A DNA stretch of 64,000 nt from Astropecten irregularis (taxonomy: Eukaryota; Echinodermata; Asteroidea; Paxillosida; Astropectinidae), in contig OZ020250.1 in assembly GCA_963971285.1 (NCBI GenBank), forward strand, positions 21,046,783 through 21,110,782, read 5' to 3'. How positions within the stretch are numbered: the first letter of the stretch is position 1; each line of letters opens with the position of its first letter. Below, piece after piece: positions 1-64,000 of the stretch. The notes beneath the pieces are model-generated. The model saw only the letters and a list, made by a program, of their open reading frames with translations. It ran no database searches and was not told the DNA's origin. The position numbers and the translations under genes are program-made.

Positions 1-2640
1 AGTTCATATTCATGCAGTTTTCCTTTTAAATGTTTTCCTATTATAATTATCATGAGAGTTTGGTTTTTTTCTTTTTGAGAAAATTGCTCTTGAAAAACTA
101 GAGAAAACAAGGATGTGCAGAAAATCGCATACGAAACAAAACCTGTTCTAATTGAAAAATGTGGACACCGATTTTGCTGAAATAATGAATGCTCCAGGCA
201 TGCAACTTTTCCTCGGATCAGCTGATTTTCTCTTTTTTCACTTCACTGTTTGTTTACTGTACAAAGTATGTTAAAAATTGGAATTTCCTCTTTTTTTGGA
301 AAGTCCAAGTTGCATGCCTGTTAAACAAAATCGACAATCAAAATCAGTTTGATCAGCAGAGGGCGCCCTTCTCATATGACGTATGATTTACACAAAATCT
401 GTCCCGAAATGTTGAACAGTGACACTTGGAGATTTCAGAAACTCACTTGTGAGTTATCCTCAACTATTAGCAGCTCGGCTATTACCTCTGTTTTGGAACT
501 TTTGTAAGTTTTGGAATCGTGAAACCTGTACTTGATGTATTGGCACAAAAATAAGTCAAATTTGTAGCGGTGCTTTCCTGGCATCCTACTTGTAGAGGTT
601 CGAATCCCACCAGAGGCGCGAACTGGTTTGCTTTTACTATTCTTCTTCAGAAACAACATCAGAATGATAGCCAAAAATGTTTTTGAATAAGAGGTTAGTT
701 AGTGAATAATCCCTTATCCCTTATTTACTCTATACAGCAAAATAATACAGTACTATAAAAATTATTTTATGAAATGAATGGCGTACGACCTTTAGGCCTA
801 CGTGTGCTACACCACGAACGAACCTTGCCAGTTCAATATAAACCAAGTTGAATAGAAAGGACAAGTACGTAAATAAACAGCACTGTATCGTGATTGAAAG
901 TGCATTGAATCCAGGTCCAAGTTTATACTGCGAGTTAAGGAGAGTTATATATCCGAAGATGAAATTATATTGAAAAAAACAACCGACTGAACAAAAATCT
1001 GCGAGTAATTGCAGGTGTAGAGCAGATGAGGTTTTGTTTTTCACGACCGGCGTGTCATCTCTGGCTATACGGACTGAGTAGCGAGTGCAGGGACTGTCCA
1101 CTGTAATTCCTTTCATATACTCAGGGGAAGAATGACGGACAAATGCAGGATGAGGATATATTCCCAGAGGTTTGACCGGTGTTATTACAGCCAGTAGTTC
1201 CAAGAGATCTCCTTACTTTCAGCAGGCCAACACACTATAACGAAGTTAGAACTTGTATGCATTATTATAAGACAGCCTGCCCTGCCCTTTTTTTAGCCTC
1301 GAAGATGGTTATATTCCCAGGTGTGGTAGTCAGTTTCATCTTCTGTGGCTCCGGAATTATCAACCGAGCGGACATCCGCTATAAACAAGGGGTATGATAG
1401 AGCAGCGGACGACGGTAGGGTCCCAGCGGGCCTGCCTCGGTGCCGTATCCCCTGCATTCTGATCGATGTCTCCCCGTTGGCAGCTGAGACACTCATACCA
1501 CTGATATGAGATTCGCCTGTTCGTTAAAAGTAATCGAGTTTCGTCTCTTTTTTCTTCTCTTCTATCTCTTTGTTTCAGCTTGTGCGTTAATTGCTTGTCG
1601 GCAGTACTGTGTGCTCATACGCATCGTATTCTAGATGACGTCACTTGGGGATTTCCCCTGAATGTGCGCATGCTCACGGTGGAGCCGTGAATACACCTTT
1701 ATACATTAATGTATTCGCGTTTGTAAAAAGCACGGCCGTCGACATTTATCACTGTATTATATAATGTATATCAAAGACGTTGCACTAAATTATTAGAATT
1801 ATATTTAAAAAGATGCTCCTTTATGGAATTCAAGGCGAGGATTCTTGACAAATTGCACCAAATCTTAGTTTATTTTTGCTTTATTATTAAAAAAGAAAGT
1901 CGATATCTGATAATGCACAATAATGTATGGGGTATTGAAGTGACCAAAATTAGTAAACAACAATAACGGTATATGGAAATCTTCTATTCCGTTTGATGAA
2001 GAAGCAGATTTGACTATCACAAACTTAAAAAGCATAATTTACACAGTTTTTTTGTTTAAATAGCAAACAAATCACCGTTTAAAACATATGTCTGTGATAT
2101 ATAGGCTAGTTTATTACATACATTGAAACACATTGAAAATATTATAATTATTGGAATATTTATGTATTTTATCAAGATTGGCTGTCTGATTTATATTTAA
2201 ACAAAATATCAGTATTTTAGTTATTACTTGATGATGTGGATAATATCAAACGAAATAGCGGTTTATATCAGAGTTATTAATTTTACATATACGTATTTTA
2301 GCTAGACTTGATTTTAAAGGTAACAGGGAAGTTGAACCATGTTGCATCGCAGTGATGTGATGTAATAATGATTTTAGGGGCAAGTACGACTGTAAATTCA
2401 ATGGTTGAGTGAAGGAGATTTCAATATTGATTCATATGGCACTCGTGGAGCTCCGTATTATACTCAAACCACTGTGACTGATGCATGTCTGTTGTTGGAA
2501 TGAGAGTCAAAGTCACATTTGTTTCGGCGAATTTATTTCAAAGAGCTGCTTACGCGAAACAAAAACGCTTAGCATGAAAAGTCTCCCTTTATAAATAGAT
2601 AAGCAAGCAAATGTTCATGTGATGTGTACTAACACATTTA
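1..2640. other. No gene recognised
   Basis: I see no exon with convincing splice sites or a recognisable protein family. AT-rich sequence dominates from about 1,740 to 2,400. A tRNA-like B box (GGTTCGAATCCC) lies near 598-610, probably a SINE scrap. A minus-strand open stretch at about 1,010-1,210 has no ATG and no recognised similarity. Confidence 0.6.
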
Positions 2641-2672
2641 AGCATTCTGGTTTTGTTTGCTAAGTGTTAAAT

Positions 2673-3052
2673 CCATGTCACACGAGGCATTTTACAGGCA
2701 GCCAGTTCCAGGCAATCTCCAAGAGGAAATAGCATTCATCTTTAAATCTTTGTATAATTATACAGGGAATAGCAAGAAACTGGATAGACTTGGGGGCCAA
2801 GTCTTTCTAAGTCGCGGTGATTGTCTTTTTTTCTTTCACGTAACTCTCGCGACTGAACCGCGCGAGACTCATGGCTACGGCGAGAGTTCAGCTCTCAGCC
2901 CGGGACCACTCAAAAAGTCACCGCGACTTAGAAAGACTTGGCCCCAAGTCTAGAAACTGGTAGGAAAATGACTCTTGTGCTATTGGAACTTTTGTATGTG
3001 GTGTAGTCGAGTGCCACCAAGTTGCCTGTAAAAATAATGCCTCGTGTGACTT
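2673..3052. repeat. Inverted-repeat element with a second MITE nested inside
   Basis: Outer arms share GTCACACGAGGCATT and, reading inward, a TACAGGC block (left about 2,675-2,703, right about 3,024-3,050). Inside, at about 2,788-2,951, lies a second element with near-perfect arms of about 34 bp (AGACTTGG...GGCCAAGTC). A copy of GAAACTGG sits on each side of the inner element, compatible with an 8-9 bp target duplication of hAT type. No coding capacity. Confidence 0.75.
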
Positions 3053-3174
3053 GGTAGTTACATTAATGATAATTATGAAGATATTTCTGGACTAAGCAGC
3101 TCTGTGAACTTATTCCTATTTATGAACTATTTTCCCAATCCCCATGAGAGGAAAACACTTACAGGCTTACTTTG

Positions 3175-3361
3175 ACGGGATTCGAACCTCCTACCACCAC
3201 CACGTTCATTGTACCTACATAATCATATCTACATTATAAAATTAATCTAATCATCAAATAACCACAAGGGAAATTGACTGAATTTAAAGTCATTGAAAAG
3301 TGAACAAAGAAAAATTGACTGGAGCGGGATTCGAACCGGCGACCTTCTGAATACCGTACAT
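3175..3361 (-). repeat. tRNA-derived SINE-like pieces
   Basis: Two copies of GGGATTCGAACC (the reverse complement of a tRNA B box) at about 3,178-3,190 and 3,328-3,341. The second is preceded by the block GTGAACAAAGAAAAATTGACTG that also flanks the copies near 47,050, 49,555 and 61,640. The A-box half is missing here, so these are truncated. Confidence 0.6.
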
Positions 3362-3681
3362 TATAAAATTCTTAATTATCAATTCAGGTTGAAATTAAAT
3401 GCCACCAGAAGCTGCATATTTATTTACATAAAATATAATTATAAAAAAGAAATTGACTTCAATTCAGTTCTTATAATGGTAATATGATTATTTTATTCTT
3501 GGCTGATGAATTAATTTGATTTGAAAAAATTGATTTATGAAAAGTTAAAATATCCGCTAATCCAATTAAAACTTTTAAAATGTCAATTTATGTGTTGTGT
3601 CACCATCTTTTAAAATGCAGGATTTTTTTTGTTTACGAAAATGAAAATATTGTTGTATGTTGTATATTTTGTTGTATTTAC

Positions 3682-3810
3682 TCCGGTGTAAAGATTAAAT
3701 CTAACCCCTCTCTAAACGTCTCCGGCTAGACACATTTACACGGTTGTGGTCATGTACTGTTGTCCGCGGGACACATTTAGAGAGGGGACAGATTTTACCT
3801 TTACACCGGC
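3682..3810. repeat. Foldback element (CCGGTGTAAAG termini)
   Basis: Left arm CCGGTGTAAAG...CCCCTCTCTAAA and right arm TTTAGAGAGGGG...CTTTACACCGG pair over about 40 bp around a short centre. Non-coding MITE-like hairpin; family not recognised. Confidence 0.7.
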
Positions 3811-3895
3811 ACAAGAAAATATTATCATGTGGATAAGCAGGCCCATCCAAATGATTTTCGGTGAACCGCGATAAAGGTGCATAACGTTATACGTC

Positions 3896-4272
3896 TTAAA
3901 GGTAATATCATACTTTGGGTTTTATCAAAGAAATGCAGATTCATGGGCAAAACAAATCAAGGAAGATACAATAACAGTCATCTGTGAGAATTTCAGTCCA
4001 ATACGGTGCCCACTTTTTGAGAAAAAAAAAGAACAGTGAAAAACAGCCATAGTATTTCTAAAGTCTTTTCTGTTTTATTTTTGATATTTTAAAAGATCAA
4101 AAAGATTTTCGGTCGTTGTTTTACTATAATTTCTGGATAAATACACAATATTCAGGCGGAAACACGTTAACGGTATGTTTCTACCACCACCATCTTCATA
4201 CCCTGTAAGTTATACGTAAATCTGTGAACATTTCTGTTTTGGTTTCTTACCAAAATATGATACTACCTTTAA
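3896..4272. repeat. TTAA-flanked MITE, copy 1
   Basis: Begins TTAAAGGTAATATCATACTT and ends AAATATGATACTACCTTTAA, so the termini are inverted repeats bounded by TTAA. The interior carries the family landmarks: GTGCCCACTTTTTGAGAAA, a GATC-rich centre and CGTTAACGGTATGTTTCTAC. A TTAA duplication is typical of piggyBac-like elements, but no transposase is present. Further copies lie at 8,527, 9,328, 11,013 and 22,521; fragments at 16,738, 24,810 and 27,190. Confidence 0.75.
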
Positions 4273-4661
4273 AGAAAAATAGCAAAGAAACAAACAAACA
4301 CCCCACAGACAAACAAACAGAAAGTAAACAAAACAAACTAACAAACAGGGAACATAATGTGATTTCTTTTGGCTATTCCTCCTTGCGTCATACACAGCAT
4401 GAATACTGAAGTGATAAACAACTATTATTACATCTCTGCTAGTCGATTTATCATAATTGTTTTCTTCGACAAAAATTGAATAATTCTTCAAGCTATTCAA
4501 GGAAATCACCGTTCCGTTCTGGTTAAATTAAATTTAAGCAAACTCTAAAAAAGCAAAAACGTAACATGAAAATGTTACGATAATCAAATTATGTACATGT
4601 ATGTGGATGGGTTTGTGAAAACATCATCATCGTTCGTACTTTCGCACTTCTCGTAAGGTCT

Positions 4662-4697
4662 CAACGTTTCGACTTGTCTGCTCTGGTCATCATCAGG
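4662..4697 (-). repeat. Hammerhead-like repeat core
   Basis: On the minus strand the order is CTGATGA, a short spacer that could form a weak stem, then GTCGAAACGTT. This is the order of hammerhead ribozyme core boxes as found in Penelope-like retroelement repeats. Stem quality is poor, so it is probably a decayed fragment. Confidence 0.4.
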
Positions 4698-5049
4698 AGA
4701 CTGGGAGAATTATTATGATTGATAAATCTACTCAGAAAAAAACGTGAAACTGTGGAAATTTCCGAAGTTCCTATAATAAAGATGGATTTTTGTTTTGGAG
4801 CATAATTTTTTTGATGTTGAAGGGAAAATCCGTATGGAAATTCATGCAAATTATTATTTGGTTCACACTTGTATTCGACCCTGTAGTTCTAAATCTTATC
4901 CTCACTATACGCGTTTCGGAGTTAAATGTATATGAAAATACAAATTATTTGGCCTACTTATATAAAAATGAAGCATCCGTACTCGAGTTAACTCCTCAAT
5001 CCAGTAAATTTGGTAAATTTTCGTCATTACTTCTTGAAAGGCAGCAATA

Positions 5050-6850
5050 ACGCCCACGGGATGTACTTGACCCAAAACAATCACGTCAATATTTCATCTT
5101 AGAGTAGAGTTATCACTCAAACATTACTGGCATATCGCACGCGCTGATCGGGACCGGAGGTTGGTGGTTTGGGGCCTAGGGGAGAGTATATCGCAGTCAA
5201 TCAGCCGAACTCTCCCCTGGGTGGGGAGGTAGAGGCTCACGGGGGAGGTCTAATTGTGGGCTGTCTGTTGTCACACCTGCAGCTGTCACCGAAGTGATAC
5301 GCGCTCTCACATCCCTACCACCGGGAAAATATTTGGTTACTCATCTGTCATCCGTAGTTGGCGAGGGATGGCGGGTGAACGACGTTGTTCCCCCGTGTTG
5401 CAATAGGTGGCGTCTCTTGAACAAATACCAGTGATACGCTGAGACAATGGAGCATCGCTACATGCTGTTGTCTTGGCTCCCAGCCGGTCTTGGAAACGAA
5501 AATAAGAAATATTGTGCTTCGACGATTAAGTTATGCACCGAAGACAGCTGAATCTCCGTACACTGTGATACGCTGTGTGTTCCCAAAGTTGGAAAAATGT
5601 ACAATCACCTTATTTTGACATTTCACGTTGGTTTGGACACAGGGCGGATTCTGAGGGGGCCTTGTATCATTGTGTAACTTGTTCTCCGCATTGACATTTG
5701 ATAGACAATGTAAACTGTTTGAGAAGTTAAGGAGATTCACAGATTACTGCCGAGAGTTTTGTAAATTGAATCTCGGTCGAATAACGCGATTGATAAAAAA
5801 AAGTACATCCGTCTATAATGAAATGACTCCATGATGAAAACAAATTGTGAGATTAAAAAAACAATCAACTCATTCTTTTCAGGAAAGACGAAACGCCTCC
5901 GTCTTTTCGGTGTATTTTTATCATCAAATTTTTAGATTGGAATATGATATTTTTTCATCTTGACAATATTTCATTTCAATTTCGAATCATGTTGTCACAT
6001 TCTGTCTTATCAAATTGAGTTTGAGAAACATCTGCAAGCTATACATATTTTTCAATAATGTGTTCGGACCGAAAATGATCAAATCATCTCTGCGCTTGTC
6101 TTTGACATTTTATAAACCTGCGGCGATAAGGAACTTACAGTAGTTATTTTGATCCAATCCGACACGGATAAATGCCAAAATGAACTTGATGAAATTTTAC
6201 TACAGATTGTCAAAGTCTGTTTTCGTATATTATAATGTTTCATAAGCTCCTAGAGAAATTCATACAAGTCTTGATTTTGCTCACAGGGAATTGTATTGGC
6301 AGTGTGATGGAGCATTCATGAACCACAATGCGACAAGTGGAACGAAGTGTCGGAATTAGACTCCCTATGCACTGTCCATACACATTCATAATTATTTTTC
6401 ATGATTCTTTCTTCAACTCAAACATGAAGGAGTATTTTGGGGTGTAATGTTTTCCTCTTAGAGAAGAGGTCATTAAGTATACGATAAATCATCTATTCAC
6501 TCACTGTGTACACACATAACCAAGTGTCACCTATTATCATACGCCAAATTTCTAAAATATTCATGTGCACTATGCATGTCGAATACAATGGTTGTTAAGG
6601 GTCCTTATGTCAATAACAACGCACGCAAACAGCATGGATATCACACGCTACACACAAAGACACATGTTTGCTTAACAGTATAGATAGATGTGACACCGAT
6701 AAGTTTATGTGGTTAGTTTCCACGTCCATGATTTCTTCAGCTGTTGCTAAAGTTTAAAGCTTGACTGCACTAGGGAGGTGGGGAAGTGTACCCGGCCATT
6801 AAATTGAATTAGGGACATTTTGGAGGGAAAGAAGGAAAACTAGAAACATT
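5050..6850. other. No gene recognised; GC-rich patch inside
   Basis: No supported exon. The sub-segment about 5,130-5,520 is clearly richer in GC and CpG than its surroundings and includes GGGGAGAGT pairing with ACTCTCCCC about 40 bases away. I cannot assign it to an RNA or promoter class. Confidence 0.5.
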
Positions 6851-15961
<9,111 letters not shown>

Positions 15962-16737
15962 TGGATTTTGATTGGTCAATTTTCCCATCACGTCTGTCAT
16001 CAAATCTGAATGATGAACAATGATGCACTGTTTGGCTTGTCTACACGGGACTGAGGAGCACTTTTTCCATTTTGTTTTTCTGCAAGCTGAATGCAAACAC
16101 TACACTAGCTTGGACTTAGAAGACGTCATCACGTTTGTGGATTTTACCACCATCACCAGTTAGGAATCGTTCGCACTATGATGATTTGCTGAAAGCTGTC
16201 GCATTTGGTTCTGCGTCTTTTCGACAGAGAGGGCGCTACAACCGTAGTTACTAGGCCGGGTCGTTGCTCGACGACCGTGTTAATTATGTTCACACACACT
16301 CGAATCATACTTCCATGTGAAAGCATAAAAAACGTGGGCTTTGATTTGGTCAGAGGACATGATTCTGCACATAATAATATTGATAAGCAGTGACGGGCGT
16401 TGATGAAGCTTTTCAAAATGTTCAACATAGTTAATGTATTTTTTGTACAAACGATATTTATTGATAATTACATGTACCGTTTTTGTCTGGCTATTTTAAG
16501 AACACAAAGAAACACGCCCATACAGTGGGGCGTTTGGCTGCGTTGAGAGGGCGTGTACAACATTGGTAAAAGAGACTGAATAGCTGAAGGCTGTTCATAA
16601 TTTGACTTGTCATGTAGTAAAAACAAACCTGTGAAAATTGATGTTCAGCTCATGCATGTCAACATCGGAAACACTAGAAAACAACGAAAACCGTTCCAAT
16701 ATTGTTACGCTAAATTGCGCCTTTCGAAAAGGAGGTT

Positions 16738-16931
16738 TTGATCTTACCCCGCGATCAAAACTGTTTTCGGTATTTATTTGACTAATTTCTGAATAAATAC
16801 ATCATTTCAGGCGGAATTATTTTAACGGTATGTTTCTGCTAGCATCATATTTGTACCCTACCTGTAAGTTATACGAAAATCATGTGAACATTTATGGTTT
16901 GCTACCAATGCTGTACGTGTACGTCCTTTAA
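16738..16931. repeat. TTAA-flanked MITE, truncated copy
   Basis: Matches the half of the family with TTTTCGG, GGCGGAA, TTTTAACGGTATGTTTCTGC and TGTGAACATTT, ending CCTTTAA. The other half is absent. Confidence 0.6.
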
Positions 16932-18299
16932 AGGTCCATGTACTCTACATGTATTTCATTTCATTCAATTTGTATTACTGATTGTGTCAAGAAGTTATAG
17001 TGCCTCGTAAAAAATAAAACGTAGGCGTTCTGTGCTCTTCGAATGAACCCTACGGTCGGTAAGCTGAGATGCAGCCTGACTGTGGGATTGGTCTAAGCCC
17101 GGGCTTATCCCTCCAACGAGTCTCCATTTTCTGCAAAAACAAACTGGCATTTTCGTGGTATTAACAGCCTGTTTGCGTTCTCTGGTTTGATTACAAAACA
17201 GATTTGACTGTGTTTGCCTGAGAAGATTGACAAGGTATACAATAATATGTAGGCCTATTGAGTTTACGTGTGTAAATTTCACCCATATTATCAGTATAGG
17301 ATATGCTATGAAACATCTCGACTTGAAATAAATACATGTACACGTAGTTGTTGTATTTTCATCTAGGCTGTAATTCATGGTAAATTTGACTAATCTCAAT
17401 TTCCCGCTCAAAAAACACAGTTTTTCCGGACAATTGTTTCAAACCTTTACATTCATTGGTAATATCGAAAACGGCCACAGATTTTCACAAATGTACCCTC
17501 AACTTAAGTATTTTTTTTTTTCTGTTTTTTTTTTTTTTTTAGGAAGAAAGGAGTGCTGTAAACTGTATAGCAAATACCAAAAATTTAATCCAAAGTAAAT
17601 AAGCCTCAAATGAATGTGCACATTAATGAAGTGACTGCTAAAAGTAATACAGCTGTTCATTATTATCTTGTCATGAACTTGTTTCATCAAAGTTTTATTC
17701 GTTTGTTAATTTGTTTGTGTGTTTATATGTCGGCCTTGCAAATATGTCATTGCATTGATGAATAAAGTTCTCACTATAAAGTATGTGCATCCGAGTCAAT
17801 TGTTAGAAATGTTTCTTTAAAACAACGGAGGTTTTTTTTTACACTAATTTGACATCCGAGTATAATTTGGATGAGCTTTTACTGAATGGATTACAGACAA
17901 ATGATGGCGACTTGCAATCGCCTTTTGAACAATGAAATAAAATGCTTAGGTGAAATCAATTTGGCAAAAATGATAAAGAATGTCTGACCGGCTTTGGGTC
18001 ATTCAAATTAATAATAATCTCGTAAAGCCAAAACTGACGGGCGCCCTCTATCAGTCCAAGGCGCAAATGTAAACATAGGTCATGTGACAGTCACATGGTA
18101 TCCAATTATCACTTCAGCGCAGAGTTCAATTTGGCGCACACGCAACTCAACTTGACCACGTAAATGCGCCAGGTACGTATTTAAATGTCAATTTTATCGT
18201 ATTAACATAATTTACAACTGTTTAAAAAAGGTTCATTTGTTCACAAATGCACCCAAATTAAACCTTTAAGAGAAGAGAACTAAACTAACTTACTAAGGA

Positions 18300-18810
18300 A
18301 TAATTCCACTGACAGCCATCACTTGTGCACAAGACTATGGGGAGACCGACAGAGGGCGTTATGAGAAAAATGGCTACCGCTGCATTCGAAGTTTATTGTA
18401 TTTGTACGGTCAAAAACCCTGAAAATCTCATTGGAAAGAATTCCACTGACGACCATGACAGAAACAAGGTTATTTCCTCCAAGAGTTAACTTATTTGATG
18501 CAAGTCATGATGAACTTCAATCTCAGGAGTAAAAACTGATGTAGCTTATCTAAAAAGTGAGATTTTCAGGGGTTTTTTGACCTACAATTATACACTTCGA
18601 ATGCAGCGGTAGCCATTTTTATCAAAACGCCCTCTGTTGGTCCCATAGGTTTGTGCACAAATGATGGCCGTCAGTGGAATTCTTTCCATCTCATTTTTCA
18701 AATATGCTACCCAGTGTTATAAACCTGAGATTGAAGTTCATCATAACTTGCATCCAATAAGTTAATACTTGGAGGAAATTATGGCCGTCAGTACAGTGGA
18801 ATTCTTTCCC
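18300..18810. repeat. Two interleaved foldback elements upstream of ZRANB3
   Basis: One pair of arms: about 18,305-18,395 and 18,595-18,685, sharing GAATTCCACTGAC.GCCATCA, TTGTGCACAA, AGAGGGCGTT and GGCTACCGCTGCATTCGAAG. Another: about 18,438-18,530 and 18,724-18,808, sharing CCTCCAAG, AAGTTAA and GATGAACTTCAATCTCAGG. The second pair overlaps the first, so one inserted in or recombined with the other. Confidence 0.7.
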
Positions 18811-18999
18811 TAAACTTATTTGCTGTTCCCAAACTGAAACTCATACACTCATCAGGACGCGCACAGCGCGTGGAGAGTCTGGTGTTCTCGCAGTGCCGTG
18901 CGACTGGCTGCAGAAGTGGGTAAGATTTTCTCAGTGAAAATACAAGCCTATTCATAATTCCAGAAACTTGTACTGTTGTAGGAAATTCTAAAAGATGAA

Positions 19000-19135
19000 A
19001 GAATGCAGCGACAGCCAATTTTTTTCACATCTCAGAACACCCTCTGTTGAGCACCACCAGTTCTGGCAGTTCAGTCCACAGGCTTTATGCACATGGTGTC
19101 AAAGTGTTGTCTGTTAGTGGAACCTCTTTCCTCAA
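19000..19135. repeat. Single decayed arm of the upstream foldback
   Basis: Reverse orientation copy of the GAATTCCACTGAC...CTGCATTC arm, with TGCATAAAGCC, CAACAGAGGGTGTT and GGCTGTCGCTGCATTC on the minus strand. It ends about 170 bp before the ZRANB3 ATG, so it may overlap the promoter or 5' UTR. Confidence 0.55.
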
Positions 19136-19307
19136 CGGCTTTTGTTCTTAATAGTTGTGATATTTACTTCTCTTTTAATTTTTATATGGATGTCATTGCT
19201 CAACTACACAAGTTAAGAACATTCATTGTACACATCTTGTTACATTGCCTGGATTTAGCTAGAGTGCTGTATATAGACGGTGGTTGAATTATTAAGTCAT
19301 CTTCACA

Positions 19308-22300
19308 ATGGCATCTGATCCTGGGCTGAAGTTTCTTCCGAAGAATCTCAGGGAAAGTCTGATGCCATTCCAGAGAGAGGGAATCCAGTACGCTCTTGAG
19401 AGAAATGGCAGGTTAGTTCAATAAAGGCTAGACAATCAGTACATCTGCAGCGATCTTTGTAGTGAATTGAATGCCCAAATTAAAGCAATTTTTCATTTAA
19501 TTTCATTTTATTAATTGTTCTAATATTTTTTTTTTTTTACAGATGTTTGTTTGGAGATGAGGTAAGATTTAAATAATTGTGATATTTAAAATTGTCCAGA
19601 TTGCCTAGCTTTGCATCCACTTTCCAGCTTTTCTCATTATTTTTGACAGTTACTGTCAAAATTGTTCAAATGGATTACTGTTGGAATAAAGGGCAGTAAG
19701 GCTAAAAAAAAATAGAAATGAAAAAAAAATTCATAGAAAAAGGCAAATGTTACATTTTGATCCCTGCTTGCATTATCCCTGTTTTGTATACAGATGGGGC
19801 TTGGTAAAACCATACAAGCGATCAGTGTAGCCTACTACTACAAGTCAGAATGGCCCTTACTCATCGTGGTACCTTCTTCAATGCGTTATCCATGGATTGA
19901 AGAGTTAGAACGTTGGTTACCAGACCTACAACCCAGTGATGTGAATCTCATTACATCAAGCACCGATGTGAGGTAAATATGATTGCGACATTTAGGTGGA
20001 ATTGTTCAAATTTTTATCTTATGATTATATTAATTCAAAAAACCTGTATCCTCTTTGAGTGATCCCCCATGTTCCATTCTCAGGGTGCAGCATTGCTGCA
20101 CGTATCAATGAAATGATCCTTGGGATATATAGCGGTACGTGTGTGGTTTCATGGCTTCTGACTGCCCAAAGACTATTTTACTAACTATTTTAAATGCTTA
20201 AAGTTAGGAGGGCCTGACGCGTTTCGATCCTAGCAGGATCTTTCTCAAAGGCTAAATAGTGATTATTATACAACATATTATTTATGTTGTCTACTCATTG
20301 TATATAAACAGAAACATTTGCAGATGCAAGATTTCTCTGGTTGGTTACGGTCTCCTACGTAATGAAAGTAAGACACTGATACAGTCGCTAATGGATCAAG
20401 CGTTTCAGATAGTGATTGTGGACGAGTCACATTACATGAAGAATAAGAAGGCAGCTCGTACCAAGCTGCTAGTGCCGTTACTTCACAAAGCTAAGAGGGT
20501 GATCTTACTAACTGGCACACCGGCCTTAGCCAGACCCGCTGAGGTAGGGGTTATAATTTTCCCATTTTTCAAAATTAAGACTCTCAAAATCTTTACCTGT
20601 AAAAAATATTGTAATATTTTTAATTGAGTAGGTTTCTAGCATTGTCCAGTTTGAATGAAAGTCGAGTACTGTGGTCCAGTGCTTTGAACTGTAGAGCTTT
20701 TGTGGTGAATTCCATAGGTTGTGGGTTCGAACCCAGCTCCGGAATTGTGTTATGTCCTTGAGCAACCCACAAATTTCCTTTCTCCACCAGGCCTGGGGTC
20801 GATTTCACTGAACTTATCGTAAATTACTATCAATCGTAGGACTTATGATGCATTGCAGCCCTACATAGTACAGGTGTATATGATGGGTTATCCTTTATAA
20901 GTCGAGTTACAGTCGATCGTAGGGCTTCATGAAATTGACTCCGGGAGTAACAAATATACCTGTAAAGGTAACATTGGGCAATGTGTTTGACTTGATTCTT
21001 AATTGCAGCTTCGATATACTCCCCAGGGAGATGAGATGGTCTTAGGAATGTCTTAAAACATACATCAAGGGTAATGGGTAGACAGTTTTATTTTGTTTAC
21101 AGAGTAGAATATAATGTGCTTAAATTCCAATTCATTTTCATACTTAATTTCGGATTGATTCTTACCCTACAGCTGTTCACACAGATTGATAGCATTCAGA
21201 AAGGACTTGTGGGTACGTGGTCGGACTTCACCAAGCGCTACTGCGATGCCCACTTCAAATACTTTGGAAGGCAAAGAATGTGGGACACATCGTGAGTATA
21301 GCCAGGGACCAGTCTGGTAGGGCTGTATTAAGGCGCTGAAATCTACTTAGCAGAAACAGAATTTGCTTAGCAAATAGATGATAAGCTGAAAATAGCGTGC
21401 TGTGAATTACTGCTTATTTTAAGAGCCATTTTAAATTAACTATTAACCCCTATTATTAGCCAAAACACTCCATATGAATGTTGACTGTGTCAATTGGTTT
21501 TTTTGGTTTCATTCAGGGGTGCATCCAACCTTGATGAACTGCACAAGCTGCTGGTGAAGACTGTCATGATAAGACGGGAGAAGAAACAGGTCATTACAGA
21601 AAGCAATAAAAACGTTTACAGTGCATACATATCAGTACTTCATATTTTTTGGAAATATTCAGAGGTGTTCTCAGGTGGGATTCTAACCCAAGACTTCCAG
21701 GGTGTTTCTTACTGACCGCTGCTAACTTGGGGATCTAGTTGTTAAATACCTGGAACAGTGAGGAGGGGGTCGTGGCTTCAAACATGAACCACTTGTGAAT
21801 GCTACTGTTTGATTTACTCAGAGAAAAAATGAGATGTTAATGGAGATGATGAACAGCAGGCATGATTGTTACCACATTTGATTCAATTCATCCTCTAGGT
21901 TCTGACCCAGTTACCTCCTAAAAGAAGACAGAAAGTTCCATTCGAGCTGGCTGACTCGGACTCCAAGAAGGTCAGTTCAGAGTCTGATTGTGTGTTTGTA
22001 GGACACTGGGGCACTCATCCTCGGGGCGAACTCACCCCGGAGAAAGGGCAAGGTCAGGGGTGACTTCGAGGTGGCTCGGGGGTGACGGAGGGGTGAACAT
22101 TTCAAGTGGGAATCGTTGCTTATTTTCACCCCTGTGTCGCCCCGGGCCACCCTGAGATGTGGTCAAGTGGGAAAAGGCCTAAAGTCAAGATCCTTTAGCC
22201 CAACTTGGTGATAAGTCCAGAGAATGGACCATCAGGATACCACACATTGGGGGTGTCCTTGGTAATCAGTAACTTGGGAAGTGTTCATTTTGTTTAAGCA

Positions 22301-25300
22301 TGCTAACCATACCGTTTCTATCCTAATCTAGCAACTGGAAAAGTGCTGGAATGAACTGACCAAGGTGATCAGTTCTCTGTCAAACCCTGAGGAGGAACTT
22401 CGTAATGCCAGCTTTGAAGTCAGGAAACTAGCCACGCAGATGTACAACCTGACGGGAAAAGCCAAGGTCAGAATCAAAACTCTCTTACTCCTCGTGAGAC
22501 ATGGGCTTTAGGGACTAGGGTTAAAGGTAGTATACTTTGGTAGCATACCGGACAGAAATCATTACAGATTTACCTATAACTTACAGGGTATAAAGATGGT
22601 AGAAACATACCGTTAAAATGTTTCTGCCTGAAATGCAGTATTTATCCAAAAAAGAGTAAAACCAATGACCAAGAAATGTTTTGATCTTTTAAATATAAAA
22701 AATAACAATGAAAAGACTTGAGAAATACTGTGGCCATTTTTCACTGTTTTCTCAAAAAGTGTGCACCGTATGTGACTGAAATTTTCACAGATGACTGTTA
22801 CTGTATCTGTCTTGATATTTTTGCCCATGAATCTGCATTTCTTTGACAAAAACCAAAGTATGATATTACCTTTAACACATGGTGCACCATACTTTTGTCA
22901 CACTTTAGGTATTAACTCTGTTTGTCTTCTTTTTCAATCTGACTTCTCATTCCTCACGTTCAGATAGGCGCTGTGTGCGAATACATCAAGACCCTTCTGG
23001 AGAACCAAGGATTAAAATTCCTGGTCTTTGCCCACCACAAGGAGGTACTGACAGCATTGGCTCAGACTGTTGCCGCATTCGCCAAGGAGCACAAGGCGCC
23101 TATCAAATACATCCGAATCGACGGCGACGTACCCAGCTTAGAGAGAATGGTAAGGAAATGCGTCAACATCTTTGTAGCAGGTTGCTATGGCAAAAGACAC
23201 TTTAATTAAAAGATGTGGTTTCTGCTAACGCTGTGAAAAATTTTGTTTATATTTGTGTATTTGGTGGCATAATGACCCGCTTTTAAACATGATGTAACCA
23301 AAAACTTGTGATGAAGGGCGTTTGTCATTTTTTCATGACTCACCGAAAATTATAATTTAGAGAATCATTTATTATCTTAAACACCAATGCTTAAACACCA
23401 TGCTTTAGTAGCATTACTTTGTTCATTTGGGGAGGTATTTGGTTTTTGAATTTTCATGATTTTTTTTATCCATATTTTTCAGAGCTGTCAAAACTTATCC
23501 TGAAAAGAAGATGATTTTTGTCGAACAATTAGTGAAATGCTTGTGTGTCGGATCACGGCACATTATTTTCAAATGCCTCTAATTGTATCATTGTATGAAG
23601 AGCTTAGTGATAAATTGTGACATTACCAACATAGGGCTGGAGCTTGGTAGAGCAACAAGTATGATAATCCGAAGGTTGCTGGTTCGAATCCCTTATTTAA
23701 TTGACTTAAAATTTGACATATTCGCACCCTCAGTGTACTATATTGTTGAACACATATTTATTCTATCACCATTTTGAAGTGAATATCCGGTTTCTGTTGA
23801 CCATGCAGCATTTAGTGAAACAATTCCAAACGGACGATAACACCAGAGTGGCTGTACTCAGCATCTTAGCAGCAGGCACAGTGAGTACTGTATGAGATTG
23901 GAAGCCACAGCCACAGCCAGAGATTTGAGACACAGCCATAAAAGACATGAAATAGTAGAATTCTACCAGACTGGAACACGATTCACACATTGTCTGGCTA
24001 ATATTAGCAGACTTTATAATGCCTTCTAATGGGAGACTTTTGAGACGTTGTTGGCAGCAGACTGAAGTCTCTTTTTTGCTATCTCTGAGCAAGCGCGCGT
24101 TGTTGTGCGTGTGCAGCTTGAAGACCCAGCTCCAAAGTTCCCATTACTGCCGTATTTTCCTCTTAAATGTGCATATTATTGAACTCATTTTAATTAACAT
24201 CTTAATATAATGGTGGGTAGCCGTGTCAGTCAGATAACAATATAGAATAGAAAAATACAAGTAGCACTTTATTGACTACCTAGAGTTTAAAATGTGCATA
24301 AGCTTTTGTTGCAACAAGCTGATGAAGTAGTTGTTGCTACGAAAGCTTATGCACATTTTAAAATCTAGTTAGTCAATAAAGCGCTACTTGTATTTTTCTA
24401 TAATTAACGTCTGTAAATGTACAGTCATTAAAATGAAAGGGAATCATAGTTGCCGATAATTATTCTGATGCTACATGGACACATCTTGCCAAACTCTTGT
24501 GGAATGGCCTATTTACATATTTTATGAATTCACCATGTGAAGTTGCAAGTACCAGTGATGACCATTGCTTGACCCTCTGATCTAGGGACTGACCTTGACC
24601 GCTGCCAGCCAGGTGGTCTTTGCCGAGCTGCACTGGACGCCGGGAATCCTGGAACAATGTGAGGACAGAGCTCATCGTATCGGTCAGGTGAACGCCATCC
24701 ATGTCCATTATCTGGTTGCTAGGGGAACCATTGATGAGTGGTTGTGGTCAGCATTGTCCAAGAAGGTGAGGGATCAACTCAATATCAAGATCCCCATAAT
24801 TGGAGCCATTTAATTTCATACTTTGGTTTTTGTTAAAGAAATGCAGATTAATAGGCAAAATTATCAAGAAAGATACTGTAACTTTGAGGAGATTCTAGTA
24901 GGTTTCCAAATGCCTGACCATCCTAACGCATCTATGGCAGATTCTTACTGTTACCGTTGTGGTTTGACCGAAGGTTAACGTGCTGAGTAGCACTCTGAAT
25001 GGCAGAGTCCAACATCTGCAGATGGAATCTAAAAACGCAGAGGAGGTAGAGTTCCTGAAACACGCTGCAGCTTGGTTGCCTAGCAACAGAGACCTACAGG
25101 ATGACAAGAGCTTCTTTTTCGGCAGCAAGGTTTGTGACATGTAACCATGACAGTATGTAATCATATTTAGCCTATTAAGGCAGGGGTTGATTTCACGAAG
25201 CCCTATGATCGATCGTGACTCGTGTTAAGAAGGATAGCCCATCATATCCTACGTAGTGCTGCATCGCATCATCATAAGTCATACGACGATCAACATATCT

Positions 25301-28300
25301 GGAGCTTAAAATGGTTAAACATTTTGCTGTACATAATTTCACTTGCAACTGTAGCAAGACAAAAGCTAGTCTTCCTCAATGACTAGGCCTACCCTCACTG
25401 AAAGGACTGAACGCAACATGTCTGTTCATCAGTGTGTTTCCATGATAGTAGAAGCAAAGTAAAATAAATGGAAGAATTGTGACCAACATTGTGTTCTGGA
25501 TTTTATCACAGAATCAAAGTCAAGACATCCGGCGTTTCTTTACACCTGGTCATCACGTCGAAGGAACCAAGAAGAAAAAACGTAAACATTCCTCACTCAG
25601 CGTGCCGGCCGAAACTCCACCGAACCCACACAGGGTGTCCAGCACAGACGCTAGCTCTACGAGTATGATCTACATCAGTGACGATGACGATGACTTCAGA
25701 GCCACCAAGAAACTGCGACACTGTAAGGACTTGAGTCCCAAGGAGCTGTTTTCCGAAGAGGGTGACACTAGTGTCCTGGCTTGTTCCACACCAGATGAAG
25801 GTGTCCAGGATTCTGATGTGGACTCTAGATCAGTTGAAGATACTCCAACTAGACGAGATGCGGGCATCTTGTCAGAATGTTTCATCGCGGATGACCTTCC
25901 TGCAATGAAGAGTAATAAGAAGCGCCGATGTAGCAGCAAAGAGAAAATGGGTATAGCTACAGAATCTCCGCTGATTTCACGTCCAAGAACATTTGATGAA
26001 GGTGACTCTGAGATCAGTCAGGACATGAATACACCAGCCATACCACAGAGCAGAAAGAAAGATGATACTCACTCTACGACTCACAAAACCAGCAAACGTC
26101 TCCAAATTGACAGTCCTTGTACTCCCAAATCATTTAGACATCAATCAGAAGGGTTGATGAGTTCATCCACTGAAGTGGTGGACATTGTCTGGAAGTGTTG
26201 TGCTTGTACTTTTGAGAACCACCCCGACCTTCCATTCTGTGAGATATGCAGCACACCAAGGAAGACCACAAGGAGACAAGTGCCGAAAACAAGAACAGGG
26301 ACACCTCGGGATGGTACAGTGTCTGGACCATCCAAAAAGCAGAGTCCCGGTCTCTCCCATGATGCTGACTCACAAGATGCTTCACGTTCAAAAGACAAAT
26401 CCTCATCTCAAAGTTCAAGAAATTTCACATCAGAACCTACTCCCAGTGGTTCTCTGAAAGGTACAAAGATGGATCAGGCTGGTCAGAGCAGCTACTTGCA
26501 TCCCACACCCCTGAATGGAGATGAAGCAAAAGCTGCTCAAACCGCCGATGAAGAGGACGACATGTTGTCAAGTTGTGAATCAACAGAAATCTTGTCAAGA
26601 ACTGATAATCCCTCAGACTATGTGATACTTTCTGACTCAGCCACCCATGAAGACTTGGAACACAAATCTACCGAATTCCAAACATCGGTCAGTGAGCCAA
26701 ACCTACTTGGAGAGACTGAAGAAGCAACTGATGACTCTCTTACAGAAGAATCCACATCTGAACAAAACGAATGGACTTGTGTCGATCCTTACTGCTGCTA
26801 CCCGAACAAGACTTACAACAGTGAATGCGAAGTGTGCCTGAGTCCAAGACCCACATGCCAAGTGTCTTCGACTTCAAGGCCCTCTGGTTTCATCACAGCT
26901 TCTCGGGTTCATCAATCAAATCCAAGCAAAGACTCAAAGCCAGAGTTGCTGGAGGAAGCACCACCTGAGGAAACAGCATCCACTTTGGAGCAGACAGACA
27001 CTACCGATGACGTCGTCCACCATGAATCTTTTCTGTATTTTCCTAGCAGACACACTGACAGAATCTACCTGTATGACCAGGTTGGTAAATATGCAGCGCA
27101 GCTCTTATTTTCCATTTGAAAAAGTGTATGATTTAATTCATTTGTCATTGCCAAACCTTGGATTCTGTGCCATCAAAAAAATGCACATGTCATAAAATTT
27201 AGGTCCGATGAATTTTGCCGAAGAATATGCCAGAAGAAAAATCCATCAATAAATGAATAGTGGGCACCGTAATGGGAGTGGAAATTTCACCGATGACTCT
27301 TACTGTGTCTTTCTTGATTATTTTTGCAAATGAATAGTATTTATAAAAGTATGAAATTACCTTGAACATTTGAGTCATTATTTCATATTTGTCGGGTTTG
27401 TTTGTGTATCTCAGGATGGAAATGCACTCGACTGTAGCTTCCTAGCCATTGATCTACAGCACCGTGACCTTGATGCCTTACCAGAGGTCCTTCACAATCA
27501 GCATAGCATGAGCATCGCCATGCGGTTTCTCAGAGAATGGAATAGGTAGGTATTAGTGCACTGTCACATTTTTGTTTTTAATGTAAACTGGGAATGTCTA
27601 ACAGACGTTTTAATGTATTTTGAATCTCTGTGTAGTATGAATTGTGGAAATGTACAGGGAGTTCTTACACTGCTGCTACGACTGCACCTTTGATGAAGAA
27701 AATTAGGGTAGAGCACTTAAAGACCAACTAGGAGAATAACTACATAAGCTTTCGTAGTAACAAATATGAAGTAGTTGTTACTACGAAAGCTTTAGTTATT
27801 CTCCTAGTTGGTTTTTAAGTGCTACCCTTTATCATTTCGATAGACTGACACAACTATCCACGATTTTGCCTCTTTGATGTTATCAATGGATCAATGTAGA
27901 CAAGATGATTTTCCTCGGGACTATAAATGAAATGGAAATGAAACTAAATCTTCAATCGGCTTGGCTTAGAGCCAATGACTTCCTGTATTGCCAATATGAC
28001 TTCCTGTATTGCCAATATGACATCCTGTATACTGATACAGACATCCTACCGGTTACACCACTAAGGTATCGGGTTACTAGTCATATACACGTACTGAAAC
28101 AAATACTTGCAAGTTTAGCTCATAATTGTTGTCATACCTATGGAAGTCATAGCATTTGATGTGCATGACATTCATTAGTCTGTCATTTATTTCATAAATT
28201 CAGTTTGAACGAGGTGAAGAGGAAACAATTACGGAAGATGGGAGACATGTTTGACAGTCCTATACAAGCACTGGAAGCCATGAAGAAAGGCCAACCCTAC

Positions 28301-31300
28301 CAGCTATGCACCAAGAGACACATCACTAAGGTATTAAGCTCATATCTCATGGGTCATTCCCATGTACTTGTCCAGGGCTGGATTTCACCAAACTCATCGT
28401 AACTTACTATCAATCGTAGGACTTATGATGCATTGCAGCCCTACGTAGGATACGTAGGGTTATCCTTCGTAATTCGGCTTTGAGAAATTGACGCCTGGAT
28501 ATGTAAACCTTATTTCAGTAAGAAATTTCCTGTGTTCTTGATGAAACTTCCTCCAGAATGACCTGGCAGACGCTGCCAGACAGAAGGCGGAGTCTCTCGG
28601 TGGTAGAGTGAGAGTCATCTCAAAGACCAGATCAACTAATCCGATCACCAAGCAGAGATCCCATCAAAAGATGTCGGATGATGAGAACAAGCCAGCTGCC
28701 GTCCCGTCCTGCTCAGGTACGAACAACACCACAAACATAACCCCGGTTCACACTCCTTGAAGATCCTTCATGCTATAAAGCAAAATTGGTGTCAGTCAAC
28801 TAGATATTTGTACAACGCCACAAACTAATTCAGAATGCAGTACACTACATAAGTAGTCAATTCCATTTTACTTCAGAAGAATGATTTAGTATGCTGCTTA
28901 ATTTTTGAATTTCTTTGTTGGCATGTACAAACACAAAACTGATCTTTGAAAATTAATAAGAAAGACTACCTAGTTGAGAAATGTGTCAAATGTAAAAATG
29001 TGGAAAAAAAATATATGATTGGCACTAGCCTGCAGTAGTTTTTTCAGTTACTTGTTTGACCATCGTACGTCTTGTTACAAATTCAGGAACACAAATGATT
29101 GATCCAAAATTATTTAATCTATCCTTGTCTAGGATCCATCTCGTTACCATCACAGTCCAACCCCGTGTCGTGTGAGGCCGGCCGCGGCACCAGCCCCAAG
29201 TTGAAGAAAGGAAGTTATGTTCAGGTATGCATGTCTGTTTATTCTGTGTGTGCTAGTGAAACTGAACAATAATTGAATTTGTACTTTTGAGATTTGAAGC
29301 TATGGGTGCATTCGTTTAGCTCCCCCGGGTCAGCCCTTTCTGGGAATGGTCGTGTTTTACTGCACAAAACAAGCGAGAGAATGGGACCGAGGTTGACTGG
29401 TGTTGACCCGAGGGAGCTTAACGAATGCACCCAATGCTTGGTACATGGAAATACTAGAAATGTTACGATGACCACCATGTATTTCTCTTCCTGAGGACCA
29501 ACAGAGCATACCGCTCGGAACATCCAGTTAAACCTTCGGTTTTTTCCGGAACCACACACCCACTCCAAAAAAAAGAGTATATACATGGTGTTTACAACAA
29601 ATCTCATTCTTACTATCATACTTTTGTTTCTCTTTATTGATTTATTTCTTGTTCATTCTGTTTCTAGGCTGTTGATGGTGAAGGGCGCCCTCTATGTGTC
29701 TTTTGTGGTAAGGTTGCATCTGTATCTGCATCGGAGACGAGACATAGTGATGAAGCATGGGATACGAGGTATTGCTCGGAAGCCTGCAAAGACAATCATC
29801 AAGTGAGTTTGTCTACATCATGCTTATCTACACTCTCTCATCTCATTGACTGTCTCTCTGAACTTTGTCCAAGTTTCACACTGCTGTTAAAAACATGGTT
29901 TTCTATGGAGCTCCACAAGTGCCATTCCACTTATCCAGATAACCACTTAATTTATCTTGCTAAGTCGACTCATTAAGCCCGTCAACTTATCGAGATAATT
30001 TATCTGTGCAAGATGAGTTGGTGAAATCTACAAAGTTGGCATATCCTGATAATTTATCTCACCAAGACGACTTACTGAAAGAAGGAAGCCCACTTGTCCT
30101 GATAGTTTACCTTGTAAAGACGCCTTAATAAAACTGAGGTTATTTATCAGGATAAGACGACTTTTTGAATGCACTTCGTTGACTTGGCCAGATAAATTAT
30201 CAGGATAAGTTGACTTGGCGTTTTCATTAAAAGTTATCTTGTTGAGATAATTATTGAGACAATTCGACTTTTTCCACTCCAAAAATTGATTCGTTGAGAT
30301 AAATCATCTGAATGACACTTGTGGAGCACCATAGTTGTTTTCTTCTAAATCAAATGTTATGTTGTGAACACTGTAAAAACTACACTTAAACTCATCAACA
30401 GTGCAGTTTTAAATATTTCACATTTTTTTATTAGTTTATTGACGTCTGATTTTCAATTTCATTTCATGTTTAATAGCTTCGATGGGGCAGCAGCAAGTAT
30501 GTACGTGACCAGCTACTGGAAGCAGAGCATGGAGTATGTCAGCTATGTGGACTGGAAGCTCAACAACTCTTCAGTAATATCAAGTCAGTTGGCTTCTTAT
30601 GGTCATTCAGACAGTTTATCATCTGATTGAATGATCGATTGAATTTGTTTGATTTATTAGTTGATGCATTGGTTCATCCACTGATTGATGCATTGATTGA
30701 TTGCTTAACTCATTCCTTGACTTATTGGTTGATACTTTGGATAATTTCAATTTTTTGACTCATTGGTTGATACTTAAGTAAGTTGATTTGTTGATTAATC
30801 CATTACTTGACTCATTACTTGACCTGTTGGTTGATATGTTAGTTGATACTTTAGTTGAGTCATTTAGTGATCCATTGCTTGAGTCATCACTTGACTTATT
30901 GGTTGATACTTTTGGTGTTTCATTTTGTGACTTATTGGTTGATACTTTATTTGATCCTTTGTTGATTTATTGATAAATCCATTGCTTGACTCATTTATAC
31001 TTGACCTGTTGGTTGATATATTAGTTTATACTAGTTGATTCATTTAGTGATCATCCACTGCTTGATTCATTGTTTGTTTAATACAGTGGTTGGATAATTT
31101 CATGATTTGTTGTGTGAATCATTTGTTGACTTATTGATTGTTTCACTGTTTGATGTAGAACTTGATTTACTTCTCACAATAAAGTCACATAAAAAATTTC
31201 ATTGGAAAAAGATAAGGACCTAAACATTTACTCTGTGTGATTTGTACTGGTTTTTATGAATTTTAACATTTGTATTTTGTTTTGGATGTTGACATTTTGT

Positions 31301-32193
31301 TCAGAGATGCAGCAAAAGCTGAGAGGAAGGAGATACTTCAGCACAGCGCCTTCTCAAAGATGTCAACTCATCGACTGAATGAAATCATCCGAAATCCGTC
31401 ATCAGGACAGGTACTGCATAGAGGTGTTTGTTTGTTTACTTGTTTGTTTGTTCATTCATTTGTTTAATACAAGTAATCAGCTGCTGCACACTGCTCCTAG
31501 CAGGATCTGTCTCAAAGGCAGTTTACCCTTTGATAAAGATCCTGCTAGGTCTGAAACGTCATGAGGCCCTCCTATCTGTTTGTTTGTTTGTGTTATTTTG
31601 TTTTCTGGTTGGATATTGATTTTTTTTTTTTTCAGATTTGGAGGATTTTCTTTGTTTTCTTTGAAGTCTAAATTGATTGACATGGATTGAATAAAATTGT
31701 CCATAATCTGTCATTTGGAAAAGCAGTGCTGAGGTTGGCTGGCACTCATTGCTTGCCAACTCCCAGGAGCGATGACAAGTTATGTTAGTGGTATTGATAT
31801 TTTATAATTATGGTTGAGACAAAAGTGACCCATGCCATACGAGTTGCCAAAAGGAAAGCTCAGAATCCACCTGATAGGTCAATTGTTCCAAGCAGTGACC
31901 ATCCCTCCCCACACACTGTCCCACAGGAGCTACACACAAACTGACTCTCCACAAGGATCTAATTGTCTGTCAGCTCATAAAAGTAATATAATTTGATTGT
32001 TTCATTATTTCAGTTCTGGCATGCTGACCACATCGTAGCAGTAATGGAAGGCGGTGGATTGTGTTCTCTGGACAACTATCGCACCTTGTGCGTTCTGTGT
32101 CACGACAAAGTCACTGCCCAGCAGAATTCCAGACGGAGGAATAAGATCAAGTCTGCTGGAATTCCGGATATTCGCTCTTTTTTTAACTCTTGA
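19308..32193 (+). CDS. ZRANB3: ZRANB3: SNF2 translocase / HNH nuclease
   Basis: Annealing helicase and structure-specific endonuclease that remodels stalled forks with polyubiquitinated PCNA. Coding exons: 19308-19411, 19543-19561, 19794-19972, 20312-20543, 21173-21291, 21517-21589, 21899-21970, 22332-22466, 22964-23149, 23809-23880, 24586-24765, 24974-25129, 25512-27080, 27415-27545, 28204-28330, 28557-28716, 29133-29224, 29668-29802, 30477-30583, 31305-31410, 32014-32193. They join in frame to 1,377 residues; the human protein is 1,079, the excess being mainly exon 13 (523 codons). Visible: Walker A DEMGLGKT (40-47), DESH (138-141), LTGTPA (about 166-171), EDRAHRIGQ (423-431), PIP-like SQDIRRFF (512-519), NZF (736-755), a second NZF-like finger (930-951), HNH with DH (1323-1324), N1339 and CxxCH (1344-1348). 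The start ATG follows an in-frame context matching the family's FLP...LMPFQ opening; the N-terminus is shorter than in human. Family identity is clear from alignment by eye over the whole length. Confidence 0.95.
20203..20255. repeat. GGAGGGCCTGACG repeat, copy 2
   Basis: TTAGGAGGGCCTGACGCGTTTCGATCCTAGCAGGATCTTTCTCAAAGGC layout (given here in outline) in ZRANB3 intron 3; GATCC/GGATC hairpin next to the GAAACG box. Confidence 0.65.
20660..20944. repeat. tRNA-like SINE followed by GATTTCAC foldback copy 2
   Basis: 20,660-20,790 holds GTAGAGC and GGGTTCGAACCC, A- and B-box-like, then TGTCCTTGAGCAA. 20,794-20,944 is a full foldback copy, GGGGTCGATTTCACTGAAC to ATGAAATTGACTCC, in ZRANB3 intron 4. 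Confidence 0.65.
22521..22875. repeat. TTAA-flanked MITE, copy 5
   Basis: Complete copy in ZRANB3 intron 8, TTAAAGGTAGTATACTTTGG to AGTATGATATTACCTTTAA, same orientation as the copy at 11,013. Confidence 0.8.
23633..23695 (+). repeat. tRNA-like SINE fragment
   Basis: GCTTGGTAGAGC (A-box-like) and GGTTCGAATCCC (B box) 36 bases apart, plus-strand orientation, in ZRANB3 intron 9. No cloverleaf good enough to call a tRNA. Confidence 0.55.
24213..24408. repeat. Long inverted repeat with hammerhead-like core
   Basis: Arms of about 65 bp (ATAGAAAAATACAAGTAGC... and its complement, including TTTAAAATGTGCATAAGCTT) meet around GCTGATGAAGTAG TTGTTG CTACGAAAGC (in outline): CTGATGA at 24,319, a GTAG/CTAC stem and GAAA at 24,341. 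Preceded by GGTAGCCGTGTCAGTC. In ZRANB3 intron 10. Confidence 0.7.
24810..24889. repeat. TTAA-flanked MITE fragment
   Basis: TTAATTTCATACTTTGGTTT, then GAAATGCAGATTAATAGGC; one terminus of the family in ZRANB3 intron 11, a few tens of bases after exon 11. Confidence 0.55.
25181..25300. repeat. GATTTCAC foldback family, copy 3
   Basis: Reverse orientation: GGGGTTGATTTCACGAAGCC, GATCGATCGTGACTC, then ATCATAAGTC. The distal terminus is lost. ZRANB3 intron 12. Confidence 0.65.
25512..27080 (+). other. ZRANB3: ZRANB3 exon 13: PIP-like box, disordered linker, two zinc fingers
   Basis: Residues 510-1032, Ser/Asp/Glu-rich and probably disordered. Opens with [10 protein letters not shown], the position of the family's PCNA-interacting PIP box; the usual Gln is replaced by Ser when aligned on I-x-x-F-F, with a Gln one residue earlier. 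First NZF: W736, C738, C741, N745, C752, C755, the ubiquitin-binding finger known in vertebrates. Second finger-like unit: W930, C932, C937, N941, C948, C951. Ends in [17 protein letters not shown], the conserved entry to the substrate-recognition region. Confidence 0.9.
27190..27368. repeat. TTAA-flanked MITE fragment
   Basis: GTGGGCACCGTAATGGGAGT, GGAAATTTCACCGATGACTC and TATGAAATTACCTT match the right half of the family. ZRANB3 intron 13. Confidence 0.6.
27703..27862. repeat. Second long inverted repeat of the GCCGTGTCAGTC type
   Basis: Arms GTGCTACCC/GGGTAGAGCAC and ACCAACTAGGAGAATAACTA with its complement fold around AGTAGTTGTTACTACGAAAGC. Flanked on the right by GACTGACACAACTATCCAC, the complement of the left flank of the element at 24,213. 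ZRANB3 intron 14. Confidence 0.65.
28373..28498. repeat. GATTTCAC foldback family, copy 4
   Basis: CTGGATTTCACCAAACTCAT to GAGAAATTGACGCCTGG in ZRANB3 intron 15; carries the GATGCATTGCAGCCCTACGT landmark. Confidence 0.75.
29306..29434. repeat. Inverted-repeat element (GGGTGCATTCG termini)
   Basis: Left GGGTGCATTCGTTTAGCTCC, right GGGAGCTTAACGAATGCACCC; about 29-bp arms and a short non-coding middle. ZRANB3 intron 17. Confidence 0.75.
29902..30334. repeat. MITE with internal GATAA-rich subrepeats
   Basis: Left CTATGGAGCTCCACAAGTG, right CACTTGTGGAGCACCATAG. The interior is made of degenerate units of about 30-35 bp around TCCTGATAATTTATCT and AAGTCGACTT. ZRANB3 intron 18. Confidence 0.75.
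30640..31160. repeat. Degenerate TTGATTCATTGG minisatellite
   Basis: About 500 bp of diverged copies of TTGACTCATTGGTTGATACT and shorter variants, in ZRANB3 intron 19. The open frame across it (LVDTLVES-like) is a by-product of the repeat. Confidence 0.75.
31490..31577. repeat. GGAGGGCCTGACG repeat, copy 3 (reversed)
   Basis: CCTAGCAGGATCTGTCTCAAAGGC faces TTTGATAAAGATCCTGCTAGG and CTGAAACGTCATGAGGCCC (in outline), so the element folds back on itself. ZRANB3 intron 20. Confidence 0.65.
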
Positions 32194-32389
32194 AAACTTG
32201 CCACTTGTAGATTCTTCCCGGACCTGATATTTTTGGAGATTGTAATTTAAGTTGTTTTAATTGCATATTATCCACTATATTTACCTTGTAATAACTCTTA
32301 CATGCTATTTCTGCCGAAGTTCATTCCCTAGTTTTATTAAGTTTTTAAAGACTTGAAGAATGCAGGACTGTAGAGCCCAGGCACTTTGC

Positions 32390-32700
32390 TTATATTAGAT
32401 TGGTTTTGATTGTCCTAACTTGGATTAAGTTCAGAGAATGTGCCATATGGATACTACAGTGTAGTATTTTGAAAGACACAGGATTTTCACTTTGTATGGG
32501 GCTTGTTGGCCCAACTTGGTCAAAGTCCAAAGAATGTGAAATAGGACTGCAGTGTGGTATTTTGAAAGACACTGGACTGAAGAGCCGAGGCACTATAGCA
32601 TTGGGTCTTGATGACCCATTTGCAACTTGTTTCAAATCCACAGAATGTTCCATAGGGATACTGCTAGCTCAGTGTGATATTTTAAAGGACACATGACTTT
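32390..32700. repeat. Three degenerate tandem copies in the ZRANB3 3' region
   Basis: AACTTGG.TTAAGTTCAGAGAATGTG recurs at about 32,417, 32,513 and 32,624, each followed by TAGTATTTTGAAAGACAC or a variant. Related single pieces occur at 22,197, 40,745 and 40,995. Confidence 0.65.
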
Positions 32701-32860
32701 TCTCCCTTATCCACAATGAAACATGAAAAACATTGAAAAAAATGAATTGAACTTGAATAATTCTAAACCATTCCAAAGAGTTCATAGACATTCTTATATG
32801 AACGCTCTCACTCAATGCTAAAGATCTGTCTTGAAGTTGTCCTGTCATGTTAGTGAAATT

Positions 32861-32866
32861 AATAAA
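32861..32866 (+). terminator. Candidate poly(A) signal, ZRANB3
   Basis: AATAAA about 670 bases after the ZRANB3 stop; the first perfect plus-strand match I saw. Use is not shown. Confidence 0.4.
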
Positions 32867-33668
32867 ATGACACAGTTTAACAGGAAATTGTTTATATTTT
32901 GTGGTCTGCATTTGTTTATTTGTCTCCATTATGTGTATATATACAATATTTAAAAGCCCCTTGCATTGCATGGGAAAAGACCACCTACTGTAACTATGGA
33001 AACCTTCAGGACTTTAATCGTCTTCACATTGTCCGATATTCTTGTATTCTGTGTGAATTTTCTTAGGTAATATACTAGCCGCTATAAATGACTAGCCTAA
33101 TTAGAAGTCCTTGTTGATTTCTCACCATTTAATTGCTGTATGGCAAGAAATTAATGCCTAATGTCCACTATGTGTTTGTTGACCAAGGCCTGTGAATTAT
33201 TATGAATATGCATGAGCTTGGCAATCTTGCATATTAATAAATTCATAATTTCTTCTATTTTTTTTCTTTCCATTTTCCAAAATATGTTGGGGGGTTTCAA
33301 CCAGGCTCATTTATGCCAATGCTTTTACTGAGATATTTGTTTTGTGAAAATTTCCCTTATCAGAACCATTCTGACGTTTGGGCAAAAGGACATTCAAATT
33401 TTGGTGTGTTTTTTTTTGGGGGGGGGGGGGGGGGCAATTAGCAAAAAGATCTCAGCGACTGACCCACAACAAATAATTATCTAGATGAGAGTTTAAAATA
33501 CCATTTGCAGTTTTGTACCAAAGAATGAAATACCTGGATGAAAGTTGAGGGGTTTGGGGTTTTTCGCTTATAGCGCCCTCTTGCAGCAGTTGAGTTTTTT
33601 TTTTACGAACAGCGCCTTGAGCCAAGACTGGGAAACTTAAAAATAGTGACAAAAGTTTTGTAGTGAAA

Positions 33669-36600
33669 ATGGCAACCTCGGCGAAGAAGAAGTCAGTGTC
33701 GCTGGAATTTGTTGGAAATGACGAAGTTATTCAGCATATTGTGACCGTAGACGAGGTTTCAGGTAAATGAATAACACTTGTTGATCATTTTTGTCATGCT
33801 TATTAAATTGTGTAAGATTTTAATAGCGAAAACGAGAAATTAGGCTTATGTGCAAGTTTATGTTGGGGCTTCGACCTAACAACACGTGGAAATGAATGCC
33901 AGTGCACACTGCACTGATTACACGTGACGAAATGGCACTGACCCTGTCCCTGTTCCACTAAAATTAAAAACTTGAAGAGAGAAATTAAGCATTGCTCTCA
34001 CCAAACTGTTGATGTTGGTACCCTTTTTATTGCTAGTAAACATAATTCGTTAGAAATAAATCACAGGGTTTTGAGTTTTGAGGGAAATTGTGACTGCTGA
34101 TCGAGGGAATGCAGTCTGCACTGCACTGCATGCAGTGACCAGTGTTGGGCAGTGTCAGTGGCGATTGTAAAGTTCAGGACCCCTCTGTCATGTCTGTGTT
34201 TTTTCTACATGCTGGAACGACCGTGAATACGTTCTGTTGCGCATGCTGTGCATGTGATAAAAACATAGGGCGGTCGGGGTCCCGAACTTTACAATCGTCG
34301 TGTCAGTGACTGACCAGAAGACCCACATACCATCATGGCCAGCCATGACCATGTCCATGAGTGGCACAGCGGATTACAGGTCAACTTGCCCCAGGACGAC
34401 TCGCTCCTTACAACTTCCCCCTTCCTTAAGTTGACCGACTCACCCCTTACCAACATTCCTCCTGCCCTGGCCGATATGTCCACAAAAAATCAGTCAGGCT
34501 ATAGATTTCAGAGGCGAGTTGACCAGGGGACGAGTTGACCAGGGGCAGGCTGGTCAGGGGACAAGTTGGTCTAGGGATGAGTTGGTCAATGGTCAAGTTG
34601 GTCAGGAGACGAGTTGGTCTGGGGATGAGTTGGTCAATGGTCAGGAGATGAGTTGGGGAGGGATCAAGTCGGCAAGGAAGTGAGTTGACCTGTTATTGAC
34701 AAGAAACTTGGAGGTTCACGTATTTACTGCATTCTTTCCTTGGTCAGGTAAGAAACCAAAGCGATCCAAGGTCCAGACACTCGCTGCTACTCCCTCCCAA
34801 GACAGGCCGGTCCGCTCCTCCAGGAAGTCAATCAACTACAAGGAAGAGCCAAAAGAGCTAGTAGAGTCTGACAGTAGTGAGACCACAGATGACGAAGACC
34901 AGGAAGTTGATGAGGATGTAGATACCTGGAGTAAAACACCGACGGGTAATTCACGAAATTCATCTGATAAATTTATTATGAAAGCAAGTTGTATCATGCT
35001 CAATGAAGGTTTAATATGCCTTCATAGTGCAATCACTTTTGACGTAACATTCCCTGAATTACACTTTCTGGTGGAAGATGAGATTTTAAGTTATCATCCC
35101 AGCCAGTGTGCCTTTGCCGTCTTAGGGAAAAGATGGTCCGACAAACTTCTTTGAAAATCATCTTTAATTTACGAATTCATTCAGTTTTTAGAATATAAAC
35201 TGCATCAAACGGCTCAACAACCACTGCAAAATTATAACCTGAAATATATGAAATGCGTGGGGGTTAGGAGGGTCTGATGTTTCAATCCTAGCAGGATCTT
35301 TCTCAAAGGCTTTGATAAAGATCCTGCTGGGAGGTTTTAGCATTTGAGAATGACCCGGCTCGGATGAAAACATAAGGCCCTTCTAACATCCATGCTCCCA
35401 CAGTTTGTTTGATTCTTAACTGACACCATTTTCGTGTAATTTCCACAGTCCTGCTAGATGAAGCTGGAATGAAAGGTACCGACGTATATCAGTTTAAGAA
35501 GATGAAACGCTCCGGACAGATGGCTCAGCTTGCAAAGAGCAGCATTACACCCATCTCAGTCAAGAAACAGTCCAAGCCAGTTGAGAGAAGAGTGACAAGA
35601 AGGAGCAGAAGTACGTATACATGTACAGAAATCAGAATGCCTTTTGGATAGGCCTAGATTTAATGTATGCATGTGACATCCCTTTGAGTAGGGTGCCTTC
35701 GGCCACAGGTGAGACCGTCAAAAGTAGGGATGTGATTGTTCAGCCCGAAAATTCCCGATTTCCATTTTTCTGTCTTCACTTTACGTACAGGTACAAAAGT
35801 TTAGGAAATGTGAGGTTTTCAAGCTGCAAGATAATGCATACTGGAATATCCTGTGCATCACACATAATTTTTGCATTTCTTGATCACCATTTTTCCTCTA
35901 AAGTGATAGCGGATGGTGTCATAAATGCATACAAATTGCCTATTGGAAATATTTTTATTTCCTGACTAAGTGGTTCTTAAGCTGGTGCATTTAATTGTGG
36001 TTGAGCTGAGTTCAACAATTGGTGTGACATTGGAAACAAAAATATGTTATCAGACTTACTGCCAATGGATTTAGATATTGTTTTGGACTGGTTCACGCAA
36101 ACATGGTTGGGCCAGCATAGATCATCCCCTTTAATGAGAAGGTCATATTGCTGATTTTCACCCAACGTTTGTCAACAGGAATCATACCCGATTCTGATGA
36201 CGACAGCGATTCTTCAAAGGCCTCAAGCTCGGATGAAGACAGTAACCAAGATGGTGACAATGACGATGATGATAATAGCAGCACCCATAGCAAGGACAGC
36301 ACCTCCTCGGCATCAAACAGACGAGGAAGAGGTGGCAAGAGGGGTGGTACACGTGGTGGGAGAGGGGCCAAGACACCCAGGGGAGCTTCAGTCAAGGGGC
36401 CTACCACAAGGAGACGAACCAGAGGCGATGTTGATCTCGTAAGTTTCTTTTCAATAAATTCTGTTTTGCAGAATCCGAGACACTTCCCTTCAAGCCAATT
36501 AATTTGGACATAATTTTCCCTCTTACTTCCTGAAAAAGTCATCCGCTTAACCTTAGAGCAAATCGTTCATGCCCATTAGCAAACTTGGAATCTTTCAGAC

Positions 36601-39600
36601 AACCTCGCTAAACCCTGTCCAATTTTTGTTTTCCATTCGAAACTCCACAGCCAAACATGGCTGAAGAGTATTTCTCCGCCCATGCTGGTCAGTCGGTGAC
36701 CTCTGACCATACTCTGGCCAGACTGGCTGTGCCGCAGATGGACCAGGACCAGGTCACTAAGGCACTGGACGATGCTCCCAACAGCCACAGTGCGGAGATC
36801 CAAGAACTCTACCAGGAGTACAGAGGCCTCTTCAACAAATGGATGTTTCAGCTCAGGTAAATTAAAAAATTAGCCTTATTGCAGACAACCGGTATGTCTT
36901 TGCTGCTTTTTGTGCATTGAGCATGTGGCAAACAAAATAATAATTGCCTGGACAGAAGACTATCAAGTGTGCAGCAACCTGTATAATTTTATTGTGTAGT
37001 CTTATATCCAGTCATTGCTTTTCACCCATTTTGCTGCCATTTTCTCTGTGGACAACACTCTCTGGAGGCCTTAACGGAAGACTAACTTCATACCCTGACC
37101 CAGCTCCTATTTGTTCAGGATCCCACAATGTAAAAACAAAATGCATTGAAATTGATGACGGAAATCAGTAGTGTGCCTTTCAGGGAACAAAATACTGGCT
37201 CTTCTAGTCAGAGCCCCGAGACTTCACACCGATTCTAAAAATTCAGCTTATGAATTGTCTGTTTGCAGCAATGGATTCAATCTGATGCTTTTTGGTTTGG
37301 GATCCAAGCGACGTCTTCTAGACATGTTCAGGGCTGAGATGCTGAGTAGCTGGAGCCATGTCGTTATCAATGGGTTCTTCCCTGGTCTGATTGTCAAAAA
37401 TGTATGTCTCAACTATAAACTGTTTAGCGTCAGACTTTTTATATTTCTGGACTAACTTGTGACCGGATTTTGGGCTAACATTTAATGATTAGCTGCTCTC
37501 AATAGGGCTCTGGAAATAATCAGAATTGGATTTGCAAGCATAAAGTGTTAAACATGACCAATTTAAATGCTAGTAGTCACTGGGATTTACATATGAAGTC
37601 ACTCTTTGAAAGACTAATTGCAATTTTAGGAACATACCGTTAAATTGGAAAACTTGAGAGCATTTGTTCTACTTTTTTGCACAGATATTAAACAGTATCA
37701 CCGATGATGTGTTGGAGCATAATGGAGGGTTTCGTAGTCTTGCCGAACAAATAGAATTCATCCACGAAACTCTAGAGGAAAGAGAAGGTAGATAAATGAC
37801 CTAGATGGAAGCAAATAATAATAAATAAAGAACCAGTTTCTTTTTAACGGATCTTCCTTAATTGAAACAAAAGTTGCTTTGAAGTGAAATCAAGTCGAAT
37901 TATTTGTTTTGTCATGCATTTTTTGATTGTTCTATCTGTTGGGTGTTCTCTTTAAAGTCTTTAAATGAATATGAGATTATTGAAGAATCCATAATCTTTC
38001 CCGCTTTCAGAACCTCTGTTTTTGATCATTCATAACATGGATGGAGTGATGCTACGCAGTCATAAAGCTCAGGCAACCCTGCTGTCACTCTCACGACTAC
38101 CATTAATCCACATCATTGCAACCATAGACCACATCAATGCACCACTAAGTAAGTTGACGCTTGCAAACAGGAAGTAAGATCATGTAGAGGGTGTGTGATA
38201 ATGATGCATGCAGTCTGGGCCCAGTTTGCATGTGTTTATAACTTCATTACTTACAGAAACCTCTGGATGTGTCTCACTTCAAGTTTTTCTCACATTAAAA
38301 TATTCCAATCTTCTTTTTAATTGATGTTTGTCTAGTCGTTCCATATAGTAAACAGTTCACACTACTGAGGCCATCATTTCAAGTGATGAAGGCTTGTTAA
38401 ACTTTCATTAAAGATCCATTTCTTGACCATAAAGAGTGACACATGGGGCTATATGTCATCCCAAGCCATAATGAAAATTTTGAGTTATTTTAGTTAACCC
38501 ACAGAATCATGTTTGGTGATTATTGCTCAAGGCACCTTTTGACTTACTTCCATGAAATTTAAGTAAATTTGCATCAGTGAAAATTTTTCACATTTAGTGT
38601 GTTCTAGATTTTGTTTTACTCATAACATTAATTTCTGTTATTTATTACGTCACAGTTTGGGACCAGTGTAAGTCTAGTAGTTTCTACTGGCTTTGGTATG
38701 ATGTCACCTCGTATGAACCCTACTCGGAAGAAACGTCTTATGAGAATTCCCTCCTCGTCCAGCAGTCTGGTGTCTTAGCTCTCAGCTCACTCACTCATGT
38801 CTTGAGAAGTCTCACTCCCAATGCAAGGTGCGTCTCACTCTGGCCCTTGAAGAAACTTCAATAGGCTTAGACTTGGACTTCGTCTTCATTAAACAGGCTT
38901 TGACTTTCTCACTAATAAGCCTCTATTTACATACATCTTGAAGTTGAACATATGAAATGGAGCCACAGCCATAGTCTAAGCTGATGTTGGGTTATAGTAC
39001 TCATATAGTGCATTTACATTGTAGTCTCTGTCAGTCAGTGACCCTTGTTTATCACTGTACGTGTCCAGTCCACATGTCAGGGTTCCAGACATTTGACCTG
39101 TTATGGCTGCCCAGCTGCCAGGCATGTTAGCTAGTGTGATTGGCGTAGGCATAGCCACCTAGATTGCACATGTGTAAATTTCAAGCATTGAAGCTGTTTT
39201 CTGATGTCAACTAACTGTGAGATCACTGTCTTGGAATTGAATTATTGTGGAAAACAAAATAGATCTGGTAAAGACTTGGTGATTATCATTTCAACTTTGA
39301 GGTTAAATCAGTTTCTCTGCTGTCTTTACCTTATTTTTATAAGACTTTCCAAAGCCTAACTTACTTTAAAATGTTTGCAATAACACTGACAATATGAGGT
39401 GTTTTAAAATATGGTTTTATTTTCGTTTCTCGCTTTGTCTAGAGGCATCTTCAACCTCTTGGTGGAGTACCAGCTGTCTCACCAGGATGATGCAACTTAC
39501 CAAGGTATGTTGGGCATCAGGTCTAATCAGTCATAGGGGTTTGTGAAACGGACGCTCTGGCTCCAGGTCCGGCTCTGTCATCCATATGCTGAAAATATAG

Positions 39601-40575
39601 GTTATGGTTTTTCATTGAAGCTGAAGCTGAGTATTCCTTTACAAACCAGAGAATCTACTTCTGAACTGCAGCCAAAAGGCTCTGTTTTGATACACGTTTA
39701 GAATGGATTCACGAAATGGAGCTGGAGCCTGAACCCAATCCTCTGTTTCGAAAGGCCCCTGCCCCCCTAAGTGTGTTTTCATTATATTTGTCCACAGTGC
39801 CTTTATACTCAAACATGGTGGACTTTAAGTTGAGCTGAAGGCACCGTATATGCATTCATTGTGTCACTTCCTTCTAGTCCCCACATTGTACTTGTGCTTT
39901 ATGTGAACTGATTTTAAATATTTTAATGATTGTCTTTTATTCAGGGCTGTCATTTGGTGACTTGTACCAGAAATGCAGGGAGGCATTCCTGGTTAACAGT
40001 GAGTTGACTCTCAGAGCCCAGTTGACAGAGTTCAGAGATCATAAGCTGATTAGATCAAAGAAGGTAAGAACTGGAGCTCACATTAACCTTAACCCTCTCT
40101 GCACCTACCACACAAGAAGAGCTGCTTGCCACACATTACCACAGTCTCCACAGGGGGATTGGATCATAACTACACATAACCACACAGTGGATACATTTTT
40201 GTCCCAACCTGGTGGAAAAAATACCTGTCAGTGTCTGAACAGATTCTTGGAATATTTTGGTTGACATTTAATTCTACGTGGCCTGGGGTCGATTTCACGA
40301 AGCCCTACAATCGATCGTAACTCAAGTTACGAAGGATAATCCATCGTATTCTACGTGGGGCTGCAATGCATTATAAGTCCTACGATCGATAGTAAGTTAT
40401 AATGAGTTTGGTGAAATCGACCCCAGGTGGTATCAAATCAAACATAGACCCCGCTTGATGGAAATCATATCCTCTGTTCATTGTTGTGTTCAAGGGATTG
40501 GATGGTGTGGAGTTCCTGCTGATTGCTGTAGACAACCAGTCATTGCTGGAATTCAAACAGCAAGAGGAGGTCTGA
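33669..40575 (+). CDS. ORC2: ORC2: origin recognition complex subunit 2
   Basis: Subunit of the complex that marks replication origins and loads MCM2-7. Coding exons: 33669-33762, 34748-34945, 35449-35610, 36179-36438, 36651-36856, 37269-37401, 37685-37787, 38011-38148, 38656-38827, 39443-39504, 39945-40063, 40495-40575. They join in frame to 575 residues, close to human (577). Opening ...[13 protein letters not shown] matches the vertebrate N-terminus. Residues 152-238 are an acidic Ser/Asp run followed by an Arg/Gly-rich block (199-214). AAA+-like domain from about residue 307: [14 protein letters not shown] has the degenerate P-loop usual for ORC2, then [18 protein letters not shown] and [14 protein letters not shown]-terminal winged helix from about 489: [27 protein letters not shown]. 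Kozak A at -3 before the ATG. Twelve introns-worth of splice sites are all GT-AG. Confidence 0.95.
34162..34298. repeat. Inverted-repeat element in ORC2 intron 1
   Basis: CGATTGTAAAGTTCAGGACC at the left and GGTCCCGAACTTTACAATCG at the right; about 22-bp arms, non-coding interior. Confidence 0.75.
34511..34692. repeat. GAGTTGGTCAGGGGA minisatellite
   Basis: About ten diverged copies of a 17-18 bp unit (GAGTTGGTCAGGGGACGA) in ORC2 intron 1, ending roughly 50 bp before exon 2. Confidence 0.75.
35270..35390. repeat. GGAGGGCCTGACG repeat, copy 4 (folded pair)
   Basis: GTTAGGAGGGTCTGATGTTTC at the left faces CATAAGGCCCTTCTAACATC at the right; the middle carries GATCCTGCTGGG twice in opposite sense. 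ORC2 intron 2. Confidence 0.65.
39536..39768. repeat. Hexanucleotide-MITE family, copy without satellite
   Basis: Termini TTTGTGAAACGGACGCTCTG and CTCTGTTTCGAAAGGCCCC with the shared middle CATATGCTGAAAATATAGGT and AACCAGAGAATCTACTTC. ORC2 intron 10. Shows the state of the family before or without expansion. Confidence 0.75.
40281..40428. repeat. GATTTCAC foldback family, copy 5
   Basis: Complete: CTGGGGTCGATTTCACGAAG to TTGGTGAAATCGACCCCAGG, in the last ORC2 intron, reverse of copy 2. Confidence 0.8.
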
Positions 40576-40744
40576 GGAGTTTGACCGGCCATTCTCATCA
40601 TCAGGACGGCCAGTCAGAAGATGCAACATGCCAAGGTGGGAAGATCCTGTAGCATGCTACTATAAACCCTTACCTCCCGATTCTTGTGTTGCTGGACTTT
40701 GAAGGTGACAAGCCCTAGAGACTAGGCATTATCTGAGGTTTTAT

Positions 40745-40982
40745 TTGATGGCCCAACTTGGACCAAGTTTAAGGATGTGCCACGAGGACCATGATTGTGG
40801 AATCTTGAAAGATACCAGACCCAAGAGCCCATCGATTTCACCAAACTCATCTAAACTTACTATGATCAATCGCAGGCTCTTTGATACATTGCAGCCCTTC
40901 GTATGATAGGCCCCCTATGATGGGTCATCCTTCTTAACTTGAGTTATGATCAATCGTAGGGCTTTGTGAAACTGACCCCTGG
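40745..40982. repeat. 3' region repeat plus foldback copy 6
   Basis: 40,745-40,828 resembles the AACTTGG..AAGTTTAAGGATGTG units at 32,390. 40,829-40,982 is a foldback copy with ATCGATTTCACCAAACTCAT and GTGAAACTGACCCC. Both lie in the presumed ORC2 3' UTR. Confidence 0.65.
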
Positions 40983-41498
40983 CACTGTAATTATATGAGG
41001 TATGATGGCCCAACTTGATCCAAGTATAAAAAGAATTGCGTCGTAGATAAACTGCACTGTGTTTGACTGACAAGTAATATTGAAAAACAAATTGCCAATG
41101 TTAACACCAATTTTAAAGACAAAACGGTATATTTATGCACTGTATGTGATGTGATAACGCTCTCATATTCTGTTCAAGAAAATTTTTGTAAGACAAGTAC
41201 ATTTCAGATTTACTTTCATTCCTTCATTTTGATTCATCAGGTTTTTTTGGTTATCATTCACGGTTTTGAACACCAAAAATCACTTTTGTTCCATTGAGTT
41301 CATGTTTTAATATGTATTAAGATAAATACATGTACATGTATGTGTTGTTGTTTTCATTTGTGTTAACTTGCACACTTGGCTGAATAGAGTTTATTAATTC
41401 ATTATAATTGTACTAATGAAGTATTTTGTTTTGTTATTTATGTTTTGCATGCTGTTTATGTTTTTGTTCATAATTTCAAATTATTTTATAAACATTTA

Positions 41499-41553
41499 AA
41501 TAAAATGGCTTATTTGTCAAATTCTCAAGGTAAGGAATAACCTTTGAAATAAA
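41499..41553 (+). terminator. Candidate poly(A) signals, ORC2
   Basis: AATAAA at 41,499-41,504 and again at 41,548-41,553, the second followed by an A run. About 0.9 kb after the stop; use is not shown. Confidence 0.4.
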
Positions 41554-41753
41554 AAAAAATGTAATGTTCTTATCTTAAAAAAAGAAGACTTGTTGGTTTC
41601 TTTGATTGTTTGAGCGAGATTATCATCGTCTAGTGGAATTAGATTTTTGGGGAGTTGGTTTCATGTGACTGTTGAAGTTGAATGAATCAATTCTGCATGC
41701 CATGAATGTTAATGTTACCCTCATTTTCCTAGATTCGGCAGATAGTCAATGTA

Positions 41754-41912
41754 TACAGTACAATGCCAATATAACGAACACTGCTATTTCCGAACATCAT
41801 CCTTTTAATGTACAATGTGGCATGCTGAACATTGTTCACTATTACGAACGACCATTATAACTTCTGTGCATCCCAGCGTGTTCGTTATAGTGGCGTTCCA
41901 CTGTACTTGCAG
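41754..41912. repeat. MITE with TACAGT termini
   Basis: TACAGTACAATGCCAATATA at the left and GTTATAGTGGCGTTCCACTGTA at the right (outline), imperfect inverted repeats beginning CAGT next to TA, as in pogo/Tc1-like MITEs. A related decayed copy is at 59,045-59,137 (..CGTAATAACGGGAGTCGACTGTA). Confidence 0.6.
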
Positions 41913-42002
41913 ACCTTTTCAACACTGTTCAACATTTACACACTACAATGCTTCACATTTGCGATGTCCCTTCACCACCCTCCCTTTCTCCCAAGAGCCC
42001 AG

Positions 42003-42151
42003 GGGCTGGTTTCACTAACACTTTGCGATCATCGCTAAAGCCCAAATCAATCGCTTAATAGAAAATTGATATGCAAAGTAGCGATCAATTTTCCATTTAG
42101 TGATGGATTTGTGCTTTAGCGATGATCGTGAAGCGTTAGTGAAATCGGCCC
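42003..42151. repeat. Foldback element (GGTTTCACTAAC)
   Basis: GGGGCTGGTTTCACTAACAC with GCGATCATCGCTAAAGC at the left; CTTTAGCGATGATCG and GTTAGTGAAATCGGCCCC at the right. Distinct in its core from the neighbouring family but with similar outer bases. Confidence 0.7.
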
Positions 42152-42310
42152 CAGGGGCCGATTTCACCAAACTCATCGTAACTTAACAGCTTACTATCAA
42201 TCGTAGGACCGTTGTGATACAATTGCAGCCCAACGTAGGATAGGCCCCATGGGTTGTCCTTCGTAAATCGAGTTGCGATTGATCGTAGGGCTTCGTGAAA
42301 TCGACCCCAG
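42152..42310. repeat. GATTTCAC foldback family, copy 7
   Basis: Abuts the previous element directly; GGGGCCGATTTCACCAAACT to GTGAAATCGACCCCAG. Two foldbacks in tandem suggest one inserted at the end of the other. Confidence 0.75.
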
Positions 42311-42585
42311 ACACAGTAACTTCATATGTGGCAAGCTGGGCCAACTTCAAAGAGGTTGGGAAACTGTATATAGGGTTTGATTTTTGAGGGACTTGGGAAG
42401 GCTCAAATGTCCTAGAAGAAAGACTTTCCTAGTACACGTATTGCCGGAATTTAGAGAACATTAGACTGAAGATCCGTGATAGTCCAAAATGATATAGGTC
42501 TTGATACCCCGAATTTAAAAAAATATCTCTGTAACTAGCATCAAATTTAAATACTCTGAAACTTCATATTAAATACACAAGACTT

Positions 42586-42591
42586 TTTATT
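42586..42591 (-). terminator. Candidate poly(A) signal of the minus-strand giant gene
   Basis: AATAAA on the minus strand about 1.2 kb after the stop at 43,798; another possible one is at 43,007-43,012. Choice between them cannot be made from sequence. Confidence 0.3.
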
Positions 42592-43797
42592 AGTGGTTAA
42601 CAAAAATGAATATTTGATACTCTGAGTAAATATAGAATATTATATAAGAAATTATGCATGTATATACAGACATCTAAATTAAAATAAATTTTTCTACCAC
42701 ACTTATTTAAAATCACTGGAATCACTAACTTCACTATTAACTTACAGAATTGGAAAATGAATAGTGCTATTATTCCCTTCAGGATTTTTGGGGTTACCGA
42801 CCTCATTATCAATCAGCGGTTAAATAAATAGACATAATGTATGCAGACAGTGGTTTAAAACTGCCGGACAATATCTCAAATACCCTGCGGACGCAATCGA
42901 TGTCACCACATCTGTGTTCAGGGTACACAGAATATTGTAGTCTTCTAAAAAATGCCGATATATTCAAATGCAAATCAAGGGTGTAAATGTACGACAATTA
43001 TCAAATTTATTTTTTACAATACATAGTACAGGTCCATTGAACCTCTTGTTCCGGACAATACCCCCATTCGATGTATTTCAATGGAAATAACAAAGCAATC
43101 ATGAATATTCTCACACCACGAAGCAAACTGCTTTAGATGTGTCCTATCCGGAAAGTGTTAATAGTTCCACTGATCTATGGTACATACACAGCTAAATAAA
43201 TTTGATAATTTTCAACACAAATTTGGGAATTGTTTTTGTATCTGTCGTTGAAACTGTCACTTTTAATTTTAGTTTCATTACAGATTTATAAGTTTGTTTT
43301 GGGAATCCATTTATACCTTGGCAGGGGAATAAGGAAGCGCTGTGAAATCTTTTGTTAACAAATCGTCCAAAATCAATTGCATTTTTGCAAATTTATCAGA
43401 GAAACTTAGTATTAGCAATATTTTTTTCAATAAAGAGTTAACTCAAATAACTTTAACTTAACTTAACTAAACTTAGCTTTAACGCTAGAGATAGATATTG
43501 CAGGAATCTAAAAGCATTTAAAAACTTAGAGAAAAAAATCTATAGAGTTAAGCATATATCTAAATACAAATTTACTGCTGAAAAGTAAATGTTACAAGGT
43601 TATAAAAATCTTCATCTAAAAAAGGATGCTTAATTACAAAGGAAAAGACTCCTAATCTGGTCATCTACTCAAAATATTAAAACCGTTGTCACATAAATTA
43701 AAATGAGATCTTCTCGCTGCTGTGCTTTCTCATTTTAAATGTTCCGTTAACCAATTGTTTTGCATTCATTTGCCGAAAAATAAGTCCAAAGTTCTCA

Positions 43798-46700
43798 TCA
43801 CTGAGAGTGTTGACTGACATGCGTGGGCACGGGAGGGGGTGGGGGCGGAGGTGGGGGTGCCTGGGGTACCGCTGAGCCGTCTTCAGGGGGCAAAAAGACG
43901 CGGGATGCTGGTGGATACTGGGCCGTCTGTCGGATAGACTGTCTCGGGGAGTTGAAATCCTCCATGGGGTAGGACTCCTCGTTGGTTGCCATGGCAACAC
44001 CATCACTCGGGAGATACATTCTGTTGGCCCGCGGGTCTTGGTGGAAATACATTTGTTGGTTGCCGTGGTGATGGGGGATGGACGAGACTGATCTGCTGGG
44101 GCGCCTGTAACCGTACATACTGGATTCGCTGCCGTGCATTTGATAGCGGCTTGAGTCCTGTTCAGATGAGAAAGAATATCGTAACCATCAGTGATGCTAA
44201 TCAATTGTGTCAATTTCACCAAATTCATCTAGCTTACTATCAATCGTAGGACTTATGATGCATTGCAGTCCTACATATAGGATAGGCCCCCTACGATGGG
44301 TTATCATTCGTGACTAGAGTTACGATTGATCGTAGGGCTTCGTGAAATTGACCCACAACCCAGACCTGGGGCCAATTTCATGGAGCTGCTAAGCACAAAA
44401 AAATTGCTTAGCACAAAAATGTCTTGCCCAATAAAACAAACCATCTTTAAAAATTCCATTTGATATTCATGGTCAGCGAACAACAGCAAAAGAGCAATCA
44501 CAAGTGATGCACCACACATGGAAATTTGGTTGTTAAGACAGAAATTTCATGCTTACATGTAGTAAATTTTGTGCTAAGCAGGGCAGTGAAATTGGCTCCT
44601 GCTTTGAGCAATTTCGAAATCATGTTAAATTTTTTAAATTTTGCTAGAGTATTCCAAGCTGTTAGAACAGTGCAATACTACCACTGAACTGACCTCCAAA
44701 TATCGATCCATTGGGATGGTTTCTGGAGCCATGTACGGCCGCACAAAGTTATCCCTGTAGTCTGCTTCTTGGCCATGGTGATAGTTGCCGAGGGTCCGTA
44801 CCTCTCTGCGCATTCTCCGCTACAAATTGGGGGAAAAAAAAGAAATCCATTGAAATACAAAGTTGACAATAACTTGAACAAGGCATAAAGTACAGTAGTG
44901 CTACTTAGAAAGAATACAAAAACCAGCCAAAAAGGTTTAAAGCTTTCCTATCTATTCTGATTCTGATTTTGTGATGCCAGTCATTTGGCTTGATTGTGTA
45001 CCTCCACTTCTGGCAGCCCGTTCATTGCCACAGTGATGCTCCTGGCCTGCGACTCAAACTCCTCCTCCATGAAGTCAGGGTTGTCCTCCCCTGTCTCGCT
45101 CTCCTGTCTGGATCCATATGTGGGTCTTGGTCTCACGTACTCCTCCTGTTGACCACTCTGTGTTTCAACAAATTTATTTCATCTTTATAACGAAAATATG
45201 CTAACAAGCTTAAACAAGTATACACAGCAGTGGCGTATCTAGGAAGGGGCAAGGGGGCACGTGCCCAGGGCGCCACTTTTTAGAGGGCGCAAAAACACAA
45301 AGGCAAAAAAAGAGTAGCTGTACTGTTGAAGTTATTGGAAATGTAATTCAATGAACAAAGAAAGAAAGATTCCAATTTCAAATTGTGTGATTTTTTTTCA
45401 TTGACTTCAGAAGTTGGAATTAGGGACGCAATTTTAGTGCTTGCCCCGGGCGCAGTTTTCGCTAGATAGGTGTATCAAAGATCAAAGTATCAACGTTTCT
45501 TAGAATTGAAAGTGTGAAATCAAACAGGTCATCATTCTCATCATTTCTCTCTTTTCTTCCACCCATGATGAGTCAAAGATGAAATTGAACACTCTAGATT
45601 TCATCAAGGGTTAGCCATCTAAGATTAGCCAATCGGTCACTGTGTCTGCAAGGAATTGCAAGGCTCTTCAAAATGATGCAGTATTTGAACAACCACTTTA
45701 AGGAGTGCAGTAGAACGTGTTTCTGGTTGATGATCTTTGAAATACTTTCTCTTCTCCATACCCTCCAGATTGGTAGAAGACTGTTTTATAAGACAACCTG
45801 ATGCTCAACAAACCTGGGTAGCAAGTGGCTCCTCCATGTTGTTGTTTAACATTCTCTCAGCGATGGTGTGATCCCAGACCTCTTCGTCCTGAATGAAGCG
45901 AGACAAGTCCCGCTTGGGCCTTGATCTCAGGGAGACCTTCTGGAGGTGCTTCTTGGTCTGGCGGTGGTAGAACACGAAGCAGAGGAGAAGGCCAACGCTG
46001 ATTATCACCAGACTGGCCACGGAGGTCAGGCTGATGACCAGGATCAGTGTGTCCGAGAGACCTGCAAAGATAATGGTGACAATGGTAAGTCAGAGCAGGC
46101 GCAGTTCTACGGGGGGGCTAGGGGGGGGCTGTAGCCCCCCCCCAAAAAAAATTTAGTCTAGCCCCCCAAAAAAAATGCAAGTGAAAAAAAAAAAAATCTT
46201 GAAGATACTGGATTTTTTCTGTTATAAAGCGCCAATTACATTAAAAACGCGTTGTGTGGGCTATAATGTGCATGTTTTTCGACCCCTAATAAGACATAGC
46301 AGAAGCGAGTGTTAGAAGAACCCAAAATATTGGGTCTTCTAGCCCCCCCAAAAATAATGGCTCTTCTAGCCCCCCCAAAATGTTGGCTCTAGAACCGCGC
46401 CTGAGTCAGAGTAGGTTTGGCTTATTAACTCATGTGCTCAATCATTCAAATATAGCTATAACGTGCTTGGAGTTAGGAGGACCTGACGCGTTTTGATCCT
46501 AGCAGGATCAGGCCCTCCTAACTCCAAGCATTTTATGCATTTTACAAATTTCAGGTTATTATTTTGGCTGATAAGCACTGTGCAGCAGTTTATTACTTGT
46601 AAGGCTATAATGTGGTAATTTTGGAACAAATGGGCATTTATATAATGATAGGTGCACAATTCAAGCAGATTTTTACTAAACTGCAGGATCCGTTTGCAGC

Positions 46701-49700
46701 TGTTGCAGATTATAGGGCTTTAATTTGGGTAATGTTACACACCTGTCTTCTCTACATCTTCACATCGAGTTCCTGTATATCCCTCTGGACATCTAGAAAA
46801 CACAGAAGAAATATCGCAACTTAATTTCAAAAACCAAAGTCTTGATCATTTCTTTGGGAAAGACAAAATGTTTCTTGAAGGCGTATCTACTTTTTAGGAG
46901 GAAAAACTTGAGGTTGCTTTGGCAGAAAGGGCCATCTTGTCAATACATCCATCAGACAATCTGTAGTATTCATAATATGTACATTTTCATACTTTATTTT
47001 CCTCTAAATCTACTGTACGTGGATAAACCTTTGTGTATAATTGAAAAGTGAACAAAGAAAAATTGACTGAAGTGGGATTCGAACCAGCGATCTCTTGAAT
47101 ACCGTACCGGCACTCTTACCAACTGAGCTATCCAGCCCTATGTTGGTCAATTATCTTTGTTCGTTTGGCTGTCAGAAGACATGAAACCACGCACATACCG
47201 CTATATCCCAAGGATCATTTTATCGATGTGCGCAGCAATGCTGCAACCTGATAAACAGTACATGGGATCACTTAAAGAGGATGCAGCTTTTTAATCAATA
47301 TAATTAAAGGATTGAATTACAAACCTGCATATTTGCTCTCCAGTCTCATAAACATTGATACATGATCCGCCATTGAAGCAGTTTGACGATGGGCAAAACT
47401 CTAAACAACAAGAATAAATTTACTTAATGTGAGAAAATGTTTATACACAATTTTTCTAATCCACAAAGTCATGTGTTGAAGGTGTGTGCAGACTTTGGTG
47501 CATTTAAGATTGAGATAAGTCCAGTTATAGTAGTGAATGTGTGGTAAAAAGTCCATGTAGAGTAGGTCTATGAAACTTTCACTTTCAAGTTTGCTGATAT
47601 TTTGAAGATCAATGGAAGATAAAAGTCTGACAGCAATCAAGCAATCAGTGGGAGCATGCGCTGCAACAGCGCATTGCTGCATCTACCTTCAAGTGGTACT
47701 CCTTCGATCTCCTGATGGCCATCCCCCAGGCAGTCACGCGGCCCATCCCCGTCCCCATCTCAGCAAAATAATGATCTCAGCAAAGCTATATCAATGATTT
47801 GCGAGGAAGCCTTTTGGAGATTAATAACCCTGACCATGTTTTACCTTGACAGACTCTGCCAGGATTGGAAACAACCTGTGGTGATCGATCCACAAAGCCA
47901 TTAAGACACTGGCAGCTGTATCCCTCAGGACGTGTGTCTGTAGCAAAGCAGGTGGCATTCCGCGAGCAGTCAATATCTCTGGAAGTCTCACAAATTGACG
48001 GCGTGGGAGCTAGTGGGAAGAAACCAAACCAGAAGTTAAAGTTTTGGTGGCAGGTTCTCTTGTGATTGCAATTTTTGGACTAGACTGGCTGTCCTCTCTG
48101 CTTTGGATTGTGCCTGGCTTGCTAGACCTCACGGATGCTTACCTCATCATGGACAGGTAGGCTGCAAGTGTTTGATAGCAGTATTCTCTCTTTTACTAGC
48201 TGTAAACTTAAACAAATATCAGCCGGATCTGCTCTGCTTTACACAGCCATTTCCACATGCTGTAACTGACTTGCAGTTTGAAATTATTCTTCTCTTCCAT
48301 AGAGACTGAAATTTATTTCTGCCTGTGCATTGCTGAAATCATAACAAACACCAAAATACCTGCTGACAAAAATGCAAAGGGTTTTCCATTCTCTTACCGA
48401 CACAGATCCTTCCAGGCGCAACAGAGGGCGAGACATCGATGAATCCATCATAGCAGTAGCAGGTGTATGTGCCTTGGAGATTGACGCAGGTGGCATTCCT
48501 CGAGCAGTCATTGGTACCGGGAGCGGCACATTCATCCAGGTCTGATGATTGAAGAAGGAAAACCAAGATGGAGATGAGCCATTGCAATTCTGTAAGTACC
48601 CTTCTCATATTTTGTTGTAGTCTTCTCTACATGAGATTCAAAATTGTATTCAAAATTGTGTATTGCAAGGTGGGCATGGCAATACAGATTGTTATCAGGC
48701 CGCCACTTGTTCGCGCGGCATGTCATACTATACTTTGAAAAGTATGAATAAAAGTGTACTCAGAATTCACTGCAACAGGTATAAACGGATAGGTAATATC
48801 CTCAGCTACATTTTGGTGCAAATAGCAGCTCGATACCATGCGTATTTGCGGAGTAATAGTCAACAGATCGACATTTTGAACAGTTTGATCATAAACAAAG
48901 TAAAGGGCAGACAATCATTGTCTGTGAGCGTCAAATTTTCAAATAACCACGATGGAAACTGACTGGTATAATTTTAAGTCATTGGAAAGTGACTTAAGAG
49001 AAATTGACTGGAGCGGGATTCGAACCAGCGATCCCTGGGATACCCTACCTGTGCTCAACCAGCTGAGCTACCCATGTCCCTAATAGTCAGTTAGCTTTGT
49101 TTGTTTTGTAGTCAGTTTGGTACAGTTTCAATCAGGTTTTCCTTGTTTTATTCCAATTGCATCAACAGAATTTAAAATTTATGTATTTGACATACATATT
49201 TACTGGTATATTTGTTACTTGGATTAAGTGAGGCTAGATATAATTATGTAACCATTGTAAAAAGGAGTAGTGTCAAGTACGTACCAATGACGGTACTCGA
49301 GGCAACGTCCACTGTAATATTGAGCCTGCCTGAGTTCACATTCCTTGCGTATGACTCTTCAAATGCCGATTGAATTTCTGATGGATCGGATGGTTGCGAC
49401 TGACTTTCATTCATATGGGCCACATAATCTACAACAATCGAGCCTTGTGTAAATCCTAAGACTTCACTTCCAAGGTAGCGCCCTGAGACTGAAGAATTGC
49501 TGGTCATGTAGATGCTGTCAATCTGTGATATAAAAAGAGTCATTGAAAAGTGAACAATGAAAAAATTGACTGGAGTGGGATTCGAACCAGTGACCACTAG
49601 AATACATTACCAGTGCTCTACCAACTGAGCTATCCAGCCCGATGTTGGCAGTGTCTCTAATTAATAGTCAATTGTCTTTGTTCATTATGATATAAAGAAC

Positions 49701-52700
49701 TATTAAGAGTACTTCAGAGTACAAGGAGTTCAAAATGAATATTTTAAGTACGTGTCAGCATGATCACAGTATTACCTTTTAAAATTCGCCACACATACAT
49801 GCAAAACATGTATGAGCACTGTTGCATATAATTTGACTGAAACGTTAGTCAACCAAGAATGATTAGAAATCAAGTGGGAATTGCCTTCGGGAAGATTCTA
49901 GATTTAATTCATTATCTCCATCATTTCATTAAGGAGCGAGTGCTGTGGTGTGGTGCAATCATCCGTGTACGTTGTATGAACTTGTCATCAGCTTTATAAT
50001 TACACCTGCTACTAATTATGATATGAATATGCCAAGCCTATACCACTGTACATCAAGTAAGATAATTTGATGCAATTGCACTTAATAAGTTCTCATCATT
50101 TTCTCTCATTTTATAATTAGTGTAGCCACCTATAGAGCCTATTACTTTGTCATAACGTAACATAATTTGTTTGTACAGGTAATAAACTACTGCAAACTGC
50201 TCGTCAACCAAAATGACCTGAAATATATAAAAGTTTGGAGGTAGGAGGGCCTGACGTGTAACAATCCTAACAGGATCTTTCTCAAAGGCTACTTGGATGC
50301 AATATGAGTAGCCAGCGTTCTATAAGAGCATCTTAGTAAGGACATGATGACTTACATAAAAAATAACCCATTGCTTTGAAGTCAGTTGGTGCCTTTATTC
50401 CCCTATACTATCCCATGAACTGGACACCTTACCGTTTTTTCCATATTTGCTGCCATCGTCTTGAATGTATCCGAGGAGGGATCTTCCAACTCTGGACTGA
50501 AGACGGCCTGGCGACTTCCAACCTGAGTGATCCGCATAGTTCCGCTGAATGATTGGGATGCTGAAAGTGTATCGGAAACAAAACAGAACTTTTGTCAGCT
50601 GGAACATTTATCTGGTAGCGTCTATTAAAGATGCAAGCTGAAATTAAGAGTATGATGTTTGTGGATTGACCGGTTTCAGACTTACATGTACAGACGCCAT
50701 CTGATTCAACGAAGAATGGTAGACACTGGCAGGTGAAGGATTCTTGGGTCTGTGCTACACATCGGCTGTTCAGTTGACTGGCACAGGGACTAGAACTGCA
50801 TGGATCTGTAGTTGAAGTAAAATAGTTCATCGATGAATATGTAAACTGGAGGTACACTAAAATGTCAGCTCAAGTCTTGCATCCTTTCATCTTGAATGAA
50901 ACCTTGTAGTTCTATAACAGAGAATTTACTCTCATCGGTCCTTCTCAGGACCACACACCTTCCAAAAGATTGTTATACATGGTGTCTCCGCAAGCCTTAC
51001 TCGTCTCTCCGCCATATGCAAAACTGCAAATCCTAAACAATAAGCAATATTTAAAACTTGGTTGCTTTTTCAAGGATGGTTTGGGTTTTTTCTCTTCTGA
51101 CTTCTTGTTGTACTCACCATTTTCTGTCACTAGGATAGGATTTGTTGTCGGAACCCCGTCCGTTGGCTCGGTTGGCTCGGTTGGCTCGGTTGGTTGAGTT
51201 GGCTCGGTTGGTTGAGTTGTTGGTAGACGGGGTGTCTCCATTGCCTGTGTAGTCAGAACTTCCATTGCCTGTGTAGTCAGACTTTCCATTGCCTGTGTAG
51301 TCAATACTTCCATTGCCTGTGTAGTCAGAACTTCGGGAGGTGTTTCTGTTTCTGTTTCACCTGGTCTCGTGGTTGCATCCTGTGGTTGAACTTGTTGAGT
51401 CGTGGGTTCTTTTTCCTCTGGTTGTGAAGTTGTTGACTTGACCTCTTCATCTTCCTGACTGGTTGTTGATTCTGCTGGTTCAGCCGGTGGCATAGTCGTT
51501 GAATCTTCTTCATCTGGTTGTGGAGTTGTTGAGTCCACCTCTTCATCTTCCTGACTGGTTGTTGATTCTGCTGGTTCAGCCGGTGGCATAGTTGTTGAAT
51601 CTAATTCAGCAAATGGTGTCGTGAATTCGGGCATTGGAGGTGGCTTCCATATTTCTGTTTCAATATAAAGAGGACTCACAGGATTCAGTTTTAAAATTTA
51701 GTTTAACAAATTGTGTGGTTATAAGATCGTTTTAATGCAAATATACTTCAAGACTTCTGTTTTGTTATTGACTTTGGAAACATTTCCCCACGTTTGTCAG
51801 TTTAATCTCATGGTTTCACTTAAAGAACATGTTGTTCTATATAATCTAATAATTATGTACCTTTACACATCGGAGGAAGGCCATCCCAGATTCCATAGCA
51901 CGTGCAGGTCAGGAACGGCGATCCAACAAGCTCATACCCCGGCAGGCAGAAATAAGCGATCTTGTCTCCTTCAGCAGGTGGTCTTCTTTCAGGCGTTATA
52001 CCGCCGTCACCTCCTGGCTTCATGTCATTGGGATCTCCACTTCCTGGCTCCATGCCACTAGGATCTCCACTTTCTGGTGTCACACCACTAGGATCTCCAC
52101 TTTCTGGCATCATACCACCCATTGTTCCATTACCTGGCATCATACCACCTGTAGTCATATTGATTCGAAGGGGGTTACCACTCTCTGGCATCATGCCACT
52201 TCCATTGCCACTTCCTGACATCATTCCACCATATGGATAACCTGGTATGAATTCCCCATAGGGAAACCGAACACAAGGTTTGGGCCTCATTCCGTGTCCT
52301 CCAAACAAATCTTTCAGATCGTCCCAAGTCAGTGATATGGTACCAAATAAAATTTCATCAGGAAAGATTAATTCTAATTGTTGCCATGGTATTTCACCTT
52401 CTTGAAAGTGTCCTATTATATCTGCTACAATTTCACCGCTCCATAAATTGTTAAGCAGCAACCGTAGAAGCCTGTCTAAAGCATCTTGATTTGCTCCAGA
52501 CATCTCACCAGGAGGCATTCCCTGGTTCCCATTTAGCACCTGATCAATGGACCATGGCCATCCCTGAAGGTCAGTTGGAAAACCCGAGGGAAATAATTGG
52601 AAGAGAGTTTCCCACTGCATGGTGCCATTTCCAAATGGAAGTCCAAGAGGCAGCTGCTGCATCAATTGCTCCCAGGTTTCACCTTCAAGTTGAAAGTCGA

Positions 52701-55700
52701 ATATGCCTGGTGGTAAGAGGCCAGTCCACGCATCTATGTCCCCTAGGACAGCAGGCAGCCACGTCTGTATAACATTTAACAGCATTTCCAATACTTGAGT
52801 ATCAAGAGGTGCTATGTTACCACCACCACCACCGCCATTTTGTGGTAAGGTTGAAAGCAGCAAAGACCAAACTTCACTCCCAGGAGGGGGCCCTTCTGGA
52901 AACATCATGAATAAAACCTCCCAGGGAACTGTTTGGCCGTTACCAGTTGGTATGCCATCAGGAAACATTTGGTAAATTTGTTCCCATGTCAGATCACCTA
53001 CTCCCAATGGTCCACTCCATGGAGTTACTGGAGTCATACCAGGAAAGATCCAATCAGGAGGCCCATCTGGAAACAGCATGAACAGCACTTCCCATGGAAT
53101 AGTTTGGCCATTTATAGGAAGACCATCAGGAAATCTTTGGTAAAGCTGCTCCCAAGTCAGACCGTCACTTCCAAAATTCAGGAAACCTGTTGGGATTTGG
53201 CCGGTCCATGGAGTTACTGGAGTCATACCAGGAAAGGTCAACTCAGGAGGCCCATCTGGAAACATAATGAACAGCACTTCCCATGGAATAGTTTGGCCAT
53301 TTATAGGAAGACCATCAGGAAATCTTTGGTAAAGCTGCTCCCAAGTCAGACCGTCACTTCCAAAATTCAGGAAACCTGTTGGTACTTGGCCGGTCCATGG
53401 AGTTACTGGAGTCATACCAGGAAAGGTCAACTCAGGAGGCCCATCTGGAAACATAATGAACAGCACTTCCCATGGAATAGTTTGGCCATTTATAGGAAGA
53501 CCATCAGGAAATCTTTGGTAAAGCTGCTCCCAAGTCAGACCGTCACTTCCAAAATTCAGGAAACCTGTTGGTACTTGGCCGGTCCATGGAGTTACTGGAG
53601 TCATACCAGGAAAGGTCAACTCAGGAGGCCCATCTGGAAACATAATGAACAGCACTTCCCATGGAATAGTTTGGCCATTTATAGGAAGACCATCAGGAAA
53701 TCTTTGGTAAAGCTGCTCCCAAGTCAGACCGTCACTTCCTAAATTCAGGAAACCTGTTGGCACTTGGCCGGTCCATGGAGTTACTGGAGTCATACCAGGA
53801 AAGGTCAAATTAGGCGGCCCATCTGGAAACAGCATGAACAGCACTTCCCATGGAATAGTTTGGCCATTTATAGGAAGACCATCAGGAAATCTTTGGTAAA
53901 GCTGCTCCCAAGTCAGACCGTCACTTCCTAAATTCAGGAATCCTGTTGGCACTTGGCCGGTCCATGGAGTTATGTCAGTCATATCAGGAGGTGTCATGTC
54001 TGGTGGCCCATCTGGAAACATCATGAACAGCACTTCCCATGGAACAGTACGATTACGAATGGGAAGACCATCAGGAAATCTTTGATAGAGTTGCTCCCAC
54101 GTAAGACTGGAATTTCCTAAATTCAGGAAACCTGTTGGTACTTGGCCGGTCCATGGAGTTATGTCAGTCATATCAGGAGGTGTCATGTCTGGTGGCCCAT
54201 CTGGAAACATCATGAACAGCACTTCCCATGGGAGAGTACGATTACGAATGGGAAGACCATCAGGATATTTTTGATAAAGTTGCTCCCATGTCACACTATC
54301 ACTTCCTAAATTCAGGAAACCTGTTGGTACTTGGCCGGTCCATGGAGTTATGTCAGTCATATCAGGAGGTGTCATGTCTGGAGGCCCATCTGGAAACCTC
54401 ATGAAAAGCACTTCCCATGGGACAGTACGATTACGAATGGGAAGACCATCGGGAAATCTTTGATAAAGTTGCTCCCACGTCAGATTGGCATTTCCAAAGT
54501 TTAAAAAGTTGGCCGGTACTTCTCCTGTCCATGGGGCATTTTGACCAACACTTGGTGCCGCTGTTGTTTCGTTCTTTGATACTCCACCACTACCAAATAT
54601 CGTAAAAAGCGTTTCCCATTCAATTGTTTCACCACCGACAGGGATACCATCTGGCAGCTGCTGATAAAGATCTTCCCATGTTTGATTGTTATTACCCATA
54701 TTCAAGAAATCAGTCGGTACCTGTTCCGTCCAAGGAAACATTCCATCCATGCCGGAATCCCCAGAAGGAAGCCCATTTGGAAAGAGCTCAAATAAGGTCT
54801 GCCATGAAATGGTGGTTTCACCAACTGGGACCCCGTTTGGAAGTAATTGGTAGAGATCTCGCCATGATAGACTGTCATTTCCTGGGTTTAGAAAGCCTGT
54901 TGGGACTTGACCGGTCCATGGAATTAGACCCAGGTCACTTCCACCGCCTAAATCAACTCCACCGCCCAAAGAAGTCCTGTTACGAATACCCGTAACAGGA
55001 AGTCCACCAGGAAATACGCTTCGCATTTGAGTCATTGATATTTGTCCATCTGCAAATGGAATTCCGCCAGGAAACATCTCAAACAGCGACTGCCATGGGA
55101 TGCTTCCAATTTGAGCAGACAGTTCCTCTGGGACAACCCCGCTCACCAAGCCTATGAGACTAGACAAAGGACCACCGGCATCAGGTGGTAGGACTCCATC
55201 TCCATGATCTCCGGTCGCCGTGTCATTTACTGGTCTCTCTTGACCTTCACCTCCGCCAGTTTGGGGCCTCGGCGTGCCTTCCCCTTCACCCTCGGGCCTC
55301 ATATCGCCAATTCCTGGAATAAGGTCTCCTACATCAATGTCCCAGTTGTTTCCTTGGGCTTCAAGCCATGCCATAAATTGACCAAACATATCTTCCCATG
55401 ACAAGTCCTGGGGGAAGACGTTACCGCCATCAGTTCCTTCTCCTTCGTCACCTCCGGACATCGGTCTTTCTCCACCAGGGTTGCCACCGTTGCCAGGCAT
55501 CATCGGGAGGAAGACCCCATCTCCGAATGGGAAGCCATCTGGATAGAGTTGGAATACCTCCTCCCATGACAAGTGATTGCCATCTCCCAGCGGGATGCCA
55601 TCGGGCATGAAGTCAAGGATTTGGTCCCACGGAGAGCTTGGCAAAACAGACGGTGCCGCATCATCATCCCCTGTGGGAAGTCCACTCATGAAAAGTTGGA

Positions 55701-58700
55701 AGAAGCTTTCCCATGAGATCTCGCCACTTCGGACATCGAGCAGAGCTTCGAGTAAGTCTTTGCTCCAGTCGGGAAGCGGGTTTAGTATTTCGGGATAATG
55801 AGGTGGATGGTAGTGTGGAGGCTCGTGTGGGTGGTGGCCCATAGGGGGAGGAAGATCGTGCCAGTTGAAATCCTCCCATGGACTTCGGCTAGATGGAATA
55901 ATTTTACTTTTCCCATTCTCAGGAGCTGGAGGAGCATATTCACATGAACCTGCACACAAAAATAAATGATAAAAGAGAGAAACAAATCGAGGATTATTAT
56001 ATCAATTGGGTTGCAAGTTCGGCTTCTTATTCTGCGCAATTCTTGCGTATAATACAGCTGGAACCTGCCCATCAATCAAAAATAATGGATCTGAAATCAG
56101 GGTTAAGCCAAGTGTCTGACTTTTCTTGGAGGATCATTCAAAATATCTGAACAAAATGTGTTTTTCGTTCAATGGTATTTAATTCACTGTTAAAAACACT
56201 GTAGACACTTACGTCTGCATTCTGGTATTGGTCCGCTCCATTCACCGTCAATGCAGATAATCCATTTCGGTCCCACCACAACAAACCCTGGCTTGCAAGA
56301 GAAGATAACCTTGTCTCCTTCTTTGTACCTTCTCCTATGCATTCCATCAACATGGAGCCACAAAGGTGGACAGAACTTGGGTTTAGGCTTATCAGTTGGC
56401 TCTATTGTAGAGCTTGGAAAGGGAGTGGTTATTGGTGGTGGTGTAGGTGGAAATGGAGTTGTGGGCGTGTCAGTTGTTTGAGCTTCCGTTGTGGCAAACT
56501 CTTCATCTGCTTCCGTTGTGGCAACCTCTTCATCTGCTTCCGTTGTCGCATCCTCTTCATCTGCTTCCGTCGTCGCAACCTCTTCATCTGCTTCCGTTGT
56601 GAGAACCTCTTCTTCTGCTTCCGTTGTGGCAACCTCGTCTTCTGCTTCCGTTGTGGCAACCTCGTCATCTGCTTCCGTTGTGGCAACCTCGTCATCTGCT
56701 TCCGTTGTGGCAACCTCGTCATCTGCTTCTGTTGTTGCTTCCTCTTCATCTGCTTCCGTCGTCGCTTCCTCTTCATCTGCTTCCGTTGTGAGAACCTCTT
56801 CATCTGCTTCTGTCGTCGCAACCTCTTCATCTGCTTCCGTTGTGAGGACCTCTTCTTCTGCTTCCGTTGTGGCAACCTCGTCATCTGCTTCCGTTGTGAG
56901 AACCTCTTCATCTGCTTCCGTTGTGAGAACCTCTTCATCTGCTTCCGTTGTGAGAACCTCTTCATCTCCTTCCGTCGTCGCTTCCTCTTCATCTGCTTCC
57001 GTCGTCGCTTCCTCTTCATCTGCTTCCGTTGTGAGAACCTCTTCATCTGCTTCCGTCGTCGCAACCTCTTCATCTGCTTCCGTTGTGAGAACCTCTTCAT
57101 CTGCTTCCGTCGTCGCAATATCTTCATCTGCTTCCGTTGTGAAAACCTCTTCATCTGCTTCCGTCGTCGCAATCTCTTCATCTGCTTTTGTTGTGGCAAC
57201 CTCTTCGTCTGCTTCCGTTGTGAGAACCTCTTCATTTGCTTCTGTCGTTGCAGCCACATCAGCCCCATCAGTTATTGCAATTTCACTTGCCGGAGTTGTT
57301 GCTTCTTCCTCGTTCCCAGGAACAAATATTTCTATGGAACGAAACAAAAATGAAGCATAAAACAGTCACATTGCTGCATTATGGACACACGGCCACTATA
57401 GTACCCTGTTTTCTAGTTGCAAATGTAACGATCATGTCTGCATCGTTTTTCCAACTTTGTTTTACCTATGCAAGTCGGTATATCGTTACTCCATGATCCA
57501 TCGGCACACGTTATTTGTGCAGCACCAGTCAGTTCATATCCACTGGAGCAGTTGAATAAGACGACATCTGCGTGATTGTACGTCCCCATCTGGGTCCCGA
57601 ATTCTGGTGTCCCAGGATCGTCACAGTTTGCTGCCAATTGTAAGAAGACGATAGTAAACAATATGTGGAATCTTTTAAACACATTTTAGTGGTTCGGTGT
57701 TATAAATGCTGGTTTGAGAGACGTGGAGAATAAATAACATAACATGTGTTAGGATGAGCCGCTATCGGTTGAAACCATTATAAGCACATCAGGCGAAATA
57801 CCATCCAAGAGGTTTTTGTTTGGTTCGAGTATCCTCGCAGGTCATTCAGAAATACAAATATTGCTGAACCTAATTCTTGTCTTGCTATAAGAAATAAGCC
57901 CCGGTCTCTGTTTTTCTGTAAGGATTTCCGTAAAGCTTTGGTTGGAAGAAAATATTCAGCCGCGTTACCTCTGCAAACTGGAATGCTGTTAGACCAATCT
58001 CCATTGGTGCACGTGATCTGCTCTGCACCAATCAGAGTGTAGCCATCCGTACAGTTGAAGAAGACAATCTCAGCATTGCCGTAATTCCCTGTTTGGAGGC
58101 CAAATGCTGGCGTTCCGGGGTCCGTGCAGTTTGCTAAGAGAGAAAACAAAAAATTCGATGTTAATGGTTGTGCTGAAGAAATGGAATTGCAGTGAGCTAA
58201 AAATTGTTGACACAATACGGGCGATTTTAAAGAGTGCGCCACCAAGAGTTTGCAACGCGATGGCCATGTTTACAATGAAATTCACGACATTTGTCGACCC
58301 ATAGAGCTAGGAACAGTTCCTAGCTCTATGGTCGACCCAATGCGCGTCTGGAAAGGGTCGACAGATTCCGTGCACTATGATTGGCCAACGCATTGCAGAC
58401 TCTTGGTGGCGCAACATTAAGAATCGCCCGTACTAATGTGAAGGATGTAGAACATTAATTCACCAAGAAGGACGAAGTAGCCATGACGGACTAGTACGTA
58501 TTTTACCTCAGATTGCGTCTTTAATTTTTTGCCATTACCGTCTTTAGCGTCTTCGACTTTTATTTAATTAAAATTGAGATTATACACATCTTGCTCTTAA
58601 ACATGAAAACAGAACTGAATTAGTTTCTACTAATGATCTTACCTAAGCATGTTGGCAGCCCATTGCTCCACGTGCCATCATCACACGTGATTTGATTGGC

Positions 58701-61700
58701 TCCTAGGAGTTCAAAGCCAACTATGCAGGAGAATGTAACCACATCAGCGTGTCCGTACGAACCCGATTGGGCGCCCGAGTCAGGTGTGCCAGGGTCAACA
58801 CAGTTGGCTGCAAAAAATAATGATTCTTGTTAAACTCAAAATTTGAAGGTCGCTCAAGTTGTTAGATGGCAGGTTCATGTGTGGCGTATGGATCTTGTGT
58901 AATGCGTATTACCCTTCCCAATCTAGTGAGAGGTTTAACTACCAATACATTGTACATGTAATCATTATTACCATTTTTATTATTACACAATATTACAAGA
59001 CGCACGTGTACATATAGCACGTAACTTGGGTGCAACAAATGGGGGAAATCTGCGCTCCGGTTGTAACGAGGTTCCGGTTACTACGACAAAATTGTGAAAG
59101 TCCGACGGACCTCGTAATAACGGGAGTCGACTGTAATCATTATTACCATGACTTGCAACTCGAGTATTAAGATGTTTCGACTTGATAAATCACTTGGTGC
59201 ATTTGCGATTAGACCTTTTGAGTGAATGAAACATCTTGGTTCTTTGGTTTTCTTCTGGGTAAAACTATTTCCATATTTGAAGACTCTGATTATTAATCTA
59301 CACAATGACTAATCTTGAAAGACGTAATTATTAAAGGAAATTGTCCCGAAGAAGAACATTATAAGGCCAAGTACGATTATGGCTTGCATTTTGTTACAGT
59401 TGATTTTTGTAATAATTATTCATAAGGTGTTTACCAAAACAGGACGGAACGGCTTGGTCGTATACACCACTCCGACAGGTCGCGTTCCTTGCCCCGACCA
59501 GAGTGAATCCGCTATTGCATTCAAAGGACAGAGTGTCTCCATTGCCATAGGTGCCTGACTGTCTCCCATTGACTGGGATTCCCGGATCGACACAGTCAGC
59601 TGTAGACAAACAAATCAATCTGATTGTGAATCACATTTATTCATGTTTTGTCCATGTTAATTGATATGAAATCATGTAGGGGTGACTTATTACAGTTTTA
59701 CAGTCATAGTGATTCAACTCAGTGTTGTGGTTGGCGTATTTTGATGGAGAAGAACGGTAGGCCTAGTGTCGTAGGCCTTCTCATGTACCGGTAGATGTTT
59801 GTGAAAATACCAGTGGTAGTCCTATACTTCTGTCGAGAGTAAATGGCTTAGAAAATGGAGGAGCTTTATAAAAAAAAATGTTTGTTTTGGGAATTACCGT
59901 ACTTCACCAGAATGTTCAAACAAATTTTCTTCATTGTCATGCAGTGCAAACTCTTATGCTACCGCATTCTTTTACTTGCTACTTCTGGTATTCTGGCATT
60001 CGTCCATCATGATCATGGTATTGATCAAGCGGCTACAATTAATTTAATGGGTTTTGTTGACCCAGTTTCAGTCATTTTGACGCAATCTTACCTTCGCACG
60101 TAGGCACGGCATTGCTCCATGTACCAGCTGAGCAAGATATTACACTGGCTCCTACCAGACTAAATCCTCCGTTGCATGTAAACCTCAGAACACCTCCGTT
60201 GTCGTAGGAACCAGATTGAGCGCCATTAACGGGTGTTCCGGGATCGACACAGTTAGCTGAATGAAGAATGGTTATATGCATCGAGTGTTAGGATATGAAT
60301 ATTGCACTCAATCCATTTCCGTTAATTTAGAACAGATATCAAAAATGGAGCCGAAGCGGAAGCCAGAGCCGGGCCGGAGCCGAGGTTTTGGGAAGGCCCT
60401 TTGTTCAGGCATAATGTATAGGGTTTGGTGGAAGAATGACTATGTCATTTGAATAGTGCCCTCCTCACACTGTGTGCCACTTCTCATGTAGGACACGTAC
60501 AAAATTATGAGAATATCCATGACGGAAAGTTTGATAATCAGGTTGAAGAATGCTCACCAAGACATGTCGGTAAATCGCGGCTCCACGAGCCTCCCTCGCA
60601 GCTGATCACCGAAGCTCCCACAAGGTCGTACCCTGGGTCGCACTCAAAGGTGACCGTAGTTCCCATCAGATACGAAGGGGTACCAACCTGCGAACCTTGG
60701 TCTGGTGTTCCCGGATCGTTGCAGTCGGCTATAGATCCAGGAAGTATAAAGTGAATAGATCGTTAATGCGATTATATCATGACAGTGATGGGCCGCATTC
60801 AGTGCATCGATCGCTTAGTTATGTTCAAGGAGAAATGAGCAATTACTTTGTCTTCACTCGTCAATCGAAATCCAGATAAAGATCATTAAACATGTTCTTT
60901 TTGCAGCATTTGCTGTGTAAGAACTGGGAAACGTTTCATAATGATTTTTACCTGAGCATGTTGGTATTGATAATGTCCAGCTTCCATCGATGCACGTTAT
61001 GACAGGTGCTCCTACGAGACTGAAGCCTGGATCGCACGTGAAGCTTACCGTGGTGTAAGCCAGGTAGGTCGGTGTTCCTTCCTGCGTTCCATCCACTGGA
61101 ACTCCGGGGTTCCCACAGTCCACTGAAAAGTTCCGAAACGTTTGGGAATTGGTTAATACCACCGTCTCTTAGATAGTTCCAAGAAAACCCGGGATGTTAA
61201 AAAGACTTGAAACTGTTCAGGGGTCGATTTCACCAAAACTCATCGTAACTTACTATCAATCGTGGGACTCATGATACATTGCAATCCTACGTTGGATACG
61301 ATGGGTATATCCTTCGTAACTCGAGTTACGATCGATCGTAGGACTTCACTAGCTGCTACAGTCCACCTTACCTGATGCGTGATTAATGCGTCAAAGGTTT
61401 AGCACACAATGCTTAATTTGGCTGGATACGCGGAAGTTTACTCAACCAAAACTTAAGGTCATCATTTCCGTATTAAAGATAGACTCTTTGTGTTGGCCAT
61501 AAGAATTAAATATTTTAATTGGCAGAGATAAATACAAATCTGTTATTGACCAATATATAGGGATTTGTCCTGGTTACTCAAATTATCTATATAATAATCC
61601 AAAACCACAAGGGAAATTGACTGGATTGATTTTAAGTGAAAAGTGAACAAAGAAAACTTCACTGGAGCCACCTTCGGAAGTAGCTGGTTCGAATCCCGCT

Positions 61701-61977
61701 TCAGTCAATTTTCTTTGTTCACTTTTTAATGACTTCAAATTATAATTAATTAGTTCTATTTAAAGTAAACGCTGACTGCCACTGATGTAATTGGACTTAC
61801 TGACACACGTGGGCACCTCGTGACTCCAAGTCCCTGCAACACACGTGATGCTTGGTGCGCCAATCAGACTGAAGCCTGACGTGCACTGGAAGCTAACGGT
61901 GTCACCGTCGTTGAACGTACTGGTTTCCGTTGTAAGAGACAGGTTTGGCGTGGTTACAGGTGCGCTGCATGATTGAC
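43798..61977 (-). CDS. Giant sushi/mucin-like/EGF-SEA transmembrane protein
   Basis: At least 22 exons, N to C: 61801-61977, 60952-61122, 60558-60728, 60092-60256, 59435-59599, 58643-58807, 57969-58133, 57466-57630, 56213-57331, 51861-55949, 51118-51654, 50686-50805, 50433-50560, 49285-49522, 48398-48541, 47845-48009, 47325-47400, 46743-46792, 45814-46061, 45002-45157, 44694-44819, 43798-44157. They join in frame to about 2,966 residues; the signal-peptide exon is not visible. Order: CCP1-8, acidic Thr array, CCP9, W-motif repeat array with CCP10, mucin-like stalk, EGF, SEA, three EGFs, transmembrane helix, cytoplasmic tail of about 290 residues. The first exon is read open upstream to 62,047 but with GTG, not ATG, so I end it at the CGACAG acceptor. 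The EGF-SEA-EGF-EGF-TM part follows MUC13-type mucins; sushi modules suggest ligand or complement-type binding. Probable cell-surface or cilia/gut surface mucin; function inferred only from domains. No orthologue name recognised. Confidence 0.88.
44206..44355. repeat. GATTTCAC foldback family, copy 8
   Basis: TCAATTTCACCAAATTCATC to GTGAAATTGACCCAC in the last intron of the giant gene. Confidence 0.75.
44365..44600. repeat. TTGCTTAGCACAAAA family, copy 2
   Basis: CCTGGGGCCAATTTCATGGA to GTGAAATTGGCTCC, closely matching 7,780-8,030. Lies right beside foldback copy 8, whose outer bases are similar. Confidence 0.75.
45226..45475. repeat. CAGTGGCGTA-type MITE
   Basis: Starts CAGTGGCGTATCTAGG with GCCCAGGGCGCC; the far end carries GCCCCGGGCGCAGTTTTCGC and CTAGATAGG. 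The GTGGCGTA-CTAGG start is widespread in hAT-like MITEs. Right terminus imperfect. Confidence 0.55.
46096..46403. repeat. hAT-like MITE with 8-bp target duplication
   Basis: Termini CAGGCGCAGTTCTA and TAGAACCGCGCCTG are inverted repeats, flanked on both sides by AGTCAGAG (46,088-46,095 and 46,404-46,411). Interior holds repeated TCTAGCCCCCCCAAAA blocks. Eight-base duplications are a hAT hallmark. Intron of the giant gene. Confidence 0.85.
46470..46526. repeat. GGAGGGCCTGACG repeat, copy 5
   Basis: GAGTTAGGAGGACCTGACGC and GCCCTCCTAACTCC face each other around GATCCTAGCAGGATC; compact hairpin. Confidence 0.65.
46743..48541 (-). other. Three membrane-proximal EGF domains
   Basis: 48,398-48,541: DLDECAAPGTNDCSRNATC, a calcium-binding type EGF. 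47,845-48,009: CETSRDIDCSRNATC...GYSCQCLNGFVD, a sister copy sharing DCSRNATC and the SP.V..PGR.C ending. 47,325-47,400 plus 46,743-46,792: an EGF split by a phase 2 intron (FCPSSNCFNGGSC / RCPEGYTGTRC). An optional symmetric 72-bp exon may lie at 47,687-47,758. Confidence 0.85.
47040..47160 (-). repeat. tRNA-derived SINE
   Basis: On the minus strand GGGCTGGATAGCTCAGTTGG...GGTTCGAATCCC: full A and B boxes, and acceptor-like arms GGCTGGA/TTCAGTC that can pair with two G-U pairs, but no proper anticodon stem. Flanked by the CAATTTTTCTTTGTTCAC block shared by the family. Confidence 0.7.
48977..49105 (-). repeat. tRNA-derived SINE
   Basis: Minus-strand GGGTAGCTCAGCTGG and GGTTCGAATCCCGCTCCAGT, same family as the copy at 47,040, in the intron between SEA and EGF exons. 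Confidence 0.7.
49540..49690 (-). repeat. tRNA-derived SINE
   Basis: Minus-strand GGGCTGGATAGCTCAGTTGG and GGTTCGAATCCCACTCCAGT with the same flanking blocks; lies 18 bases from the SEA second exon acceptor side. Confidence 0.7.
50238..50290. repeat. GGAGGGCCTGACG repeat, copy 6
   Basis: GTAGGAGGGCCTGACGTGTA, GATCTTTCTCAAAGGC; single copy in an intron of the giant gene. Confidence 0.6.
50930..51010. repeat. CATGGTGTCNCCGCAA repeat fragment
   Basis: CTTCTCAGGACCACACACC, then TACATGGTGTCTCCGCAAGC. Related pieces at 62,080-62,145 (TTACATGGTGTCACCGCAAA) and 29,500-29,600. Confidence 0.5.
51118..51654 (-). other. Exon 11: Thr/Pro mucin-like stalk
   Basis: 179 residues rich in Thr, Pro, Glu and Gln, no Cys. 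Contains a duplicated block STTMPPAEPAESTTSQEDEE, four TTQAMEVL units (24 bp) and a TEP tripeptide run. Typical of an O-glycosylated stalk placed before EGF-SEA in membrane mucins. Confidence 0.88.
51861..55949 (-). other. Exon 10: 4,089-bp exon with about 32 W-x-x-L-F..FPDGLP motifs
   Basis: One uninterrupted exon, phase 1-1, 1,363 codons. It opens SCEYAPPAPENGK, a typical CCP start, and closes GDKIAYFCLPGYELVG...LPPMC, a typical CCP end. Between are about 32 copies of a 15-17 residue motif W-[EQDR]-x-[LM]-[FY]-x-x-[FLY]-P-[DNGS]-G-[LIVFP]-P. In the middle they pair into a 63-residue (189-bp) unit starting PWTGQVPTGFLN: ten full units and one short one (about 52,880-54,925). A tail of ESGDPSG-type ten-residue repeats follows. 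Only six Cys in the whole exon. I know no named domain with this motif. Confidence 0.9.
56213..57331 (-). other. Exon 9: 27-bp TTEADEEVA array plus CCP9
   Basis: About 28 complete and one partial nine-residue units TTEADEE-[VEI]-[ALF] (27-bp period, about 56,480-57,255), then a Thr/Pro linker (PTTPFPPTPPP) and one CCP: C..GDKVIFSCKPGFVVVG...GEWSGPIPEC. The Thr pairs suit O-glycosylation; the Glu/Asp content makes the stalk strongly acidic. Because 27 is a multiple of three and lacks stops in several frames, long false frames exist on both strands here. Confidence 0.9.
58217..58434. repeat. Foldback element with central palindrome
   Basis: Outer arms of about 50 bp (GGCGATTTTAAAGAGTGCGC... 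and its complement to 58,433). Inside is an almost perfect 31-base palindrome CATAGAGCTAGGAAC-A-GTTCCTAGCTCTATG (about 58,300-58,330). In the intron just before the CCP7 exon in transcript order. Confidence 0.7.
60335..60402. repeat. Fragment of the hexanucleotide MITE
   Basis: AAATGGAGCCGAAGCGGAAGC...GAGCCGAGGTTTTGGGAAGGCCC (outline) resembles the right end of the copy at 39,536. Single terminus only. Confidence 0.45.
61218..61350. repeat. GATTTCAC foldback family, copy 9
   Basis: AGGGGTCGATTTCACCAAAA to CGATCGATCGTAGGACTTCA; the far terminus is missing. Intron between CCP1 and CCP2. Confidence 0.75.
61607..61735 (+). repeat. SINE-like piece
   Basis: GAAATTGACTGGATTG, GTGAACAAAGAAAACTTCAC and GGTTCGAATCCCGCTTCAGT; plus-strand B box, so a folded or rearranged copy of the tRNA-derived family. 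Confidence 0.55.
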
Positions 61978-62047
61978 CTGTCGTCAAATGGTATACATGC
62001 AATAATATGGTTGTGAGGAACACAACAGAATCACTAAAGACGCACAC

Positions 62048-62145
62048 TGTTCGAAACGTCGAGAGATAATACTACCTGTTCTTCTCAGAACTGCACACTC
62101 TCACATAAGAGATTACATGGTGTCACCGCAAACCTACCTTATTTT
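62048..62145. repeat. CGAAACGTCGAGAG repeat fragment
   Basis: CTGTTCGAAACGTCGAGAGA, CTGTTCTTCTCAGAAC and TACATGGTGTCACCGCAAAC in order. It abuts the open stretch upstream of CCP1, which argues that the stretch is intronic. Confidence 0.55.
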
Positions 62146-64000
62146 ACAACTGAATCAAATATCAAAACCCAATGTCTTCTTGTCCCCTTTCTCGGCTACA
62201 ATTCAATACTTTACAACACGCAAGCTTTAGGACTTGTTTCAGGAACGCGATCAGCGATCCTGCTCCTGAAAAAGCTGCTCTGGATCGCGAAACAAACATG
62301 CCCTATGCAAACCAGCCGGCTCATCGACCTTGTTTTAACCAGATTTGACCATTGTTGTACATTGTCAAGATGTTGCTGTCGTAGGGTGGGGTTACCAAAT
62401 TATATCTCGTTATATTGGGTTATTGTTGAAAGTAGACAGACACACAAACAAACGGACAGAGTATTGAGAGATCAGAATAGGCTTGTTTTAAAAAAATGTG
62501 CTTTCGTGTGAAGAGCAGACCATAATCTTGAAGACACAGTACAGTCTCTGGCGATTTGCAACACTATAGCTTCGAATGTGTATCAATTAACATCGATACA
62601 CACAAGTGTGCATCGATGATAATTGATTGATCTTTTTGGTGGAAAGGATGGGAAACTGATAAGCAAACTTGTTGATCAGAACCCTTTTAAGGCTTTCACA
62701 TGACTGGATTACTCAGTCCGTACCTCACAGGTACGCTAATCTAAACGTCTTGGGTCCTCTTCCCTACTCAGTCAAAATGGTCTTACCCTGAAGTAAATTG
62801 CTCCGCCTCAAGTTATCATTAACTCTCTCTTTCTTTCCGATTTTTTTATAAATCCGTTTATTAACTTCTAGATAATTGTTAACTCAAAATATGATGACTT
62901 TGCAATATTATATGGTCCAGGTTAATACCATACTTTCATTTCTAAAGTGTAAACAAAATCGGCTTATAAGATAAGATAAACCTAAAAAGAAATGTCATGT
63001 TCTACAATAATTAACAGAATGCTTTAGAAATGACGTGTAATGACGCCACCAAGAATCCCCACCTTAGGACAACACTTAACATCGGCATGCACCATCGATG
63101 CCTATGCAGGTACAGGTACATACAGGTACCGTTGTTATTTCCTTGTGAGATGCCATTCATTAGGGCCCCATCTTGTGACCTTCAAAATCTCTTCTGACAA
63201 CACGACGCTATTGTTATGCATTGTCCCGGTCTTAGCACTTAAGAATGGAAAACACCGTGTCACGATGGGTAAATTTGGTCAGTATTTAGAACAAGTATTG
63301 AGTAACAGGACAGAACAACAGCACCTCGGTGTAGCGGACTCCTGTTAAAATCTTCGTATGTGTAAAAGCATTATGAGACTGTACTCTGTATGTTCTGGTT
63401 GCTTTTATGGGAGCTAGACTATAGGTTCTAATTAACAAATACCGGTTATGCTATTTACACGTCAAGCTCAACAGTTTTCTGAAGAAACACGTCATGTACC
63501 CATTTAAATTCCCTCGGTTGACGATAAATGCAGACTTAATATCAATGGAATTTTGTGTTGTTTTTGGCTGTCTCATTTGTTCCCATGCCATTTATCATTC
63601 ATGATGAAAATATAAAAATGTATGTTTATTTTGGCCGTTCTTTTACTATTAACCTAGCTTTGCCCAAAAGTATAGAACAGTGAGCTATTCCACCAGCTTT
63701 TTCCCCACATACTTCTTCTCTTTGCAACTCCCTGCTTGGTGCATGTTTCCCATTCAACCTACTGTCTAGACAGTTTTAAATGAAATATGAATTCCCATTT
63801 GTATCTCATTGAGTTTTATTCGTTGTAGCCCTTACCTATAGAGTGAGTTTTAGCCTTGTTAGGGGCAACCTTGCATACAAAGGTTCAGTGAAATCGGGAG
63901 AACCACGCATGACGCGCCAACGAAAGACGAAAAAAAAGTGTTGAAAATCAGTCGATGTACTTCGCCCAGCTTGAATTCGAGACAAGTTGTGTTTGTTAAA
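62146..64000. other. No gene recognised
   Basis: I looked on the minus strand for an ATG plus hydrophobic exon ending in phase 1 that could supply the giant gene's signal peptide and found none. The start of that gene probably lies beyond the window or in an exon too short to see. Confidence 0.5.

Follow-up and report, generated by a model that had tools for sequence, protein, structure and literature searches.

Transmembrane mucins of the SEA type, such as MUC1, combine a tandem-repeat, Thr-rich ectodomain with a membrane-proximal SEA domain containing GS[VI]VV, a single transmembrane helix and a conserved tail; EGF-SEA-EGF mucins also belong to this group. In nematodes, the apical hemidesmosome receptors MUA-3 and MUP-4 combine a large ectodomain, a SEA domain and several EGF domains with a single transmembrane helix after them. 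According to PMC6491460 and PMC6954182, MUC1 cleaves itself at GSVVV, and other SEA domains contain GSVVV or GSIVA. Extra residues between CysI and CysII of sushi (CCP) domains are also on record: about 20 in HpARI CCP2/3, an insertion called unique in PMC5655542, and 3 in factor H CCP13, according to PMC2806952.

Here we analyse an exon of the sea star Astropecten irregularis, lying in a window of 64,000 nucleotides (contig OZ020250.1, positions 21,046,783 to 21,110,782). Its gene seems to encode a large sea-star cell-surface protein in which a chain of an unnamed Trp-rich repeat is looped out from one sushi domain.

Architecture of the gene and its orthologues

The gene occupies about 62.0-43.8 kb of the window on the minus strand, and its product contains, in order, ten sushi domains, Thr/Glu-rich linkers, an EGF domain, a SEA domain with GSIVV, further EGF domains, a transmembrane helix and a tail. 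This architecture is well supported; the function proposed below is inferred from it. The features are the following:

61802..62029 (-) signal peptide region and sushi 1; tblastn to P0002 6-82, 60% identity (as in the lines below), bounds approximate
60953..61123 (-) sushi 2 exon; tblastn to P0002 83-139, 70%, bounds are those of the match rather than of the exon
60556..60726 (-) sushi 3 exon; tblastn to P0002 141-197, 81%, match bounds
60081..60257 (-) sushi 4 exon; tblastn to P0002 197-255, 75%, match bounds
59436..59600 (-) sushi 5 exon; tblastn to P0002 252-306, 80%, match bounds
58644..58808 (-) sushi 6 exon; tblastn to P0002 307-361, 75%, match bounds
57943..58158 (-) sushi 7 exon; tblastn to P0002 354-438, 60% at 57904-58158, bounds approximate
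57467..57634 (-) sushi 8 exon; tblastn to P0002 416-470, 82% at 57470-57634
56205..57330 (-) Thr/Glu-rich TTEADEEVA linker, then sushi 9 (56205-56414; Pfam Sushi 1.7e-10, tblastn to P0002 73%); upper bound approximate
56482-57242 (-) TTEADEEVA array in the linker before sushi 9; TRF, 27-nt x 28.2
51861..55949 (-) phase 1-1 exon, sushi 10 apparently split by the Trp/PDG array; open frame, splice sites, orthologues
55909..55947 (-) sushi 10, N-terminal piece carrying CysI (SCEYAPPAPENGK); location, phase of the exon, Pfam test on joined ends
55516..55770 (-) diverged N-terminal Trp/PDG modules; profile domains 1-3, aligned with P0002
54994..55098 (-) isolated module PWQSLFEMFPGGIPFADGQISMTQMRSVFPGGLPV; profile domain 5, aligned in all three species
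53062..54918 (-) core array; ten unit cores of 49 residues, the eight from residue 473 onwards strictly spaced at 63 residues; profile domains 6-15, TRF 53016-54498
52888..52989 (-) last core unit, two PDG half-motifs; profile domain 16
52582..52728 (-) C-terminal unit, one-to-one in three species; tree grouping with Pm1541 and Ap568
52297..52443 (-) diverged last module LWSGEI...LTWDDLKDLFGG; profile domain 18, aligned in three species
51991..52215 (-) Gly/Met/Ser-rich spacer between array and C-terminal part of sushi 10, preceded by a conserved extra Cys (exon residue 1225)
51862..51978 (-) sushi 10, C-terminal part, holding CysII-CysIV plus a further Cys; Pfam Sushi 2.6e-6, Cys positions
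51000..51650 (-) Thr/Glu/Pro-rich linker; ORF text, bounds approximate
50678..50815 (-) EGF-like domain; tblastn 57% and 63%
49289..50564 (-) two SEA-domain exons (50430-50564, 49289-49522), GSIVV present; tblastn 61-69%, translation
47327..48575 (-) three exons of EGF-like domains (48399-48575, 47846-48007, 47327-47407); tblastn, translation
45832..46062 (-) transmembrane helix and first part of the cytoplasmic tail; 73% to P0002, 79% to P0001, helix by eye
43840..45160 (-) three exons of the cytoplasmic tail, which contains NPDF and a run of prolines at the C-terminus; tblastn, translation

The orthologues, LOC119745597 of Patiria miniata (P0002) and LOC110974526 of Acanthaster planci (P0001), are both annotated as 'uncharacterized'; protein searches and alignment show that both share the architecture and carry a repeat array at the equivalent position, with an identity to the A. 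irregularis protein of 35-43% in long matches over the array and of 52-89% over the C-terminal exons. The SEA domain is recognised by Pfam in P0001 (2.9e-13) and P0002 (1.6e-12), the orthologous exons are present in A. irregularis, and GSIVV, which fits G-S-[VI]-V-V, is carried by all three species. An extracellular location, suggested in the original prediction, agrees with the P. miniata orthologue, whose N-terminus reads by eye as a signal peptide and in which sushi, SEA and EGF domains are followed by a transmembrane helix. The linker after sushi 10 reads IWKPPPMPEFTTPFAEL in A. irregularis and IMKPTMMPDYTQPFAEL in P0002. Among the three species, the smallest number of repeat units was found in Acanthaster.

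No paper naming either locus was found in a search thin on subscription journals, and literature searches covering few such journals gave no description of the Trp/PDG repeat. In a paper on Asterias rubens coelomocytes, the sushi-domain protein SP2 is given as a component of junctions, and no link from it to the A. irregularis gene was found there.

The Trp/PDG exon and its sushi domain

Both borders of the exon (acceptor ...TTTTTGTGTGCAG / GTTCATGT at 55949, donor ...TGTAAAG / GTACAT at 51861) are confirmed as first placed. On the minus strand, in phase 1-1, it holds 1362 complete codons with no stop in the sense frame, the other two sense frames having 90 and 84. The Trp/PDG motif as originally written, W-x-x-[LM]-[FY]-x-x-F-P-D-G-[LIF]-P, matches 7 times, a medium pattern 25 times and a loose one 29 times (maxima over 2000 residue shuffles 0, 1 and 1, respectively), and a still looser expression finds 30 half-motifs; the count varies with the pattern, and therefore the 'about 32 copies' first claimed hold only for the loose motif (about 30) and not for the literal one. 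The 63-residue unit is real, TRF giving a period of 189 with 7.8 copies and 94% matches, and a search of the exon with a unit profile yields 18 domains, 17 of them with i-E below 1e-4, the nine exon units from which it was built matching by construction. The first reading is corrected in two respects: the unit consists of three Trp elements (WTGxVP... and two PDG half-motifs), and the two exon ends, unseen as such before, look like parts of a single sushi domain. The array is acidic and poor in lysine, with 142 D+E, 29 K+R (4 K) and 52 W in 1158 residues; it is rich in Gly, Pro and aromatic residues, with 192 G and 181 P counted over 1383 letters. Ser and Thr are not abundant in the array; the TTEADEEVA repeat and Thr-rich linkers, candidates for the large O-glycosylated Ser/Thr tandem repeat of a SEA mucin, lie elsewhere in the ectodomain.

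The exon appears to begin with the CysI piece of a sushi domain and to end with the CysII-CysIV part, and therefore the repeat would lie inside the CysI-CysII loop. The C-terminal part has the features of Sushi/CCP (PF00084), namely the CysII-CysIV spacing and a Trp before CysIV, with CysII-CysIII and CysIII-CysIV distances of 13 and 12 against 13 and 11 in the P0002 sisters. Sushi 10 has its own exon with phase 1-1 borders, and the neighbouring sushi modules are likewise on separate exons. When the exon ends are joined, the Pfam Sushi match widens to profile positions 4-56 (3-56 in Patiria), the N-terminal piece raising the score by 1.3-1.6 bits only. A module of this family should have PPxPxNG at its CysI and about 25 residues from there to CysII; in sushi 10 the putative CysI piece, at the exon start, is 1331 residues away, against 24-26 residues in nine sister modules of P0002. 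This would place the array in what is ordinarily a short loop of the sushi domain. Cys 1225 is an alternative CysI, which would leave a loop of 108 residues and put the array in front of the sushi domain.

Relatives, evolution and fold of the repeat unit

The view that the repeat has no named domain is borne out by Pfam, in which no family reached the cut-off with the whole exon, 12 three-unit segments or 8 diverged modules. The half-motif is weakly matched by PF24408 (wHTH-Calcineurin_assc), with 24.3 bits at best in the exon, where 27 is the cut-off, and with no more than 21.9 bits in 10 of the 12 segments; the matches cover only part of the profile and were taken as chance. The unit profile had no match among PDB sequences up to E 10, and Foldseek found none for the modelled fold in the PDB. 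A repeat family spread over several surface proteins was not found so far: all 14 matches up to E 10 in the A. irregularis genome lie inside this one exon, with no copies elsewhere, and two large protein searches (best 7999 candidates each, with a length window and word sampling) returned only the two orthologues. The profile gave no passing domain in any of the 14 other proteins compared.

Random low complexity is contradicted, as had been anticipated, by 12 invariant columns in the alignment of 14 units from three species and by a dN well below dS between diverged copies. Linkers between units differ in length and sequence across species. Unit 344 compared with core copies gives dN of 0.30-0.41 and dS of 1.7-3.1, values of dS above 1 being poorly estimated; for several other pairs dS was saturated and not computable. 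Over 55 unit pairs, differences by codon position are 648/418/1025. Purifying selection acts on the frame between diverged copies; between the freshest ones, 851 and 914 (dN 0.027, dS 0.031), it is not visible. In a tree of 20 units from the three species, the C-terminal unit groups one-to-one with Pm1541 and Ap568 (100/100), Pm1217 pairs with Ap363 (92/88), and seven distinct A. irregularis copies cluster together (96/95). The eight middle copies are an expansion of A. irregularis itself, in which the array seems to have been lengthened recently; TRF period, dN/dS pairs and tree agree on the growth by unit duplication originally proposed.

An AlphaFold model of three units, of moderate confidence (mean pLDDT 67.2, pTM 0.49; 53-86 by block, 39 in the last), has the same elements in all three (H20-26, E31-33, E36-38, H40-46) and suggests that the unit folds as helix - beta hairpin - helix. 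A second model, built for the C-terminal modules from three sequences, was unsuccessful (pLDDT 35.9). That the unit is a new small folded domain, arisen and multiplied in the sea-star lineage inside one sushi loop, so that a CCP domain bears a folded side-arm of giant size, we place just short of an even chance.

Proposed function, alternatives and comparison with known receptors

We lean towards a single-pass SEA-type transmembrane mucin or adhesion receptor bearing a multivalent array of Trp-cored modules in its tenth sushi domain. From the outside in, nine ordinary sushi domains would be followed by a tenth with the Trp/PDG chain in its CysI-CysII loop, then by Thr-rich stalks, EGF-SEA-EGFs, the transmembrane helix and the conserved tail. 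The units of about 63 residues would probably be built around invariant Trp, Leu, Phe, Pro and Gly, and the chain would have grown by duplication of the 189-bp unit within the exon, with older diverged units retained at both ends. The array may form a long side-arm on a disulphide-closed sushi domain and present many equal sites to a partner, which could be cuticle, glycocalyx or a neighbouring cell, and the SEA domain with GSIVV would release the ectodomain under load; cleavage and multivalent binding are proposed by likeness to other systems.

It is possible, if rather unlikely, that the array, in the same protein and location, is a mostly disordered chain of Trp/Phe/Pro/Gly stickers and spacers, extensible and self-associating or surface-adsorbing. 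The abundance of Gly, Pro and aromatic residues, the interspecies linker variation, the uneven AlphaFold confidence and the missing fold match would suit such a chain; the 12 invariant residues keep a fixed spacing in 14 units, however, dN is well below dS, and helix-hairpin-helix recurs in every modelled unit. A secreted underwater adhesive akin to sea-star footprint proteins is improbable: the animal, the repeats and the EGF domains would fit, EGF repeats being reported for several such proteins in PMC9382459, but the A. irregularis protein has a conserved transmembrane segment and tail, and the word 'sushi' is absent from the main text of that paper.

Still less probable is a decayed EF-hand or dockerin-like helix-loop-helix in the half-motif (..DGxI[ST]WExLF..FP), which would make the array a Ca-binding repeat. 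The DGxIS stretches are loosely alike by eye, and EF-hand_6 matched two of the 12 segments, both from Patiria (E 0.028 with 14.6 bits and E 0.21 with 11.9 bits, the cut-off being 25 bits); but the 8 diverged modules gave no Pfam family, loop positions 1, 3 and 5 of the alignment lack, by eye, a conserved Asp, and a profile comparison with calmodulin hands scored 10.9, one of 20 column shuffles scoring higher (14.4) and another 10.1. A retained intron or an untranslated assembly artefact is scarcely credible given the open frame, the purifying selection and the same stretch in predicted proteins of two other species; near-identical tandem copies are prone to mis-assembly, and therefore the exact copy number is uncertain.

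The favoured receptor would be a surface protein of sea stars, as yet undescribed, which under load may anchor the epithelium to its coat or to partners, a protein of recognisable kind, yet with a repeat that has no Pfam name. If the units fold, they represent a domain multiplied recently enough to be traced, with older end units, fresh middle copies and three species to compare. The A. irregularis protein resembles SEA-type mucins in the features given above and differs from them in its ten sushi domains and in a Trp/PDG array that is no Ser/Thr-rich glycosylation repeat. Outside sea stars, the strongest matches to its C-terminal region are nematode proteins of the MUA-3/MUP-4 pattern, whose overall layout is similar and whose best local matches fall mainly on EGF pairs; unlike it, all nine listed nematode proteins have vWA and none has sushi in precomputed Pfam lists, and no vWA was found in the Pfam scan of P0002. 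Sushi 10, as read here, is like HpARI CCP2/3 and factor H CCP13 in having additional residues between CysI and CysII, about 1300 of them against the 20 or so and the 3 of those domains.

The gene around the Trp/PDG exon

The exon at 51861-55949 (reverse strand) has good splice borders and a single open sense frame of 1362 codons, and the remaining two sense frames contain 84 and 90 stops. Searches by tblastn with the Patiria miniata and Acanthaster planci proteins place it in a gene whose exons span about 62.0 to 43.8 kb, with exact borders only for 51861-55949 and approximate ones for the other exons. The order is signal region and sushi 1-8, a TTEADEEVA-like linker and sushi 9, this exon, a Thr-rich linker, EGF, SEA, three EGF exons, transmembrane helix and tail. 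In the Patiria orthologue (LOC119745597, P0002), which is 2598 residues long, Pfam marks ten sushi stretches along with SEA and EGFs. The Acanthaster orthologue (LOC110974526, P0001; 1640 residues) begins within the array and also includes the C-terminal part of the sushi, SEA and EGFs. We hold this overall architecture with high confidence. Arrays flanking the exon, and two features elsewhere in the window, are:

56482-57242, reverse strand: 27-nt array, 28.2 copies (TRF), encoding TTEADEEVA-like Thr/Glu repeats before sushi 9
51162-51602, reverse strand: coding arrays of short period (9/18, 24 and 33/96 nt) within the Thr-rich linker that follows the PDG exon
25452-27116, forward strand: open frame of 555 codons with a RanBP-type zinc ribbon below the Pfam cut-off
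13359-13490: hexamer AGGCTC, 22 copies, 97% matches (TRF)

The Patiria linker before sushi 9 occupies the same place with another, Thr/Pro/Ser-rich sequence. The tail motif GEDNPDF(M/I)EEEFESQ, which is NPxF-like, is common to the three species (here 45002-45160, reverse strand), and a proline run lies at the C-terminal end of the tail (43840-44160, reverse strand).

The repeat unit and its history

The Trp/PDG repeat is real, conserved and unnamed, is unusually placed in an uncharacterised sea-star surface receptor, and may be a new small domain. Consistent with its being unnamed, Pfam scans over the whole exon, 12 three-unit segments and 8 diverged modules gave no family above its cut-off on the repeat. 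About 32 copies of W-x-x-[LM]-[FY]-x-x-F-P-D-G-[LIF]-P had been proposed in the original prediction; the literal motif falls well short of that, at seven places, and relaxed forms uphold an abundant repeat (medium pattern 25, loose pattern 29), the maxima in 2000 shuffles being 0, 1 and 1 for literal, medium and loose. A full unit has three Trp elements in the order WTGxVPTGFLNxG, TWExLYQxFPDGLP and PWEVLFMxFPDGPP. TRF reports a 189-bp unit at 53016-54498 (7.8 copies, 94% matches), and the unit profile finds 18 domains in the exon (i-E below 1e-4 for 17), the matches including nine units from which the profile was built. The array is lysine-poor (of its 1158 residues, 142 are acidic, 29 are basic and 52 are Trp), and its units are probably folded modules.

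The array stands at the same place in both orthologues, with ten profile domains reported in Patiria and seven in Acanthaster. A tree was built from 20 units, leaving aside the diverged modules at the ends, the short final core unit and one member of an identical pair. In it, the C-terminal units cluster across the three species (100/100), Pm1217 from Patiria joins Ap363 from Acanthaster (92/88), and Pm1158 likewise joins Ap303 (88/68). A further group (96/95) consists of copies from this species, seven distinct ones or eight if the identical one is counted. The C-terminal trio and this group are the two starred among 17 inner branches and eight are drawn open, so the finer branching order is not settled. 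Between adjacent 189-nt copies there are 0 to 35 base differences. Diverged unit 344 against core copies gives dN 0.30-0.41 and dS 1.7-3.1, several other pairs being saturated, and differences at codon positions 1, 2 and 3 number 648, 418 and 1025 over 55 pairs; between the freshest copies selection is not visible (851 against 914, dN 0.027, dS 0.031). Taken together, the tree, copy differences, dN/dS and codon positions indicate, at the level of sequence, that the end units are older with their protein sequence maintained, and that recent duplication supplied the units in the middle. The glycosylation sequon RNRT, present in three older core copies, is lost in the five newest, which have NGQT (53062-54534, reverse strand).

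A probable split sushi domain

The exon starts with SCEYAPPAPENGK and ends with EGDKIAYFCLPGYELVG..CTC..GIWDGLPPMCK, and its end matches Pfam Sushi (2.6e-6, profile 19-56). When both exon ends are joined the match extends to profile 4-56, but the score gains little (34.5 bits before joining and 36.1 after; in Patiria, 31.1 and 32.4); since joining adds few bits, the N-terminal piece rests mainly on its Cys, PPxPxNG and exon phase. Read in this way, CysI and CysII lie 1331 residues apart, followed by spacings of 13 and 12, against 24-26, 13 and 11 in nine sister modules of Patiria. Alternatively, the Cys before the Gly/Met-rich spacer could be CysI, which would shorten the loop to 108 residues and put the array ahead of the sushi; we consider this less likely than an array inside sushi 10. 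The exon has six Cys, two beyond the sushi requirement, one ahead of the Gly/Met-rich spacer and one adjoining CysIII. Because both are kept in all three species, a third disulphide is suggested, which would anchor the end of the array to the core of the sushi (51862-52300, reverse strand).

Proposed working and comparison with known families

Sushi and EGF arrays with Thr-rich stalks would hold the molecule far out from the membrane, the array forming a repeated, acidic, lysine-poor side-arm. Such repetition of equal units suggests a large number of equivalent binding sites or an arm that can extend, and a cleavable SEA would suggest release under load. A role in adhesion or multivalency is put forward tentatively; the explanation as a whole, a SEA-type receptor with a Trp/PDG array in the sushi 10 loop, we think somewhat better than even.

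The SEA domain contains GSIVV in all three species (here 49289-49522, reverse strand), by analogy a sequence of the self-cleavage type: passages of PMC6491460 and PMC6954182 identify GSVVV as the sequence at which MUC1 cleaves itself, and state that GSVVV or GSIVA leads to the cleavage of other SEA domains. Elsewhere in the genome, stretches at G000:C10:10594221-10595130 and G000:C24:10188054-10190090 match the EGF and EGF-transmembrane regions weakly (31-61%) and may be paralogues; two of the matches contain an internal stop.

A search with the C-terminal region retrieved 16 proteins, made up of the two orthologues, nine of MUA-3 pattern (at least seven from nematodes), P0012 (a Patiria SEA protein) and four others. 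Of these 16, only the orthologues pass the repeat profile; three further proteins lie below threshold (E 0.34 to 3.2, no domain), and the profile finds no PDG repeat in P0012. This protein, named 'serine-rich adhesin for platelets-like', matches the SEA region at three places and has Asn/Ser/Thr repeats. MUA-3 and MUP-4 are thought, according to a passage of PMC11304992, to join cuticle with epidermis at hemidesmosomes. Since the best local matches of the nematode MUA-3-pattern proteins to the sea-star protein fall mainly on EGF pairs, the relation to MUA-3/MUP-4 is, as far as sequence comparison goes, one of similar build rather than membership.
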